NCBI GenBank assembly: GCA_026928255.1
Contig: JAIXKJ010000003.1
Location: 769,833 to 833,832, forward strand
From: Anaerolineales bacterium
Lineage (GTDB): Bacteria > Chloroflexota > Anaerolineae > Anaerolineales > Villigracilaceae
Length of the DNA: 64,000 bases
Reading direction: 5' to 3'
The translations under genes were made by a program, and so were the position numbers. Below, one piece after another: positions 1 to 64,000 of the stretch. The notes below the pieces were generated by a model, which made no database searches, was not told the DNA's origin, and saw nothing but the letters and a program-made list of their open reading frames with translations. Within the stretch, counting starts at the first letter, position 1. The number at the start of each line of letters is the position of its first letter.

Positions 1-163
1 GAAGTACCTCGCCTTGGACGGGTTAATGTTGCTTGAAGTCGAAGCCGAACAAGGCATCCACGCTTTGAACCTCGCCTTCGATTCTTTTTCTAACGCTTCC
101 ATTCAACTGCGAAAAGACCTCGCCGATTGCAACCGTCTGCTCGAAATTAAACTGCGCGGCTAA
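1..163 (+). CDS. C-terminal fragment of an unidentified protein
   Basis: An open frame enters from the left edge (first complete codon at base 2) and stops with TAA at 161-163, giving the last 53 residues. The fragment is hydrophilic, probably helical, with Leu and acidic residues. I do not recognise it and it is too short for a family call. Its 3' end overlaps the 3' end of the convergent tsaD by 17 bp, and no terminator hairpin separates them. Confidence rests on codon usage like the neighbours and on the tight tail-to-tail packing. Confidence 0.6.
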   Translation, partial: KYLALDGLMLLEVEAEQGIHALNLAFDSFSNASIQLRKDLADCNRLLEIKLRG

Positions 164-1184
164 GCCGCCAAACGGGCAACACTTCCATATCCATTTCGGA
201 AACGTGCCCTAACGCATAACGGAAATATCCCGCCGCGCCGATCATCGCCGCGTTATCGGTGCAAAGCGCAAACGGCGGAATGCGAACCGGGAACTCCGTC
301 TGCGATTGAAAGGCTTGGCGCAAAGCGCGGTTCGCCGAAACGCCGCCCGCGACGAGAATTTCTTTCGCGCCAAATTCGCGCGCCGCGTCCAGCGTCTTTT
401 TGAACAGCGCGTCCACAATGGATTTTTGGAAAGAAGCCGCCAAGTCCGCAACGGGGAGTCCGCCGCCGCGTTTTTTCAAATCGTTAACTTGATACAACAA
501 CGACGTTTTCACGCCGCTGAAAGAGAAATCCCATTCGCCTTGCACGCGCGCGCGCGGAAAATCAAATCGGTTTTCGTCGCCCTCTTCCGCCGCCTTCTGA
601 ATAGACGGTCCGCCAGGGTAAGGCAGTTCTAAGGTGCGCGCCGCTTTATCGAAGGCTTCGCCCGCCGCGTCGTCGAGAGTCGCGCCGAGCCGTTGATAGG
701 TCAAATGATCGGTCATCAAATTTAATTCGGTGTGCCCGCCCGAGACGAGAAGAGTCATCAGCGGAAATTGCGGCGCGGACGGTTCGCGCTCGCCCGCGTT
801 ATAAACCCACGCCGAGTAGATGTGCCCTTCGAGGTGATTCACGCCGACGAGCGGCTTATCCAACGCCAGCGCCAAACCTTTCGCCATGTTCACGCCGACA
901 ATTAACGAGCCAGCCAAGCCCGGCCCTTGCGTAACGGCGATTGCGTCCACGTCGTTAAGCGAAAGGCGCGCTTGCGTCAACGCCTGTCGAACGACCGGCG
1001 TAACGCTCAACACATGCTGACGCGACGCCACTTCGGGGAAGACGCCGCCATAACGCGCGTGAATTTCCATCTGCGAGGCGACGACGGAAGAAAGCGCTAT
1101 CCGTCCATTTTCGACGACGGCGCAAGCGGTTTCGTCGCATGAGGTTTCAATAGCGAGGATGCGAGCAGGCTTTAATTGGGTCAT
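147..1184 (-). CDS. tsaD: tRNA N6-adenosine threonylcarbamoyltransferase TsaD
   Basis: TsaD transfers the threonylcarbamoyl group from TC-AMP to A37 of ANN-decoding tRNAs, working with TsaB and TsaE in the cytoplasm; those partners are not in this window. The 345-residue protein is full length for the family. It has the ASKHA nucleotide-binding core with an ETSCDETA start (residues 13-20), the metal ligands H117 and H121 in the HLEGHIYSAW segment, D310 in TDNAAMIGAAG, and the glycine-rich SGGHTEL turn at 148-154. The ATG has no Shine-Dalgarno; an extended -10 lies 7 nt upstream, so the message may be leaderless. It stands alone and converges on the partial gene at the left edge. Identification is firm. 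Confidence 0.97.
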   Translation of the reverse strand: MTQLKPARILAIETSCDETACAVVENGRIALSSVVASQMEIHARYGGVFPEVASRQHVLSVTPVVRQALTQARLSLNDVDAIAVTQGPGLAGSLIVGVNMAKGLALALDKPLVGVNHLEGHIYSAWVYNAGEREPSAPQFPLMTLLVSGGHTELNLMTDHLTYQRLGATLDDAAGEAFDKAARTLELPYPGGPSIQKAAEEGDENRFDFPRARVQGEWDFSFSGVKTSLLYQVNDLKKRGGGLPVADLAASFQKSIVDALFKKTLDAAREFGAKEILVAGGVSANRALRQAFQSQTEFPVRIPPFALCTDNAAMIGAAGYFRYALGHVSEMDMEVLPVWRLSRAV

Positions 1185-1200
1185 GTTTTGAAGTTTACCA
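1185..1200 (-). promoter_or_regulatory. Extended -10 promoter of tsaD, leaderless type
   Basis: On the minus strand TGGTAAACT (hexamer TAAACT at 1197-1192) ends 7 nt before the ATG. No Shine-Dalgarno lies between, so transcription would begin at or within a base or two of the start codon. No clear -35 hexamer is visible. Confidence 0.55.
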
Positions 1201-1329
1201 TTTAAAGTCCGCCATTCTTCACGTTTTTTTGTTCCATAAAAGACAAGGCGGGCAATTTAGGGCAATTTCTTAAAGTTAATAGTTTTTAACATCTATTATG
1301 CGCCGGATTCGGTACACTATCAATTGAAA

Positions 1330-1348
1330 TTGCCATTTTTAATGGCAA
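1330..1348. repeat. Inverted repeat in the tsaD-protease gap
   Basis: TTGCCAT and ATGGCAA (7 bp arms, 5-base spacer) form a perfect inverted repeat in the 288-base gap upstream of the protease gene. No T-run follows, so it does not look like a terminator. It could be an operator or only a short AT-rich palindrome. The rest of the gap is AT-rich and shows no gene. Confidence 0.3.
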
Positions 1349-1421
1349 CGTTAATGCAAATACTATTCATGAAAACAAAAGGTTGTAGTGCTTTTTTCCT
1401 ACCCATTAATTTTGATTTCTT

Positions 1422-1430
1422 TGGTATAGT
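1422..1430 (+). promoter_or_regulatory. Extended -10 promoter of the trypsin-like protease
   Basis: TGGTATAGT is a good extended -10 element. Transcription would start near 1437, leaving a leader of about 36 nt that carries a GGAGGA Shine-Dalgarno a few bases before the ATG at 1473. No convincing -35 was found, as is usual with extended -10 promoters. Confidence 0.5.
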
Positions 1431-1472
1431 ATTGAAGCATCTTCTCATACTTTTTTAACCTCGGAGGAAGTC

Positions 1473-2969
1473 ATGAAACAAATAAGATTTTCAAAAATAC
1501 TGTTAGTTTTTCTCCTCGCGCTCAGCCTCTTTCTCTCAAACGCGCTTGGACCGGCGGCTATCGCGCACGCGCAAGACGACGATCCGCCTACGCCCACGCC
1601 GACAGAAGAAGTCAATAGCGGCGATACAAACGACGGCGACGGGCAAGGGCGTATTGTGGGCGGTTCTCAAGTCGCGCTAGAAGATGCCCCATGGCAAGCG
1701 GCGCTAGTTTCTCACGGCGCTGTTGACCTTTTCCAGGGTCAATTTTGCGGCGGCTCGCTAATTGACAAAGACTGGGTATTAACAGCCGCTCACTGCGTTA
1801 CGGAAGACGACGGTTCCGTTTCATTGCCTGGCTCGATAGATATCATTGTAGGAATAAAGGACCTTGACCACCCTGCGCCAGGCTATCAGCGAGTTACGCT
1901 AAACGCTATCATTCGGCACCCCGCCTACAATAAAGGCGCCACTTTTAATAGCGACATCGCGTTGCTTAAACTTTCTTCTTCCGTTACCTTAGGCGGAAGC
2001 GGCGCAACGAAAACTTCCACGATCTCTATCGCGACTCCCGCCATAGGGGATTTAACGGGCAAGTATTCTTTTATTACAGGTTGGGGAAAGATTTACCCAA
2101 ACCAAAATATTTATGATCCTTACTTAAATGGGGCGATAGTCCCCATTATTTCAAATCAAGCGTGCAGCGCTAAATACGGCGCGGGAAAAATCACAGACAA
2201 TATGTTGTGCGCGGGATATAAAGCAGGCGGCGTTGACTCTTGTCAGGGAGATTCAGGCGGACCGTTAGCCGTTTTCAACGACGTTTACGAACCCATATTA
2301 GCCGGAATTGTTTCTTGGGGCAACGGTTGCGCAAACAAAAAATACCCGGGCGTGTACGCGCGCGTTTCTCAATACACAGATTGGATCTATCAACAAATCA
2401 AAGGCACAAGCGCAACGTATGAGTCAGACGGGGCATTAGACGGATGGATACTAGAATCCAGCGAAACCAGCAATAAAGGCTCCGTCCTCAACAGCACGGA
2501 CACGACCATCCTTATTGGCGACAACGCTCAAAATAAGCAATATCGCGCCATTCTGTCGTTTGACACTTCGGGGCTTCCTGATAACGCCATAATTACAAGC
2601 ATTACGTTGCGAGTAAAATCTTACGGCATTACGGGCGGCGGAAACCCCGTCAACATATTTAAAGGTTTCAAGGTAGACATGGCTACAACGGCGGGTCTAT
2701 TTAGCGCAGCGAATTTAGAGAAAACCGATTTTCAAACGAAAGGCAAGACATTGAAGCCAACCTTCAAACCGAAAATTGACAGCGGATGGTATTCTCTCGA
2801 CATAAGCAAAGGCAAAACGCAAGTCAATTTAACAGGGTTGACTCAAATTCGCCTACGCTTCAAATTAGACGACAACAACAATCTCATTAAGAATTTCCTC
2901 AGCATCTATAGCGGAGACGCGAGCAGCGGAGATCGTCCGCAATTAATTGTGGAATACTATTTACCCTAA
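1473..2969 (+). CDS. Secreted trypsin-like (S1A) serine protease with C-terminal beta domain
   Basis: The 498-residue protein has a Sec signal peptide (residues 1-33, ending AHA-Q), an acidic proline-threonine linker, then a chymotrypsin-fold protease. Activation would expose IVGG after R60. The triad is H107 in TAAHC, D161 in SDIALL and S261 in GDSGGP. D255, six residues before the serine, is the trypsin S1 aspartate, so cleavage after Arg or Lys is expected. Residues from about 315 to 498 form a beta-rich domain resembling the DNRLRE/CBM96-type modules of secreted bacterial proteins (tentative). It is monocistronic, with its own promoter and terminator, and its codons are more AT-rich than the neighbours. 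Such proteases are patchy in bacteria, so transfer is possible. Role: extracellular protein degradation. Confidence 0.93.
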   Translation: MKQIRFSKILLVFLLALSLFLSNALGPAAIAHAQDDDPPTPTPTEEVNSGDTNDGDGQGRIVGGSQVALEDAPWQAALVSHGAVDLFQGQFCGGSLIDKDWVLTAAHCVTEDDGSVSLPGSIDIIVGIKDLDHPAPGYQRVTLNAIIRHPAYNKGATFNSDIALLKLSSSVTLGGSGATKTSTISIATPAIGDLTGKYSFITGWGKIYPNQNIYDPYLNGAIVPIISNQACSAKYGAGKITDNMLCAGYKAGGVDSCQGDSGGPLAVFNDVYEPILAGIVSWGNGCANKKYPGVYARVSQYTDWIYQQIKGTSATYESDGALDGWILESSETSNKGSVLNSTDTTILIGDNAQNKQYRAILSFDTSGLPDNAIITSITLRVKSYGITGGGNPVNIFKGFKVDMATTAGLFSAANLEKTDFQTKGKTLKPTFKPKIDSGWYSLDISKGKTQVNLTGLTQIRLRFKLDDNNNLIKNFLSIYSGDASSGDRPQLIVEYYLP

Positions 2970-2994
2970 CTCGTCAAGTTAAAGCAATAAATCA

Positions 2995-3036
2995 AATGCC
3001 GCCTTTGTAATTATTGCAAAGGCGGCATTCTTTTAA
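2995..3036 (+). terminator. Rho-independent terminator after the protease
   Basis: A perfect 13-bp stem (AATGCCGCCTTTG at 2995-3007 with its complement at 3017-3029) with a 9-base loop is followed by CTTTT. Confidence 0.85.
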
Positions 3037-3074
3037 AGCAACCTTTTCAACAAGCAAGGGCGGTAAATTTCTGT

Positions 3075-3080
3075 TAGAAT
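3075..3080 (+). promoter_or_regulatory. -10 element of the DUF1361-yqeB pair, leaderless type
   Basis: TGTTAGAAT gives an extended -10 whose hexamer (TAGAAT) ends 6 nt before the GTG start at 3087, so the predicted transcription start falls on the start codon itself. No Shine-Dalgarno is present. Confidence 0.5.
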
Positions 3081-3086
3081 TTTCGC

Positions 3087-3830
3087 GTGCAAAAACAGAC
3101 AAATCTCGCTAAAAACTTCTTCCTTCGCAATCGCCATTACCTCGCCGTCTTTGCCTTATTGAATCTAGCCTGCGGCGTTTGCATTGCCTTCGTCGCGGCG
3201 CGAGTGGCCTACACCGATTCGCCGCGCCACACCGGGTTAATTTGGAATCTTTTCCTCGCTTGGATTCCGTTTATCCTCGCCTTCATCGCGCACGCGCTTT
3301 CATGGAAAAAGGTTTGGATTTATCTAATCATTCCCGTCGTCGCTTTTTTATGGCTTCTTTTTTTTCCCAACGCGCCCTATATGTTGACCGACCTGCAAGA
3401 CCTCGCGCGCGGAACGGGCTACGAAGCGCCGCTCTGGTACGACGTCATCATCGTCGTTTGGTGCTCGTGGACGGGAACGCTGCTCGGCGTGATTTCGCTT
3501 TACCTCATGCAAGATATTATTATCCGCGCCTTCAACCGCTGGCTGGGCTGGCTTTTCGTTTTTATCATTTCAGGTTTGAGCAGCTTTGGAATTTATTTAG
3601 GACGTTTTGTGCGCCTCAACTCGTGGGACATTTTGCAAAGACCCACAGAAACCGCAATGGACATTCTCGGACTCGTCATTGACCCCAGCCGCCGCCTCGC
3701 CGCTTTTACCGTCGCCTATACGATGTTCTTTCTTTTTATTTATTTGCTGCTCTACTCGTTCGCGCACATGCTGCAAGAACAAACAGCGCGCCAATTGGAC
3801 GCTCAAATTTCTTCAAAGGAGTCATTATGA
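3087..3830 (+). CDS. DUF1361 family integral membrane protein
   Basis: A 247-residue hydrophobic protein with about six to seven membrane spans. It carries the conserved middle of the DUF1361 family: LFFPNAPYMLTDLQDL around residues 90-105, then WYDVIIVVW, and later a GRFVRLNSWD segment. Biochemical function of the family is unknown to me. The start is GTG, placed immediately after a -10 element. Its stop overlaps the next start in ATGA, so it is translationally coupled to yqeB, but I know of no functional link between the two families. Family call is good; no role is assigned. Confidence 0.85.
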   Translation: MQKQTNLAKNFFLRNRHYLAVFALLNLACGVCIAFVAARVAYTDSPRHTGLIWNLFLAWIPFILAFIAHALSWKKVWIYLIIPVVAFLWLLFFPNAPYMLTDLQDLARGTGYEAPLWYDVIIVVWCSWTGTLLGVISLYLMQDIIIRAFNRWLGWLFVFIISGLSSFGIYLGRFVRLNSWDILQRPTETAMDILGLVIDPSRRLAAFTVAYTMFFLFIYLLLYSFAHMLQEQTARQLDAQISSKESL

Positions 3831-4648
3831 ATCCGCTTATTTTAATTCGCGGCGGCGGCGACCTCGCTTCGGGAGTCGCGCTTCGTTTGCATCGCGTCGG
3901 TTTTCAAGTCGCTATTCTCGAACTCGCTCGACCGCTGGCGGTGCGTCGAACCGTTTCTTTTTCAGAAGCCGTCTATGAGGGGACTCAAACCGTCGAGGGC
4001 GTAACCGCCCGCTTGGTTTCGGCAGACCAGTTTCAAGTCGCGTTAGAGGCGCGAGAAATTCCCGTGCTGATTGACCCGCAAGCCAACGCGCTCAACAATC
4101 AATTCCTCATCAGCCCCGCGTCCACATTTGTGGTTGACGCTCGACTGATGAAGTCCGAACCCGAAGCGCTGCCGAACCGCGTCGCGCTTCATATTGGATT
4201 GGGGCCGGGGTTTACCGCAGGCGCGAATTGCCACGCCGTCGTCGAAACCATGCGCGGACATGCGCTGGGCAGAGTGTACTGGGACGGGCAAACCGAACCC
4301 GACAGCCGACAACCCGACGGCGACGCGCGGCGCGTTTTGCGTTCGCCCGCCGACGGCGCTTTACAAGCGAAAAAAGCAATTGGCGATTTTTGCAAAGAAG
4401 GCGAAACGATTGCCGCAATCAACGACGCGCCCGTCGTCAGCCCGTTTGACGGAATTTTACGCGGACTCATTCACCCCAAAGCGCCTATCGTCGCGGGCAT
4501 GAAAATCGGCGACGTGGACTCGCGCAACGACCCCAGCCTGATTCATTTCGTTTCAGACAAAGCGCTGTCCGTTGCAGGCGGCGTGATGGAAGCCGTCTTC
4601 GTCAAATTAAAAGAAGGCGGCGAATTTTATTCGCCTTCGTACACATAA
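3827..4648 (+). CDS. yqeB: YqeB/EF2563-type protein linked to selenium-dependent molybdenum hydroxylases
   Basis: The 273-residue protein begins with a Rossmann-like IRGGGDLASGVALRL segment (residues 7-21) and matches the EF2563/YqeB family. That family is known from genomic context with selenium-dependent molybdenum hydroxylases and molybdenum cofactor modification; its chemistry is not established. It overlaps the DUF1361 gene by 4 bp. No molybdenum hydroxylase, selenophosphate synthetase or cofactor gene lies in the window, so its partners must be elsewhere or its role differs here. The 3' end overlaps the convergent response regulator by 22 bp. Confidence 0.82.
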   Translation: MNPLILIRGGGDLASGVALRLHRVGFQVAILELARPLAVRRTVSFSEAVYEGTQTVEGVTARLVSADQFQVALEAREIPVLIDPQANALNNQFLISPASTFVVDARLMKSEPEALPNRVALHIGLGPGFTAGANCHAVVETMRGHALGRVYWDGQTEPDSRQPDGDARRVLRSPADGALQAKKAIGDFCKEGETIAAINDAPVVSPFDGILRGLIHPKAPIVAGMKIGDVDSRNDPSLIHFVSDKALSVAGGVMEAVFVKLKEGGEFYSPSYT

Positions 4649-5346
4649 CCCGTGCCGCGCACGCTGACCACTTTATCGGCGAGCGCGGGAAAGATTTCAA
4701 GTTTGTGGCGCAAGCGGCTCACCAGCGGACGTAAAATTTCCGGCGCTTCGCGTTGCGAGGTGTCGTAACCTTGCACAAGCAAAACCAACTCGCGGTGCGA
4801 AAAAACTTTCTTTTTATTCTCCATCAAAATTCGCAACAACCGCCCCTCGGCCGGAGTGAGCGATTCAATTTTATTTTTCCATTTAATTTGACGGCGCGCC
4901 AAATCCACCTCGCAGCCGTCCTTTAACGCATAAACATCCTGCGCGGATTCGCCGCCCGCCGCCCCAGCCGACCTTGAGCGTTCGCGTCGTTCCAAACCTT
5001 TTCTTACGCTGGCAAGAATCTGCGTCGGCGAAGCGGGCTTCAACAAATAATCATGGATTCGCAAGCGCAAAGCCTGAATAGCGGACTCGGTCGAAGCGTA
5101 AGCCGTCAACAAAATAATTTCGGTGTCGGGCGAAGTTTGATTGACGACCTGAATGACTTCTAACCCGTCCATGCCCGGCATTCTGAGGTCCACAATCATC
5201 AAATCTACCGCGCGGGTGCGGATGTGTTCGACGGCGGCTTGCCCGTTTGAAACAGAGACGACGAAATATCCTTCCAGTTTCAAAATATCGGTAAGGGATT
5301 GTCGCGCTACGGGCTCGTCGTCGACGACTAGGATGTTGGACTTCAT
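4627..5346 (-). CDS. Response regulator with winged-helix output domain
   Basis: A 239-residue OmpR-like regulator. The receiver domain (1-120) has D9 and D10, phosphoacceptor D53 in IVDLRMPGMDG, T81 and K103. A linker of about 20 residues with Gly and Ala leads to a Trans_reg_C winged helix (about 147-238) ending in the typical VVSVRGTGYVYEGE hairpin. It is the last gene of a leftward operon with two histidine kinases, overlapping the upstream kinase by 4 bp (stop-start coupling). It should be the DNA-binding output of that cascade; its target promoters are unknown. Confidence 0.92.
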   Translation of the reverse strand: MKSNILVVDDEPVARQSLTDILKLEGYFVVSVSNGQAAVEHIRTRAVDLMIVDLRMPGMDGLEVIQVVNQTSPDTEIILLTAYASTESAIQALRLRIHDYLLKPASPTQILASVRKGLERRERSRSAGAAGGESAQDVYALKDGCEVDLARRQIKWKNKIESLTPAEGRLLRILMENKKKVFSHRELVLLVQGYDTSQREAPEILRPLVSRLRHKLEIFPALADKVVSVRGTGYVYEGE

Positions 5347-6932
5347 GGTTTACCTCCGATGGGCAATAGGATGCGAAAACAAGCGCCGGGCGAACGGTCT
5401 GGCAGCAACTCCAACGCGCCGCCGTGCGCGGTGATGATATTGTAACTGACGGTTAATCCCAAACCGGTGCCGCCGTCTTTGGTGCTAAAAAAAGGCTCGA
5501 AGATGTTCATCTGCTTTTCGGCGGGGACGCCCGCGCCGCTGTCTTGCACAAACAGCTCGACATTTTTATCGCGCGTCTGCGCGGTAACGCGCAAGTCGCC
5601 GCCGTCGGGCGCCATCGCGTCGGCGGCGTTGAGGATGAGGTTAATCAACACTTGCTGAATTTGACTGCCCACCGCCGTAATTAAAGGCAGCTTGCCGCGA
5701 ATGTCTTTTATCACATTGACTTTCGCTTCGTCCAATTGCTTGGACATCAAACTCAGCGCATATTCCAGCATATCTTCCACGTTGACTTGCGTCTGCGTCG
5801 TCGCGTTGGGGCGGTAAAAATCCAACATGCGCCGCGAGGTCGTCATCAAACGCTCCAACTCGCTCTTCGCCATTTCAAAATATTCTTTGCGTTTTTCTTC
5901 GGATAAATCTTCGCGCTCGGCAAGGTGCAAACAATTTTGCACGCCTTGCAAGGGGTTGTTCAACTCGTGCGCCAGCGAAGCGCTGAGCCTCCCCACCGCC
6001 GCCATCTTCTCGGATTGAATCAGCGCTTTTTGCGAAATCTCAATTTGACGGATGTACTCCAACTGCTCGGCGTAAAGGCGCGAATTTTCCAACGCCGTCG
6101 CCGCTTGCCGCGCTAAAATTTGGAACATCTCCAAATCCGATTCGCGGAAGGCGGGTTCGTTGACTGCGCGCGCGGCGTAGAAGATGGTATTAAGGTTTGG
6201 GTGATGAACTGGCGCCAGAATCGCCGAACCCGCTTCAAGGTCGGTCAGAAGCGCTTTTAGGTCGGGGTCGCCCGGGCCGTTCAGGTTAATCAAAATCGGC
6301 GAGTCGGACGAATCGGCGCGGGCGATCAAATCGAGCAGCGGCATTGAGTCGGGGGCGTTCCTCCCCGCGAGGCGCGTAAATTCGCCGACATCGGCTTGGC
6401 GTTGATAACAGGCGGCGCGCGAACAGTTGATTTGGGCGATCATCGTCTTGACGATTAAATCCAAAAGCGGAACGCGGCGCACTTCGGAAAGCAGCGCTTC
6501 GCTGACGGCGAACAGCGGACGCAGCGCTTGCGTGCGAGCGGCGTCGCGCTTTTTTTGGTTGTCGGCAAAAGCCAGTTTGACGGCTTCGATCAACTCGGCG
6601 TTTTGCTTAAACGGTTTGAGCAGCAGCCCGTCCACGCCTTGACGCAAAGCGCGGATGGCGGTTTCCACCGTGCCGTGTCCGGTCATAATTAAAATCGCGG
6701 CGTCGGGCTGCCAGCGCTGAATGGTTTGAATCACTTCAAAGCCGTCCACGTTGGGCATGCGAATGTCAACCAGCAATAAGTCAATCGGATGGCTTTCAAA
6801 ATATTTTAACGCCGCGCGCGGGTCGTTTTGCGAAGCGACGCGATACCCGGCGCGAGAGAGTGCGCGCTCGCAAAGCGCGGTGATGCCCGCTTCGTCGTCC
6901 ACGATGTAGATAAAAGGCGCTTCTGGTTTCAT
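5343..6932 (-). CDS. Hybrid sensor: receiver-GAF-histidine kinase
   Basis: Counted from the ATG at 6932 the protein has 529 residues. Order of domains: N-terminal receiver (VDIRMPNVDGF, phosphoacceptor D56), a GAF-like sensor region (about 135-295), a short coiled linker, HisKA with H322 in LAHELNNPL, and a HATPase_c domain ending GGTGLGLTVSYNI and GACFRILLP. A receiver in front of a kinase suggests a middle relay, taking phosphate from the upstream kinase. A GTG start at 6965 would add 11 residues and overlap the upstream gene by 16 bp; I prefer the ATG because the receiver fold begins just after it. It is coupled to the downstream regulator by a 4-bp overlap. No transmembrane segment is visible, so it is cytoplasmic. 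Confidence 0.9.
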   Translation of the reverse strand: MKPEAPFIYIVDDEAGITALCERALSRAGYRVASQNDPRAALKYFESHPIDLLLVDIRMPNVDGFEVIQTIQRWQPDAAILIMTGHGTVETAIRALRQGVDGLLLKPFKQNAELIEAVKLAFADNQKKRDAARTQALRPLFAVSEALLSEVRRVPLLDLIVKTMIAQINCSRAACYQRQADVGEFTRLAGRNAPDSMPLLDLIARADSSDSPILINLNGPGDPDLKALLTDLEAGSAILAPVHHPNLNTIFYAARAVNEPAFRESDLEMFQILARQAATALENSRLYAEQLEYIRQIEISQKALIQSEKMAAVGRLSASLAHELNNPLQGVQNCLHLAEREDLSEEKRKEYFEMAKSELERLMTTSRRMLDFYRPNATTQTQVNVEDMLEYALSLMSKQLDEAKVNVIKDIRGKLPLITAVGSQIQQVLINLILNAADAMAPDGGDLRVTAQTRDKNVELFVQDSGAGVPAEKQMNIFEPFFSTKDGGTGLGLTVSYNIITAHGGALELLPDRSPGACFRILLPIGGKP

Positions 6933-6949
6933 TTTTTCATTCGCTATTT

Positions 6950-9415
6950 TTATAACGGAAGCCACACTTCAAAGGTCGAGCCGCTGGCAGGAGCGCTAAT
7001 TAACTCAATCACTCCGTCATGGTCGGCGACGATGCCGTAGGTTACGGACAAGCCCAAACCCGTTCCGCCGCTTGCGCCTTTGGTCGTGAAAAACGGCTCA
7101 AAGATTTTCGCTTGCTCTTCGTCAGAAATTCCCACGCCCGTATCGCCGACTGATAAGGTCAGCCCGTTTTTATTTTCGCGCTTCGCCGCAAACGTGCGGA
7201 CGCGCAACTCGCCGCCTTGCGGCATGGCTTGCAGCGCGTTGTGAATCAAGTTCAGCATTACTTGTTTTATTTGATTGGAGTCGATTGAAATCCACGGCAA
7301 CGTTTCGTCCAATTCAAGAATCAAATTCACGTCGCTGGTTTGGATGAGGTGGCGAGTCAGCGCAATCACGTCGCGGACGACTTCGTTTAAATCGGCGCTG
7401 GCGCGGACGCGCTCGCCTTGTCGCGCAAAGTCTAACAAACGGCGCACGACGGAACTCGCGCGTTGCGCCTCTTGCAAGACGATGAGCAGGTCTTGTCTGC
7501 GCGGCGAATCTTCGGGAAGGCCTTCCAGCGCCAACTCGGAAAAACCGGCGACGGAAGTCAACGGGTTGTTCAACTCGTGCGCCACGCCCGCCGCCATTTC
7601 ACCGACGGCGGCGAGTTTTGCCGCCTGCAATAAGCGATTCTCTGCGGCGCGTTGCGCTTCGATGCGTTCGTTTAATTCTGTTTCGGTCAATTGCAGTTGA
7701 CGAATTGTCTCTTGCAAGCGCTGATATTGATTCGCGCTGGTCGTTACCGAAGACAAAATGCCGGCCAGCGCTTCCATCGCAATGAAGTCGTTGCGCGAAA
7801 AGGCGTTCGCCTCGCGGCTGCTAGCGCGGACGTTTCCCAATATCCGTTCGCCGTCTTGGATGTCAACGTCAATTTCAGATTGCGCCTCCACGCCTTGCAG
7901 CGGTTTGCCGCCGACGCCGCGAATCGAAAACTCGCCCGCGTCGTCCGCCAACGAAATGATGACTGATTCGTAATGAAAATCGCGCGCCACCAAATCCGCC
8001 GCGATGGCTGCCACTTCGCTTTTATCATTCAAGCCGATAATCTGCTGAACCACCTCGTGGATTAATTCCAAACTGCGCGCTCTGCCTTGCGCCTCTTCGC
8101 GCAAGCGGACGTATTCAATCAATCCCGCCAAATGGCTGGCAACGACGACCATTAGATTCTCGTCGTATTGACTGAACGCTTCGGGTTGCGCGTTTTCCAC
8201 TATCAATGCGCCGATGGTTTGTCCGTGATAACGAAGCGGAAGCGCCAACTCAGAACGCGCCGATTCGTACACGCCGACAAAGCCTGCCTGCGTTTTATCG
8301 GCAACGCGGCGCGCGCGCGATTCTTCCAACAGCGGCGCAAGGCGACGATTAGGCGGCGAAGCATGAGCGACAATCAACTTTTCGTCTTGCAGACGGTAAT
8401 CGCGCAGAAGATGTCCGTCGTCAAATTTCAAAAAGAGCGCAATTAATTCCGTGTTAAACGAACGCGCTAATAAATTGAAAATGCGCTGCGCGATTTGGTC
8501 AAGATTTTGCGCGGATGAAACCGTCAGCGCGATGTCGTTCAGCAGGCCGAGTCGGCGCAAATGCGCGGACATTTCGGAGAACGCCAGCGCCACGTCCACC
8601 GCTTGCGGCGCGCTCGCCGCCAACTCGCGCAACTGTCCGCGTTCAGCGGCGCTAAATTCTTTTTGCCGCCACATGGCAACCACGCCGATTAAACGCCGCC
8701 CCAACGCCAACGGCAGACAAATCCACGCGCCTCCAGATTTTAGATTCATAAAGGGCAGGCGGTCAAAGTTCGGCTGTTCGGCGGTCAGCGCCACGTCTGC
8801 CAGCGAACGGTTGAGGCGGCGCAAAACGGGGTTGTCTTCAATCGTCAGCGAGGCGTTGCGGGCTTTGGGCGCGTTCCACTCGGCTTGAACGTCGAGCGAA
8901 CTTCCGCGCCGAACGGCAAGCCACGCGCCGCGACAAGAAACCGTCCGCGTGAAGTTAAGGAGAATCTTTTCCAGCGCAAGCGGAAGGTTGGAAGTTAGGT
9001 CAGGTTGAAGGTTGGAAAGAAGCGGCGTTTCTAAATCTGAACGCTCCGAAAGCAGCGAAGCGGTCAAACGCCAAATGCGTTGCGCGGCGCTGGGTTGTTC
9101 CGCGTCCGCGCCGATAAGCAGTAGTTTTGTTTCGCCGCGCAAGGGGTAAGCGTAGAAACGCCTCGCGCCAAGAAAACGGTTTTTTGGAATTGCCGCCGAG
9201 CGGACGTGCCGACCGATTAACGCGCCGCACATCCAGGCGTCGGTGGCGGCAACGGCGGTTAGACCGATCAATTCGTTTTGCGCGGATTTTGACAAGCGGA
9301 ACGAGGCGCGCATTAACCACACGCCGCCCACGCGCTCGACCAAAGCGACCCAAACCGCATCGGTCAGTTGCGCCGCTTCTTTGAGTTGAGAGTCAAGGTG
9401 AATGTCCGTCGGCAT
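6950..9415 (-). CDS. Multi-GAF cytoplasmic sensor histidine kinase
   Basis: An 821-residue protein, first gene of the three-gene cascade. Residues 1 to about 590 hold several GAF-like sensory modules (segments such as GRRLIGVVAMWRQKEF and LRYHGQTIGALIVENAQ are typical GAF strands), then a coiled coil, HisKA with H613 in VAHELNNPLTS, and HATPase_c with DTGVGI and GGTGLGLSVTYGI. There is no membrane span, so it senses an internal signal; the ligand cannot be read from sequence. The start follows a TATAAT -10 by 10 nt on a divergent promoter region shared with trmFO. The gene ends 17 bases before the hybrid kinase ATG. Confidence 0.92.
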   Translation of the reverse strand: MPTDIHLDSQLKEAAQLTDAVWVALVERVGGVWLMRASFRLSKSAQNELIGLTAVAATDAWMCGALIGRHVRSAAIPKNRFLGARRFYAYPLRGETKLLLIGADAEQPSAAQRIWRLTASLLSERSDLETPLLSNLQPDLTSNLPLALEKILLNFTRTVSCRGAWLAVRRGSSLDVQAEWNAPKARNASLTIEDNPVLRRLNRSLADVALTAEQPNFDRLPFMNLKSGGAWICLPLALGRRLIGVVAMWRQKEFSAAERGQLRELAASAPQAVDVALAFSEMSAHLRRLGLLNDIALTVSSAQNLDQIAQRIFNLLARSFNTELIALFLKFDDGHLLRDYRLQDEKLIVAHASPPNRRLAPLLEESRARRVADKTQAGFVGVYESARSELALPLRYHGQTIGALIVENAQPEAFSQYDENLMVVVASHLAGLIEYVRLREEAQGRARSLELIHEVVQQIIGLNDKSEVAAIAADLVARDFHYESVIISLADDAGEFSIRGVGGKPLQGVEAQSEIDVDIQDGERILGNVRASSREANAFSRNDFIAMEALAGILSSVTTSANQYQRLQETIRQLQLTETELNERIEAQRAAENRLLQAAKLAAVGEMAAGVAHELNNPLTSVAGFSELALEGLPEDSPRRQDLLIVLQEAQRASSVVRRLLDFARQGERVRASADLNEVVRDVIALTRHLIQTSDVNLILELDETLPWISIDSNQIKQVMLNLIHNALQAMPQGGELRVRTFAAKRENKNGLTLSVGDTGVGISDEEQAKIFEPFFTTKGASGGTGLGLSVTYGIVADHDGVIELISAPASGSTFEVWLPL

Positions 9416-9425
9416 CGTTTCTCAA

Positions 9426-9431
9426 ATTATA
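9426..9431 (-). promoter_or_regulatory. -10 element of the two-component operon
   Basis: The minus-strand hexamer TATAAT (9431-9426) ends 10 nt before the ATG at 9415. Predicted transcription start leaves only about 3 nt of leader and no Shine-Dalgarno is evident. It faces the trmFO promoter across a 60-base intergenic region. Confidence 0.5.
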
Positions 9432-9458
9432 CATGACGCAAGAGGCGCAAACGCGGAA

Positions 9459-9467
9459 TGGTAAAAT
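9459..9467 (+). promoter_or_regulatory. Extended -10 promoter of trmFO, leaderless type
   Basis: TGGTAAAAT (hexamer 9462-9467) ends 8 nt before the ATG at 9476, with no Shine-Dalgarno between. Confidence 0.55.
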
Positions 9468-9475
9468 AACGCCCT

Positions 9476-10819
9476 ATGAATCCTGTCATCGTCATCGGCG
9501 GCGGACTAGCCGGCAGCGAAGCCGCTTGGCAGCTCGCCCAACGCGGCGTCCGTGTGAAGTTATATGAAATGCGCCCCAACGCGCCGACTGGCGCGCACGT
9601 CGGCGGCGACTTGGCGGAACTGGTCTGCTCAAACTCGCTCGGCTCGAATCAAGCCGACCGCGCTTCGGGCGTGCTGAAAAACGAACTGCGCCGCTTCAAT
9701 TCTCTGCTCGTTGAATGCGCCGAAGAGACGGCGCTTCCCGCCGGCGCGGCGCTAGCCGTTGACCGCGAAGCCTTTGCGCGGCGCGTTACCGAACGAATTA
9801 CGGCGCACCCCAACATCGAATTAATCCGCGAAGAGATGAAAGAGATTCCCTCCGCGCCGGCCATCGTGGCCAGCGGACCGTTGACTTCGGAGAGTCTTTC
9901 GCAATCCATCGCGGCGTTGAGCGGCGAAGAACATCTCTTCTTCTTTGACGCCATCTCGCCCATCGTTCGCGCCGAAAGCGTGGACATGCAAATCGCCTTC
10001 CGCGCCTCGCGCTACGACAAAAGCGAAAGCGACGACGGCGATTATATCAACTGCCCGTTTACCAAAGAAGAATATTATGCCTTCCTCGACGCGCTAAAAA
10101 CGGCGGAACGAATCGAACTGCGTTCTTTTGAAGACGCGATTGAAAGCGGCGTGAAAGCCGGCCATTTTTTCGAGGGCTGCCTGCCGGTCGAAATTCTCGC
10201 CGCGCGCGGCGACGAAGCGCTGGCTTACGGACCGATGCGTCCCGTCGGCTTGCGCGACCCGCGCACGGGCAAACGTCCGCACGCGGTGGCGCAGTTGCGG
10301 CAAGACAACCTCGCCGCCAGTTTGTACAACATCGTCGGCTTTCAGACCAACCTAAAATTTCCCGAACAGCGCCGCGTCCTGCGTTTAATTCCCGGACTCG
10401 CCAACGCCGAGTTTGAGCGCTACGGACAAATGCACCGCAACACGTTTATTTCCGCGCCTAAACTTTTGCGCCCCACCTTGCAACACATTCAACGCGACGA
10501 TCTTTTTTTCGCCGGGCAAATCGTCGGCGTGGAAGGCTACATGGGCAACATCGCCAGCGGGGTTTTGGCTGGCGTCAACTTGGCGCGGCTGCTCGGCGGC
10601 AAAACGCCGCTGACGCTTCCGCGAGAGACCATGCTCGGCGCGCTCTGTCATTACATCAGCCACGCCGACTTAAAAGACTTTCAACCGATGAAAGCCAACT
10701 TCGGCATTTTGCCCGATTTGAATTTGGAAAAGAAAATCGGCAAGCGCGAAAAAGGTCAACGCTACGCCGCCCGCTCCGCCCAAGCGCTCGACGCTTACCT
10801 GCAAGAAAACTCAGAATGA
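9476..10819 (+). CDS. trmFO: Methylenetetrahydrofolate--tRNA-(uracil-54-C5)-methyltransferase TrmFO
   Basis: TrmFO makes ribothymidine at U54 of the tRNA T-loop, using methylene-tetrahydrofolate as carbon source and FADH2 as reductant. The 447-residue length fits the family. The N-terminus has the FAD dinucleotide fold ([13 protein letters not shown], residues 5-17), then the family signature [16 protein letters not shown] near residues 50-65 and a [13 protein letters not shown] segment in the C-terminal third. It is the first gene of a rightward run; its stop overlaps the next start by 4 bp. This and tsaD give the window two tRNA modification genes, but they are not adjacent. Confidence 0.97.
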
Positions 10820-11715
10820 ACAAACGCTCCGCCGCGCTTTACCTCTCGATTATTCTCGGCTTGGCGCTCGTCGTCGGCGGATGGTATTTGGTCGCCTTCT
10901 TGACTTATAACTCGTCCGCCCCATTTGACGGCGCGCGCGCCTACGCGGACGTGCAAACGCAAGTGGACATGGGTTCGCGCGCGCCCGGCGCCGACGGGCA
11001 CGCGCAAATCCAGAATTGGCTACGCGCAGAACTAGAATCCGCTCAGTGGACAGTTGACGTCCACGAAACGACGCGCCTCAATCATCCCATATACAACCTC
11101 ATCGCCAAGCGCGGAACGGAATCGCCGCAGATTATCCTCGCCGCGCACTACGACACGCGCGCCTTCGCCGACAACGACCCCGACCCCGCTTTGCATTTCA
11201 CGCCCGTGCTTGGCGCAAACGACGGCGCGTCTGGCGCGGCGGTTTTGCTCGAACTGGCGCGGACTCTTCCAAAAGATTCCGTCCCCGTTTGGCTGGTCTT
11301 TTTCGACGCGGAAGATCAAGGACGAATCGAAGGCTGGGATTGGATTCTCGGCTCGCGCGCTTTCGCCGAAGAAATTTCCGTCAAACCGCAAGCCGTCGTC
11401 GTCGTGGATATGGTCGGCGACGCGGACTTAAATCTCTATTACGAGAAAAATTCCGACGCGAAAATCCGCGCCGAAATTTGGTCAACGGCGGCGGAACTTG
11501 GCTGGCAGTTGCAATTTATCCCCGATGAAAAATACAGTATGCTCGACGATCACACGCCGTTTCTCGAAAAAGGCATTCCCGCCGTGGACATCATTGATTT
11601 TGATTATCCATATTGGCACACCGCGCAGGACACGCCCGATAAAGTTTCCGCCGAAAGTTTGCAAGCCGTCGGCGAGACGCTTCTGCGCTGGATTGCCAAA
11701 CAAAAAAGCAAGTAG
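10816..11715 (+). CDS. M28-family zinc hydrolase, glutaminyl-peptide cyclotransferase-like
   Basis: The 299-residue protein has an N-terminal signal anchor (about residues 7-30) and an extracytoplasmic M28 fold. Candidate metal ligands are H111 (AAHYDT), D136 (ANDGASG), E166 (FFDAEDQG), D198 or D202 ([10 protein letters not shown]) and H268 ([10 protein letters not shown]). The [11 protein letters not shown] insert after the glutamate and the YWHT ending resemble glutaminyl cyclases, in which D136, E166 and H268 would hold a single zinc. It could therefore cyclise N-terminal glutamine of exported proteins, or be an aminopeptidase. It overlaps trmFO by 4 bp (ATGA), so the two are co-translated. 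Confidence 0.82.
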
Positions 11716-11735
11716 CCAAAAGGAACGAGTCGGCG

Positions 11736-11741
11736 TACACT
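11736..11741 (+). promoter_or_regulatory. -10 element of the soluble histidine kinase, leaderless type
   Basis: TACACT ends 7 nt before the ATG at 11749; no Shine-Dalgarno is visible in the 33-base gap. The hexamer is a weaker match than the others in this window. Confidence 0.35.
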
Positions 11742-11748
11742 TAAGCGA

Positions 11749-13023
11749 ATGACTGTTCAAACGTCTCTGCAAAAACTGCGCCCCATTTGGGTGGAAAAAG
11801 TCTCCCGCGAATTAACCACAGGGGACGATATGCGCTTGAGTTTTGAAGAGCAGTTGCAGCGCTTTTACACGCTCCTCGAACAGACCTATTTGACCGGCGA
11901 TTTGGCTTGGCTCGATTCGGCGCTTTACGATTGGGGGCATTCGTCCACGCAATCCAATTTAGAAGAAGCCGATTATCAAGCCTCCTTCGTCGTGGATCGC
12001 ATCATCTCGCTGACAATTAACGTCGTCAACGAGCAATTAGACGATAAAGACGCGCTCGAACTGTTGGCGGCGATCATCCCCATTTTGACGCACAGCCTGA
12101 GCGTCGTCATCCGCTACGAGATGGAAGCCCGCGTGGCGCGCATTTCCTACGAGTTAGGCGCGGCGCAAGAGAAGTTGGAAATCCTCGACCGCAACAAATC
12201 GAAGTTTATTTCCGTCGCCGCGCACGAGTTGAAAACGCCGTTGACGTTGGTCGAAGGATACGCCTCGATGATGGCAGACCTCGTGCAAGGCGCGGAACAA
12301 GCCGTGATGAAAAAATATTTGACCGGCGTGGAAAACGGCATTGCGCGTTTGCACAGCATCATCAACGACATGCTCGACGTTTCGCTGATTGACAATCACC
12401 TGTTGAAACTCAACATCCAGCCGATGTGGGTCAGCCACTTGCTCGGTTTGTTGGAGAACGAATTCAAAAAGCCTATCGCCGAGCGCAGACAGACGCTGGA
12501 AGTCCGCGCCTTTGAAGGCAGCGACGCGCAAATCTACGGCGACTCGGAGCGCGTTTTTCAAGCGTTGTCGAATATCATTTTCAACGCGATCAAGTTCACG
12601 CCCGATCACGGAAAAATTATTGTGGACGGGCGGCTGTTGCCGGGCTTTATTGAAATCACAGTTACAGACAGCGGCATCGGAATTTCCGCCGAAGACCAGA
12701 CGCTCATTTTCAATAAGTTTGGTCAACTTGGAAGCACCGATTTACATTCCAGCGGAAAGACCAAATTCAAAGGCGGCGGACCTGGCTTGGGGCTCTCCAT
12801 CGCGCGCGGAATCGTCGAAGCGCACGGCGGCGTGCTTTGGGTCGAATCCGAAGGCTACGACGAAGTAAAATTAGCCGGCTCGATATTTCACATCCTCTTG
12901 CCCGCCGGCGACGACTTACGAAGCGCCGCCGCAGAAAACATGCTTAATAAAGACACTTTCAAAAAATCAGAAACGGAATCTAATGGCGAAGAAAATTCCC
13001 CAACCGACAACCCCGCAGCGTGA
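11749..13023 (+). CDS. Cytoplasmic sensor histidine kinase
   Basis: A 424-residue kinase. Residues 1-125 are helical and match no sensor family I recognise. A coiled segment (about 125-150) leads to HisKA with H159 in SVAAHELKTPLTLVEGY, then HATPase_c with the N box NIIFNAIKF, DSGIGI and GGPGLGLSIARGIVEAHGG. No transmembrane segment is visible. It is orphan, with no response regulator beside it. Its last 41 bp overlap hflX in another frame, so the acidic Asn/Ser-rich C-terminal tail (about the last 30 residues) is encoded partly in shared DNA and is unlikely to be structured. Confidence 0.9.
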   Translation: MTVQTSLQKLRPIWVEKVSRELTTGDDMRLSFEEQLQRFYTLLEQTYLTGDLAWLDSALYDWGHSSTQSNLEEADYQASFVVDRIISLTINVVNEQLDDKDALELLAAIIPILTHSLSVVIRYEMEARVARISYELGAAQEKLEILDRNKSKFISVAAHELKTPLTLVEGYASMMADLVQGAEQAVMKKYLTGVENGIARLHSIINDMLDVSLIDNHLLKLNIQPMWVSHLLGLLENEFKKPIAERRQTLEVRAFEGSDAQIYGDSERVFQALSNIIFNAIKFTPDHGKIIVDGRLLPGFIEITVTDSGIGISAEDQTLIFNKFGQLGSTDLHSSGKTKFKGGGPGLGLSIARGIVEAHGGVLWVESEGYDEVKLAGSIFHILLPAGDDLRSAAAENMLNKDTFKKSETESNGEENSPTDNPAA

Positions 13024-14344
13024 ACGCGCCTTTTTAGTCGGCGTCGAGTTGCGCGACGCTCATTCTATTTTATCGCTTGAAGATTCGCTCGCCGAACTCG
13101 CCTTGTTGGCAGACACCGCAGGCGTGGAAGTCGTCGGCGAGTTGACGCAAAAATTAAATCGTCCGCACGTCGAGACTTATATCGGGCCGGGCAAAGTCGA
13201 AGAGTTAAAAGCGCTGGCGGAAGAAATGCTGGCGGACGTGGTCATCTTCGACGACGAATTGCAGCCGCGTCATCAACGAGAATTAGAAAAGGCGCTGGGC
13301 AAAGAAATCCGCGTGATTGACCGCACCGCATTAATCCTCGACATTTTCGCGCAACACGCGCATTCCCGCGAAGGCATGATGCAAGTAGAACTCGCTCAAT
13401 ACGAGTACAATCTGCCGCGACTCACCCGCGCCTGGACGCACCTTGAACGGCAAGCGGGCGGCGGCGGCGGACGTTCGGGAGTCGGAGTCGGTTTGCGCGG
13501 GCCGGGCGAAACGCAGTTGGAAGTTGACCGCCGCGCCATTCGCAAACGCATCGCGCACATCAAACAGGAATTGGAAAAAGTCGAGGCGCAACGCACCCGT
13601 TACCGCGCTCAGCGGCGACGCACGCGCATTCCGACTGTCGCGCTGGTCGGATATACCAACGCGGGCAAATCCACTTTGCTGAATCATCTTTCAAAATCGG
13701 AAGTGTACGTCGCCGACCAACTCTTCGCCACGCTCGACCCGACGACGCGCCGCGTGCAAATTCCGGGCGACAACACCGTGCTGTTCACCGACACCGTCGG
13801 CTTCATCCAAAAACTGCCGACGACGCTCATCGTCGCTTTTCACGCCACGCTGGAAGAAATCGTCGAAGCCGATTTGCTTTTGCACGTCGCCGACATTTCG
13901 CACCCGAACGCGCTCGGTCAATATCAAGCCGTGTTGGAAACCTTAAAAGAAATCGGCGCGGATCACATCCCGATGATTACGGCGCTGAATAAAAGCGACC
14001 GTCTCAAAGATGCGGAAAACGCGATGCGGATTTTGGAGAACTTCCCTAAGTCGGTCGCCATTTCCGCCTTGAAAGGCGAAGGAATCAAACAACTGCTGGA
14101 ACTGGCGCAAGAAGAATTGTTCGAGGCGTACGAGCCGATTCGCGTGCGTTTGCCGTATAAAGAAGGCGCGCTGATTTCGCTCTTCCATGAGTTAGGTCAA
14201 GTGGAACGCATCGAACACGAACGCGGCGGCGTGTTGATTAACGGCAAATTGCCGGGCAGACTCTTGGCGCAATTCGTCGCGTGGAAAGCGCAACCAAACG
14301 CCGTTCTTGAATCTGCCGAAGAAACCGAGTTGGAGGAATTATGA
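12983..14344 (+). CDS. hflX: GTPase HflX
   Basis: HflX is a ribosome-associated GTPase that splits stalled or stress-arrested ribosomes. The 453-residue protein has the HflX N-terminal domain (VETYIGPGKVEEL, residues 63-75), the glycine-rich linker GGGGRSGVGVGLRGPGETQLE (about 160-180), and a G domain with G1 GYTNAGKST at 223-231, G3 DTVGF at 270-274 and G4 NKSD. The ATG lies inside the 3' end of the kinase gene, giving a 41-bp overlap, so translation of the two should be linked. Downstream it shares an ATGA overlap with a small membrane protein gene. Confidence 0.96.
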   Translation: MAKKIPQPTTPQRERAFLVGVELRDAHSILSLEDSLAELALLADTAGVEVVGELTQKLNRPHVETYIGPGKVEELKALAEEMLADVVIFDDELQPRHQRELEKALGKEIRVIDRTALILDIFAQHAHSREGMMQVELAQYEYNLPRLTRAWTHLERQAGGGGGRSGVGVGLRGPGETQLEVDRRAIRKRIAHIKQELEKVEAQRTRYRAQRRRTRIPTVALVGYTNAGKSTLLNHLSKSEVYVADQLFATLDPTTRRVQIPGDNTVLFTDTVGFIQKLPTTLIVAFHATLEEIVEADLLLHVADISHPNALGQYQAVLETLKEIGADHIPMITALNKSDRLKDAENAMRILENFPKSVAISALKGEGIKQLLELAQEELFEAYEPIRVRLPYKEGALISLFHELGQVERIEHERGGVLINGKLPGRLLAQFVAWKAQPNAVLESAEETELEEL

Positions 14345-14544
14345 TCTCGCGCTTGCTCGACACGCTTTCAAACTACCTCGCCCACCGCAAAGGGCTAATG
14401 CCGATCATCGGCTTGGTTTTTATTTTCTTCAATTTGCTTTTGCAATTTATTTTCCCCGCCTCGTTTATCGCCTCGTCGAATCTGCTTTTGCACGTCGGAT
14501 TAATCGTCGCCATTTTAGGCTTAATGCTGGCTTGGGCTTTGTAA
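14341..14544 (+). CDS. Small two-span membrane protein of unknown function
   Basis: A 67-residue protein with two hydrophobic segments (about 19-41 and 47-66) joined by a short turn, and a basic N-terminus. I recognise no family. The 4-bp overlap with hflX (ATGA) and codon use like its neighbours support it as a real gene. The pseudokinase gene begins 6 bases after its stop, so the three are probably one transcript. Confidence 0.7.
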   Translation: MISRLLDTLSNYLAHRKGLMPIIGLVFIFFNLLLQFIFPASFIASSNLLLHVGLIVAILGLMLAWAL

Positions 14545-14550
14545 CGTGGA

Positions 14551-16527
14551 ATGCCTGTTTTATCCGTCAATCAAACCGTCCTCAATCGCTTTCACATCGA
14601 AGCCTTTGACGCGGTTACGCCGCTCGGCGAACAATATCGCGCATTAGACGAACGCGGCGGAAAATACGTCGCGCTGACGGTTCTGCCAAAATCGGTTTTC
14701 AACAACGCCGAAGCGCTGAAACAAATCGGCTTTTACGCGCTTCAAACGCAAAACGTCAGCCATCCAAATGTAAATAAATCGCTAGGTCTGCACAAGACTC
14801 CCGACTTCGCTTTTTTGTTGGAAGATTGGATAGACGGTCCTTCACTGAAAGACGTTCGCGCCAAAGGGCGGCTCGGCGCGCGCGAAGCGTTATGCGTCGT
14901 CCGCGCCGTCTGCGGCGCGTTAGAGGCGTTGCACCAAAAAAATTTTTTGCACCTGCACCTCGCGCCCGAATATGTCCGCATTAACCGAAACGGCGAAGTT
15001 ATCCTTTGCGGAATCAGCGGCGCGAACAGCGAAAGCAAGTTAGTCAAATATCCGCCGCTTTATCAAGCGCCCGAACAAATTCGCGGCGAAACCCCAACCG
15101 CCGCCGCCGACATTTACGCGCTCGCCGTTTTGCTTTACGAGTTAACAACCGGCGTTTGGATCAACGGCTCTTTTCCGCCGAGAACAATTGACGCGATTCG
15201 CGCCGCGCAACTGGACGACCTTCCGCCGCCGCCCTCGACCTTCAACCGCGATCTGCCCGATCACTTCTCGCGCATGATTTTGTGGGCGCTGCGAAAAGAT
15301 TCCGCCGAACGCTTCAAGACGACGACGGAACTGCTTTCGTCGTTGACTCTCGCTTCGCAACTTTCGCCGACCGAGCTTCCGACTCGCGCCAATTTAGAGT
15401 CCACGCCTGTTATCGCGTCGGCGTTGAACGCTTGGAACTTCCTTCCGCCGCCGAAGAATATCGCCGTCAGCGCCGACGCGCGCCCGCTGGAAGAACGCTT
15501 GGCGACGCTCGCCGCGCCGACGTTAAAACCCGTCCGCAAAATCAAAGTCGTTCCCATTTTGATTCTTTCGCTCGTCGTCGGATTCTTCGCGCTTTTATTT
15601 TTCATCCGCCCCGCCGAAGAGATTGCCCCGCTGCCTACGCCGATTCTCTTTACTTCCGTCGCGTCGAATTACACGCCGCCGCCGACTCCGTCCGTTACGC
15701 CGCGCCCCACGCTGACGCACGGCGGGCGCATTGCCTTCACTTGCCAGCGCGGAGATTACAACCAAATTTGCGTCGTCAACGCCGACGGCAGCGACCTCGC
15801 GCAATTGACCAACCTAGAAGCCAGCAATTATTACCCCGTCTTTTCGCCCGACGCAACGTCTTTGTTATTCGCTTCCAATCGCGCTGGAATGAATTTTGAT
15901 TTCTTCGTCCTCGATTTTGCCAAACGCGAATCTTCGCAGTTGACGACGAACGTCGGCAACGTCATCGCGCCGGATTATTCGCCCGACGGGCGATACATCG
16001 TCTTTCCAAACCGCGTCGGCGACGGGCGCGTTGCGCTGTGGATCGTCAACACCGACGGGCTAAATCCTCATTTGCTTTATACGGGCGCGGGAGACATCGT
16101 CTCGGCGGCGTGGTCGCCTGACGGAGAAAGAATCGCCTACGCAATGAACACGGGCGCCCCGCAAGAATATGAGATTTTCACAATGGACGCCGACGGGCGC
16201 AATCACTTGAAAATTTCGCAGGGGCTGCAAGGAATTGGCGGCAGCGTGGATTGGTCGCCGGACGGCGCGTCGCTTTTGATTCACGCGGGACCTTTCGGCG
16301 ACAAAGATATTTTTACCATCAACGTTGCCGACGGGAGTTACGCTCAACTGACGCGCGGCGGAAATAACGCGGGCGCGTCTTACTCGCCAAACGGACAATA
16401 CATCGTCTTTAATTCGTTACGCAACAACGACCAAGCCGACCTGTTCATTATGAAAGCCGACGGTTCGGCGCTGCGTCAAATTACAAACAACCCCGAACCC
16501 GATTGGGGCGCGAGTTGGATCGAGTGA
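14551..16527 (+). CDS. Pseudokinase with membrane anchor and TolB-type propeller
   Basis: The 658-residue protein begins with a Ser/Thr protein kinase fold (about 12-285). Catalytic residues are lost: the VAIK lysine is T43 (VALTVL), HRDLKPEN is HLHLAPEY (134-141, so the catalytic Asp is H136) and DFG is GIS (154-156); no glycine-rich loop is evident. The APE motif (YQAPEQIRG) and the D-x-Y-A-L helix remain. One transmembrane helix lies near 332-352, followed by a Pro-Thr linker and about six PD40/TolB-like propeller blades (385-658, repeated YSPDG/WSPDG motifs) that would lie outside the cytoplasm. It is probably a non-catalytic receptor or scaffold. It follows hflX and the small membrane gene. 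Confidence 0.88.
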   Translation: MPVLSVNQTVLNRFHIEAFDAVTPLGEQYRALDERGGKYVALTVLPKSVFNNAEALKQIGFYALQTQNVSHPNVNKSLGLHKTPDFAFLLEDWIDGPSLKDVRAKGRLGAREALCVVRAVCGALEALHQKNFLHLHLAPEYVRINRNGEVILCGISGANSESKLVKYPPLYQAPEQIRGETPTAAADIYALAVLLYELTTGVWINGSFPPRTIDAIRAAQLDDLPPPPSTFNRDLPDHFSRMILWALRKDSAERFKTTTELLSSLTLASQLSPTELPTRANLESTPVIASALNAWNFLPPPKNIAVSADARPLEERLATLAAPTLKPVRKIKVVPILILSLVVGFFALLFFIRPAEEIAPLPTPILFTSVASNYTPPPTPSVTPRPTLTHGGRIAFTCQRGDYNQICVVNADGSDLAQLTNLEASNYYPVFSPDATSLLFASNRAGMNFDFFVLDFAKRESSQLTTNVGNVIAPDYSPDGRYIVFPNRVGDGRVALWIVNTDGLNPHLLYTGAGDIVSAAWSPDGERIAYAMNTGAPQEYEIFTMDADGRNHLKISQGLQGIGGSVDWSPDGASLLIHAGPFGDKDIFTINVADGSYAQLTRGGNNAGASYSPNGQYIVFNSLRNNDQADLFIMKADGSALRQITNNPEPDWGASWIE

Positions 16528-16622
16528 AGAAAAAAGCCCGAAGCGCCGAATCAACTTTCGACAAGGAAAGCGGCGCGGAATTTTGCGATGATGTTTTTGC
16601 ATCCGTCAAGTTTGCAAAATAT

Positions 16623-16660
16623 TGATTCGTGATTCCAAAGAGCGTCGCGCTGACGAATCA
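16623..16660. repeat. Inverted repeat upstream of the SET gene
   Basis: TGATTCGT (16623-16630) and ACGAATCA (16653-16660) are perfect complements around a 22-base spacer. The 280-base gap between 16528 and 16807 holds no gene I can support; it also has a possible -10 (TATGAT, 16719-16724) with a long leader. Confidence 0.3.
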
Positions 16661-16807
16661 TTAGCAAATTCGCCGCAAACTGCGCGGCTTCAACCCTTTA
16701 CACTCGAATAATTTAATGTATGATTGAAACACCAATGGCGTTTTTCGCGGCTCGTCCACCGCGGGAGGCGCTGTTAATCTTTAACTCGATGAAAGGTGTT
16801 TTTATGA

Positions 16808-17398
16808 ATGTCCAAACATCCAAGTTCCTATCTGTCTTCTAAGTTGGAAGGTCGCCTGAAAGCCGATCAAAGCGGAAACAGCATCTTCGCCCGCGAAGCG
16901 ATTAAGCGCGGCGAGTTGATTGCCGTTTTCGGCGGCGTTGTTTATGAATGGGAGACCTTTATCCGCCTCTCCGAACGCGAGCGCATGTTGTGCCTGCAAG
17001 TGGAAGATCGCCTCTTCCTTGTGCCGCGCCCCATCGGCGAGGGAGATTTTGTCAATCACTCGTGCAACCCGAACGCAGGTCTTTCGGGCCAGATTGGACT
17101 CGTTGCGATGCGAGACATCCAAATCGGCGAGGAAGTTTGTTTCGATTACGCCATGTGCGACACGATGCCTTACGACGAATTCGACTGCTTGTGCGGCGCG
17201 CCGAATTGTCGCGGGCATGTCGGCGGGAACGATTGGCAGTTGCCGCAACTGCAAAAGCGTTATGCGGGTTTTTTCTCGCCGCACGTTCAACGCCGCATAG
17301 ACGCGCAAAAGGCGGAGCGCCGCGCTTTTGCCCGCGCCATGCGAAACGCGCGAAGCGGCGCAATAATTCAGCCGTCTGTCGCGCCTTTGTACGAATAA
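16808..17398 (+). CDS. SET-domain protein (putative protein-lysine methyltransferase)
   Basis: The 196-residue protein is almost only a SET domain. It has the N-terminal GNSIFAREAIKRGELIAVFGG strand pattern, the core FVNHSCNPNAGL (about residues 80-91) that binds AdoMet, and CFDYAMCD (SET motif IV). A post-SET-like zinc cluster follows: DCLCGAPNC near residue 125. Bacterial SET proteins methylate lysines on proteins; the substrate is unknown here. The ATG at 16808 is preceded by a competing out-of-frame ATG at 16804 with a better-placed AAAGG, which would encode only 12 residues, so initiation here may be regulated or weak. Monocistronic, ending at a bidirectional terminator. Confidence 0.88.
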   Translation: MSKHPSSYLSSKLEGRLKADQSGNSIFAREAIKRGELIAVFGGVVYEWETFIRLSERERMLCLQVEDRLFLVPRPIGEGDFVNHSCNPNAGLSGQIGLVAMRDIQIGEEVCFDYAMCDTMPYDEFDCLCGAPNCRGHVGGNDWQLPQLQKRYAGFFSPHVQRRIDAQKAERRAFARAMRNARSGAIIQPSVAPLYE

Positions 17399-17400
17399 CG

Positions 17401-17431
17401 AAAATCCCCGCGAACTTCGCGGGGATTTTTT
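17401..17431. terminator. Bidirectional terminator between the SET and PLD genes
   Basis: A 13-bp perfect stem (AAAATCCCCGCGA, 17401-17413, with complement 17417-17429) and 3-base loop has A and T runs on both sides, so it can stop both converging genes. Confidence 0.9.
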
Positions 17432-18656
17432 ATCGGCAGTCAAACGTTCCCGTCGGAATGCCGACGGATTGATTCCACATTTTTTGATACTCTTGCAAGT
17501 AAAGCGCCGCAATTTCAGGGTTGTCAATAATCATCACATTTTCTTCGTTTGATTTGTCGGCGCTGGCGGAGAAATTAAGCGAACCCGTAACGACGATGCT
17601 GTCGTCTATCACGATGACTTTATGATGCAGAAAACTGCTGTTGCCGTCTTGTCGGACGGGCAAGTTGGCGCACCACAAAGTTTTCAATTGCGAGTTGATG
17701 CTGGCGCTGCCGAAAGTCTCGAACACGCCCTGAACGTCCACGCCCGCTTGGGAACGCGCCAACATGGTCTGCGCCATTGAGTCGTCGGTGAAACTGAAAA
17801 TCAAAAAGCGGACGCTGCTTTTCGCGTCTCGAATCACGGCGTTGACGTTGGCAATCGCGCCGTCTTCCGCCGAGAATAAAATTTGGATCGGCGTTCCGTC
17901 CAAAATTGCCCATTGATTGTTAATCGTCGAAGGCGCGCGCGGACCGAATAAGCCCGTCCAAAGTTCTTGCCATTCGCGCTCGTAAATCTCCGCCACTTCC
18001 GACGAACGAATCAAAATGACGTTGTTGTTTTGTTTGTAGATTCCGTTTTCGGTGATGTTGGTCGAACCCGTCCAAGTAATTTGTTTGTCGAAGATCCAAA
18101 ATTTATTGTGCATTAACGCGCTGCGCCCCGCGTCGTCTTTGACTTGAATTCCCGCAGCGATGAGTCGCGCAAATTGTCCGCGATTGGGATTCGCGTCAAT
18201 GCCTAAGCCGTTTTTATCGTCCGTAACCCAGCGCACGTCCACGCCGCGATTTTTCGCCGCGATGAGCGCATCCGCGACTCGCGGAAGGTTAAACTCAAAC
18301 GAAGCGATATGAATGCTCGTTTGCGCGGAATTAATTAACTCAATTAATTTTTCTTCAATCGAACCCGACAGGTTATTAGGGTTTCCCATGTTCAACGGGT
18401 CTGTGAAGTAAACCTCCCACCATGCCGTCGGCGGAAGCGGGGTTTCCGCAATCAAAATCGGCGCTTCAAAGGTCGGCGTTTCAGTTATGGGATAAATAAT
18501 TTGCGGCGTGTCGGTAACAGGGACGATAAACGGCGGCGGCGTGTCGCTCGCAAAAAACGGAATTTGCGTAACGGGCGCAAACGGAGTCGTCGTCTGCGGG
18601 GCGTCGCAGGCGGCGAGAAAAACGGCGAGAAATAAAGCGGCGATTTTTCTGTTCAT
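17430..18656 (-). CDS. Phospholipase D-like lipoprotein with two HKD motifs
   Basis: From the ATG at 18656 the protein has 408 residues and starts with a lipoprotein signal (lipobox LAAC, Cys17), then a Thr/Pro-rich linker. Two PLD catalytic motifs follow: HNKFWIFDKQ with GSTN, and HHKVIVIDD with GSLNFS. The family includes nucleases and phospholipases; cell-surface anchoring suggests an extracellular nuclease or lipase, but the substrate is not determinable. The longer reading from 18713 adds 19 residues before the signal peptide and is rejected: AGAGAG stands just before the ATG at 18656. Ends at the terminator shared with the SET gene. Confidence 0.9.
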   Translation of the reverse strand: MNRKIAALFLAVFLAACDAPQTTTPFAPVTQIPFFASDTPPPFIVPVTDTPQIIYPITETPTFEAPILIAETPLPPTAWWEVYFTDPLNMGNPNNLSGSIEEKLIELINSAQTSIHIASFEFNLPRVADALIAAKNRGVDVRWVTDDKNGLGIDANPNRGQFARLIAAGIQVKDDAGRSALMHNKFWIFDKQITWTGSTNITENGIYKQNNNVILIRSSEVAEIYEREWQELWTGLFGPRAPSTINNQWAILDGTPIQILFSAEDGAIANVNAVIRDAKSSVRFLIFSFTDDSMAQTMLARSQAGVDVQGVFETFGSASINSQLKTLWCANLPVRQDGNSSFLHHKVIVIDDSIVVTGSLNFSASADKSNEENVMIIDNPEIAALYLQEYQKMWNQSVGIPTGTFDCR

Positions 18657-18674
18657 AAAACTCTCTAAATCAAA

Positions 18675-18714
18675 AATGACAAACGCCTTATTGTACCGAA
18701 AAGCGTTTGTCATT
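18675..18714 (-). terminator. Terminator downstream of fabD
   Basis: A 12-bp stem (AATGACAAACGC 18675-18686 with complement 18703-18714) and 16-base loop is followed on the minus strand by TTTTTGATTT. It would end fabD transcripts just before the PLD gene. Confidence 0.6.
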
Positions 18715-18779
18715 AATAGATTTCTCGTTTGTTCAAAATGACAAGGCGAACTTATCCATCCGTCTTGTCGTTTTCAGTT

Positions 18780-19718
18780 TTATTCCAACGCCGCAAAATC
18801 TTGCGGATTTCCCAGCGGATAATTCGCCGCCTCTCGCTTAATACGTTTATTCAAACCGCCCAAAACCGAACCCGTCCCGACTTCCGCAAAAGCGACGACG
18901 CCCATTTCGCTCATGGTCTTCACGCTGTCCGTCCACTTGACGCGCGATTGCATCTGCTCTTTCAAATCGGCGCGGACTTCTTCCGCCGTTTTCAGCGCCG
19001 TCGCGCGGACGTTGCCGATTACCGTAAGTTTCGGGTCGCGGATGTCCGCCGTTTCGACGGCTTGATTCCATTCGGCTTGAATCGAATCCATCAACGGCGA
19101 GTGCGCGGCAATTGAAACCGCCAGCGGAAGCGCGCGCTTCGCGCCCGCCGCCTTCGCCGCGATTACGGCGCGTTCCACCGCGGGCTTGGCGCCAGAGATG
19201 ACGACTTGACCCGGACAGTTGTCATTTGCCACTTGGACGATTTCGCCCTCCGCGCTGGCTTCGGCGCAGAGTTGGTCGAGCGCGGGAATATCTAAGCCGA
19301 GAATTGCCGCCATGCCGCCCGGCGCGAGTTCGCCAGCGCGTTTCATCAGTTCGCCGCGCTTGCGGACGAGGCGCAATCCGTCCGCGAAGGATAAGGCGTC
19401 GGCGGCGGTTAACGCAGACAACTCTCCCAGCGAATGGCCAGCCAGCGCCGCAGGCGCGAAAGCAGGGTAGAGTCCGCTAAACGTCCGGTAAGCGGCGAGC
19501 GAGTGAACGAACAGCGCAGGCTGCGTGTTGACCGTATCGTTCAGTTCCTCGTCAGGTCCGTTCCACATCAAATTGGAAAGCGCAAAGCCGAGAATGGAAT
19601 CCGCTTCGGCGAAGGTTTCGCGGGCGGCGGGCTGCGTTTCTGCGAGTTCTTTCCCCATGCCGACGGTTTGCGAGCCTTGACCGGGAAAAATAAAAGCGGT
19701 GTTTGCGGTTAATTTCAT
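18780..19718 (-). CDS. fabD: Malonyl-CoA:ACP transacylase FabD
   Basis: FabD loads malonate onto acyl carrier protein for fatty acid synthesis. The 312-residue protein has FPGQGSQTVGMG (11-22), the nucleophile S96 in GHSLGEL, R121 that holds the malonyl carboxylate, and catalytic H206 in AAHSPLM. Length and motifs are typical. A GGAGAG Shine-Dalgarno precedes the ATG. It lies 69 bases downstream of rpmF with a terminator-like hairpin between. Other fab genes are absent from the window. Confidence 0.97.
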   Translation of the reverse strand: MKLTANTAFIFPGQGSQTVGMGKELAETQPAARETFAEADSILGFALSNLMWNGPDEELNDTVNTQPALFVHSLAAYRTFSGLYPAFAPAALAGHSLGELSALTAADALSFADGLRLVRKRGELMKRAGELAPGGMAAILGLDIPALDQLCAEASAEGEIVQVANDNCPGQVVISGAKPAVERAVIAAKAAGAKRALPLAVSIAAHSPLMDSIQAEWNQAVETADIRDPKLTVIGNVRATALKTAEEVRADLKEQMQSRVKWTDSVKTMSEMGVVAFAEVGTGSVLGGLNKRIKREAANYPLGNPQDFAALE

Positions 19719-19758
19719 GTTCTCTCCTCGAAAAAGTTTTCAGAGAATTAAACACAAA

Positions 19759-19781
19759 CGGGTCGCTTTTGTTGCGACCCG
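19759..19781 (-). terminator. Terminator after rpmF
   Basis: CGGGTCGC (19759-19766) and GCGACCCG (19774-19781) form an 8-bp GC-rich stem with a 7-base loop; on the minus strand it is followed by TTTGTGTTTAA. It probably limits readthrough from rpmF into fabD. Confidence 0.65.
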
Positions 19782-19787
19782 CTGTCG

Positions 19788-19988
19788 TTACTCCGACGCT
19801 TTCTTTTCTTTTTTCACTTGAATTACTTCGCGCCCTTTGAAGTAACCGCAGTTCGGGCAGACGACGTGCGGCAGGCGCTTGTTTCCGCAGTTGGAACAGG
19901 CGACGAGGTTGGCGACGCTCAGCGCGTCGTGAGCGCGGCGGCGGTCGCGGCGGCCTTTCGAGTGTTTGCGCTTGGGATGGGGTGTCAT
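19788..19988 (-). CDS. rpmF: 50S ribosomal protein L32
   Basis: A 66-residue basic protein with the bL32 N-terminus (TPHPKRKHSKGRRDRRRAH) and the zinc-ribbon cysteines C31, C34, C44 and C47. The zinc-binding form is present, not the C-minus paralogue. The start is preceded by AAGGAG. A gene order rpmF then fatty-acid synthesis genes is common in bacteria, and fabD follows here. Confidence 0.97.
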   Translation of the reverse strand: MTPHPKRKHSKGRRDRRRAHDALSVANLVACSNCGNKRLPHVVCPNCGYFKGREVIQVKKEKKASE

Positions 19989-20100
19989 AGACGTTCTCCT
20001 TTATACAGACATCAGACGGGCGCGCGCCCGTCTGGATTGGTTTTCTTACAAAGCCTGCCGATTATATCTGCCGCAGGCGACGCCGTCAAGGAATTTCGGG

Positions 20101-20106
20101 TAAAAT
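20101..20106 (+). promoter_or_regulatory. -10 element of the SpoIIE-type phosphatase gene, leaderless type
   Basis: TAAAAT ends 8 nt before the ATG at 20115 and there is no Shine-Dalgarno. Confidence 0.45.
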
Positions 20107-20114
20107 TCTCGCCA

Positions 20115-20816
20115 ATGGAAATTCAAATTGCGGTCGCAAAGACCAACAAATACGCCGTCTCTGAAAGCGGCGACACGCTCGAATTAATCGAACGCCCGAC
20201 CGGCGGCGTTTCCGTCGTGCTGGCGGACGGTCAAACCAGCGGACGCGGCGCGAAAGCCGTTTCGTTAATCGTCGTCCGCAAGGTGATTAGCCTGATCGCC
20301 GAAGGCGTGCGCGACGGCGCCGCCGCCCGCGCCGCGTCTGACGCGCTGTTTGCCGAACGCGCAGGCAAAGTTACTTGCACACTCAACATCGCTTCGGTAG
20401 ATTTGCACAGCAAAAGCATCGTCCTCGCCCGCAACAACCCCGCGCCGATGGTCGTGTGCAGAGGAGCAGAAATCGAAGTCCTCGATCAAGAAAGCATCTC
20501 GTTGGGGACTTCGCGCAACGTCCGCCCGATTATTACGGAATTAAATATCGAGCCGAATCTCACCGTCGTCGTCTTCTCCGACGGCGTGACTCACGCGGGC
20601 GAACGGCGCGGAACGCCGATGGATGTCCCGCAGGTTTTGCGCGGCTTGTTGGACGCGCCCTCGCCGCAAGCCGTCGCCGACGGTCTGCTGGCGGAGGCGG
20701 CGCGGCTGGACGACAACCGCCCGTCGGACGACATCAGCGTTATGGTCTTGCGCGTCTCGCCGCAAGAGGGCGATTCCGTGCGGCGCATGAGCGCGAGTTT
20801 GCCCATCCATGCCTGA
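20115..20816 (+). CDS. SpoIIE/PP2C-type serine phosphatase
   Basis: The 233-residue protein matches a stand-alone SpoIIE (PPM) phosphatase domain. Metal-binding Asp residues are visible in VVLADGQTSGRGAKA (D38), FSDGVTHAGE and PSDDISVMVL near the C-terminus. In partner-switching systems such enzymes dephosphorylate anti-anti-sigma factors. No anti-sigma or STAS gene is adjacent, although HATPase proteins occur in the hydrogenase region. A longer frame from 19818 exists but runs antisense through rpmF; the start at 20115 fits the domain and the -10 element. It overlaps the next gene by 8 bp. Confidence 0.87.
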   Translation: MEIQIAVAKTNKYAVSESGDTLELIERPTGGVSVVLADGQTSGRGAKAVSLIVVRKVISLIAEGVRDGAAARAASDALFAERAGKVTCTLNIASVDLHSKSIVLARNNPAPMVVCRGAEIEVLDQESISLGTSRNVRPIITELNIEPNLTVVVFSDGVTHAGERRGTPMDVPQVLRGLLDAPSPQAVADGLLAEAARLDDNRPSDDISVMVLRVSPQEGDSVRRMSASLPIHA

Positions 20817-21162
20817 CCTTCCGCTGGTCGGCGTTGTGGGCGTGTGCAGTTCGGGCAAATCCACGCTGATTCGCGGGTTAGAAGAACGCGGCTACCGTTG
20901 CCGCCACATCGCGCAGGAACATTCTTTCGCGCAACAAATGTGGAAGATCATCGCCAAACCCGACGTGTTGATTTATTTAAGCTGCTCGTTTGAAAACGCC
21001 AACCGCCGCCGCAAATTGAATTGGACGCTCGCCGATTATGAAGAGCAACTGCGCCGCCTGACTCACGCCCGCGAACACGCCGACATCACCCTCGACAGCG
21101 ACGCGCTAAACGAGAGTCAAGTCCTCGCCCAAGCGCTCGCCGCGTTGGCTAAATTTTCCTAA
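20809..21162 (+). CDS. Small P-loop NTPase of unknown function
   Basis: A 117-residue protein with a Walker A motif GVCSSGKST at about residues 10-18, a short strand IYLSCSFENANRRR and an adenylate-kinase-like size. It resembles a minimal nucleoside or protein kinase fold, but no substrate motif is recognisable and no Walker B is obvious. Its start overlaps the phosphatase gene by 8 bp, so the two are translationally coupled. A role opposed to, or assisting, the phosphatase is a guess from position only. Confidence 0.72.
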   Translation: MPDLPLVGVVGVCSSGKSTLIRGLEERGYRCRHIAQEHSFAQQMWKIIAKPDVLIYLSCSFENANRRRKLNWTLADYEEQLRRLTHAREHADITLDSDALNESQVLAQALAALAKFS

Positions 21163-21187
21163 ATTCGATTTTCTATGAAAAAACGGG

Positions 21188-21195
21188 GGTATAAT
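21188..21195 (+). promoter_or_regulatory. -10 region of the secDF operon
   Basis: A TATAAT hexamer at 21190-21195 precedes secD by about 48 bases, and a GGAG Shine-Dalgarno stands before the ATG. This is a leadered transcript, unlike many others here. Confidence 0.5.
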
Positions 21196-21243
21196 GGCGT
21201 CCGCGCCAGCCACAGGCTGGCATTTTTTTGGATGGAGAAATCT

Positions 21244-22656
21244 ATGTATCGCAACAAATCCCTTTGGTTAATCGTCATTGCGCTGTTGCTCATCCTCTCG
21301 CTTTGGGTGGATTTAAGCAAACGCATAACGGTTTACTCCCCCTTCGGCGATAAGCCGCTCGTTGATCGCAACGTAGACGTCAAACTCGGTCTCGACTTGC
21401 GCGGCGGCGTGCAAACGCTGCTCGAAGCCGACGTCCCTGCCGACAGCGTCGTCAAAGCGGAAGATATGGCAATCGCTAAAAGCATTTTGGAAAACCGCGC
21501 CAACGGCTTGGGCGTCAGCGAAGTGGTAATGCAAGTCGCGGGCGACCGCCGCATTGTGGCGGAATTTCCCGGCGTAACCAACTCGGAAGACGTCGTCGCC
21601 TCGCTCAAACAAACCGCCCTGCTCGAATTTGTGGATATGGGCGACAGCCCGCTCCCCGAAGGGACGGTCATCAAAACTGATTTTGCGACAGGAAGCGAAG
21701 CGCCTCAATCTGAACCAACCGCCGCCCCCGCAACCGACGATTCCGCCGTCCCCGAATCGGACGCCGCGCCCGCGCCCGCCGACAAGGTTTACCACACCGT
21801 AATGACCGGCACCGACTTAAACACCGCTTCCGTCGGGCGCGATTCCGCCGGACAATACGTCATCAACTTCGAGTTGACGACCAACGGCACGCGCATCTTT
21901 GGCGACTACACGGCAAAGAACATCGGCAAATACCTCGCCATCGTGCTCGATAAAACCGTCATCTCCTCGCCAGTCATCAACCAAGCCATTACCGGCGGAC
22001 AAGGCTCCATCAGCGGTTCGTACACCGCCGAATCCGCGAACGCTTTCGTCGTGCAGTTGCGTTCGGGCGCGTTGCCTATTCCGATTAAGGTCGTCGAAAG
22101 CCGCACCGTCGGTCCGACGCTCGGCGAAGAATCTGTTCGCAAGAGCGTGCTGGCGGGCGTCATCGGCTTAATCGTCGTCATCCTTTTCATGGCGTTAAAT
22201 TATCGTATGCCGGGCGTCATCGCCGCAGCGGCGTTAATTATTTACTCGCTCATCTCGCTCATGCTTTTCAAATTAATTCCCGTCGTGCTGACTTTGCCCG
22301 GCATCGCGGGCTTTATTTTGAGCATCGGCATGGCGGTGGACGCGAACGTGCTCATCTTCGAGCGCCTCAAAGAAGAACTTCGCGCAGGACGCAATTTGCG
22401 TCAAGCCATTGACCTCGCCTGGAGCCGCGCCTGGCCCTCCATCCGCGACTCAAACAGCTCGACGCTCATCACTTGCGTCATCCTCTTCATCTTCGGAAAC
22501 ACCTTCGGCGCAAGCATGGTCAAAGGCTTCTCCATTACGTTGGCGTTAGGCGTGTTGGTCTCGCTCTTCACCGCCATTATCGTTACCCGCACCTTCCTAC
22601 ACGCCGTGCTGGATAATTTGAAAATCGGCGAACATCCCCGTTGGTTTGGTTTGTAG
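21244..22656 (+). CDS. secD: Protein translocase subunit SecD
   Basis: SecD works with SecF and SecYEG, using the proton-motive force to aid late steps of protein export. The 470-residue protein from the ATG at 21244 has one N-terminal membrane helix, the periplasmic P1 region beginning GLDLRGGVQTLLEAD, an Ala/Pro/Asp-rich insertion (about 150-185), and five C-terminal helices with the RND signature GFILSIGMAVDANVLIFERLKEE. The start at 21244 is chosen because GGAG lies about 6 bases upstream and the membrane helix begins at once; an upstream in-frame ATG at 21175 lies before the -10. Downstream secF starts 9 bases after the stop. Confidence 0.95.
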   Translation: MYRNKSLWLIVIALLLILSLWVDLSKRITVYSPFGDKPLVDRNVDVKLGLDLRGGVQTLLEADVPADSVVKAEDMAIAKSILENRANGLGVSEVVMQVAGDRRIVAEFPGVTNSEDVVASLKQTALLEFVDMGDSPLPEGTVIKTDFATGSEAPQSEPTAAPATDDSAVPESDAAPAPADKVYHTVMTGTDLNTASVGRDSAGQYVINFELTTNGTRIFGDYTAKNIGKYLAIVLDKTVISSPVINQAITGGQGSISGSYTAESANAFVVQLRSGALPIPIKVVESRTVGPTLGEESVRKSVLAGVIGLIVVILFMALNYRMPGVIAAAALIIYSLISLMLFKLIPVVLTLPGIAGFILSIGMAVDANVLIFERLKEELRAGRNLRQAIDLAWSRAWPSIRDSNSSTLITCVILFIFGNTFGASMVKGFSITLALGVLVSLFTAIIVTRTFLHAVLDNLKIGEHPRWFGL

Positions 22657-22665
22657 GAGATTGCC

Positions 22666-23622
22666 ATGAATATCATCAAGAATCGCTACCTCTATTTTTT
22701 CATCTCTTTGATTATCATCATTCCGGGTCTCGTTTTCCTCTTCTTAAATTGGAAAGCCGACCCGCAAGAAGGCGCGTTGCGCCTCGGCATTGACTTTCGC
22801 GGCGGCTCGCTTTTAGAAGTCCAATTCAGCGGCGCGCGCCCAGACGCCGACGCCGTCTCCGCGCTTTATGCGGAATTCTCCGCCGACGAACAGCCGCTGA
22901 AAGATCCAATCATCCAGCCGCTCGGCGACGACGCCTACGCCATCCGCTCGAAGACCATGAGCGACGAAACCAAAGGCGAATTAATTGCCGCAATGGAATC
23001 GCGCTTCAACTCGACGGTTACGATTTTGAACTTCACCTCGGTCAGCCCCTCCGTCGGCGCGGAAGTAACTCGCGCGGCAGGAATCGCCATCCTCATGGCG
23101 GCGGCGGCGATTTTGGTTTACATCTGGTTTGCGTTTCGCGGCGTGGAACACCCCATCCGCTACGGGACGGCGGCGGTCGTTGCCATGCTTCACGACGTGC
23201 TGTTGGTCATCGGCTTGGAAGCCATGCTCGGCTACTTCTTCGGCTGGGAGGCGGACGCGCTTTTTCTCACCGCGCTGTTGACCGTCATCGGCTTTTCCGT
23301 CCATGATACGATTGTGGTCTTCGACCGCGTGCGCGAAAACTCGCGCATTTACCGCCGCCTCGATTACGAAACGCTGGTTAATCACTCCATCGTCCAAACG
23401 CTCGACCGCTCGATTACCACGCAATTGACGGTTATGTTTACGCTCTTCGCGCTGGTTTTGTTCGGCGGAGAGACCATTCGGCATTTCGTAATTATTTTGC
23501 TGGTCGGCATTCTCAGCGGGACGTATTCGTCCATTTTCAACGCCGCGCCGATTCTTGTCGTTTGGGAAAACCGCGAGTGGGAAAATTGGTTCAAGTCCGC
23601 GCCCAAAGCGGAAGCGCAATAA
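22666..23622 (+). CDS. secF: Protein translocase subunit SecF
   Basis: The 318-residue partner of SecD has an N-terminal helix, a periplasmic domain starting GIDFRGGSLLEVQF, and five further helices with the conserved TVIGFSVHDTIVVFDRVREN segment. The order secD-secF with 9-bp spacing is the usual operon. A strong hairpin terminator follows 8 bases after the stop. Confidence 0.96.
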   Translation: MNIIKNRYLYFFISLIIIIPGLVFLFLNWKADPQEGALRLGIDFRGGSLLEVQFSGARPDADAVSALYAEFSADEQPLKDPIIQPLGDDAYAIRSKTMSDETKGELIAAMESRFNSTVTILNFTSVSPSVGAEVTRAAGIAILMAAAAILVYIWFAFRGVEHPIRYGTAAVVAMLHDVLLVIGLEAMLGYFFGWEADALFLTALLTVIGFSVHDTIVVFDRVRENSRIYRRLDYETLVNHSIVQTLDRSITTQLTVMFTLFALVLFGGETIRHFVIILLVGILSGTYSSIFNAAPILVVWENREWENWFKSAPKAEAQ

Positions 23623-23630
23623 TATAAAAA

Positions 23631-23657
23631 AGAGACGCTTGCGAGCGTCTCTTTTTA
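23631..23657. terminator. Terminator between secF and the rhodanese gene
   Basis: AGAGACGCT (23631-23639) pairs with AGCGTCTCT (23644-23652) around TGCG; A and T runs flank both sides, so it can serve both converging genes. Confidence 0.9.
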
Positions 23658-23662
23658 TCGCG

Positions 23663-24007
23663 TCATTTTTGTTTTACGGGCAATTTGCTTCGCCGCCACG
23701 CGAACATCCCGCCAGACATATTGACGGCTTTATACCCCGCCTTAACCAGCGCCTTCGTCGCGGACGAACTGCGATTGCCCGAAGCGCAAACGCAAACGAT
23801 TTCGCGGTCGGTCGGCAACTCGTTCATCCGCCGCGAAAGTTCGCCCAGCGGAATCAACTTCGCGCCAGCGATGTGTCCTTGCTCAAACTCTTGCGGCTGA
23901 CGCACGTCCAGTAAAATTACGCGTTTGTCGCTCTTAAGGCGCGCGTTCAATTCGTCGGCGCTAATCGAAGGAATAGCGGTCCTGAATAAAAAGTCTAAAA
24001 AACCCAT
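23663..24007 (-). CDS. Rhodanese-like sulfurtransferase domain protein
   Basis: A 114-residue single-domain rhodanese. It has the fold markers ILLDVRQPQEFEQGHIAGA (31-49) and the active-site loop C74-ASGNRS-S, which keeps the persulfide-forming cysteine. A basic loop residue (R79) suits thiosulfate or polysulfide substrates. The N-terminus is short and hydrophobic but has no clear signal peptide. It is flanked by terminators on both sides and preceded by GGAG, so it is a separate unit. Likely role: sulfur transfer or persulfide handling. Confidence 0.9.
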   Translation of the reverse strand: MGFLDFLFRTAIPSISADELNARLKSDKRVILLDVRQPQEFEQGHIAGAKLIPLGELSRRMNELPTDREIVCVCASGNRSSSATKALVKAGYKAVNMSGGMFAWRRSKLPVKQK

Positions 24008-24032
24008 TTTTAATTCTCCAAAATTCTTAAAT

Positions 24033-24063
24033 CAAAAGAGCGCATAAAAAATGCGCTCTTTTG
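24033..24063. terminator. Hairpin between the rhodanese and CBS-ACT genes
   Basis: A 13-bp perfect stem (24033-24045 with 24051-24063, loop AAAAA) includes AAAAGAGCGC, giving a T-run at the 3' side. It lies just downstream of the CBS-ACT gene and upstream of the rhodanese gene on the minus strand. Confidence 0.85.
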
Positions 24064-24074
24064 ACGCTTGCAAT

Positions 24075-24716
24075 TTAACACACGCGAACGTCCCAAATTT
24101 TCTTCACGACGTTCTTCAACACGGCGGAGATTTCTTCTTTCTTTATGCCCGCCACTTTGAAGGTAACGGTCTTGCTCGCCGCGTCAGCGCCGGAGAACTG
24201 TCCGAAGGAGATGAAGTTTCCGCCCGCGTCTGCCACGGCTTTTGTAATCTGCGCCAACGCGCCCGGCTGGTCTAACACTTGCGCGGTAACGCGCAAGGCT
24301 TTGGCGCGCGCGCCCATCAGTTCGAGGAAAATTTTGAACAAGTCGGTTTCGGTGATGATGCCCGCCACTTTGTCGCCGCGCATAACGGGCAAGCCGCCGA
24401 TTTTTTTGTCCGCCATAGTGCGCGCCGCTTCTTCAATCGGCGTGTCCGCTTCGACGGTAATCGGTTTCTTCGACATCACCTGCTTGACGGTAACTTTGCT
24501 GATTAAGTAATTCATTTCCCACACGCTCAAACTGGTAACGGGAGAAGGCGAGGCGTTTAGCAAATCTCGTTCTGAAACGATGCCGACTAATTTTCCGTTC
24601 TTGATGACCGGGGCGCGGCGGATATGTTCCTTGCGAAACATCGCCAGCGCATCGTTGACCGGCATATCCGGGCTGACCGTAATTACAGGGTGAGACATTC
24701 TTTCGCCGACAAACAT
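24075..24716 (-). CDS. Two-CBS plus ACT domain protein (AcuB-like)
   Basis: The 213-residue protein has a CBS pair (about 1-60 with MSHPVITVSPDMPV, and 75-135 with VMSKKPITVEADTPI) followed by an ACT-like domain (about 140-213, TAQVLDQPGALAQITKAVADAGGN). This order is that of AcuB-like proteins, which are thought to sense adenine nucleotides and small ligands. No acetoin genes are nearby, so the regulated partner is unknown. GGAGG precedes the ATG, and a TATAAT (minus strand, 24765-24760) lies about 43 bases upstream. Confidence 0.9.
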   Translation of the reverse strand: MFVGERMSHPVITVSPDMPVNDALAMFRKEHIRRAPVIKNGKLVGIVSERDLLNASPSPVTSLSVWEMNYLISKVTVKQVMSKKPITVEADTPIEEAARTMADKKIGGLPVMRGDKVAGIITETDLFKIFLELMGARAKALRVTAQVLDQPGALAQITKAVADAGGNFISFGQFSGADAASKTVTFKVAGIKKEEISAVLKNVVKKIWDVRVC

Positions 24717-24759
24717 AATTTCCTCCGATGAGATGTAATAGTTGAAAATCTATATTTAC

Positions 24760-24765
24760 ATTATA
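24760..24765 (-). promoter_or_regulatory. -10 element of the CBS-ACT gene
   Basis: Minus-strand TATAAT with a leader of about 37 nt that includes GGAGG before the ATG. The surrounding 24717-24834 interval is AT-rich and otherwise empty. Confidence 0.45.
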
Positions 24766-24834
24766 CGCAAAATATAGAAAAAGAATATCACGAAATCAGA
24801 GTGAATAAGGTCACTTTGAAACGCCGCGCTTTAA

Positions 24835-25404
24835 TTAAAAAAAGTCGGCGACCCAATTCACGGAATACGCGCCCGCAAAAGCGAAGAGCGCCATTTTGAT
24901 TGTTTGACCCATCCAGCAAGCCAGCATAAATTTCCAAACGGGAATTTTTACCATGCCCGCCGCAATTCCCGCCAAATCAAAAAAAGGGTTGGGAATTGCC
25001 GCCAGAACGAGGATTACCCAAGCGCCATATTTTTGAACGCGCGGCAAAATACGATTGTAAATTTTCGTATTTTCGACCGCCGCTTGTCCGCTGTAACCCG
25101 CCAAGTAACCGGTCAATTCGCCTAACGCGCCGCCCGCCCCGCCCGCCAACGCGACGCCCAACGGGTTGAGGACGCCGCCCATCGCAAAAATAATCGCCAC
25201 GCCCGGCGCCGGGAGAATCACCGTCGCGTTTGCCATCAGCGTAATTAAGAAAGCGCCGACATATCCATAACTGGCGAATTTCTCCGCTTGATCGCGGACG
25301 CTGTAAATGTACAGCGTAATGCCAACGACCGCCAGCGCCGCAAAAATTCGCAGCGCGGCGGTCGTCCATAATTTTGAAGAATTAGAGTTCTTCGATGACG
25401 ACAC
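24835..25404 (-). CDS. DedA/VTT-domain membrane protein
   Basis: A 189-residue integral membrane protein with the SNARE-associated/VTT core: an [17 protein letters not shown] loop (about 85-100) and an [14 protein letters not shown] segment (about 137-150). DedA-family proteins act as lipid scramblases or transporters of undecaprenyl phosphate and related lipids in well-studied bacteria; the lipid here is unknown. The N-terminus is Ser/Asn-rich and cytoplasmic. It overlaps the cyclophilin gene upstream by 23 bp, so it is the second gene of that transcript. Confidence 0.85.
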
Positions 25405-25891
25405 GGAGAATCTTCACCGCAGGGGCGTTGACGTTCATCGGGTCGCGTTCGGGAATGGACATCAACACATCCTCGCCTTCGACCAACTCGCCGAACACCG
25501 TATGCCGATTGTCCAAATGCGGCGTCGGTCCGTGCGTGATGAAAAACTGCGAACCGTTCGTTCCCGGCCCCGCGTTCGCCATCGAGAGGATGCCGCGTTT
25601 GCTGTGCTTCAAACTGGGGTGAAATTCGTCTTGAAATTTATAGCCCGGTCCGCCGCGCCCGCTTCCCGTCGGGTCGCCGCCTTGCGCCATAAAGTTGGAA
25701 ATTACGCGGTGAAAAATCACGTCGTCGTAATAGCCTTCGCGCGAAAGGAAAACAAAATTATTCACGGTAACGGGCGCTCTATCGGCGAACAAATCAAAAA
25801 CCATCGCGCCGTTGTCGGTCTCCATGCGGGCGCGATATTTTTTCTTCGGGTCAATCTGCATTGCGGGCGGGGTATTCCATTGTTTCGACAT
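25382..25891 (-). CDS. Cyclophilin-type peptidyl-prolyl cis-trans isomerase
   Basis: A 169-residue cytoplasmic cyclophilin without a signal peptide. It carries the catalytic [14 protein letters not shown] segment (Arg and Phe of the active site, about residues 60-73) and [15 protein letters not shown]. It would speed proline isomerisation during folding. AAGGAG precedes the ATG. It sits 9 bases after udk and overlaps the VTT gene, so a short leftward operon trx-udk-ppi-vtt is likely. Confidence 0.95.
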
Positions 25892-25900
25892 TGTTTCTCC

Positions 25901-26548
25901 TTAAATAGGTTGTAATTTTTCAGACTTGCTTAATAACATTTCAATTCGCGCCGCGACCATGTCCATCGCCGCCGCGTTATGTCCGCCTTCGGGGATGATG
26001 ACGTCGGCGTAGCGTTTCGACGGCTCGACAAATTCTAAATGCATCGGGCGCACCGTCGCGTAATATTGCGCGATGACCGACTCGACGCTGCGTCCGCGCT
26101 CGTTAATGTCTCGCCGCAGACGGCGAATAAAGCGAATATCCGCGTCGGCGTCCACAAAAATTTTTACGTCAAATAATTTTCGCAGTTCGGGTTCGGCGTA
26201 AAGCAAAATTCCTTCGACGAGAATCACGTTCTTCGGCGAAACGCGCGTCGTCTCCGCCTTGCGCGTGTCCGTCGCAAAATCATAAATCGGGACTTGCACG
26301 GAACGATAATCGCGCAACGCGGCGACGTGTTCGATTAGCAATTCGGTTTCCAGCGCGTTCGGGTGATCAAAGTTAATCTCGGAATGGCGACTCGCGTCCA
26401 ACGCGCTTAAATCTTTATAATACGAATCATGTTGCAGATATGCGATTTGATCTACGCCGACGCGCCGCAACAACTCGCGCGCGACGGTGGTTTTGCCAGA
26501 GCCCGACCCGCCCGCCACGCCGATGACTAAGGGAACGTGATTCATCAT
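25901..26548 (-). CDS. udk: Uridine kinase
   Basis: Uridine kinase phosphorylates uridine and cytidine in pyrimidine salvage. The protein from the ATG at 26548 has 215 residues, with Walker A IGVAGGSGSGKTT near the N-terminus, DHPNALE (the lid and nucleoside site) and the IFVDADADIRFIRRLRRDI segment. Alternative starts are the adjacent ATG at 26545 and a TTG at 26605 that overlaps trx by 4 bp and adds 19 residues before the domain. I prefer 26548 because a TATAAT ends 7 nt before it; there is no Shine-Dalgarno at either ATG. Confidence in function is high, in the exact start moderate. Confidence 0.93.
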   Translation of the reverse strand: MMNHVPLVIGVAGGSGSGKTTVARELLRRVGVDQIAYLQHDSYYKDLSALDASRHSEINFDHPNALETELLIEHVAALRDYRSVQVPIYDFATDTRKAETTRVSPKNVILVEGILLYAEPELRKLFDVKIFVDADADIRFIRRLRRDINERGRSVESVIAQYYATVRPMHLEFVEPSKRYADVIIPEGGHNAAAMDMVAARIEMLLSKSEKLQPI

Positions 26549-26555
26549 AGGAGAA

Positions 26556-26561
26556 ATTATA
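26556..26561 (-). promoter_or_regulatory. -10 element of udk, leaderless type
   Basis: Minus-strand TATAAT (26561-26556) ends 7 nt before the first of two tandem ATG codons. The sequence between is TTCTCCT, the opposite of a Shine-Dalgarno. Confidence 0.45.
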
Positions 26562-26601
26562 CTCGCCGCCGCATTCCGCTCCGACGCTTTTTCAGCGTTT
26601 T

Positions 26602-27108
26602 TCAATTTCGCTTTCGCCGAAAGAATCCCGTCAGCGCGTTGACCAGCGGACAGCGGTCGTATAGCCCAAAGAAAATCAGCACAACGCCGATTCCCGTTAC
26701 CAGCGGAATATTATGATTCGCGCCATAGACAACCAGCAAAGCGCCCGCCCCTAATCTAAAAACGCGCTCCCCTTGCGATAAGGGAAATTTGATTTCTTCG
26801 TTTTTTGCCAGCGCTTCAAACATAACGCGGTAGCCGTCTTCATTTCTCGCGCCGACGATTCGCGCCGCTTCTTTTCCGTCCTTAAACGCAATTACCGTCG
26901 GGATGCCGAAGATGCGATATTTTTCCATCACCTCTCGCGCTTGGTCGGCGTTGACCGGCAAAAACAGCGCAGACTCGGCGTATTCCCTGCCCAGTTTATC
27001 CAAAATTGGCTTGGTCGTTCGGCAGGGGGCGCACCACGTCGCCCAAAAATCCACAACGACGGGCTTCTCCGAATCGGCGATTCTTTTTTCAAATTCTTGC
27101 AAGTTCAT
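26602..27108 (-). CDS. Thioredoxin fused to a DUF2892 membrane domain
   Basis: The first 105 residues of this 168-residue protein are a thioredoxin with the active site W25-C26-A-P-C29 and the cis-proline loop GIPTVIAFKDG. The rest (about 108-168) is a DUF2892-like region with two hydrophobic segments and a CPL motif, ending in basic residues. Thioredoxins are normally about 105 residues and soluble, so this is a membrane-tethered form. The next gene upstream is a free DUF2892 protein, which hints that the fusion arose locally. The ATG has no strong Shine-Dalgarno. Confidence 0.87.
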   Translation of the reverse strand: MNLQEFEKRIADSEKPVVVDFWATWCAPCRTTKPILDKLGREYAESALFLPVNADQAREVMEKYRIFGIPTVIAFKDGKEAARIVGARNEDGYRVMFEALAKNEEIKFPLSQGERVFRLGAGALLVVYGANHNIPLVTGIGVVLIFFGLYDRCPLVNALTGFFRRKRN

Positions 27109-27118
27109 TGAAAAATAA

Positions 27119-27144
27119 AAGAGCGGACGGTCTCGCCCGCTCTT
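27119..27144 (-). terminator. Terminator after the DUF2892 gene
   Basis: AGAGCGG (27120-27126) pairs with CCGCTCT (27137-27143); reading leftward it is followed by TTTTATTTTT. Confidence 0.75.
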
Positions 27145-27152
27145 CTCGCTTT

Positions 27153-27356
27153 CTACTTTTTCTTAAACGTGCCGATGTTTAACGCCCTGTAAACCGGGCA
27201 GAAGGACATCACGGAAGAAAAGACGAACACAACGGCAAGCGCGAGAAGGACAATCCCCAGCGCTCCGGTTACGGCGTGACTAAAAAACAAATAAGCGAAC
27301 ACTGCCGCCACAATCGCGCGCGCGACGCGATCTAAATCAGACATATTTCTTTCCAT
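27153..27356 (-). CDS. Small DUF2892 (YgaP-like) membrane protein
   Basis: A 67-residue protein with two hydrophobic helices (about 12-30 and 33-50), then the FCPVYRALNIGT motif typical of DUF2892 domains, which often accompany rhodaneses. Function is unknown. Start at 27356 is backed by GGAG 8 bases upstream. A terminator follows, separating it from the thioredoxin fusion. Confidence 0.85.
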   Translation of the reverse strand: MERNMSDLDRVARAIVAAVFAYLFFSHAVTGALGIVLLALAVVFVFSSVMSFCPVYRALNIGTFKKK

Positions 27357-27425
27357 AACTACGACTCCTTTTGGCTAATAAAGTTTCTGTTGAGACGCGG
27401 TCGGCTATAAAAAAATTACGTCCGA

Positions 27426-28277
27426 TTATTCAAACGCATAAGCCAAGCCCACCGTGCCTGGTCCGGCGTGCGTCCCGACGACGGGGCTGACTTCGGAGAG
27501 AAGCGCTTCAATCGGCGAAAGAGCGGCGGAAGCGCGTTCGAGTATATTTTTCGCGTCGGCTTCCGCGTCGGCATGGAGCGTCGCCAAGCGGACGTTTGAC
27601 TTGCCGTTTACTTGTTCGGAAACCAATTCCAACACGCGCTCGTGCGCCTTGCCCTTTGCGCGGACGCGCTCGATGCCTTCTACTTTTCCGTTTTGCACGG
27701 CGAGAATTGGTTTGAGATTCAACGCCGAACCGATGAAGCGCTGTCCGCCGCCAATGCGCCCGCCGCGATGCAAAAATTCGAGCGTATCCACCGCAAAGAA
27801 AACGCCCGTGCGCTCGTGCGCCGTCTGCGCGAACGCGGCGGCTTCCTCCACGCCAACTCCCGCTTCGGCGGCGCGAGCGGCGGCGAGAACTTGGAAGCCC
27901 AACGCCATCGCCGTAGATTGACTGTCCACCAGCGTTACTTTTTCGCCCGCGCTGCCCATCATCTCTTTGGCTTGCGTCGCAGATTGCAAAGTCCCCGATA
28001 ATTTTGAAGAAATAAAAATGCCCAAAACCGCCATCTCTTGGGCGACAATTTCTTGAAAGATTTTCTGCATGTCGGCAGGCGAAACCTGCGACGTGGACGG
28101 CATAGTTTTTGAGGTTTTCAGGCGGCTGTAAAATTCAACCGGTTGAATGTCAATCCCGTCGCGGAAGGTTTGACCGTCCCAAATCAAAACCTGCGGGGCG
28201 ACTGTAATTCCATGCTTCTGCGCGAGTTCGGACGGAATGTAAGACGTGCTGTCTGTTACCACTGCAAATTTAGGCAT
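27426..28277 (-). CDS. DegV-family fatty-acid-binding protein
   Basis: The 283-residue protein matches the DegV/EDD fold: VVTDSTSYIP near the N-terminus, TSQVSPADMQKIF, and HRGGRIGG around residue 170. Family members bind a fatty acid; in Gram-positive bacteria they feed fatty acid kinase FakA. No fakA is adjacent. GGAGGA precedes the ATG, and a TAAAAT -10 lies about 26 bases upstream, divergent from mreB. Confidence 0.93.
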   Translation of the reverse strand: MPKFAVVTDSTSYIPSELAQKHGITVAPQVLIWDGQTFRDGIDIQPVEFYSRLKTSKTMPSTSQVSPADMQKIFQEIVAQEMAVLGIFISSKLSGTLQSATQAKEMMGSAGEKVTLVDSQSTAMALGFQVLAAARAAEAGVGVEEAAAFAQTAHERTGVFFAVDTLEFLHRGGRIGGGQRFIGSALNLKPILAVQNGKVEGIERVRAKGKAHERVLELVSEQVNGKSNVRLATLHADAEADAKNILERASAALSPIEALLSEVSPVVGTHAGPGTVGLAYAFE

Positions 28278-28303
28278 TGCTCTTCCTCCATAAGTTTTCG
28301 CCT

Positions 28304-28309
28304 ATTTTA
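28304..28309 (-). promoter_or_regulatory. -10 element of degV
   Basis: Minus-strand GGTAAAAT (hexamer 28309-28304), followed by a leader of about 20 nt with a GGAGGA Shine-Dalgarno. Confidence 0.45.
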
Positions 28310-28347
28310 CCTTATCCAAGCGCGGATAAAACGAAGAAGAATCTGCA

Positions 28348-28356
28348 TGGTATAAT
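28348..28356 (+). promoter_or_regulatory. Extended -10 promoter of the mre-min block
   Basis: TGGTATAAT is a full extended -10 consensus. A leader of about 44 nt carries AGGAA before the TTG start of mreB. Confidence 0.6.
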
Positions 28357-28406
28357 TTTTTGTTGTTTTTAGATTCGCTTATTCTCGCATTCAATAGGAA
28401 ATTAAT

Positions 28407-29474
28407 TTGGCTTTCAACCCAATTAACTGGCTCTTAGGCTTATTTTCATTAGACATCGCCATTGATCTTGGCACGGCAAACACTCTCGTTCATGTGCGCG
28501 GCAAAGGGATTGTTATTAACGAGCCGTCTTGGGTGGCGGTGGACAAAAAGCAGCGCCAACCTCTCTCGATTGGGCTTGAAGCCAAAGAAATGGTCGGGCG
28601 CGCGCCCGCCAACGTGGTCGTCGTGCGCCCCATCCGCGACGGCGTCATCTCCGAGTTTGACGTAACTCGCGTCATGTTGGAATACTTCATCGGCAAAGTT
28701 CACGAACAAAGCATCGTGCCGTTGCCGCGTCCGCGCGTGATTGTCGGCTTGCCGACCGGCGTAACCGAAGTGGAAAAACGCGCCGTCTACGACGCGGTGA
28801 TGGCGGCTGGCGCGCGGACGGCAATGCTCATCGAAGAACCCATCGCGGCGGCTATCGGCGCGGGACTCCCCATCGGCGAGGTGCGCGGCTCGATGGTCAT
28901 AGACATCGGCGGCGGCACGACAGAGGTGGCGGTGCTTTCCACTGGCGGCGTGGTCGCTTCTCGCTCGTTGCGTCTGGCAGGCGACGAAATGGATCACGAC
29001 GTCGTTCAATATTTACGCAACAAATACAACTTGCTGGTTGGCACGGGAATCGCCGAACAGATTAAATGGCAAATCGGCTCGGCGGCTCCGTTGCGCCCCG
29101 AAAAGACGATGGAAGTGCGCGGCAGAAATTTAGTAACCGGCCTTCCCGAAACCATCGAAGTTTCCTCCATCGAAATCCGCGAAGCGCTGTCCAGTTCGGT
29201 GCAAGTGGTCGTCAACACGGCGCGAGATATGATTGACGAAATTCCGCCCGAAATCGTCGCGGACTTAATGGACATCGGCATCTGCCTCGCGGGCGGCGGC
29301 GCGCTCTTGCAAGGGCTGGCAGACCGCCTCACCGACGAACTCAAACTCCGCGTTTGGGTCGCCGAAGACCCGCTGACTTGCGTGGCGCGCGGCGCGGCAA
29401 CCGTCTTTGAAGACCTCGAAAATTTCCAACGCTACTTGACGGGGCTGGAACGCGGCAGCACGCGCCACATCTAA
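28407..29474 (+). CDS. mreB: Rod shape-determining protein MreB
   Basis: MreB is the actin-like filament that guides lateral wall synthesis. The 355-residue protein begins with TTG and has the phosphate-1 motif DLGTANTLVHVRG (about residues 18-30), the phosphate-2 motif DIGGGTTEVAVLS and the adenosine motif LAGGGALLQGLADRL. The N-terminal FNPINWLLGLF stretch could be the membrane-binding amphipathic helix. It is the first gene of a block with mreC, mreD, mrdA, min and rodA genes, so its job in elongation is well supported by context. Confidence 0.97.
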   Translation: MAFNPINWLLGLFSLDIAIDLGTANTLVHVRGKGIVINEPSWVAVDKKQRQPLSIGLEAKEMVGRAPANVVVVRPIRDGVISEFDVTRVMLEYFIGKVHEQSIVPLPRPRVIVGLPTGVTEVEKRAVYDAVMAAGARTAMLIEEPIAAAIGAGLPIGEVRGSMVIDIGGGTTEVAVLSTGGVVASRSLRLAGDEMDHDVVQYLRNKYNLLVGTGIAEQIKWQIGSAAPLRPEKTMEVRGRNLVTGLPETIEVSSIEIREALSSSVQVVVNTARDMIDEIPPEIVADLMDIGICLAGGGALLQGLADRLTDELKLRVWVAEDPLTCVARGAATVFEDLENFQRYLTGLERGSTRHI

Positions 29475-29500
29475 ACGACAGCCGCGCAGGCTGAATCAAA

Positions 29501-30340
29501 ATGAATTCGCGCTCTTTACAAACGACCATCATCTTCCTCGTCATCGGCGGGATTCTCGTCTTGGCGTTCAGCGGCGCGTTAGGCTCAGCCTCTCGCGGAT
29601 TTACCGCTGCGCTTGCGGACGTCCAAACCTGGATTTCAGGACGCTTTCTCGGCTTTCAAGATTTCATCACCGCCCCGCGAGACATCGTCAGTTTGCGCTC
29701 GCGCAACGCCGAACTCGAAGCGCAAGTTTCGCAATTGCAAGCGCAAGTCATCGAATTGCAACAGCGAGTCAGCGAGACGGAAATCCTCGCCGCGCTGGTG
29801 GATTTCTCTCGCGCCAACCCCGAAAGCGCCTACAAAGCCGCCTCCGTCATCGGGCGCGACCCCAGCCCCTTTTTGCATTACGTCATTATCAATCGCGGCT
29901 CCAACGACGGCATTCGGCGCGGAATGCCCGTCGTTACCAATCAAGGTTTGGTCGGGCGCATAGACGCGGTCATCGCCGACGCGGCGCGCGTGCAACTCAT
30001 CACCGACCCTGGCTCGTCGGTCAACGTTTACTTGCGCGACGCGCAAACCAGCGCCGTCCTTAACGGCTCGGTAACGGGCGACGTCTCCCTCGATTTGATT
30101 TCGCAAAACGCAACCGTTCAAGCGGGCGACTTAATTCTCACCTCCGGCTTGGGCGGCGGATACCCCGCCGATTTAATCATCGGGAAAATCGTAACGCTTC
30201 GCGTTTTGGAATTTGAACTTTTTCAACAAGCGACGGTTCAACCCGCCGTAGATTTTTCGCGCCTCGAAATCGTCCTCGTCATCACCAACTTCCGTCCGGT
30301 GGACATCGCCCCGCTCGAACCCGAGTCCGCTTCGCCGTAA
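29501..30340 (+). CDS. mreC: Rod shape-determining protein MreC
   Basis: The 279-residue protein has an N-terminal membrane helix (about 8-28), a coiled coil (about 65-95) and a periplasmic beta domain (100-265) with GRDPSPFLHYVIINRGSNDGIR, the usual MreC pattern. MreC scaffolds PBP2-RodA and activates it. It lies 26 bases after mreB and 6 before mreD. Confidence 0.95.
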   Translation: MNSRSLQTTIIFLVIGGILVLAFSGALGSASRGFTAALADVQTWISGRFLGFQDFITAPRDIVSLRSRNAELEAQVSQLQAQVIELQQRVSETEILAALVDFSRANPESAYKAASVIGRDPSPFLHYVIINRGSNDGIRRGMPVVTNQGLVGRIDAVIADAARVQLITDPGSSVNVYLRDAQTSAVLNGSVTGDVSLDLISQNATVQAGDLILTSGLGGGYPADLIIGKIVTLRVLEFELFQQATVQPAVDFSRLEIVLVITNFRPVDIAPLEPESASP

Positions 30341-30346
30341 CCGTTC

Positions 30347-30841
30347 ATGCGAAATATTATCGCTTTCCCGCTTCTGGCGTTGACGGTCATTCTGCAATCG
30401 GCGGTGGTCAGCCAAGTTCGATTGCTTTCAGGCTACGCCGACTTGCCGCTCGTTTTGCTCGCCGTTTGGGCGTTGCAAAAGCAAGTCAAATCCGCTTGGC
30501 ATTGGGGCGCGTTGACTTGTCTCTTCGTCGGCTTTATCTCCAAAATGCCGATTGTCGTCGTCGTCGCCTCTTATCTTGGGACGGTTTTTTTCGCGCAACT
30601 TCTTCAAAAGCGCGTGTGGCAGGCGCCCTTATTGGCGGCGTTTAGCGTAGTGTTCGCCAGCGTCCTCTTCTCTCAGGCGCTTTCCTACGCCGCGCTGCGC
30701 TTCTTGGGCGTCCCTTTGCCGCTAAAGGATGTGGTAGGATTAATCGTCTTGCCGAGCCTTTTGTTAAACATTCTGCTCGCTATTCCGCTTTATGCGCTCA
30801 TGCGCGACTTGGCGCATTGGGTTTACCCCGTCGAGGAATAA
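30347..30841 (+). CDS. mreD: Rod shape-determining protein MreD
   Basis: A 164-residue membrane protein with about five spans. Primary sequence is weakly conserved in this family; identification rests on size, topology and its place between mreC and mrdA. It partners MreC in the elongasome membrane complex. Its stop is 2 bases before the mrdA ATG. Confidence 0.9.
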   Translation: MRNIIAFPLLALTVILQSAVVSQVRLLSGYADLPLVLLAVWALQKQVKSAWHWGALTCLFVGFISKMPIVVVVASYLGTVFFAQLLQKRVWQAPLLAAFSVVFASVLFSQALSYAALRFLGVPLPLKDVVGLIVLPSLLLNILLAIPLYALMRDLAHWVYPVEE

Positions 30842-30843
30842 AA

Positions 30844-33096
30844 ATGAGTTCCAAAATTGAATCGCGTCCGCTTCGTTTTGAGGCGTGGCGTTTAGGAGTA
30901 ATTTATCTCGCCGTCGCGTTGACGCTCGCGGCGTTTTCAGTCCGCCTCGTCAACCTGCAAATTTTCAACGTAGATTCATATAAAACGAGAGCGGAAGATA
31001 ACTATACAAAAGACGTCAGCATTCCCGCGCCGCGCGGAATTATCTACGACCGCAACGGCTATCTGCTGGCGCGAAATATCGCCGCTTACAACATCACCAT
31101 CACGCCCGCCAGTTTGCCCGAAGACGACTCAGACATTCAACGCATCTACCGCGAACTTTCCAAACTGCTGGACGTGCCCGTCGGCAATTTTGTCGTCAAC
31201 GACCCGAACAGCGACGAGATTTTTCTGTCCGTGCCGGGCGGATTGTTGCGCGAAGATTATTTGAATCAAGCCAAATTATTCGCCGCCTGCGTGCCCGGCC
31301 CGAGCATCGCTCAGTTAGTGGCGCTGCAAGACACGCTCGCGCCGTACAGCCCCGTGCCGATAAAATGCAACGTCTCCGAAGAGACGGCGCGCATCATCGA
31401 AGAGAAAAAATCGGACATGCCCGGCGTAAACGTCGAAATCGAACCCATCCGCGACTACCCGACCGGCTCGCTGACCGCCCACCTCGTCGGCTTTCTCGGT
31501 CCCATCCCCGCCTCGCAAGAAGAAGAGTTGAAAGCGCTCGGCTTCGACCCCAACCGCGACAAAGTCGGTTATGCGGGCGTGGAAACGTCTTTGCAAGAAA
31601 TTTTATCGGGAAGAAACGGCACGCGCGTCGTGCAGATAGACGTGGCGGGACAAGAAATCCGCAATTTAGAGCCGCCGATTCCGCCCGTGCCCGGTTACAA
31701 CGTCTATTTGACGATTGACACGCGCCTGCAAACAGCGGCGCAAGCGACGCTTGAAGAAGAGATTCGTTTTTGGAACGCGCACCTGCAATCCATTCGCATC
31801 ACCAGCGGCGTGATTATCGCCATGAATCCAAAAACGGGCGAAATTTTGGCGATGGTCTCCTACCCGAATTACGAGAACAACCGTTTCAGCCGCTTGATTC
31901 CCTCTTACTATTACAATCAACTGAGTCAAGACCCGCGCCGACCTTTGCTGAACAACGCCATCTCTGCGGAATATCCGCCCGGCTCGACCTTCAAACTTTC
32001 CACCGCGACGGGCGCGTTCAACGAAGGCATCGTTGACTTGAACACCATCGTCAAAGCGCCGGGCAAATTATTCCTCTGCGAACGCTTCAACCCCAACGAT
32101 CCCTGCACGGATTTCAACACGCGCCCCTTCGTAGATCACATCGCCGACAAACTTCCCGAAGGGTTCGGCGCGGTTACGTTCACGCAATGCATCGCCTTTT
32201 CCAGCAACGTCTGCTTTTATAAACTTGGCGGCGGCTACGGCGACGAAATTCCGCAAGGACTGGGCATCGAGCGACTCGGCGAATATGCGCGCGCGCTGGG
32301 CTACGGCGCGCGTTCAGGCATCGAACTGCCCGGCGAACAGGACGGATTAATTCCCACGCCGCAGTGGAAGCGCATCAGCACCGGGCAAAACTGGTCAACG
32401 GGCGACACCTACATTGCCAGCGTAGGTCAAGGCTACGTTTTGTCAACTCCGCTTCAAGTCTTGATGTCTGGCGCGACAATCGCCAACAACGGAAAATTAA
32501 TGCAGCCGACTGTCGTCAATCACGTTACCGACGGCGACGGAAAAACCGTCGAAATGTGGTTCGACCCCGACCCGACCGACTTCAAAGCCGCGCCGTTTGA
32601 AACGGAAGGCAGTTATCAAATTTCGCCGTTCACGCCGAACATGAAATGGGACATCACGACCGACCCGCTCATTCAAGAATATTCTTGCGACGGACCTTAC
32701 TGCACTTTTACCGACGTTTACAAAACCGTTTCGGAAGCGACGATTCAAGCCGTGCGAGCCGGCACGCGCCAAGCCGTAACAACCACGCCTTACGGCACGC
32801 TTTACGCGCTCTTCAAAGATTTCCCCATCGCCGTCGCTGGGAAAACGGGAACGGCGGAATACTGCGACGACGTCGCCCGCGCCGCCGACAAATGCAACTT
32901 CGGCGCTTGGCCCACCCATGCGTGGACTCTCGCCTACGCCCCGTTTGACGACCCCGAAATCGTCGTCGTCGCCTTCGCCTACAACGGCGGCGAAGGCGCG
33001 AGCGTCGCGGGTCCCATGGTGTCGCGAATGATTAAATCCTATTTTGAAATCAAAGCCATTGACATCGCGCAAGGGGTTAACGCGCCTTCGCCGTAA
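30844..33096 (+). CDS. mrdA: Penicillin-binding protein 2 (peptidoglycan transpeptidase)
   Basis: The 750-residue class B PBP has a short cytoplasmic tail, a membrane helix (about 14-33), the PBP dimerisation region (IPAPRGIIYDRNG) and a transpeptidase domain with S381-TFK384, S453-S-N455 and K667-TG. It crosslinks the lateral wall with RodA. The ATG at 30844 is chosen over an in-frame codon at 30817 because GAGGA stands just before it and the earlier start lies inside mreD. The active-site region carries several cysteines (for example CERFNPNDPC), unusual for an exported domain unless disulfide-bonded. Confidence 0.95.
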   Translation: MSSKIESRPLRFEAWRLGVIYLAVALTLAAFSVRLVNLQIFNVDSYKTRAEDNYTKDVSIPAPRGIIYDRNGYLLARNIAAYNITITPASLPEDDSDIQRIYRELSKLLDVPVGNFVVNDPNSDEIFLSVPGGLLREDYLNQAKLFAACVPGPSIAQLVALQDTLAPYSPVPIKCNVSEETARIIEEKKSDMPGVNVEIEPIRDYPTGSLTAHLVGFLGPIPASQEEELKALGFDPNRDKVGYAGVETSLQEILSGRNGTRVVQIDVAGQEIRNLEPPIPPVPGYNVYLTIDTRLQTAAQATLEEEIRFWNAHLQSIRITSGVIIAMNPKTGEILAMVSYPNYENNRFSRLIPSYYYNQLSQDPRRPLLNNAISAEYPPGSTFKLSTATGAFNEGIVDLNTIVKAPGKLFLCERFNPNDPCTDFNTRPFVDHIADKLPEGFGAVTFTQCIAFSSNVCFYKLGGGYGDEIPQGLGIERLGEYARALGYGARSGIELPGEQDGLIPTPQWKRISTGQNWSTGDTYIASVGQGYVLSTPLQVLMSGATIANNGKLMQPTVVNHVTDGDGKTVEMWFDPDPTDFKAAPFETEGSYQISPFTPNMKWDITTDPLIQEYSCDGPYCTFTDVYKTVSEATIQAVRAGTRQAVTTTPYGTLYALFKDFPIAVAGKTGTAEYCDDVARAADKCNFGAWPTHAWTLAYAPFDDPEIVVVAFAYNGGEGASVAGPMVSRMIKSYFEIKAIDIAQGVNAPSP

Positions 33097-33105
33097 CGCA
33101 TCAGG

Positions 33106-33111
33106 TATAAT
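33106..33111 (+). promoter_or_regulatory. -10 element of minC, leaderless type
   Basis: TATAAT ends 9 nt before the minC ATG at 33121; the AATTTTACATTC context has no Shine-Dalgarno. It gives minCDE its own promoter inside the shape block. Confidence 0.55.
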
Positions 33112-33120
33112 TTTACATTC

Positions 33121-33819
33121 ATGGAAACGACGACCTCCATCGTTCAGATTAAAGGGATACGAGACGGCTTGCTCGCGTCTTTCTCCGACGCGGCGTGGGA
33201 AGAACAACGCGCCGCGCTGAAAGAACAAATTACCGAACGCGCCGCTTTTTTTCAAGGCGCGCGCCTCGCCCTCGACGTCGGAACGCAGATTCTCAAAGTC
33301 AACGATTTAGTAGACTTGCGCGATTGGCTTTCCGAACGAAGCCTCGTCCTTTGGGCGGTAGTGAGCGAATCGCCGACGACGGAAAAATCGGCGCAATTGC
33401 TCGGCTTGGCGACGCGCATCTCGAAGCCGCGCCCCGAAGAAATTCGCTACGAGCATGACCCCGCGCAAGACGGCGCGGCGCTGTTCGTCTCTAAGACGTT
33501 GCGCTCCGGCACGCGGATTGAATACCCCGGCGCGGTCGTCCTCGTCGGCGACCTCAACCCCGGCGCGGAAATCATCGCCGAAGGCAGCGTCGTCGTTTGG
33601 GGACGCGCGCGCGGCGTGATTCACGCGGGCGCAAAAGGCGACCGTTCGGCGTTCGTCTGCGCGTTGGATTTATCCGCCAGTCAACTTCGCATCGCCGATC
33701 AAACCTCCGCGACGTTGAAAGCGCACAAAGACCCCAAACCGGAAATTGCCAGCATCAACTCCGACGGCAAATTGCAAGCGGAAGTTTGGCAGCCCGGCGA
33801 AACGACGATTAGGAAATAA
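33121..33819 (+). CDS. minC: Septum site-determining protein MinC
   Basis: MinC, carried by MinD, blocks FtsZ polymerisation away from midcell. The 232-residue protein has an N-terminal domain (1-105) and the right-handed beta-helix C-terminal domain (about 118-210) with LRSGTRIEYPGAVVLVGDLN and GSVVVWGRARGVIHAG. Residues 210-232 form a short polar tail. The next gene, minD, starts 2 bases after the stop. Confidence 0.95.
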   Translation: METTTSIVQIKGIRDGLLASFSDAAWEEQRAALKEQITERAAFFQGARLALDVGTQILKVNDLVDLRDWLSERSLVLWAVVSESPTTEKSAQLLGLATRISKPRPEEIRYEHDPAQDGAALFVSKTLRSGTRIEYPGAVVLVGDLNPGAEIIAEGSVVVWGRARGVIHAGAKGDRSAFVCALDLSASQLRIADQTSATLKAHKDPKPEIASINSDGKLQAEVWQPGETTIRK

Positions 33820-33820
33820 T

Positions 33821-34618
33821 ATGACCGCACAAGTAATTACCATCACCTCCGGCAAAGGCGGCGTGGGAAAAACCACCGCAACCGCCAACCTCTCCACCGC
33901 GCTGGCGTTGGACGGCGCGCGCGTCGTCTGCATTGACGGCGACATCGGCTTGCGAAATTTAGACGTGATTATGGGGCTCGAAAATCGTGTCGTGTACGAC
34001 ATTGTGGACGTCATCGAAGGGCGTTGCAAATTAAAACAGGCGATGATCCGCGACAAGCATTTGCAAAATTTGTATCTCATCCCTGCGGCGCAAACGCGGG
34101 ATAAAAACGCCGTCTCTGCGGCGGATATGATTCGCGTCTGCGACGATTTGCGCGCCGAAGCGGATTTCGTCATCATTGATTCTCCGGCCGGCATCGAACG
34201 CGGATTTCGGAACGCCATCGCCCCCGCCGACCGCGTCCTCGTGGTTACGAATCCCGAAGTCAGCGCCGTGCGCGACGCCGACCGCGTCGTCGGCATTCTT
34301 GAAGCGGAAGAAAAAGGCGCGCCCGCTTTAATCATCAATCGCCTCAATCCCGCGTTAGTCAAAAACAGCGACATGCTTTCCGCCGAAGACGTGTTGGATT
34401 TATTGGGAATCCGTCTCATTGGCATTGTGCCCGAAGACGAAGCAGTCATCATCGGGTCGAATCGCGGCGCGCCGATTGCGTCTGAATCGAAGAGCCGCGC
34501 CGGTCAAGCCTTCCGAAATATCGCCAAACGCTTGCGCGGCGAAGACGTGCCGTTTATGGATTTGACTCCGCAAAGCGGATTGTGGAACGCCATTCAACGC
34601 TTGGCAAGGAGAAAATAA
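33821..34618 (+). CDS. minD: Septum site-determining ATPase MinD
   Basis: The 265-residue protein has the deviant Walker A S10-GKGGVGKTT19, with signature lysine K11, the switch DSPAGIERG and a C-terminal amphipathic membrane-targeting helix (GLWNAIQRLARRK). The ATG at 33821, preceded by AGGAA, is favoured over the in-frame codon at 33746, which lies in minC. It overlaps minE by 1 base (TAATG). Confidence 0.97.
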   Translation: MTAQVITITSGKGGVGKTTATANLSTALALDGARVVCIDGDIGLRNLDVIMGLENRVVYDIVDVIEGRCKLKQAMIRDKHLQNLYLIPAAQTRDKNAVSAADMIRVCDDLRAEADFVIIDSPAGIERGFRNAIAPADRVLVVTNPEVSAVRDADRVVGILEAEEKGAPALIINRLNPALVKNSDMLSAEDVLDLLGIRLIGIVPEDEAVIIGSNRGAPIASESKSRAGQAFRNIAKRLRGEDVPFMDLTPQSGLWNAIQRLARRK

Positions 34619-34887
34619 TGTTTGATTTCTTCGCACGCAAACGCAGCAGCGCGGTCAGCGCGAAAGAACGCCTGCAATTGGTTCTCGTCCATGACCGCAC
34701 CGATTTGACTCCCGCGCAGTTAGAATCGCTCAAAGACGATTTAATCAAAGCCATTTCTAAATACATTGATATTGACCCCGACGCGGTGCATATTGACTTA
34801 GACCGCGAAGGGCGCGAACAGCGCCTAGTGGCGGACATTCCCTTAAAAAGCGCCGCTCGCCGCGTTGCCGAAGATTCGGATTATTAA
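34618..34887 (+). CDS. minE: Cell division topological specificity factor MinE
   Basis: An 89-residue protein with an amphipathic N-terminus (MFDFFARKRSS), the MinD-contact helix (AKERLQLVLVHDRTDLTP) and the C-terminal dimerisation region. It stimulates MinD ATPase and produces Min oscillation. Its ATG shares one base with the minD stop; AGGAG lies 5 bases before. A full MinCDE set points to a Gram-negative-like division control. Confidence 0.95.
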   Translation: MFDFFARKRSSAVSAKERLQLVLVHDRTDLTPAQLESLKDDLIKAISKYIDIDPDAVHIDLDREGREQRLVADIPLKSAARRVAEDSDY

Positions 34888-34947
34888 GCGTTTTAGAAGC
34901 GGGCGTTTGTTAATCCGCTTGAGCGCGGTTTATTTCCGTTCTTTATT

Positions 34948-36075
34948 ATGATACGCGGGCTTTCTTGGAAAAATTTCGATTTTCTCTTAATGGGCGCGAC
35001 GACGTTGGCGTCCGCCTTTGGCGTGGTGATGATTCGCTCAGCCATCGCGGGCAACGAAGTGCTTGCGGTTTCCGCGTCGCGTCAAATTTATTTCGTCATT
35101 CTCGGCGTAGTTTTGATTTTCTTGCTCGCCGCCATAGATTACCGCTATTGGCTGGCGCTCGACCGCCCCATTCATCTCGTCATGCTCGGCTTTCTGCTCA
35201 CGCTGACCGGTTTTGGTCAGAGCGCGTTCGGCGCGCAACGTTGGTTTCAAGTCGGCGTGCTTTTTTTGCAGCCGACCGAATTTGCGAAGATTGTCGCGTT
35301 AATCGTCCTCGCCAAATATTTTGAATCCGCGCAGGACAAGCCCAAAGATTTGAAATGGGCGGCGGGCGCAATTCTGCGCGCGATTTGGATCATCGGCTTG
35401 ATTCTGCTTCAACCCAACTTAAGCAACGTCATGGTGCTTTCCGTCATTCTAGCGGTGATGTTGTGGCTGAACGGCATTCAAGTGAAGCACGTCGTTGCCG
35501 CCGCGTTGTTGGGCGCGCTGGCTGTAAGCAGCATCATCGCGCTTTCGGTTCTCGGCGTGCGGATTCCTTTCATGCAAAAGTATCAGCAAGACCGCATCGT
35601 CAACTTCGTCGTCCCCGACCCAAACGACACTTACGGAAATCGCTTCAACGTGCAGCAGGCTTTAATCGCCATCGGCTCGGGCGGAGTCTCCGGCGAAGGG
35701 TACAGTTACGGCACGCAGACTCAATTGCGCTTTCTCAAAGTCCGCCACACAGATTTTATCTTCGCCTCGCTTTCGGAAGAGTTCGGCTTCGTCGGTTCGA
35801 TTTCGGTCATTCTGTTGTTGGGCGTCATCGTCTGGCGCTGCATTCGCGCCGCGCAAAAAGCCCGCGACGTGGCAGGCTCTATGTTGGCGCTCGGCACGGC
35901 GACGTTAATCTTCTTTCAAGGCGCGGTCAACATCGGCATGAATTTGAATCTGCTGCCCGTTTCGGGCTTGCCGCTTCCCTTCGTCAGTTACGGCGGCAGC
36001 GGGTTGACGGCGCTGATGATCGCCGTCGGCTTGGTCGAATCGGTCGTTATGCGTCAAAAAGAATTAGACTTTTAA
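34948..36075 (+). CDS. rodA: SEDS glycosyltransferase RodA
   Basis: A 375-residue polytopic protein (about ten spans) of the FtsW/RodA/SpoVE family, which polymerises lipid II. It has the SEDS motifs QRWFQVG...QPTEFAK (about 92-112), the NRFNVQQALIAIGSGGVSGEGY loop and the SYGGSGLT segment near the C-terminus. Linkage to mreBCD and mrdA supports RodA over FtsW. The start ATG at 34948 has no clear Shine-Dalgarno. The gap of 60 bases from minE suggests the same transcript. Confidence 0.92.
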   Translation: MIRGLSWKNFDFLLMGATTLASAFGVVMIRSAIAGNEVLAVSASRQIYFVILGVVLIFLLAAIDYRYWLALDRPIHLVMLGFLLTLTGFGQSAFGAQRWFQVGVLFLQPTEFAKIVALIVLAKYFESAQDKPKDLKWAAGAILRAIWIIGLILLQPNLSNVMVLSVILAVMLWLNGIQVKHVVAAALLGALAVSSIIALSVLGVRIPFMQKYQQDRIVNFVVPDPNDTYGNRFNVQQALIAIGSGGVSGEGYSYGTQTQLRFLKVRHTDFIFASLSEEFGFVGSISVILLLGVIVWRCIRAAQKARDVAGSMLALGTATLIFFQGAVNIGMNLNLLPVSGLPLPFVSYGGSGLTALMIAVGLVESVVMRQKELDF

Positions 36076-36088
36076 TTAGGAGTTTCCC

Positions 36089-37564
36089 TTGTCCCTTCAA
36101 CCTGCGCGGACGCGCATCGCCCCTTCTCCGACTGGTCATATGCATCTCGGCACCGCCCGCACGGCGCTTTACTGTTATCTGCTCGCCAAACAAACGGGCG
36201 GACAATTCATCCTACGCATCGAAGACACCGACCAAAAACGCACCGTGCCCGGCGCGGAGCAAGAAATTATGGACGGCTTGCGTTGGCTGGGTTTGCAATA
36301 CGACGAAGGTCCCGACGTCGGCGGCGCGTACGGACCGTATCGTCAAACCGAGCGGCGCGAACTTTATCAACGCCGCGCGCAAACCCTCGTGGACAGCGGC
36401 CACGCCTACCCTTGCTTTTGCTCGCCCGAACGGTTAGACGAAGTCCGCAAAGAGCAGATGAAGCGCAAAGAAAATCCGCGCTACGACGGAACTTGCCGCA
36501 ACCTCGACCCCGCCGAAGCGGCGCGACGAGTCGCCGCTGGCGAAGCGCACACGATTCGTTTCAAAGTCCCGCAAGAAGGCGTTACCATCGCTCGCGATCA
36601 CCTGCGCGGCGAAATCGTTACCGAGAACAAACAACTCAACGACCAAGTCATCCTCAAAACCGACGGCTTGCCCACTTATCACCTCGCCGCCATGGTGGAC
36701 GACCACGAAATGAAAATCACGCACGTCCTGCGCGGCGCGGAATGGCTCGGCACGTTTCCGTTGCACGTCAACATCATCCGCGCCTTCGGTTGGGACGAAC
36801 CCGTTTGGATTCACCTTTCCGTTTTCCTCAAACCGAGCGGCAAGGGCAAAATGTCCAAGCGCGAGGCGGCGGAAGCGCTGAAAGACGGGCATTCGATTTT
36901 CGTCAAAGATTTGCAAGAACTCGGCTTCCTGCGCGAAGGCGTTTTGAATTGGAGCGCCTTAATGGGCTGGGGCGTCGCCGAAGACGAGGTGATGAGCATC
37001 GAACAAATGATCGAGCGTTTTTCAATTGACTCGCTGACTCCTTCGCCCGCCGCGATTAATTTCCAAAAGTTGGATCACTTCAACGCGACTCACATCCGCC
37101 TCTTGCCCGCCGACGATTTAGCCGCGCGCGTCAAGCCTTATTTCGTCCGACAAGGTTTGGTCGTGGACGACGCGAAACTGCTAAAAATTATTCCGCTCAT
37201 CCGCGAACGGCTGACGACGCTCGACGATTGCGTCGCCTTTGGCGGATTCTTCTTCCAAGACTCGGTCTCGCCGACGCGCGAAGATTTAATCGCCAAAAAT
37301 TTAGACGCGCAGCGTTCGCTGGAAATCGCTCAAAAGGCTTATCAAATTTTGGAAGCGCTGCCCGTCGTCAACCACGAAAGCGGCGAAACGCCCTTCCGCG
37401 AATATGTTGAAAGCAGCGGCTACAACGCGGGACAAGTTTTCGGCGTCCTGCGCGTCGCCGTGACCGGGCAAAAGGTCAGCCCGCCGTTGTTTGAAAGCAT
37501 GGAAATCATCGGGCGCGACGTTTATTTGCGGCGCGTCGCTCAGGCGATTGAGTTGTTGAAATAA
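36089..37564 (+). CDS. gltX: Glutamyl-tRNA synthetase
   Basis: The 491-residue class I synthetase begins at TTG with AGGAG upstream. It has the HIGH-type motif HMHLG at 17-21, KMSKR at 254-258 and a zinc-ligand cluster YPCFCSPERL followed by a later Cys (YDGTC). It charges tRNA-Glu, and possibly tRNA-Gln if the organism uses the GatCAB route, which cannot be judged here. It converges on the cyclase gene with only 2 bases between stops. Confidence 0.97.
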   Translation: MSLQPARTRIAPSPTGHMHLGTARTALYCYLLAKQTGGQFILRIEDTDQKRTVPGAEQEIMDGLRWLGLQYDEGPDVGGAYGPYRQTERRELYQRRAQTLVDSGHAYPCFCSPERLDEVRKEQMKRKENPRYDGTCRNLDPAEAARRVAAGEAHTIRFKVPQEGVTIARDHLRGEIVTENKQLNDQVILKTDGLPTYHLAAMVDDHEMKITHVLRGAEWLGTFPLHVNIIRAFGWDEPVWIHLSVFLKPSGKGKMSKREAAEALKDGHSIFVKDLQELGFLREGVLNWSALMGWGVAEDEVMSIEQMIERFSIDSLTPSPAAINFQKLDHFNATHIRLLPADDLAARVKPYFVRQGLVVDDAKLLKIIPLIRERLTTLDDCVAFGGFFFQDSVSPTREDLIAKNLDAQRSLEIAQKAYQILEALPVVNHESGETPFREYVESSGYNAGQVFGVLRVAVTGQKVSPPLFESMEIIGRDVYLRRVAQAIELLK

Positions 37565-37566
37565 AA

Positions 37567-38199
37567 TTACTCTTCTTTGCGCGGCTGATAAATAATTTGA
37601 TACGCGGACATAGTCAACCCGCTGATGTTGAATTGAAGAGGTTTGCCGCTAATTTGAGCGTCTTCCGGAATCATGTCCATCGCTTCTTTGGTAATTAAAA
37701 TTTCGCCCGATTTGCCGATGTCTTCGCCCATTTTGCAGGCGCGGTTGACCGCGTCGCCGAACATATCTTCATCGTCGAGGATGAGGATTTTTCCGTAGTC
37801 AATGCCGATGGCGGCGTAAATGTCCATGTCGTCGCCGGTCAATAAATTGGCGGCGGACAGCGCGTGTTGAATCGTAATCGCGGCGCGGACGGCGGCTGTC
37901 GGGTCGGGAAAAGCGGCGAAGCAATTATCCGCTTCAAATTTGACGACGCGCCCGCCGTATCCGTTGACAATCGGTTCGACGGTCAATTGCATGCGTCGAA
38001 TCATGGAAAGGTAATGCACAATGCCGTATTTGCGAGTCAACAACGAAAAGCCGGACATATCCAAAACTAGCGGCGCAACTTCGCAGCCGTGTCGTTGCCA
38101 AATGCGCTCTTCCATCGCCTTTCGTTTAACAGGGTCGGATTCTTGCGCGTAATTGAGCAAAATTTCATGGAGCGCGGGGTCGTTCGGTTGAATTCGCAT
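37567..38199 (-). CDS. Class III adenylate/guanylate cyclase-like protein
   Basis: Counted from the ATG at 38199 it has 210 residues and is mostly one class III cyclase homology domain. Metal-binding positions are D47 (VLDMSGFS) and D91 (KFEADNCF). The region GDAVNRACKMGED keeps N152, but the transition-state arginine position is K156, so activity and nucleotide product are uncertain. N-terminal 40 residues have no clear sensor. The longer reading from 38253 has no support; a TATAAT ends 6 nt before the chosen ATG. Divergent from the glycosyltransferase gene. Confidence 0.82.
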   Translation of the reverse strand: MRIQPNDPALHEILLNYAQESDPVKRKAMEERIWQRHGCEVAPLVLDMSGFSLLTRKYGIVHYLSMIRRMQLTVEPIVNGYGGRVVKFEADNCFAAFPDPTAAVRAAITIQHALSAANLLTGDDMDIYAAIGIDYGKILILDDEDMFGDAVNRACKMGEDIGKSGEILITKEAMDMIPEDAQISGKPLQFNISGLTMSAYQIIYQPRKEE

Positions 38200-38205
38200 A
38201 ACGCA

Positions 38206-38211
38206 ATTATA
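38206..38211 (-). promoter_or_regulatory. -10 element of the cyclase gene, leaderless type
   Basis: Minus-strand TATAAT ends 6 nt before the ATG, so the predicted transcription start is the A of the ATG. Confidence 0.5.
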
Positions 38212-38237
38212 TCGAAAAATAAACGCCTGTCCTTTGT

Positions 38238-38243
38238 TATAAT
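38238..38243 (+). promoter_or_regulatory. -10 element of the glycosyltransferase gene
   Basis: TATAAT about 80 bases before the ATG at 38323, divergent from the cyclase promoter 27 bases away. Confidence 0.4.
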
Positions 38244-38322
38244 TCGCTCTCACGTTCGATTAAACTTATAAGAATAACATTTGACATTTGCACGATCATT
38301 TCACTTCTTAAAGGCGCTTTTT

Positions 38323-41300
38323 ATGGATTCAAAACCCAACTGGTTGGATCGTCCCGTTCACCCTTCGCTTCCCGCAATCACCAATGAAATTGTCGCGTTC
38401 GCGCTGATTTTTATTATCGCCGTCGCAACGCGCTTTTATAATCTTGGCGCGCGCGTCATGAGTCACGACGAAAGTCTGCACACTTATTTTTCGTGGCTTC
38501 TCTACCGCGGACAAGGCTACGAACATACGCCGATGATGCACGGTCCTTTGCAGTTTCACCTCATCGCGCTTTCTTATTTTCTCTTCGGCGTCAGCGACTT
38601 CACCGCCCGCATTCCCGCCGTGCTTTTCAACTTGCTGACGATTGGCATGGTCTGGCATTGGCGGCGTTATCTTGGGCGCGCGGGCGCAATCATCGCGGGC
38701 GTTCTTTTAGTCGTCTCGCCGTTTATGCTCTATTACGGGCGTTACGTCCGCGAAGACAGTTATCCAATTTTTTCGGGCATTCTCATGCTTTACGTCGTCC
38801 TGCGTCATCTTGAAAGCGGCGGGACGAAATACCTTAACTTGCTGGCGCTGGCGTTATTAATTCACTTCGCCGCCAAAGAGACTTCGTTCATCTACGCCGC
38901 GCAACTGTTAATTTATCTTGCCGTTTATTTCATCGCGCAAGTCTCCCGCGCTTCGTGGAAAGGCGCGGCAGGCGATCAACGCGCCTTTATCCTTTCGCTC
39001 TGCGTTACGATTTTATTTGCGGGCGCGGCGCTTGGATACGCCCTCTACGCCCAAACCCCGCAGACGCTCAACCCCGCAGAAATCGCCGCGCCGACCAACC
39101 CCGAAGCCGCGCCGCCCGCCGCAGCGCCTCATTCCCCGCTGACGATTATTCTCGGCATCATCGCCGCGAGCGCGTTCGTCGCCACCGCCTACTTCTTAAT
39201 TCGCGGCTACACTTGGCAGCGTCTGCGCTCAAACCGCTCCTTTGAATTATTAATTGTCGTCGGCACAATCGTCCTTCCGCAACTCTCGCCGCTGCTCATT
39301 GACCTGACCAACGTAACCATTCCCACAACCGCGCCGGAGATTGCCGCGCTCGCGGGAGACACATACGCCATCATCGTCATTGCTGTTTGTCTCATCCTCG
39401 CCTTTGCCGCCGCCATCGTCGTCGGCTTAATTTGGAATCCCAAAAAATGGTGGAAGACCGCCGCCATTTTCTGGACGCCGTATATCATTTTATACACCGC
39501 GATTTTCACCAACCCCAGCGGATTTTTCACCGGCGTTATCGGCTCGCTCGGCTATTGGATCGTGCAACACGGCGTGGAACGCGGGAGTCAGCCTTGGTAT
39601 TACTACCTCGTCGTTCAAGTTCCCGTTTATGAATTTTTACCCGCGCTCGGCTTAATCCTCGCGCTGATTCTCGGCGTCCGCCGCCGCATCCGCTTGCCTC
39701 AGGCTTACGAAGAAGACATCATAGACGGCTCATTTGACGGCGACTCGGACGCAGGCTGGACGTCTGCGCCGTCCGAGAAACAACAAGAACTTTTTGCGCG
39801 TAAAATGAACTTCGTCAACGCGTTCAGCCTTTTGGTCTGGTGGAGTTTCGCCACCTTCTTCGCCTTCTCCTTCGCAGGAGAACGAATGCCTTGGTTGACC
39901 ATTCACATTACCCTTCCGCTCATTCTCATCACCGGTTGGGCGCTCGGTTCGATTGTGGAGCAAACCAATTGGGCGGCGCTCAAAGAAAAGAAAGCCGCGC
40001 TGGGCGTCGCCGTCGTGATTATCTTCATCCTCGGCGTCGCCAACGTGGTTTACGCGCTCAACACAGCGCCGTTCCCGTTTCAAGGGTCGAGTTTAGAGCA
40101 GCTGCAAGCGACGAACCGCTTCGTCCTGCCGCTAATCGTCAGCATCCTCAGCGCCGTCGCCTCCGTTTACCTCTTGCGCGATTGGTCGCTTAAGGATGTG
40201 CGTTACGTCTTCACGCTGGTCGTCTTCGCCTTTCTCGGCATCCTCACCGTCCGCGCCTCTTTCCGCGCTTCGTACCTTGCCTACGACCAAGCCACCGAAT
40301 ACCTCGTGTACGCGCACGGCGCAAGGGGCATCAAAGACGTTATCGAGCAAGCGACGGAAATTTCCAAACGCACAACGGGCGGAATGAACGTCGCCCTCGC
40401 CTACGACGCCTCCGCGCCGGACACTGGCGTTTCCTGGCCCTTCGTCTGGTACTTGCGCGATTTCACAAATCAGCAAGCCTTCGACAAGCCGACTCGCGCC
40501 TTGCGCGACTCGGTCATCGTCATCGTGGATGAGAAAAATTTCGGCAACATTGATCAGGCGCTCGGTCCCGGTTACTACCGCGAAGATTACATCCGCATGT
40601 GGTGGCCCATGCAAGATTATTTCAACCTCGTCGGCAGCCGCGACCCCAATCAACCTTTTGACGAAAATTATCCATGCACTGGATTGTTGAGCGTTTTCAA
40701 ATTAGCGAAGTCTAAAGATTATTCGCGCTTCTGCGACGGATTTACCAATCCGCAAATGCGCGCCGCGCTCTTCCAAATTTGGCTCAACCGCGATTACAGT
40801 TTATACGCGCAAATCAACGGGCGTTCGGATTTAGACATCGCAACTTGGCAGCCCGCCGACCTAATGCGGATGTACATCCGCAAGGATGTTGCGGCGCAAA
40901 TTTGGAATTACGGAGTCGCCCCGTCGGCGGGAGTTCAGCAAAGCGACCCGACCGAAGGCAAGCAAATTACGCTTTCCGCGAATTTGATTCTCGGAGCAAA
41001 CGGCGCGAACCCGCTGACGTTGAACGCGCCGCGCGCCTTAGCCTTTGCGCCCGACGGCACGCTCTACATCGCCGACTCGCTCAATCATCGCATTTTGCAC
41101 GTCAACGCGGACGGCTCGCTTTTGCAAAGTTGGGGTTCCTTCGCGGACGGAGTTAGCGTCCCGCTTGGCAACGGCACGTTCAACGAGCCGTGGGGCGTCG
41201 CCGTCGGTCCCGACGGTTCGGTGTACGTTTCAGACACATGGAACAGCCGCATCGAGAAATTTACGTCCGCCGGCGTTTTCGTCAAAGCTTGGGGGACGTT

Positions 41301-41865
41301 TGGACAAGGCGACACGCCCGACGCATTTTACGGTCCGCGCGGGTTGGCGGCGGATTCGGCGGGGCGCGTGTACGTCGCCGACACGGGAAACAAGCGCATC
41401 GTCGTCTTCGACTCAGATGGCAATTTCGTAACCGAATTTGGCGGAGCGGGTTTTGACCCAGGCTTATTCGACGAGCCGACCAGCGTCGCCGTAGATCGCA
41501 ACGGCACAGTTTATGTAACGGACACTTGGAATCAACGCGTGCAGACTTTCGCGCCCGTCGAGACGGAAGACGGCTTGACTTTCGTTCCGCAAAAGCAATG
41601 GGACGTGTTCGGCTGGTTCGGGCAGTCGCTCAACAATAAACCGTACATCGCCGTCAACAATCAGGCGCACGTTTTCATCACCGACCCCGAAGGCTATCGC
41701 GTCATCGAGTTTGACGCGGACGGGCAAGTCGTCCGCGTTTGGGGCGATTACGGCGACACCGATTCGACGTTTGGCTTAGCGTCGGGCATTGCCGTTGACC
41801 CGCAAGGAAATGTTTGGGTCGGCGATTCGGCGTTCAATCGCATTATGAGGTTTACGTTGCCGTAA
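38323..41865 (+). CDS. GT-C membrane glycosyltransferase (TIGR03663/Agl23-like) with NHL propeller
   Basis: A 1180-residue protein in two parts. Residues 1 to about 640 carry many membrane spans of a GT-C fold; the first extracytoplasmic loop has the acidic pair D49-E50 in MSHDESLHTY, the likely catalytic and metal site. It matches the TIGR03663 family (flippase-associated, Agl23-like). A soluble segment (640-870) follows, and the last 300 residues are NHL repeats (recurrent VYVADTGNKR and VYVTDTWNQR motifs), a six-bladed propeller facing outside. It likely transfers a sugar from a polyprenyl carrier to a protein or glycan; the acceptor is unknown. The ATG at 38323 is preferred over TTG at 38281. 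Confidence 0.85.
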   Translation: MDSKPNWLDRPVHPSLPAITNEIVAFALIFIIAVATRFYNLGARVMSHDESLHTYFSWLLYRGQGYEHTPMMHGPLQFHLIALSYFLFGVSDFTARIPAVLFNLLTIGMVWHWRRYLGRAGAIIAGVLLVVSPFMLYYGRYVREDSYPIFSGILMLYVVLRHLESGGTKYLNLLALALLIHFAAKETSFIYAAQLLIYLAVYFIAQVSRASWKGAAGDQRAFILSLCVTILFAGAALGYALYAQTPQTLNPAEIAAPTNPEAAPPAAAPHSPLTIILGIIAASAFVATAYFLIRGYTWQRLRSNRSFELLIVVGTIVLPQLSPLLIDLTNVTIPTTAPEIAALAGDTYAIIVIAVCLILAFAAAIVVGLIWNPKKWWKTAAIFWTPYIILYTAIFTNPSGFFTGVIGSLGYWIVQHGVERGSQPWYYYLVVQVPVYEFLPALGLILALILGVRRRIRLPQAYEEDIIDGSFDGDSDAGWTSAPSEKQQELFARKMNFVNAFSLLVWWSFATFFAFSFAGERMPWLTIHITLPLILITGWALGSIVEQTNWAALKEKKAALGVAVVIIFILGVANVVYALNTAPFPFQGSSLEQLQATNRFVLPLIVSILSAVASVYLLRDWSLKDVRYVFTLVVFAFLGILTVRASFRASYLAYDQATEYLVYAHGARGIKDVIEQATEISKRTTGGMNVALAYDASAPDTGVSWPFVWYLRDFTNQQAFDKPTRALRDSVIVIVDEKNFGNIDQALGPGYYREDYIRMWWPMQDYFNLVGSRDPNQPFDENYPCTGLLSVFKLAKSKDYSRFCDGFTNPQMRAALFQIWLNRDYSLYAQINGRSDLDIATWQPADLMRMYIRKDVAAQIWNYGVAPSAGVQQSDPTEGKQITLSANLILGANGANPLTLNAPRALAFAPDGTLYIADSLNHRILHVNADGSLLQSWGSFADGVSVPLGNGTFNEPWGVAVGPDGSVYVSDTWNSRIEKFTSAGVFVKAWGTFGQGDTPDAFYGPRGLAADSAGRVYVADTGNKRIVVFDSDGNFVTEFGGAGFDPGLFDEPTSVAVDRNGTVYVTDTWNQRVQTFAPVETEDGLTFVPQKQWDVFGWFGQSLNNKPYIAVNNQAHVFITDPEGYRVIEFDADGQVVRVWGDYGDTDSTFGLASGIAVDPQGNVWVGDSAFNRIMRFTLP

Positions 41866-41880
41866 CGCGAGCATAAATAA

Positions 41881-41912
41881 AAAAACTCCCGAATGAAATC
41901 GGGAGTTTTTTT
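41881..41912. terminator. Bidirectional terminator between the glycosyltransferase and suf operon
   Basis: AAAAACTCCCGA (41881-41892) pairs with TCGGGAGTTTTT (41899-41910) around a 6-base loop. It serves both the glycosyltransferase gene and the leftward suf operon. Confidence 0.92.
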
Positions 41913-41923
41913 ATTCGTCCGCC

Positions 41924-42277
41924 TTATGCGTCTTTTGGAACGCCGAGAAAAATCACGCCGTCGCGGATTTGAACTGGATAAGCGGGGATATCCACTACGG
42001 CGGGCATCTTCATCACCTTGCCCGTGCGGACGTCAAATTCCGCCCCGTGTCGCGGACAGACGACATTGAATCCGCGCAGTTCGCCGTCGCCCAACGGTCC
42101 GTCGTCGTGCGTGCAGGTGTCGCTGATGGCGAAGAGTTGTCCCGCGATATTAAAAATCACAATCGGGTTTTCGCCCAAATCAATAAAGAGGCGTTCTCCG
42201 TTTGGAATTTCAGACGCGGGCGTAATTTCAATAAACTCTAATTTTGATTCTTCAAACGTTGTGTAATTAAAAGTCAT
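41924..42277 (-). CDS. Rieske-type ferredoxin
   Basis: The 117-residue protein has the Rieske 2Fe-2S ligands C55-T-H57 and C74-P-R-H77 in a small beta domain; no disulfide cysteines of the respiratory type and no signal peptide are seen, so it is a soluble ferredoxin. It is the last gene of the suf operon, as in many bacteria where a Rieske ferredoxin follows sufSU. It may supply electrons for Fe-S assembly or receive a cluster; the exact step is not known. The ATG at 42277 is chosen because the fold starts soon after it and earlier codons lie in sufU. Confidence 0.9.
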   Translation of the reverse strand: MTFNYTTFEESKLEFIEITPASEIPNGERLFIDLGENPIVIFNIAGQLFAISDTCTHDDGPLGDGELRGFNVVCPRHGAEFDVRTGKVMKMPAVVDIPAYPVQIRDGVIFLGVPKDA

Positions 42278-42291
42278 TTTCTGATTCCAAA

Positions 42292-42687
42292 TTATTCCGC
42301 TAAATCGTCGCTGGCTTCGCCCAAGCCGTAAACGCCAGCTTTCAAAACTTTCAGCGAAAGCAAGGCGCACTTCAAGCGGACGGGACCCAAGTCAATTCCG
42401 AGCAAGTCTAAAATATCCTGCTTGTTGAGTTTTTTCACCTCTTCCAACGGCTTGCCGATGATGAACTCCATCAGCAAATCGGCGGAAGCCTGCGAAATGG
42501 CGCAACCGTGTCCGTCAAAACGCGCTTCGGCGACGTTGCCGTCGGCGTCCACGCGCAAATCAATTTGAATATGATCACCGCACAGCGGGTTATTGTCCGC
42601 AAAAGAAATATCGTGCGGGTCGAGTTTTCCGCGATACGACGGATTTTTATAATGCTCGATAATCACTTCTCGATAGAGATCGTCCAT
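42292..42687 (-). CDS. sufU: SufU-type Fe-S assembly/sulfur transfer protein
   Basis: SufU takes sulfur from SufS and passes it to SufBCD. The 131-residue protein has C36 with D38 (LCGD), C62 (GHGCAIS) and C107 (LKCALL), the zinc and sulfur-acceptor set. The GPVRLKC segment is the SufU form, not classical IscU. It lies 9 bases after sufS and 14 before the Rieske gene. Confidence 0.95.
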   Translation of the reverse strand: MDDLYREVIIEHYKNPSYRGKLDPHDISFADNNPLCGDHIQIDLRVDADGNVAEARFDGHGCAISQASADLLMEFIIGKPLEEVKKLNKQDILDLLGIDLGPVRLKCALLSLKVLKAGVYGLGEASDDLAE

Positions 42688-42696
42688 AGCGTCCTC

Positions 42697-43923
42697 TTAG
42701 CCAAACATTTCTTTCACTTTGTACACGCCCTGCGCTAACAAATCAACTTCTTCTTTTGTGGAATACAAATAGAAGGAAGCGCGGCTCGTGGCAGGGATGC
42801 CGAACTTCTCGTGCAGCGGTTGAGCGCAGTGATGCCCGGCGCGAACGGCGATGCCGTCTTGGTCGAGGATTTGCGCCACGTCGTGCGGATGAACGCCTTC
42901 CAACGTGAACGAGGCGACGCCGCCTTTTTGATTCGCCGCAGGACCAAACAACTTCACGCCGGGAATTTCTTCCAAGCGTTCCAGCGCGTACGCGGTAACT
43001 TCATGCTCGTGCGCCGCAATCTCGTCCATACCGACAGCGGTCAAGTAATCCACCGCCGCGCCCAAACCGACGGCTTCGGCGATGGCGGGCGTTCCCGCTT
43101 CAAATTTATGCGGCAACGAGTTCGGGCGGAACGAACGCAGTTTCACTTCTTTAATCATATCGCCGCCGCCCAAAAACGGAGGCATAGATTCCAACAGCGC
43201 GGATTTCCCATACAAAACGCCGACGCCCGTCGGTCCGCACATTTTGTGCGCGGAGAAGGCGTAGAAGTCCGCGTCGAGCGCTTGCGCGTCCACCTTCAAA
43301 TGCGGAACGGATTGCGCCCCGTCCACAAGGGCGAGCGCGCCCGCCTCATGCGCCAAGCGGATGATTTCCTGCGCGGGATTAATCGTCCCCAACACGTTGG
43401 ACATGTGCGCGAAAGAAACCAACTTTGGCGAACGCTCCAACAACTTTTTATAGGACTCCAAGTCCAACAGGCCGTCTTCGGTTACGGAAATAAATTCCAA
43501 TTCGATTCCGCGCTCGGCTTGCAGCATTTGCCAAGGGACGAGGTTGCTGTGATGTTCCATCTCGGTCAACACGACGAGGTCGCCCGCCTTCAAATTCGCG
43601 CGTCCCCAAGCGTAGGCAACGAGGTTAATTGATTCAGTCGTGTTGCGCGTGTAAATAATTTCGCGCGGCGCGGCGGCGTTGATAAATTTCGCAATCCGTT
43701 CGCGCGCGCCTTCGTACAGCGCCGTCGCCTCTTCCGCCAACGTATGCACGCCGCGATGAATGTTCGCGTTTGAGCGGCGATAATAATCGTTCATCGCTTC
43801 GATGACCTGCGTCGGCTTTTGCGAAGTGGCGGTTGAATCTAAATAAATTACGCGCTTGCCGTTGGCGGTTTCGCGCTCTAAAATCGGAAAGTCTTTCCGT
43901 ATCTGCTCTACGTTAAATGTCAT
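42697..43923 (-). CDS. sufS: Cysteine desulfurase SufS
   Basis: SufS is a PLP enzyme converting cysteine to alanine and enzyme-bound persulfide for SufU. From the ATG at 43923 it has 408 residues: YLDSTATSQKP at the N-terminus, the PLP lysine in SAHKMCGPTG, the persulfide cysteine in GHHCAQPL and RASFYLYSTKEE near the end. A TTG two codons upstream is an alternative start. It sits between the unknown lysine-rich gene and sufU. Confidence 0.96.
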   Translation of the reverse strand: MTFNVEQIRKDFPILERETANGKRVIYLDSTATSQKPTQVIEAMNDYYRRSNANIHRGVHTLAEEATALYEGARERIAKFINAAAPREIIYTRNTTESINLVAYAWGRANLKAGDLVVLTEMEHHSNLVPWQMLQAERGIELEFISVTEDGLLDLESYKKLLERSPKLVSFAHMSNVLGTINPAQEIIRLAHEAGALALVDGAQSVPHLKVDAQALDADFYAFSAHKMCGPTGVGVLYGKSALLESMPPFLGGGDMIKEVKLRSFRPNSLPHKFEAGTPAIAEAVGLGAAVDYLTAVGMDEIAAHEHEVTAYALERLEEIPGVKLFGPAANQKGGVASFTLEGVHPHDVAQILDQDGIAVRAGHHCAQPLHEKFGIPATSRASFYLYSTKEEVDLLAQGVYKVKEMFG

Positions 43924-43932
43924 AATCAACTT

Positions 43933-44442
43933 CTAATAATCTGGGATTTCTATTTTCTTCGGCGCGGGCTTTTTGCCGCTCGTCGCCGGGCGGATATGCT
44001 CGGAGTTCAACGGATACCAAAGGATGCGGTCAGGCACCATCCAGCCGTCGGTGAGGAAAACGTTCGTGCGAAATTGCGCCGCGACCATTTTATTGTCCAC
44101 CTGCGCCACAATGCCGCGCAGCCAGCCGCGCACGCGCTCGCGTCCCTTTTCGTGATCGCAAAACACTTCCACCGCGTCGCCCACTTCAAATTGCAAATCG
44201 AGGCGCGGCGCTTTCATAAACGAAAACAAATTAGACGAAGTCGAACCGCGCTCTTTTCTCGCCGACTTCATCGGCTTGCGGACGCGGTTAACGACGGTCG
44301 TCCGCTTCGCCGCCGCTTCCGTCGCCGCGGGCTTTTTCTTTTTTGCGACGGTTTTTTCCGCGCCTGTTGGCTTCGCCGCCGATTCTTTCTTCGGCGCGGC
44401 TTTCTCTTTGGAACTCGGTTTCGCTTTCGATTTAATAGCCAT
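43933..44442 (-). CDS. Lysine/alanine-rich protein of unknown function in the suf operon
   Basis: A 169-residue protein (from the second of two tandem ATG codons; AGGAA lies before both). Residues 1-75 are a Lys/Ala/Pro-rich, histone-H1-like basic region, likely disordered. Residues 85-169 form a compact beta-type domain with GDAVEVFCDHEKGRERVRGWLRG and the end NKMVAAQF...DGWMVPDRILWYPL, a pattern like a Tudor or KOW module, but I name no family. It lies 10 bases before sufS in the same direction. A nucleic-acid or ribosome link is inferred from charge only. Confidence 0.7.
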   Translation of the reverse strand: MAIKSKAKPSSKEKAAPKKESAAKPTGAEKTVAKKKKPAATEAAAKRTTVVNRVRKPMKSARKERGSTSSNLFSFMKAPRLDLQFEVGDAVEVFCDHEKGRERVRGWLRGIVAQVDNKMVAAQFRTNVFLTDGWMVPDRILWYPLNSEHIRPATSGKKPAPKKIEIPDY

Positions 44443-44503
44443 CATCCACTTCCTGCAAACCAAAATTTGAACCGCTCTTCCCCGCGCCGAATCGGTTTGA
44501 ATC

Positions 44504-44537
44504 AGCCGCGATTAATTTTTTACAATCAATCGCGGCT
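44504..44537 (-). other. Stem-loop between sufD and the lysine-rich gene
   Basis: AGCCGCGATT (44504-44513) and AATCGCGGCT (44528-44537) form a 10-bp stem with a 14-base AT-rich loop. On the operon strand no T-run follows, so it may be a processing or partial-termination element that lowers downstream expression. Confidence 0.4.
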
Positions 44538-44543
44538 TTCATT

Positions 44544-45882
44544 TTACGCCGTCAACTTCGCTTCAATCGCCTGCTGGAATCTTTCGCGCACGCCCTCAAA
44601 CGGGATGCGCTGCATGATCGGGTCGAAGAAGCCTTCCACGACGAGACGCTCCGCTTCTTTTTGCGGAATGCCGCGCGATTTGAGATAGAACAGCGGTTCT
44701 TGTTCAAGTTTACCAACAGTTGCGCCATGCGTACAGCGCACATCGTCGGCGAGAATTTCCAAACCGGGAATTGAATCGGCGCGGGCTTGGTCGTCTAAAA
44801 CGAGGTTGCGATTCGCCTGATAGCCGTCCGTCTTCTGCGCGCCGGGCGCGACGTAGATCATGCCCTGCCAAACGGAGCGGCTCTTTCCGCGCAACGCGCC
44901 TTTGAAGAGCAAGTCGCTCGTGCAGCGCGGCGCGAAGTGATTCTGTTGCGTGTCGTGGTCGAGGTGTTGAACGCCGTCGGTGAAGTAAAAGCCAGACATA
45001 CGCCCCTGAGCGCCTTCGCCGACTAAATCCAAATCGGAGAAGTTTTTCGTCAAATGCGAGCCGACCGCGCCGAAAATCCAATCGAGGTTCGCGTCCGCGT
45101 CCACTTTGGCGCGTTCGTGCGAGAAGTTCCACACCTGACGGCCCCAGGATTGCAATTCGACAAAGCGTAAGTTGGCGTTTTTGCCGACGTAAATTTCCAC
45201 GACGCCCGCGTGCATGGACGCGCCGTCGTCGTCGGGCGAGGCGGCTTCATGCACATAAGTTGCGGACGCGCCTTCTTCGAGATGCACAATCAGATGCGAG
45301 AAATGCGCGAGGTCGGCGCCCGGACCCCAAAGCACGGAATGCAGCGGATAATCCACATGCACGCCTTTGGGGACGTAAAGCAACACGCCGTTTTCAGAGA
45401 GCGCCGAAGCCAACGCGGAGAATTTTCCGTCTTCGGGTTTGACGACTTGACCGATTAGTTTTTTCAACAAATCGGAATGTTCTTTTTCCGCCGTGCGAAA
45501 ATCGGTGAAGACTACGCCTTTCGCGGCGAGGGCTTCGTCCAAGTCCACTTTTGAGCCGCCGGGTAGAAGCGTGATTTGTCCGCCATGCTGTTCGCCAGTC
45601 AACGGGTTGAGCAAATAATCGGGGATGGCGGGCAAATCTTCAAACGCGCCCGCTTGCGGAATGCGAAGTTCGGACGCGGGCAAGCCGCGCAAATCGGTGC
45701 GGCGCCACGGCTCGTCGGTGGCGGCGGGGAAAGCCGTCTTTTGGAAGGTCTCCCACGCCGCGCCGCGAAACGGAGCGAGTCCGTTTGCGGAAGGAACATC
45801 CGCTTGCGTGAAGTTGAATTCTTTGACGGCGGTTTGCGCGCGCCGTCCGCGCGAAATGACAATTTTTGGTTTCTCTTGCATG

Positions 45883-45890
<8 letters not shown>
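44544..45890 (-). CDS. sufD: Fe-S assembly scaffold subunit SufD
   Basis: The 448-residue SufD pairs with SufB and SufC to build Fe-S clusters. It has a beta-helix core and the C-terminal segment HGATVGKLEQEPLFYLKSRGI, with the conserved C-H-G motif in place of the SufB residues. It overlaps sufB by 8 bp at its 5' end, so the two are translated together. Confidence 0.95.
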
Positions 45891-48393
<2,503 letters not shown>

Positions 48394-48442
48394 TTAATCT
48401 CCAAACGCCTATTTGGATTTTTCCAAACAGGATATTTTTTAT

Positions 48443-49216
48443 TTATGCAACTTCTTCGGCGGCTTTTTCGCGCAGCCAGTCGTAGCCTTTTTCTTCGAGG
48501 TGAAGCGCCAAGTCCGCGCCGCCGGATTCGACGATGCGCCCGTTCATCATCACATGCACGAAATCGGGTTTGATGTAATTGAGCAGACGTTGATAGTGCG
48601 TGATGACCAACGTCCCCAAGTCGGGGCCGGAGAGCGCGTTCACGCCGTCGGCGACGATACGCAGCGCGTCAATGTCCAACCCAGAATCCGTTTCGTCTAA
48701 AATTGCGAAGCGAGGTTGAAGAGTCGCCATCTGCAAGATTTCGGCGCGTTTCTTTTCGCCGCCGGAAAAACCGTCGTTGAGGTAACGTCCGGCGAAGGCG
48801 TTGTCCATTTTGAGCGCGTCCATTTTGCCTTTGAGCAGTTTGCGAAATTCGGCAATGGAGATGCCTTTATCGTCCGGTTTTTCGGCGCGGCGGCGGGCGT
48901 TGATTGCCGAGCGCAGGAAGTTCGCCACCGTTACGCCCGGGATGGCGACGGGATATTGAAACGCCAGAAAAATGCCGGCGCGAGAGCGTTCGTCAGGCTC
49001 CATATCAAAAATATTTTCGCCGTCCAACAGCGCTTCGCCGCTGGTTACTGTGTAATTGGGATGCCCCATTAAGGTGTAAGCCAGCGTGGATTTGCCCGTG
49101 CCGTTGGGACCCATGATGGCGTGCGTTTCGCCTTGCTTAAGGGTTAGGGTTAATCCTTTGAGGATTTCTTTATCTTCGATGCTGACGTGCAAATCTTTAA
49201 TCTCTAACTGCGACAT
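48443..49216 (-). CDS. sufC: Fe-S assembly ATPase SufC
   Basis: A 257-residue ABC ATPase that drives SufB-SufD conformational change. Walker A is GPNGTGKST (about 37-45), signature [11 protein letters not shown], Walker [14 protein letters not shown]. It is the first gene of the operon; its ATG follows AGGAG and lies 70-100 bases downstream of a near-consensus promoter. sufB starts 49 bases after the stop. Confidence 0.97.
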
Positions 49217-49288
49217 ACTTTAGACTCCTAAAAATTGCCGCTTGCGCGGCGCAATATTCGCCAATGGCGTTCTTATTTAAGCGGCGAA

Positions 49289-49317
49289 ATTATAGCAGGG
49301 CGAAAGGCAATTGTCAA
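49289..49317 (-). promoter_or_regulatory. Consensus sigma-70-type promoter of the suf operon
   Basis: On the minus strand TTGACA (49317-49312) and TATAAT (49294-49289) are separated by exactly 17 nt, both perfect consensus. AT-rich DNA upstream (49318-49350) could be an UP element. A CGCCA-A-TGGCG palindrome lies at 49259-49269 in the leader and could bind a regulator. Confidence 0.85.
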
Positions 49318-49409
49318 ATATTTATGATATTTTTCTAGTATATTATTTTTGGGGCGACGAATTCCGCCATTTTATTTATTCTCGTTTTTGTTGCTTTTGA
49401 TTTTGTACA

Positions 49410-50183
49410 TTACTCCAAATATGTTTCCTTTAATTGATTCACATCGCGTTCGCTCAGTTGCAATCCCTCGCGGACGTAGCCCGCAAACGAGCCGTATTTT
49501 TCGTTCAGCGCGTCAAAGGCGGCGGATAGATATTGCGCGTCGGCTTTGATGAACCCGCGAATGACGTTTGTAAATTTCGCGCCTTTGACCATCGAGCCGA
49601 AAAGCAGATTCCACTGATGCGCGTCGAGCAGATAGCGGTTGGTCAGCAGATAATCTTGCACGACTATCTGCCAGTCCGCGCCGAGCAGACTGAGCAAACT
49701 CGCCGCCGCGAAGCCCGCGCGGTCTTTGCCCGCCGCACAATGGAAGGCAAGCGGCTCGCCGTCGGCGGATAAAAGTTCTCGAAAAAAATCTCGGTATTGC
49801 GGCGTAAATTGAGTCGCCAATTCGCGGTTGGTTAAGCGCAAATAGTCGGCGGAATTAACCGTCCGCATTTGCTTTATCATTTCGTCGCGCTCTTCATGCC
49901 AGACTTTCGTCGTCGAATCTAGAATCGGCAAGCGGATCGAGCGCGCGCCTTGCGGCAGTTGGTCGGGGCGGCTTTGCGCTTCATGCTCGGCGCGAAAGTC
50001 GAAGACGCGCGTCAGGTTTAGCGATTCTAATTTTCGCAAATCATTTTTTGTCAGTTTGTGCAAGTCGCCCGAACGATATAAAACGCCCCAGCGGATTTTG
50101 CGCCCGTCCGCCACAGAATATCCGCCCAAATCGCGGAAGTTGCGCGCGCCCCAAAGGTAAATTCGTCTTTTGTTTTCAGTCAT
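49410..50183 (-). CDS. Tyrosine-protein phosphatase (Y_phosphatase3 family)
   Basis: The 257-residue protein begins NFRDLGGY (15-22) as in the SIW14/Y_phosphatase3 group, and has the P-loop H148-C149-AAGKDR155-AG with general acid D154 region. Such enzymes remove phosphate from tyrosine or from inositol and other small phosphates; the substrate is unknown. GGAG precedes the ATG. The gene lies between the suf promoter and the GmrSD-type gene, sharing the divergent promoter region 50184-50269. Confidence 0.9.
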   Translation of the reverse strand: MTENKRRIYLWGARNFRDLGGYSVADGRKIRWGVLYRSGDLHKLTKNDLRKLESLNLTRVFDFRAEHEAQSRPDQLPQGARSIRLPILDSTTKVWHEERDEMIKQMRTVNSADYLRLTNRELATQFTPQYRDFFRELLSADGEPLAFHCAAGKDRAGFAAASLLSLLGADWQIVVQDYLLTNRYLLDAHQWNLLFGSMVKGAKFTNVIRGFIKADAQYLSAAFDALNEKYGSFAGYVREGLQLSERDVNQLKETYLE

Positions 50184-50202
50184 AGCGTCTCCTACGCAGG
50201 GT

Positions 50203-50208
50203 TATAAT
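50203..50208 (+). promoter_or_regulatory. -10 element of the GmrSD-type gene
   Basis: TATAAT about 62 bases before the ATG at 50270, with AGGAGG as Shine-Dalgarno. On the opposite strand the same bases offer TATAAC for the phosphatase, so the promoters may overlap. Confidence 0.45.
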
Positions 50209-50269
50209 TCAAAAACTTATTTTTATTAAGAACATTCAAATTTGTAAAGCGATTACTCAGGAGGTTTAA

Positions 50270-52003
50270 ATGTCAAAATTAAACGTTGACCAAAAAACAA
50301 TTTACGATTTATTTTCGGATAGAAAGACGAATTTTCTAATTCCCGACTATCAACGCCCTTACGCTTGGGACGAAGATCATTGCCAGACTCTTTGGGACGA
50401 TATTTTTCTTTTTGCTTTTCCTAATAACAACTATGAAGAGTTTATCGAAAGCGACGAATATTTTTTAGGCACGATCGTTACTTATAAAAACGACAGCGAG
50501 CAATCAGAAGTTATTGACGGGCAGCAGCGCCTGACAACGCTTATGCTTCTCATGCGCGCTTTTTACGACAAGTTTGCCAACATGCAAGATAAAAACTCAA
50601 AATTAACTCGCGAACGAATCGAAAAATGTATTTGGAAAACCGACTTATTTGGCGCAGCGGACAAAAACATATTAAAAATTAATTCGGAAGTAGCCACAGA
50701 CAACGATAAGGAAGAGTTTTTAGAATTATTACGCAGCGGTCTCTTAAAACAGGGCGGCAAGAGCCAATACACATTTAATTATCAATTCTTTCAAAAGAAG
50801 ATTGACGAATTTTTACAGTCTTATCCCAGTTACTTCCCCCATTTGCCCGCCCGCATCTTAAGCAATTGCATCCTTCTGCCTATTGAAGCGGAATCTCAAG
50901 ATACCGCCCTTCGCATTTTCTCGACATTAAACGATCGCGGACTCCCCTTATCAGATGCGGACATCTTTAAGGCGCAATTTTACAAATATTACAGCGATCT
51001 CGGCAAAAAAGACGAATTCATTTCCGAATGGAAAACGCTAGAAGAAATTACCAGCACGACCTTTAAGCCGCTCGCCGGAACGCCAATGGATGAGTTATTT
51101 ATCCGTTATATGTATTTTTTACGCGCTAAAGAAAGGAATAAAAATTCAACGACGGAAGCGTTGCGAAAATTTTACGAACGCAATAAATATAGATATTTGA
51201 AACAAGACGACACGCTAAGCGAATTAAAAACGCTGGCTCTTTTTTGGAAAAGCGTATCCGCTCAAGACGAAGATCGTTTTTCAAAAAATGTTCTTAAAAA
51301 ACTTTTCGTCCTAAATTACGCCCCAAACGGAATGTGGCAACACATTACTTCTGTTTATTTTTTACAAAACAAAGACGGCGAAGGAAAGTTAGAAGAAGAA
51401 AAATTTGCCAGATTTCTAAATAAAATCACCGCTTTTATTTTTGCTTATTCAGTGGCGAACCCTGGCGTAAACGCGCTCCGCACGCCCGTTTACGACGAAA
51501 TGATTCAAATCATAGACGGAAACGAGGTAACTTTCTCAAAGTATAAATTTAATAAATTACAAGTCCGCTCATTTTTTGAAAACTACGCATTCACAAATCC
51601 ACGAAGCGCGACACGTTCGATGATTACATGGCACGCCTTTACATTTCCAGAACAGCAATTGCTTGACATTAACGAGAATTTTCATTTAGAGCATATCTAT
51701 TCAAAAAAACTTCAAGAGATAGAAAACGGGCTTAAGAAGAAAGAGAATCTTGACTCGCTAGGAAACAAGATTCTACTTGAAGAGAGCATCAATATCAAAG
51801 CGTCTGATTACCGTTTTGAAGATAAAAAGAAAATCTACAGCGGAGAACAACGGCGCGGGAAAAACAAAAACGCCAGCCGAATTGCCGAAATTATTAAGTT
51901 AAGCGAATGCGATAAATTTGAAGAAGAACAAATCATTCAACGGAAGACGCTTATCCTCGATAAGTTTTTTGAGTTTTTACAAAGCGAAAATTTATTGGAT
52001 TAA
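50270..52003 (+). CDS. GmrSD-type (DUF262/DUF1524) Type IV restriction endonuclease homologue
   Basis: A 577-residue fused protein. The N-terminal DUF262 part has PDYQRPYAW (25-33), then D83-GQQRLTTL, the nucleotide-hydrolysis motif of GmrS. The C-terminal half is a DUF1524 HNH-type domain with H472-LEHIY and later GNKILLE (498-504). GmrSD-family proteins cut modified phage DNA; the modification sensed here is unknown. The gene is clearly more AT-rich and Lys/Asn-rich than its neighbours, which suggests recent acquisition. No methylase or other defence gene is adjacent. AGGAGG lies 5 bases before the ATG. Confidence 0.87.
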   Translation: MSKLNVDQKTIYDLFSDRKTNFLIPDYQRPYAWDEDHCQTLWDDIFLFAFPNNNYEEFIESDEYFLGTIVTYKNDSEQSEVIDGQQRLTTLMLLMRAFYDKFANMQDKNSKLTRERIEKCIWKTDLFGAADKNILKINSEVATDNDKEEFLELLRSGLLKQGGKSQYTFNYQFFQKKIDEFLQSYPSYFPHLPARILSNCILLPIEAESQDTALRIFSTLNDRGLPLSDADIFKAQFYKYYSDLGKKDEFISEWKTLEEITSTTFKPLAGTPMDELFIRYMYFLRAKERNKNSTTEALRKFYERNKYRYLKQDDTLSELKTLALFWKSVSAQDEDRFSKNVLKKLFVLNYAPNGMWQHITSVYFLQNKDGEGKLEEEKFARFLNKITAFIFAYSVANPGVNALRTPVYDEMIQIIDGNEVTFSKYKFNKLQVRSFFENYAFTNPRSATRSMITWHAFTFPEQQLLDINENFHLEHIYSKKLQEIENGLKKKENLDSLGNKILLEESINIKASDYRFEDKKKIYSGEQRRGKNKNASRIAEIIKLSECDKFEEEQIIQRKTLILDKFFEFLQSENLLD

Positions 52004-52052
52004 CGGTTTTCTATCGCCAATAAAGTTCAATTATTTCACAGGAGGTTTATAT

Positions 52053-53081
52053 ATGAAAGCCGTTCGTTTCGTCGGAGTTAAACAGCCGCTTGAAATGCAG
52101 GAGATTCCCATCCCGCAGATTGGCGAGCGCGATATTTTGGTCAAGGTCAAAGCGGCCGGCATTTGTCATTCGGACGCACATTATCGCAACGGGATTTCGC
52201 CCGTCCGCCCTGTGCCGTTGACGCTCGGTCACGAAGTGGCGGGCGTGGTAGAAAAAATCGGCGCGCAAGTTAGCAACGTCAACGTTGGCGAGCGCGTCGC
52301 TTTGCATTACAACATCACCTGCGGCGACTGTTACGCCTGCTCGACGGGCAACGATCAATTTTGCGAAAAGGGTTTGATGATCGGACATTACGCGGACGGC
52401 GGCTACGCAGAATATATCGCCGTGCCTTCGCGCAACGCCATCCCCCTGCCCGACGAAATTCCCTTTGAACAAGGCGCGACGTTGATGTGCGCCAGCGCGA
52501 CGGCGCTCCACGCGCTGCGGAAGAGTCGCATCAAAGGCGGCGAGCGGGCGGCAATTTTCGGCGTAGGCGGACTGGGACAATCTGCCGTTCAGTTGGCGAA
52601 AGCGCTCGGCGCATTGGACGTCTTCGCCGTAGATCGCAACGAAGAGAAATTGGCGCTTGCCGAATCCTACGGCGCGATTCCAATTAACGCGACAAACCTC
52701 GATCCCGTCGCCGAAATTAAACGCTTGACGAAAAACAAAGGCGTGGACGTGGCGATTGAAATGATCGGTTTGCCGCAGACGATGAAGCAGGCGCTGCAAT
52801 CGGCGGGGGCGTTAGGGCGCGTGGTCATCGTCGGGCTTTCGGACAAAACGCTCGACGTCCATACTTACACGGAGTTGTTGAGCAACGAAGTGGAATTAAT
52901 CGGCTCGAACGATCATCATTTGCAAGAACTTCCGCTGTTGGTGGAGTTTGCGCGGCGCAAAATTTTGGACGTGTCGAAGGTGGTCAGCAAAACTATTCCG
53001 CTGGACGCGGACGCAATTAACGCGACGTTGGACGAGTTGGATCGCGGGAGCGCGAATATTCGCACGGTGATTGTGCCATAA
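52053..53081 (+). CDS. Zinc-dependent alcohol dehydrogenase (MDR family)
   Basis: The 342-residue protein has catalytic zinc ligands C38 and H60-E61, a four-cysteine structural zinc loop (C90, C93, C96, C104) and the NAD(P) motif GVGGLG (about 181-186). Substrates of this group include primary and secondary alcohols and formaldehyde adducts; substrate is not evident. The start at 52053 has a perfect AGGAGG; a longer frame from 51918 runs into the GmrSD gene and is rejected. It lies 49 bases after that gene; no terminator is seen between, so readthrough is possible. Confidence 0.92.
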   Translation: MKAVRFVGVKQPLEMQEIPIPQIGERDILVKVKAAGICHSDAHYRNGISPVRPVPLTLGHEVAGVVEKIGAQVSNVNVGERVALHYNITCGDCYACSTGNDQFCEKGLMIGHYADGGYAEYIAVPSRNAIPLPDEIPFEQGATLMCASATALHALRKSRIKGGERAAIFGVGGLGQSAVQLAKALGALDVFAVDRNEEKLALAESYGAIPINATNLDPVAEIKRLTKNKGVDVAIEMIGLPQTMKQALQSAGALGRVVIVGLSDKTLDVHTYTELLSNEVELIGSNDHHLQELPLLVEFARRKILDVSKVVSKTIPLDADAINATLDELDRGSANIRTVIVP

Positions 53082-53131
53082 ACGGACTTTGTCGCGGATT
53101 CACGGATAGAAACGGACGGTTAGAATTTATG

Positions 53132-53162
53132 TCAATACTCACGCGCCAAAAGTGAGTATTGA
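53132..53162 (+). other. Stem-loop between adh and the hydrogenase-associated genes
   Basis: TCAATACTCAC (53132-53142) pairs with GTGAGTATTGA (53152-53162), an 11-bp perfect stem with a 9-base loop. No T-run follows, so it is a weak terminator or a regulatory element. A possible -10 CATAAT follows at 53189-53194. Confidence 0.45.
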
Positions 53163-53229
53163 GACTTCGCTTTCTCGCGTAATTAAATCATAATGTCAAA
53201 GAGATTCGACGACAAAAGGAATCCTTTTC

Positions 53230-53589
53230 ATGAATCTACGAGACGTTATCGCCATCTCCAAAGGGGAAATTCTCACCCCGCAACTCAGCGCGGACGCGGA
53301 AATTTTCAGCGGCTGTTGCGCGGACTTAATGAGCGACGTGTTGGCGTACAGCCGCCCGCAAGCGGTTTTGCTGACCGGGCTCATTAACCCGCAAGTCGTC
53401 CGCACCGCGCAAGTGGCGGACGTTCGCGCCATCGTCTTCGCTCACGACAAACAGCCGCCGCCCGAAACTCTCGCCATCGCCGTTCAAGAAAATATTTTTC
53501 TAATCCGCAGCCCGATGAGCATGTACGAATTAAGCGGAAAACTTTACGCCGCCGGGCTGAGAAGTTGCGACGCCGATGAACGCGCCTAG
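53230..53589 (+). CDS. DRTGG-like domain protein 1
   Basis: A 119-residue protein, DRTGG-like fold: MNLRDVIAISKGEIL at the N-terminus, CCADLMSDVLAYS (about 29-41), a central AVLLTGLINPQVVRTAQVADVRAIVFA and PPETLAIAVQENI. DRTGG domains occur between CBS or ATPase domains and in hydrogenase clusters; their ligand is unknown. It overlaps the next gene by 14 bp. The locus pattern, not the sequence, ties it to the hydrogenase. Confidence 0.78.
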   Translation: MNLRDVIAISKGEILTPQLSADAEIFSGCCADLMSDVLAYSRPQAVLLTGLINPQVVRTAQVADVRAIVFAHDKQPPPETLAIAVQENIFLIRSPMSMYELSGKLYAAGLRSCDADERA

Positions 53590-54574
53590 ACCGCCCACCG
53601 AACAAGAAAAATTCGGGCGGCATCGTCCGCTGACCGACCGCGACGCGCACGAAATTAACCGCGTCGAAGAACTTTCCTATGATTTGAAAATTCACGAAAT
53701 CATCGCCGCCGAAGTCGTCGCCATCGCTCCCGACGCGCCGCTTTCCGACGCGCTCGATTTGCTTCGCCTTCATCGCATCTCCGGGCTGCCCGTCGTGGAC
53801 GAAGAAAACCTCGTCGGCATAATCAGCGTCGAAGACATCTTGCGCGCTTTACAAAACGGCGAAATTCATTTGCCCGTAAAAAATTACATGAGCGCCGACC
53901 CCGTTTCCGTCCGCGCTTCGGACAGCATCGTCGAAGCCATCAAAATCTTCACCGAAACAGGTTTGGGGCGTTTGCCCGTTTTGAACGAAAACAAACGGCT
54001 CATTGGCATCATCACCAAAGGCGACATCACGCGCGGAATTTTACGCGCCGTTCAACACGATTATCAAGAAGAAGAAGTGCGCCGCTATCGCGCCAGCCAT
54101 CTCTTTGAAGACATCGTCTCCGACCGCACGACGTTGGTTTTGCGCTACGCCATTCAAGCGGGAGATTTCACGCACGGCGGAAACGCTTCCGCAAACATCA
54201 AACGCGCCCTGCTAAGACTCGGCGCCAATCCGCAGTTGGCGCGGCGTTGCGGAATCGCCGCCTACGAAGCGGAAATGAATCTCATCATCCACACCGCCAA
54301 AGGCGGCGTCCTCAAACTGGAAGTCGAGTCAAATGAAATTGTCATTTCCGCCGCCGACGACGGGCCGGGCATTGAAGACATTCAAAAGGTGTTGCAGCCC
54401 GGCTACTCCACCGCCAGCGACCAAATTCGCGCAATGGGATTCGGCGCGGGCATGGGGTTGGTCAACATTCAACGGACGGTAGACGCAATGGAATTAAAGT
54501 CCGCGCCGGGCAAAGGCTCAAAATTGATCATGCGTATCGCCATGTCCGCCGACGATAAAAAAGGAGCGCTATGA
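53576..54574 (+). CDS. CBS-pair protein with C-terminal HATPase domain
   Basis: The 332-residue protein has two CBS domains (about 42-100 with IIAAEVVAIAPDAPLSDAL, and 105-165 with YMSADPVSVRASDSI) followed by a HATPase_c fold (about 190-330). The ATP site is visible in AAYEAEMNLIIHTAKGG (N box), ADDGPGI and GMGLVNIQRTVDAM. It looks like an anti-sigma or serine kinase controlled by adenine nucleotides bound to the CBS pair. It overlaps DRTGG1 by 14 bp and DRTGG2 by 4 bp, so the three are one translational unit. Confidence 0.88.
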   Translation: MNAPRPPTEQEKFGRHRPLTDRDAHEINRVEELSYDLKIHEIIAAEVVAIAPDAPLSDALDLLRLHRISGLPVVDEENLVGIISVEDILRALQNGEIHLPVKNYMSADPVSVRASDSIVEAIKIFTETGLGRLPVLNENKRLIGIITKGDITRGILRAVQHDYQEEEVRRYRASHLFEDIVSDRTTLVLRYAIQAGDFTHGGNASANIKRALLRLGANPQLARRCGIAAYEAEMNLIIHTAKGGVLKLEVESNEIVISAADDGPGIEDIQKVLQPGYSTASDQIRAMGFGAGMGLVNIQRTVDAMELKSAPGKGSKLIMRIAMSADDKKGAL

Positions 54575-54909
54575 ATCTTCAACACGTTATAGACGCGCTG
54601 CAACTTTCCGTCCTCACCGAAGCGCGAGATTTTTCCGCTATTTCGCCAAGCGGCGGCTACGCTTCCGATTTGCTTTCCTGCGTTATGGCGGGCACAAAAA
54701 AAGGCGCGTTGTGGATCACTCTGCAAGCGCACATGAACATCGTCGCCGTCGCCGCGTTGACCGAAGTCGCCGCTATCGTCATCACGGAAAACGCGCAACC
54801 CGAAAGCGCCGTCATCGCCAAAGCGGACGAACAAAACGTCATTTTGCTTTCCACGCCCAAAACCAGTTACGAAATTTGCGGCGCGTTATGGGAGATAGGA
54901 TTCCGCTGA
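54571..54909 (+). CDS. DRTGG-like domain protein 2
   Basis: A 112-residue protein with the same pattern as DRTGG1: SGGYASDLLSCVMA (about 28-40), LWITLQAHMNIVAVAAL and VIAKADEQNVILLSTPKTSYEI. It is probably a second DRTGG copy. It is bracketed by 4-bp and 1-base spacing with its neighbours and presumably acts with the CBS-ATPase. Ligand unknown. Confidence 0.78.
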   Translation: MNLQHVIDALQLSVLTEARDFSAISPSGGYASDLLSCVMAGTKKGALWITLQAHMNIVAVAALTEVAAIVITENAQPESAVIAKADEQNVILLSTPKTSYEICGALWEIGFR

Positions 54910-54910
54910 C

Positions 54911-55672
54911 ATGCGAACTTTCCGCGCCGACCTGCACGTTCACACCGTCCTCTCGCCCTGCGCCGAAGTTGAAATGATTCCGCCGTTAATTGTTCAAGAA
55001 GCGCTCGACCGCCGCATTGACATCATCGCCGTTTCGGATCACAACGCCAGCGCCAACGTTTGGGCGGTTCAAAAAGCGGCGCAAGGAAGCGGGCTGACGG
55101 TTTTGCCCGGCATGGAAGTTCAATCGCGCGAAGAAGTTCATTTGCTTTGCCTCTTCGCCTCTCTATCTGACCTCGAACTTTGGCAGCGCCAAATTGACTC
55201 TTCTCTCCCCGACGAATTAAATTCCGCCGAACATTTTGGCGAGCAATATCTGGTGGACGAACGCGGCGAATACGTCCGCAGCGAGCCGCGTCTGCTGTTG
55301 ACTTGCGTCGAGTTTTCGATTGAAGAAATTTTAGAACGAGTCGCCGCGCTGGGCGGGTTAGTCATCCCCGCGCATGTGGATCGCGCCACCTTCGGCTTGC
55401 TCCCCACGTTGGGCTTCCTCGCCGATTGGTGGAACTTCCCCGCGCTGGAAATTTCGCGCCACATCACGCCACAAATTTTGCGCGAAAAGTTTCCCTCCGC
55501 GCGCGGACATCCGCTCGTCCAAAACGGCGACGTTCACCGCCTCGACGAATTCTTGGGCGCGACGCTCTTTCGCATGGAAGCGCCGACTCTGGCGGAAATT
55601 CGTCAAGCGCTGAAAGGAATCGGGCGCAGACAAATTGAATTGAAAATAAGCGATAACCGACAGCCCAAATGA
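54911..55672 (+). CDS. PHP-domain phosphoesterase
   Basis: The 253-residue protein has the PHP metal motifs: D7-L-H9-V-H11-T at the start, VSDHNAS (about 41-47), GMEVQSREEVHLLCLF (about 64-79), PAHVDRA and GDVHRLDE near the C-terminus. PHP proteins hydrolyse phosphoesters, including nucleotides; this stand-alone form with hydrogenase genes has no known substrate to me. It starts 1 base after DRTGG2 and ends before the hydrogenase promoter. Confidence 0.88.
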   Translation: MRTFRADLHVHTVLSPCAEVEMIPPLIVQEALDRRIDIIAVSDHNASANVWAVQKAAQGSGLTVLPGMEVQSREEVHLLCLFASLSDLELWQRQIDSSLPDELNSAEHFGEQYLVDERGEYVRSEPRLLLTCVEFSIEEILERVAALGGLVIPAHVDRATFGLLPTLGFLADWWNFPALEISRHITPQILREKFPSARGHPLVQNGDVHRLDEFLGATLFRMEAPTLAEIRQALKGIGRRQIELKISDNRQPK

Positions 55673-55684
55673 TGACATCCATCA

Positions 55685-55713
55685 TTGACCGGTTGAAGGC
55701 AATTTTGTAAACT
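55685..55713 (+). promoter_or_regulatory. Sigma-70-type promoter of the hydrogenase genes
   Basis: TTGACC (55685-55690) and TAAACT (55708-55713) are 17 nt apart; a TG dinucleotide precedes the -10. Transcription would begin near 55720. The leader to the ATG at 55751 contains the palindrome listed next and GGCAGG as a weak Shine-Dalgarno. Confidence 0.6.
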
Positions 55714-55715
55714 AT

Positions 55716-55733
55716 TTGTGAAAAATATCACAT
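55716..55733. promoter_or_regulatory. Rex- or CRP/FNR-like operator at the hydrogenase promoter
   Basis: TTGTGA-AAAATA-TCACAT has only one mismatch from the Rex consensus (TTGTGA-N6-TCACAA), and its TGTGA-N6-TCACA core also fits CRP sites. It covers the predicted transcription start, where a repressor would block initiation. Given an NAD-linked hydrogenase downstream, Rex (NADH/NAD sensor) is the more natural reading; no rex gene is in the window. Confidence 0.6.
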
Positions 55734-55750
55734 AAATTTGGCAGGCAACT

Positions 55751-56257
55751 ATGGCGAACCCGATTCGAGAAATCCCCGCAAACGACCCGCTCAACTCCGC
55801 AGAATTGAAGTCGCTGCTCGACCGAATCATCGAAGAAAACAGAGAGCGCCCTGGCGCGGTGATGTTGGTCTTAAACGAAACGCAAGCCAAAATCGGGCAC
55901 GTTTCCCCCGCGATGCAAGCCTACATTGCTCGCAAGTTGCAAGTTCCGCTTGGACAAGTTCACGGCGTGGTTACGTTTTATTCGTTTTTCAAAACCAAAC
56001 CGCGCGGAAAGCACACGGTCAAATTTTGTTTAGGCACGGCTTGCTATGTGGCGGGGACTCCGCAATTGGTGGAGAAAGCCAAACAAATGCTGGGAATCGA
56101 ACTCGGCGACACCACACTCGACGGACAAATTACGCTGGAAGAATGTCGTTGCGTCGGCGCGTGCAGTCAGGCGCCGGTCGTCGTCGTGGACGACGAAGCG
56201 CACGGCAAACTGCGCCCGAATAAATTTCCGCAAGTGTTGAAGAAGATTCAAGGATAA
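55751..56257 (+). CDS. hydC: NuoE-like subunit of the [NiFe] hydrogenase (HydC)
   Basis: The 168-residue protein is a thioredoxin-like 2Fe-2S subunit with ligands C93, C98, C134 and C138, length typical of NuoE/HydC. It passes electrons between the flavin subunit and the other Fe-S centres. It begins the diaphorase block, 79 bases after the PHP gene and right after the promoter and operator. The start ATG has GGCAGG upstream. Confidence 0.93.
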   Translation: MANPIREIPANDPLNSAELKSLLDRIIEENRERPGAVMLVLNETQAKIGHVSPAMQAYIARKLQVPLGQVHGVVTFYSFFKTKPRGKHTVKFCLGTACYVAGTPQLVEKAKQMLGIELGDTTLDGQITLEECRCVGACSQAPVVVVDDEAHGKLRPNKFPQVLKKIQG

Positions 56258-56261
56258 GGTC

Positions 56262-56831
56262 ATGCGCGAGATTGCCCTACACTTGCTGGACATCGCCGAG
56301 AACAGCGTCGCCGCCGGCGGACGAACGATCCGCGTGGAGGTTTGCGAGGATTTGCCAAAAGACGAGTTGCAAATTTGCGTAACGGACGACGGCAAAGGCA
56401 TGGACAAACAGACCGCGCAAAACGCGCTCGACCCGTTTCACACGGCGCGAACGACGCGCAAGGTCGGGTTGGGACTTCCGCTTTTGAAAGAGGCGGCAGA
56501 AAGCGCGGGCGGAGGATTAAGCCTCGAAACAGAATTAGGCAAAGGCGCAAAAGTCGAGGCGCGTTTCCAACACAGCCATATTGACCGCGCTCCGCTCGGC
56601 GATCTCGGCGCGACGTTCCTCGCGCTTCTCGTCTCGCACCCGTCAGTTCATTGGATTTTCGTTTATCAAGTTGCGGCGGCGGACGGCGCGATTCGCCGTT
56701 TTGAATTGGACGACGAAGAAATCAAAGCGACGCTGGAAGGCGTCTCGTTGACCGAGCCGCAGGTGTTGAAGATTTTGCGCGACATCATCGAAGCGGGCGT
56801 CAAAGCGCCCGCGCCGCAAGTTATTTGCTGA
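56262..56831 (+). CDS. HATPase-domain protein between hydrogenase genes
   Basis: A 189-residue protein with a GHKL ATP-binding fold: N box LLDIAENSVAAGG (about 8-20), G1 TDDGKGM, and GLGLPLLKEAAESAGG. There is no HisKA, so it is not a classical sensor kinase. Residues 110-189 form a second, unrecognised domain. It lies 4 bases after hydC and 12 before the ferredoxin; similar ATPases occur in HydABC gene clusters of other anaerobes. Role unknown, possibly regulatory. Confidence 0.87.
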   Translation: MREIALHLLDIAENSVAAGGRTIRVEVCEDLPKDELQICVTDDGKGMDKQTAQNALDPFHTARTTRKVGLGLPLLKEAAESAGGGLSLETELGKGAKVEARFQHSHIDRAPLGDLGATFLALLVSHPSVHWIFVYQVAAADGAIRRFELDDEEIKATLEGVSLTEPQVLKILRDIIEAGVKAPAPQVIC

Positions 56832-56843
56832 AAGGAAGCCGCC

Positions 56844-57212
56844 ATGCCCGCCGTCAAATCGCTCGAAGAATTGAAGCGCGTCCGCGAAGAAGCGCTGGCG
56901 AAGAAACAACTGAAAACCGCGTCCGGTCAAATTCAAATTATTGTGGCGATGGGAACTTGCGGCATCGCCGCCGGCGCGCGCGACGCGATGAAGAGCATTT
57001 TGAATTTCATCGAAACCGAAAACATGAGCGGAATCAACGTAACCCAAACGGGCTGCATGGGCATGTGCGACCAAGAACCGATTGTGCAAGTCGCTTGCGG
57101 CGACCAGCCAAAAGTCGTTTACGGAAAAGTCAGCGCCGAAGTCGCCGCGCAAATTATGAAAGCGCACGTGCAAAACGGAACGCCGCTTAAGGAACACATT
57201 CTACCCGCGTAG
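56844..57212 (+). CDS. Thioredoxin-like [2Fe-2S] ferredoxin domain protein
   Basis: A 122-residue protein resembling the 2Fe-2S domain at the N-terminus of HydB. Ligand candidates are C39 (MGTCGIAAGA), C71 and C75 (TGCMGMC); a fourth may be C85. The first 25 residues are helical and charged. It lies 15 bases before hydB and may exchange electrons with it. Confidence 0.88.
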   Translation: MPAVKSLEELKRVREEALAKKQLKTASGQIQIIVAMGTCGIAAGARDAMKSILNFIETENMSGINVTQTGCMGMCDQEPIVQVACGDQPKVVYGKVSAEVAAQIMKAHVQNGTPLKEHILPA

Positions 57213-57227
57213 AGTTTTGGAGCGTTT

Positions 57228-59012
57228 ATGCCATTCTATCGTTCTCACATCCTCGTTTGCGTAGATCCGCAATGCCTCGCCAAAGGCGCGCACGAATTAA
57301 CGGACGCTTTGCAAGACGAACTCGTGGCGCAAGGGCTCATTGACGAAATCCAAATCCTCGAAACGTCGCGCATTGGCGGCTGCGCCCGCGGACCTGAAAT
57401 TATGGTTTATCCCGAAGGGACGCATTACGTCGGGCTGACGGCGGACGACGCGCCGTATCTCGTCGAGGAACATTTCCTTAAGGGGCGCGTCGTCGAGAAA
57501 TTTGTCGAAAAAGAAAAACCCGTCGCGGACGAAGAGTTGGGTCCGCCGCGCCCGAAAGAGACGCGCATCATCTTGCGAAATTGCGGCGCGATTGACCCGA
57601 TGAATATCGAAGATTATTTGGCGGCGGACGGTTATCAAGCGCTGGGAAAAGTCATCAGCGAGATGACCGCCGAACAAGTCATTGACGAAGTTACCCGCTC
57701 CGGTCTGCGCGGGCGCGGCGGCGCGGGCTTCCCCGCCGGGCGCAAGTGGGCGCTGTCTCGTCAAGCGCCAGGCGACCTGAAGTACATGGTCTGCAACGCG
57801 GACGAAGGCGACCCTGGCGCGTTTATGAATCGCCGCGTTTTGGAAGGCGACCCGCATTCGGTGATTGAAGGCATGATCATCGGCGCGTATGCCATCGGCG
57901 CGAGTTACGGGTACATTTACTGCCGCGCCGAATATCCGCTGGCGGTGCAGACGCTCAACCTCGCCATCATCCAAGCGCGAGAGTTCGGCTTTTTAGGCAA
58001 AGATATTCTCGGCGCGGGCTTCAATTTTGACCTCGAAGTGCGCGTCGGCGCGGGCGCTTTCGTTTGCGGAGAAGAGACCGCCCTCATGGCTTCGATCATG
58101 GGTCGGCGCGGAGAGCCGCGCCCGCGTCCGCCGTTTCCTTCCGTCAAAGGCGTTTGGGGCAAACCGTCTAACAACAACAACGTCGAAACTTACGCCAACG
58201 TGCCGCAGATTATCCTCAACGGCGCGGACTGGTACGCCAGCATGGGGACGCCGCGCTCGAAAGGGACGAAAACTTTCGCCGTCGGCGGCAACGTCGCCAA
58301 GCCCGGTTTGATTGAAGTGCCGATGGGCATTACCTTGCGCGAAATTATTTTCGAGGTGGCGGGCGGAATCAAAGACGGGCGCAAGTTCAAAGCCGTGCAA
58401 ACTGGCGGCCCCATGGGCGGGTGTCTCGCCGAAGCGCATCTCGATTTGCCGCTCGATTATGAAGCGTTGACGCAAGCGGGTTCGATGATGGGTTCGGGCG
58501 GGTTGGTCGTCATGGACGAAACTTCTTGCATGGTGGACATCGCCCGCTTTTTTATGGATTTCACCCAAGCCGAATCTTGCGGAAAATGCGCGCCTTGTCG
58601 CGTCGGCACGCGCCGCATTTTGGAACTGCTGGAAAAAATCTGCGATGGAAAAGGTCAGCGCGGCGATTTGGAGCGCCTCGAAGATTTATGCCATGAAGTC
58701 GCCAAGAACAGCCTGTGCGGGCTGGGGCAAGGCGCGCCCAACCCCGTCTTAAGCACGCTTAAACTTTTCCGCGACGAATACGAAGCGCACGTTTATGAAA
58801 AGCGCTGTCCGGCGAAAGTTTGTCGTTCGCTCATTCGCTACGAGATTGAAGCGCCCGCCTGCACGGGCTGCATGGTCTGCGCGAGAAACTGCCCCGTCGA
58901 AGCGATTAGCGGCGAGCGCCGACAGGCGCATCACATTGACATCGAAAAGTGCATCCGCTGCGGAATTTGCATGCAAGTCTGCAACTTCAACGCGGTTTCG
59001 GTTTTGACCTAA
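57228..59012 (+). CDS. hydB: NuoF-like flavin subunit of the [NiFe] hydrogenase (HydB)
   Basis: The 594-residue protein follows HydB order: N-terminal thioredoxin-like Fe-S domain (1-100), FMN and NAD(H) domain (about 125-430, GRGGAGFPAGRKW), a 4Fe-4S site (SCGKCAPC at 450-457 with a later Cys), and a C-terminal two-cluster ferredoxin (about 543-590, CTGCMVCARNCP and CIRCGICMQVC). The N-terminal domain has C11, C16 and C52, but the usual fourth position (48) is Arg, so its cluster may be absent or altered. It oxidises or reduces NAD(H). hydA starts 15 bases downstream. Confidence 0.95.
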   Translation: MPFYRSHILVCVDPQCLAKGAHELTDALQDELVAQGLIDEIQILETSRIGGCARGPEIMVYPEGTHYVGLTADDAPYLVEEHFLKGRVVEKFVEKEKPVADEELGPPRPKETRIILRNCGAIDPMNIEDYLAADGYQALGKVISEMTAEQVIDEVTRSGLRGRGGAGFPAGRKWALSRQAPGDLKYMVCNADEGDPGAFMNRRVLEGDPHSVIEGMIIGAYAIGASYGYIYCRAEYPLAVQTLNLAIIQAREFGFLGKDILGAGFNFDLEVRVGAGAFVCGEETALMASIMGRRGEPRPRPPFPSVKGVWGKPSNNNNVETYANVPQIILNGADWYASMGTPRSKGTKTFAVGGNVAKPGLIEVPMGITLREIIFEVAGGIKDGRKFKAVQTGGPMGGCLAEAHLDLPLDYEALTQAGSMMGSGGLVVMDETSCMVDIARFFMDFTQAESCGKCAPCRVGTRRILELLEKICDGKGQRGDLERLEDLCHEVAKNSLCGLGQGAPNPVLSTLKLFRDEYEAHVYEKRCPAKVCRSLIRYEIEAPACTGCMVCARNCPVEAISGERRQAHHIDIEKCIRCGICMQVCNFNAVSVLT

Positions 59013-59027
59013 GGCGAAAGGACTGCT

Positions 59028-60992
59028 ATGGTGCAAATTACCATCAACCAACAACGCATAGACGTTCCCGAAGGCATGACGGTCATGCAAGCGGCGGATT
59101 CGGCGGGCATTCGCATTCCGCGCTTGTGCGCCCACAAAGCGCTGACGCCCTTCGGCGGTTGCCGTTTGTGCGTGGTCGAAGTCGAAGGCATGCGCGTTCC
59201 GATGGCGTCTTGCACGCTGCCCGTCAGCGAGGGCATGGTCGTCGAGACGGAAACAGAATCGTTGAAGAAGTCGCGCCAGTTCGTGTTGACGATGTTGTTC
59301 AGCGAGCGCAATCACTTCTGCCCGTTCTGCCAAGTCTCCGGCGGAGATTGCGAGTTGCAAAACGCCGCCTACCATGAAGAGATGACTCACTGGCCCATTC
59401 AGCCAGGCTGGAACGAATTTCCAGTGGACACGTCGCATCCCTACTTCGTGCTGGACAACAACCGCTGCATCCTCTGTCGGCGCTGCGTTAGCGCTTGCGC
59501 GGAGATGGCGGGCAACTTCACGCTGTCCGTTGCGGATCGCGGCGCGAAGAGCATGATCGTCGCCGACACCGACATTCCGCTCGGCGAAAGTTCCTGCATC
59601 AAATGCGGCTCTTGCGCGCAAGTCTGCCCGACGGGCGCGTTGATAGACCGCTTCAGCGCGTATCAATCTCACGACCGAAATTTGGAAGAAACGTCGTCCG
59701 TCTGCGTCGGCTGTTCGGTCGGGTGCGCCGTCAAGGTGATGACGCGCGATAACCGCCTCGTTCGCATCGAAGGCGATTGGGACGGCGCGGTCAACGGCGG
59801 CGTCCTCTGCGAACTCGGGCGCTACATTCCGCTGACCGAATCTCGTCCGCGCCTGACGACTCCGCTGGCGCGAAAAAACGGCAGCCTCGAACCCGTCTCT
59901 TGGGACGAAGCGCTAACCCTCGCGCAGAGCCGCCTGCAAAGCGGCAGCCTCGCGGCGCTCGCCTCCACGCGCTTGTCTGTCGAAGCGCTAACCGCGTTCA
60001 AAGAATTATTTGAAACCAAACTCGCCGCCCAACTGACGACCACGCTCGAAGAAGGGCGCGCCACGTCCGCGACGGCGAAATACGCCGAACGCGTCGGCAA
60101 CTTTGAAGGACGCCTCGACCTGCTCCAAACGGCGGACGTCGTTCTTTGCGTCGGCGCGGATATTAATCGTCATCATCAAGTGGCGGGATTTTTATTCAAG
60201 CGCAACTTGAACAACGGCGCAAATTTGATTGTCATAGACTCCGCCGAAACGACGCTGGCGGAACGCGCCCGCTTCGTCCTCGCCCCGAAAGCGGACGCTA
60301 CCCAAACGCTGATACTCGCCCTGCAAGCGGTCATCGCCAAAGAAGGCTTGGAGCGCAAATCGCTCGCCCTCGCGGACGTTGAATCGCGCGTCGAAAAAGC
60401 CGTCGCCGAATGCGGCGTCTCCGCCGAAGCGCTGACCCAATCCGCGCGTTTGTTGGCGAGCGCCATTACGCCCGTCATCCTCTACGGCGAAGCGGACGAA
60501 GCGACGGTCGAAGCGCTTCATCAACTCGCCGTTCAAATTGCGGCGACAGACGAAGAGCGCAACGGCATCCTCGCTTTGAAAGGCGGCGCGAACAGTCAAG
60601 CCGCTTCGCTCTTGGGGCTGGAACGACCTTTTCGACTCGCAGGCGGCGAAACGCTCTACCTCGCGTTGAGCGACGACGCGCTTCCGCAAGCGCTGGCAGA
60701 CGAAATTCGCAAAGCGGAATTTGTCGTCGCGCAAGCCAGTTACGAATCGGAAGTCGCCGAAATCGCCGACTTGGTTTTGCCCGTCGGCATTTGGGCGGAA
60801 GAAAGCGGGCATTTCGTCAACTTGGACGGGCGCGTTCAAAAGGCGCAAAAAGCGCTCGACGCGCCAAACGAAATTCCCGACAACTTGAATTTGCTGAATC
60901 AAATTGCCGAACGCATGAACATAACCTTAAACGCGGATTGGCGCGAAGCCGTCCGCCAGCGAAACGTCGGCGCGGAATTGAGGATTTTATGA
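59028..60992 (+). CDS. hydA: NuoG-like Fe-S subunit of the [NiFe] hydrogenase (HydA)
   Basis: The 654-residue protein has a plant-type 2Fe-2S domain (C34, C45, C48, C62), a His-Cys 4Fe-4S site (H96, C98, C101, C108), a 2x4Fe-4S domain (C147, C150, C153, C157 and C190, C193, C196, C200) and a molybdopterin-oxidoreductase type 4Fe-4S site (C226, C229, C233, C261). The rest (about 270-654) is a shortened, molybdopterin-domain-like region without a recognisable cofactor site. No [FeFe] H-cluster domain is present. It links flavin and hydrogenase modules. Stop overlaps hydS start by 4 bp. Confidence 0.93.
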   Translation: MVQITINQQRIDVPEGMTVMQAADSAGIRIPRLCAHKALTPFGGCRLCVVEVEGMRVPMASCTLPVSEGMVVETETESLKKSRQFVLTMLFSERNHFCPFCQVSGGDCELQNAAYHEEMTHWPIQPGWNEFPVDTSHPYFVLDNNRCILCRRCVSACAEMAGNFTLSVADRGAKSMIVADTDIPLGESSCIKCGSCAQVCPTGALIDRFSAYQSHDRNLEETSSVCVGCSVGCAVKVMTRDNRLVRIEGDWDGAVNGGVLCELGRYIPLTESRPRLTTPLARKNGSLEPVSWDEALTLAQSRLQSGSLAALASTRLSVEALTAFKELFETKLAAQLTTTLEEGRATSATAKYAERVGNFEGRLDLLQTADVVLCVGADINRHHQVAGFLFKRNLNNGANLIVIDSAETTLAERARFVLAPKADATQTLILALQAVIAKEGLERKSLALADVESRVEKAVAECGVSAEALTQSARLLASAITPVILYGEADEATVEALHQLAVQIAATDEERNGILALKGGANSQAASLLGLERPFRLAGGETLYLALSDDALPQALADEIRKAEFVVAQASYESEVAEIADLVLPVGIWAEESGHFVNLDGRVQKAQKALDAPNEIPDNLNLLNQIAERMNITLNADWREAVRQRNVGAELRIL

Positions 60993-61531
60993 GCAAACCC
61001 AAAATCGCTTCAGATTGGATGTGCGGGTGCGCGGGCTGTCATATGTCGCTGTTGGACATGGACGAGCGCATTTTGAAAATCGTCGAACTGGCGGATTTGC
61101 GCGCAACGCCCATCACCGACTTGAAAGAACCCGACGAAAGCGGCGTGGACGTGGGCGTGCTGGAAGGCGGAATTAACAACAGCGCCAACGAAGAAGTGGC
61201 AAAGAAAATGCGCGCGCGTTCCAAAATTTTGGTGGCGCTCGGCGATTGCGCCGTCTTTGGCGGCGTGCCTGCGCTGCGAAATTTCTGCGGCGTGCAAGCC
61301 GCCCTGCGCCGCGCTTACGTCGAAGCGGAAAGCAACGAAGAGGGCAGTCAAATTCCCGACGACCCCGAACTGGCGACCATGACCGAAACCCGCGCCGTTC
61401 ACGAAGTCGTGGACGTGGACTACAACGTGCCCGGCTGCCCGCCCGACCCCGACACGATTTTTTACGTCCTCTCGGAGTTGGCGCAAGGGCGCAAGCCAAA
61501 GTTGAAAGACGAATTGCTGCATTGGGATTAA
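60989..61531 (+). CDS. hydS: [NiFe] hydrogenase small subunit (HydS/HoxY-like)
   Basis: A 180-residue protein, short as in group 3 hydrogenases, with the ligands of one proximal 4Fe-4S cluster: C14 and C17 (CAGCHMSLLDMDE), C87 (LGDCAVFGG) and C150 (VPGCPPDP). There is no signal peptide, so it is cytoplasmic. The ATG at 60989 overlaps hydA in ATGA. It relays electrons between the NiFe site and the Fe-S chain of HydA. The large subunit gene starts 21 bases later. Confidence 0.95.
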   Translation: MSKPKIASDWMCGCAGCHMSLLDMDERILKIVELADLRATPITDLKEPDESGVDVGVLEGGINNSANEEVAKKMRARSKILVALGDCAVFGGVPALRNFCGVQAALRRAYVEAESNEEGSQIPDDPELATMTETRAVHEVVDVDYNVPGCPPDPDTIFYVLSELAQGRKPKLKDELLHWD

Positions 61532-61552
61532 CGACAAAAGACAGAGGCTGAT

Positions 61553-62983
61553 ATGAGCGTTCAAAAAATCACTATCGAACCCGTAACCCGCATCGAAGGA
61601 CACGCTAAAGTTACCATTCGTTTGAAGGACGATTACACCGTCGAGCGGGCGTACATGCACGTCAACGAATTTCGCGGATTTGAAAAATTTTGCGAAGGGC
61701 GCTTATATTTTGAAATGCCGCAAATCACGCCGCGCATTTGCGGAATTTGCCCGGTCAGCCATCACCTCGCTTCGGCAAAAGCCGCCGACGCGCTGACTGG
61801 TCAAACGCCGCCGCGCCCGGCAAATCTTCTGCGCGAGTTAATGCACATGGGGCAAGTCGTCCAAAGTCACGGAATGCATTTCTTTGAATTGGCGGGACCC
61901 GACCTCTTGCTCGGTTTCGACGCTTCGCCAGAAATTCGCAGCGTGGTCGGCTTAATCGGCGCGAACCCCGAACTGACGGTCAAAGCCGTGCAGTTGCGGA
62001 AGTTTGGTCAAGAGATCGTCAAAACGCTCGGCGGGCGAAAAATTCATCCAATCTTCGCCGTGCCAGGCGGAGTCAACAAAACGCTGACCGTCGCCGAACG
62101 CGACTCCATCCTCAAAGGCGTGGACGCCGCCATCGAGACGACTCAAATCGGCTTGCAAATTATGAAAGAGTGGGCGGAGAAAAACGCGGAAGACATCGCC
62201 AAATTTGCCGTCTTCCCCAGCGGCTATTTTGGCTTGACCACGCCCGACAACGCGCTCGAACTGTACGACGGCGACATCCGCCTCATCGGAGCGGACGGCG
62301 CGGCGTTGGAACGCTTCCCCGTCGCCGACTACCTCGATCACATCGCCGAACACGTCGAAAACTGGTCTTACCTCAAATTCCCATATTACAAAAAATTGGG
62401 CTACCCAAACGGCGTGTACCGCGTCGGTCCGTTGGGGCGCTTAAACCTCGCGGAAAAAATTCACACGCCGCTGGCAAACGCCGAACTGCAAATCTTCAAA
62501 AGTCTTAACGGCGGCAAGCCCGTCGAAAACACGCTTTATTATCATTACGCCCGCTTGATTGAAATTCTCTTCACGGCGGAGCGCGTCCGCGTTTTGTGCG
62601 AAGACGAAGACATTACCAGCCTTGAAATTTTGAACACGCGCAAAAATTACGTCGGGCATGGCGTCGGCGTTCTCGAAGCGCCGCGCGGGACTCTCATCCA
62701 CGATTACACGGCGGACGAAGACGGCAAACTCTTGCGCGTCAACCTCATCGTTTCGACTGGACACAACAACTGGGCAATGACTACCGCCGTGGACAGCGTC
62801 GCCAAAACGTACATTCAAGGACCCGACGTTCCCGAAGGCGCGCTCAACCGCGTCGAAGCCGCCATCCGCGCTTACGACCCTTGCCTCTCTTGCTCGACTC
62901 ACGCCGTCGGGCAAATGCCCATTCAAGTGGATTTCGTCGCCGCCGACGGTTCGCTGGTCAAAACGCTTACGCGAGAGCGATGA
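61553..62983 (+). CDS. hydL: [NiFe] hydrogenase large subunit (HydL/HoxH-like)
   Basis: The 476-residue catalytic subunit binds the NiFe(CN)2CO site through C63 and C66 ([11 protein letters not shown]) and C444 and C447 (DPCLSCSTH). H450 ends the mature chain; the 26 residues after it are the propeptide that a maturation protease would remove. It resembles group 3 bidirectional enzymes. Four bases overlap the protease gene. The hyp maturation genes are not in this window. Confidence 0.96.
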
Positions 62984-63474
62984 AAAAATTTCTCTTTCTC
63001 GGCTACGGAAATCCAGACCGCGAAGACGACGGAGTCGCTTGGCACATCTTGCGCGAGTTGACGGTCAAACTGGGGCTGCCCGCGCCGACTTCCTACGACG
63101 ACGATTTTCCCTCGACCCCTAACGCGGACTTCGCCTTTCACCTGCAACTGACTCCCGAAATGGCGGAAGACGTCGCCGAGTACGAACACGTCTGCTTCGC
63201 GGACGCGCACACCGGAAACATTGCGGAGGAAGTTCGCTTAATTGAAATTGACAGCGATTTTCAAAAATCGCCGTTTACGCATCACTTAACCCCGCAGTCG
63301 CTGCTTTCTATCTGCGAGACGCTTTATCGGCGCAAACCAGATTCCGCGCTGTTGTCGGTTCGCGGCTATCAATTTCTCTTCTCGCGCGAACTCTCGCCGC
63401 AGACTGCCGCCCTCGCGCCGCAAGCCGTCGAATCCGCTTGGGCGTGGATGAAGGCGCAAGAATCGCAGGCTTAA
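62980..63474 (+). CDS. Hydrogenase maturation protease (HycI/HoxW-like)
   Basis: A 164-residue endopeptidase that trims the C-terminal tail of the large subunit after nickel insertion. It begins LGYGNPDREDDGV (7-19), with D16 or D17 as Ni ligand, and has FADAHTG further on (Asp and His). It overlaps hydL by 4 bp. Length and place fit the role; it is more divergent in the C-terminal half. Confidence 0.92.
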   Translation: MKKFLFLGYGNPDREDDGVAWHILRELTVKLGLPAPTSYDDDFPSTPNADFAFHLQLTPEMAEDVAEYEHVCFADAHTGNIAEEVRLIEIDSDFQKSPFTHHLTPQSLLSICETLYRRKPDSALLSVRGYQFLFSRELSPQTAALAPQAVESAWAWMKAQESQA

Positions 63475-63589
63475 GCCGAAAGTCGAAAAGCGGCGCGTTA
63501 ATCCATGACAAACGTCAGGCGAGATAAGGAAGTTTTCCGCGTGATGTTTTATTTTTTCCATGATAAAAAAGACGAATAGAAGGAGACGA

Positions 63590-64000
63590 ATGATGACCAG
63601 CGTGCGTAAACTTTTGGAAGCCAAAGAATTTGCAAAAAATTATTCTATCGAAGCCTCGCAAAGCGTGTTGGACGCGCTCAAAGTGATGGCGGACGCGCAC
63701 ATTGGCGCGGTGTTGGTTACGGAAAACGAAAAGATCGTCGGCATTTTTACCGAACGCGATTACCTATACAAAGGCGAAGCGTTGGGGCGCGCCGCAAAAG
63801 ACACGAAGGTCGCGGACGTGATGACTCCGAAGATGATTAACGTAACGATGGACACGACCGTCGAACAGTGCATGGGCTTGATGAAGCAGTACAAAATTCG
63901 CCATTTGCCCGTCGTCGAAGGCGAGCGTTTAATCGGCTTGGTCTCCATGCGCGACGTGATGGTGGCGGCGATTGAAAATAAAGAAAGCGAAATTCGCGGA
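63590..64000 (+). CDS. Two-CBS domain protein, truncated at the window edge
   Basis: The open frame from the ATG at 63590 (AAGGAG 4 bases upstream) runs to the end of the window without a stop. It encodes a CBS pair: residues 1-60 (VRKLLEAKEFAKNYSIEASQ) and 75-130 (ADVMTPKMINVTMDTT). The 137 residues seen are near full length for a small CBS protein. It follows the protease gene by 115 bases and could report energy charge to the hydrogenase. Confidence 0.85.
   Translation, partial: MMTSVRKLLEAKEFAKNYSIEASQSVLDALKVMADAHIGAVLVTENEKIVGIFTERDYLYKGEALGRAAKDTKVADVMTPKMINVTMDTTVEQCMGLMKQYKIRHLPVVEGERLIGLVSMRDVMVAAIENKESEIRG

Follow-up and report, generated by a model that had tools for sequence, protein, structure and literature searches.

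How do anaerobes prevent the loss of NADH or reduced ferredoxin through a bifurcating enzyme that can run in both directions? The window studied here, a stretch of 64,000 nucleotides from an Anaerolineales bacterium (contig JAIXKJ010000003.1, positions 769,833 to 833,832), contains a hydrogenase operon to which this question applies. Four packed genes form one accessory set with genes for a HATPase and a ferredoxin-like protein that lie within this operon; the features are as follows.

53230..53589, +: DRT1, stand-alone DRTGG-fold protein, 119 aa (relatives, fold)
53576..54574, +: CBS-HATPase, a CBS pair fused to an RsbT/SpoIIAB-like GHKL ATPase, 332 aa (Pfam, motifs)
54571..54909, +: DRT2, second stand-alone DRTGG protein, 112 aa (Pfam)
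54911..55672, +: PHP, predicted PHP-family metal-dependent phosphoesterase, 253 aa (Pfam, metal ligands)
55685..55713, +: promoter-like sequence TTGACC-17-TAAACT in the PHP-HydC gap (matched by consensus only)
55751..56257, +: HydC, NuoE-like, bifurcating core of the enzyme associated with the module (models/Pfam)
56262..56831, +: HATP2, GHKL ATPase with a small C-terminal alpha/beta domain (Pfam, model)
56844..57212, +: Fd122, degenerate thioredoxin-like ferredoxin (Pfam, cysteine pattern)
57228..59012, +: HydB, NuoF-like, FMN/NADH, extra 4Fe-4S clusters; the subunit tracked by the module (Pfam)
59028..60992, +: HydA, NuoG-like, without H-cluster (Pfam)
60989..61531, +: HydS, in this operon the small subunit of the [NiFe] enzyme and not a relative of sensory HydS from [FeFe] systems (Pfam)
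61553..62983, +: HydL, [NiFe] large subunit, closest NCBIfam model VhuA (NCBIfam)
62965..63474, +: hydrogenase maturation protease (model match)

The ORF coordinates bear out the four tightly packed genes of an earlier note on this DNA, encoding a DRTGG protein, a CBS pair with an RsbT/SpoIIAB-like ATPase, a second DRTGG protein and a PHP protein; DRT1 and CBS-HATPase overlap by 14 bp, CBS-HATPase and DRT2 by 4 bp, and one base separates DRT2 from PHP. The gap between PHP and HydC is 78 bp and contains the promoter-like site; no repeats were found around the operon starts. The same note placed a HATPase and a 2Fe-2S protein inside the structural genes. The HATPase is there (56262-56831), but the other protein is not a canonical 2Fe-2S ferredoxin, with three of the four cluster cysteines. 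An eight-gene order is seen again in 57 of 80 Anaerolineae loci, contig ends interrupting most of the others, and because it recurs in this way it is not due to chance. By gene content, with an H-cluster-less HydA and HydS/HydL alongside HydB/HydC in one operon, the enzyme is of the NiFe-HydABCSL type, and electron bifurcation is predicted.

The partner of the accessory set can be read from its distribution. Among 400 Chloroflexota genomes, HydB at or above 700 bits, a threshold chosen after the scores were seen, occurs in 21/21 genomes with CBS-HATPase and in 15/379 without it (Fisher 1e-25, uncorrected for kinship). Presence matches exactly within the genus of the window (g1; 5/5 vs 0/6), and the four genomes with a stand-alone cassette all encode HydB elsewhere, both loci lying away from contig ends in two of them. 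HATP2 and Fd122 are missing as well from the 15 HydB loci that lack the module; as far as gene presence tells, the set is all-or-none, and within a genus it comes or goes as a whole. One locus (L035) is placed among the module-less ones of the HydB tree solely on account of a cut contig, and its DRT2, PHP, HATP2 and Fd122 are present. In that tree most module cases belong to one Anaerolineae clade.

The catalyst beside the HydBC core and the set varies, being [NiFe], formate dehydrogenase (Cys and Sec) or, once, [FeFe]; formate dehydrogenase takes the [NiFe] place at several points in the module-bearing HydB clade, and a two-gene version of the set adjoins a group 3b hydrogenase (L107). These gene neighborhoods indicate that the set follows the HydBC NADH/ferredoxin core, whatever the catalyst. 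Its presence with HydBC at loci that have formate dehydrogenase as catalyst shows that the module is not hydrogenase-specific. The hydrogenase-linked system of the earlier note therefore keeps its linkage and loses its specificity, and the co-occurrence beyond chance on which that note had staked its proposal is very strong, also within the genus and between unlinked loci.

A kinase-like ATPase (histidine/serine) and a sensory [FeFe] hydrogenase, HydS, are encoded near bifurcating hydrogenases (PMC3561251, PMC8163306). Our cross-phylum sample comprised two cassette records (L152 and L153, from Bacteroidota and Bacillota) plus Acetoanaerobium, Phocaeicola and a record labelled Klebsiella. The order in L152 and L153 is DRT1, an RsbT protein without CBS domains, a HydS-type protein, DRT2 and PHP; the HydS-type protein has Fe_hyd_lg_C and a Cx2Cx4Cx16C motif and sits between the ATPase and a DRTGG protein. 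The DRT1, RsbT-like ATPase, DRT2 and PHP families are thus common to the window and both records, and the cassette co-occurs across three phyla with its order rearranged. With HATP2 added, the same genes surround or lie close to the HydS-type protein in L152 and L153, and in this they resemble the neighborhood of sensory HydS (M2e/M2f, group C) upstream of HydABC. Acetoanaerobium has no PHP of the module's type, and its HydCBA locus is without HATP2 and Fd122.

In contrast to the HydS neighborhood, the CBS pair of the window is fused to the ATPase, there is no sensory HydS, and no H-cluster protein (PF02906) is encoded in its genome or in 18 other Chloroflexota carriers (19/21). Lacking this sensor, as its gene content indicates, the window's cassette is classed as a variant of the HydS-type signalling cassette. 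The Chloroflexota module looks like such a cassette with a CBS adenylate sensor in place of the H2 sensor, a replacement read against two records outside Chloroflexota. The signalling role suggested earlier gains from these parts and from the relatives in two other phyla around a HydS-type sensory [FeFe] protein, while "cofactor protection", suggested alongside it, received no specific support.

Both CBS domains and the HATPase domain score above the Pfam cut-off, and both S/T-x-x-D motifs of the CBS pair are retained. The ATP site has an N box (EAEMN...H), a G1 box (DDGPGI) and a G2 box (GFGAGMGL); the best GHKL model is spIIAB, and the motifs EAxxNxxxH, DxGPGI and GxGxG are common to this protein and the switch kinases RsbT/SpoIIAB. 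The order of DRT1 and the kinase gene is similar to that of rsbS-rsbT and spoIIAA-spoIIAB. The differences are that a Pfam scan of the cluster proteins found no STAS-domain partner, a DRTGG protein holding the upstream place instead, and that the ATPase carries a fused CBS pair. Viral contigs scanned with the CBS-HATPase and HATP2 alignments yielded no relatives. PHP also exceeds its Pfam cut-off and has the full set of nine expected metal ligands (H9, H11, D43, H44, E69, H77, H155, D207, H209), which are invariant in 13 rows, at least 97% conserved in 85 rows and present in L152 too. Judged by these residues, the ATP, metal and CBS sites of the module are intact.

DRT2 scores above the Pfam DRTGG cut-off, and DRT1 of the window scores below it (13.1 vs 25.2 bits). 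DRTGG is matched by 32 of 33 DRT1 relatives (best 2.6e-10), DRT1 and DRT2 are paralogues by hhalign (99.6%), and the predicted model of DRT1 (pLDDT 95) matches the DRTGG structure 2IOJ at TM 0.77; by its relatives and predicted fold we regard it as a DRTGG protein. D32 and S35 of DRT1 (DLMS) are invariant and T49 is T in 80/82, otherwise S; D33, S36 and T50 of DRT2 are invariant. The regulatory region of a clostridial pyrophosphatase binds nucleotides. That region in family II inorganic pyrophosphatase likewise combines CBS and DRTGG (3L2B, 3L31, both among the top fold matches of DRT1), whereas the window has them on separate proteins and an ATPase replaces the pyrophosphatase.

The reading that we favor, at a probability of roughly 0.4, is that DRT1, CBS-RsbT, DRT2, PHP, HATP2 and Fd122 form a dedicated accessory signalling module of HydBC-type NADH/ferredoxin-linked bifurcating oxidoreductases, the Chloroflexota version of the cassette that surrounds HydS. 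The module probably acts on HydBC via a kinase/phosphoesterase pair. The CBS pair would read adenine nucleotides (energy charge) and gate the RsbT-like kinase. The substrate of the kinase would be one DRTGG protein or both, with the invariant serine in the DLxS turn as the simplest site, and PHP would strip the phosphate off again. The DRTGG state would be relayed to HATP2 and the ferredoxin-like protein, which would bind HydBC and there switch or limit the electron traffic between NADH and ferredoxin. Kinase activity, phosphosite, direction of control and contact with HydBC are what we infer from these parts.

Several observations were counted against this reading. PHP relatives of known activity mostly use nucleotides or nucleic acids and not phosphoproteins; HATP2 is as MutL-like as it is kinase-like; and the cluster shows neither a sigma factor nor a STAS protein nor a response regulator. 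Furthermore, PHP is reduced to a remnant in the [FeFe] cluster L109 and absent beside the group 3b enzyme of L107, and DRT1 is absent in L064/L072, from which it follows that some steps are at times dispensable.

HATP2 consists of a GHKL domain from residue 4 followed by the alpha/beta domain. No histidine-kinase dimerisation or phosphoacceptor histidine domain was found in it, and for want of the latter we rejected it as a histidine kinase. Its model fits MutL N-terminal ATPase domains over most of its length, so that in predicted structure it resembles MutL-type ATPases as much as kinases. By description and place, it may be the counterpart of HisK in Acetomicrobium mobile and HydE in Acetobacterium woodii (PMC8880783, PMC3315566), and Fd122 that of HydD. 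Fd122 has Met at position 36 in 75/75 relatives; the four-position pattern is M-C-C-C in 52/75 and has no cysteine in 23/75, a pattern by which a canonical 2Fe-2S ferredoxin was rejected. We advise against annotating HATP2 as a histidine kinase or Fd122 as a ferredoxin.

These features would suit an assembly or repair module, in which HATP2 would serve as a chaperone driven by ATP and Fd122 as a scaffold or an insertion factor, and CBS-HATPase, the DRTGG proteins and PHP would time FMN or Fe-S loading or repair in HydBC. The A. mobile operon encodes HisK and HydD, which are absent from the purified enzyme and were assumed to have a part in maturation and/or regulation (PMC8880783, PMC9304861). 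In the same way, HydE does not belong to the active enzyme (PMC3315566), and the set tracks HydBC rather than the catalyst. However, 15 HydBC loci are without the set, which is thus not generally needed for assembly, and the CBS pair here and the HydS-type protein in relatives point to signalling. We consider this explanation unlikely.

Rather improbable is transcriptional control by partner switching, with CBS-RsbT and the DRTGG proteins acting on a sigma or other transcription factor encoded elsewhere to set expression of the hydrogenase operon. Expression is the usual proposed target of sensory [FeFe] hydrogenases (PMC6776011, PMC8163306), and the RsbT/SpoIIAB-like ATPase and the separate promoter-like site before hydC agree with it. 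Yet neither a sigma factor nor a DNA-binding gene belongs to the conserved block of 80 loci, the genes for HATP2 and Fd122 are enclosed by structural genes, and the set is tied to the lineage of a subunit and not to a pathway.

The sequences closest to PHP are nucleoside-bisphosphate phosphatase, RNase and EndoQ-type enzymes, which, with its invariant ligands and its following of HydBC, would fit nucleotide housekeeping: PHP would destroy an inhibitory nucleotide (e.g. a 3',5'-bisphosphate or damaged NAD(H)) arising from the FMN/NADH core and sensed by CBS/DRTGG. This is very improbable, for PHP has been lost or is missing at L109 and L107 while the rest remains, many HydBC loci are without it, and two ATPases go unexplained. 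Operon hitch-hiking, joint inheritance with no functional link, draws on the single clade that supplies the majority of cases and was rejected on the unlinked cassette and HydB cases, the rearranged order across three phyla and the gain or loss of the set as a unit within a genus.

The signalling reading extends to a doubtful but wider one, an exchangeable-input control of bifurcation. HydS (H2) in [FeFe] systems and, in systems with [NiFe] or formate dehydrogenase, the CBS pair (energy charge) would both feed an RsbT-like kinase/DRTGG/PHP circuit that gates HydBC post-translationally. How M2e HydS transmits its signal is a question posed in published work (PMC8163306); were this extension true, the circuit would supply the signal pathway still lacking for those M2e HydS proteins that are without PAS. 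In three phyla the conserved gene set accompanies HydBC and differs in its sensor but not in its other parts; it points to the likely components and opens the control question to test, namely which protein receives the phosphate, which ligand the CBS pair takes up and whether the activity of HydBC responds.

We found no account of the module in the literature on DRTGG, PHP or HATPase/CBS with hydrogenases or on HydS. The BfuABC family has a HydB core with various catalysts including formate dehydrogenase (PMC9304861); the accessible text ties no signalling module to that core, whereas the accessory set described here marks certain HydB lineages only. The NiFe-HydABCSL operon of A. mobile (hisK, hydD, hydP) has the same structural genes, but the upstream DRT1-CBS-HATPase-DRT2-PHP block, conserved and co-occurring in Anaerolineae, is not described in the accessible parts of its reports (PMC8880783, PMC9304861). 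A further difference from A. mobile is that most Anaerolineae relatives also bear a second HydC/HydB pair.

The genes for DRT1 and DRT2 (stand-alone DRTGG proteins), CBS-HATPase (a CBS pair with an RsbT/SpoIIAB-like GHKL ATPase) and PHP (a PHP-family phosphoesterase) precede the hydrogenase operon of the window, packed exactly as the earlier note had described. A promoter-like site lies within the 78 bp that separate this block from HydC. The genome is of Anaerolineales type, the closest named relatives being MAGs of Anaerolineae.

53230-55672, all on one strand: four-gene block, successive genes overlapping by 14 bp, then by 4 bp, the last two lying 1 base apart
3′ of the 78-bp gap: operon of HydC, HATP2 (a GHKL ATPase), Fd122 (a ferredoxin-like protein), HydB, HydA, HydS, HydL and a protease

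The window HydA lacks the H-cluster, and HydS and HydL are [NiFe] subunits. A further CBS-pair protein is found 3′ of the protease (63560-64000); a CBS protein is likewise encoded close to the end of this operon at loci L017, L022 and L141. In the majority of Anaerolineae relatives HydB and HydA are separated by a second pair of HydC/HydB-like proteins, of about 165 and 550 aa, which the window (57228-60992), L056, L065, L066 and L087 do not have.

Among 400 Chloroflexota genomes searched with profiles, CBS-HATPase was found in 21 (E≤4e-76), and PHP gave 18 matches at E≤1e-78, the next only at 1e-16. The co-occurrence across genomes that the earlier note proposed to count is strong: all 21 CBS-HATPase genomes possess a HydB of at least 700 bits, while 15 further genomes have such a HydB and no module (Fisher 1e-25, a value to be read with the 700-bit threshold having been chosen once scores were known and with genomes that are not independent). 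In the genus to which the window belongs, five genomes have both HydB and the module and six have neither (p = 0.002). Four genomes contain the cassette without an adjacent hydC, and all four have HydB elsewhere (76-77% identity); in two of these (G433 and G435) both loci are internal to contigs, the second being HydC-HATP2-Fd122-HydB. The link between module and HydB is therefore more than adjacency.

The order DRT1-CBS-HATPase-DRT2-PHP-HydC-HATP2-Fd122-HydB is present at 57 of the 80 named loci, the remainder being mostly interrupted by contig ends. The catalyst is [NiFe] HydS/HydL at the majority of loci, formate dehydrogenase alpha at some, and a group A6-type [FeFe] subunit at one (L109). 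The formate dehydrogenase alpha proteins of L103, which has an in-frame UGA read as selenocysteine, and of L026 and L082, which have none, all score above the TIGR01591 cut-off. HydBC-linked formate dehydrogenase alpha genes with an in-frame UGA (probable selenocysteine) occur in Chloroflexota at L103 (15413-18199), L024, L040, L046, L108 and L113. On a HydB tree of 86 rows, built by a quick method, the module label requires four changes, including a spurious one caused by the cut contig of L035, versus ten for the catalyst label; formate dehydrogenase appears within the module-bearing clade at L023, L024, L040, L026/L082 and L061. At the 15 module-less HydB loci HATP2 and Fd122 are absent as well, and thus the six genes act as a single set in the sample examined. 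HydB lies within an open frame of approximately 1030-1050 aa, suggesting fusion or a large terminal extension, at L023, L063, L064, L072, L110, L111 and L140.

Window DRT1 scores under the Pfam cut-off for DRTGG; the match is present in 32 of 33 relatives, and its AlphaFold model (pLDDT 95) matches DRTGG structure 2IOJ and, likewise, a clostridial pyrophosphatase CBS-DRTGG region. DRT1 and DRT2 are paralogues, and the DLxS serine is invariant in both and throughout three phyla. Residue 72 of DRT1 (53443-53445) is His in the window versus Arg in 81 of 82 relatives (RGK motif). CBS-HATPase retains S/T-x-x-D in both CBS repeats and the ATPase motifs EAxxNxxxH, DDGPGI and GFGAGMGL, SpoIIAB being the closest of the GHKL models to its ATPase part. 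All nine expected metal ligands of PHP are invariant.

In Parabacteroides distasonis (L152) the cassette reads DRT1, RsbT-like ATPase (141 aa, no CBS), [FeFe]-type protein, DRTGG, PHP and HATP2, with Fd122, HydB, HydA(A6) and HydC about 60 kb away. In Subdoligranulum (L153) DRT1, RsbT, a like [FeFe]-type protein, DRT2 and PHP are divergent from HydC-HATP2-Fd122-HydB-HydA. Both came from a protein search of plasmid records, and are apparently chromosomal pieces; the plasmid-labelled L164 similarly resembles a chromosome or a piece of one. An anaerobe-type HydC-HydB (54% identity) is also present on L163 (NZ_CP061968.1), which is 27 kb long and labelled as a plasmid of Klebsiella pneumoniae, possibly through contamination. 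The [FeFe]-type proteins of L152 and L153 each combine two 4Fe-4S repeats with Fe_hyd_lg_C and, at the C-terminus, Cx2Cx4Cx16C, and no PAS domain is present; this is the layout described for M2e HydS, a sensory H-cluster protein distinct from the window HydS (PMC8163306). In a chromosome-sized Acetoanaerobium record HydCBA is present; no PHP of the module type was found, and neither HATP2 nor Fd122 adjoins HydCBA.

The outline of the sensory [FeFe] hydrogenase neighbourhood is already known; in the open-access literature we found no paper on this module, its tie to HydBC across catalysts, or CBS replacement. Since an H-cluster protein of any kind occurs in only two of 21 Chloroflexota carriers, and in Chloroflexota the cassette ATPase carries a fused CBS pair, we read the module as a cassette with swapped input, where HydS would sense H2 or redox state in [FeFe] systems and CBS adenylates here. 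The earlier note's signalling or cofactor-protection pathway is partly supported, its signalling side being refined to what is most likely a phosphorylation circuit acting on HydBC. The RsbT-like kinase would phosphorylate a DRTGG protein at the DLxS serine, PHP would be the phosphatase, and the output may reach HydBC via HATP2 and Fd122, these last steps being inferred. The main rival is that HATP2 and Fd122 serve assembly or repair. HATP2 consists of a GHKL domain from about residue 4 and a small alpha/beta domain, its best fold matches being the N-terminal domains of MutL and the catalytic domains of histidine kinases. Fd122, taken previously for a 2Fe-2S protein, does not keep the canonical cluster set: its four ligand positions read M-C-C-C in 52 of 75 relatives and are cysteine-free in 23, which rules out a canonical [2Fe-2S] ferredoxin.

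Module content varies. At L109 (11834-11980) PHP survives as a ~50-residue remnant whose first metal ligand is altered, the rest of the module being retained beside [FeFe] HydABC; the same genome has another [FeFe] cluster, L123, from which the module is absent. A two-gene version, DRT1 and CBS-HATPase without PHP or DRT2, adjoins a group 3b-type [NiFe] sulfhydrogenase operon at L107 (Chloroflexota), and DRT1 is missing from L064 and L072. What is kept best is CBS-HATPase together with one or both DRTGG proteins.
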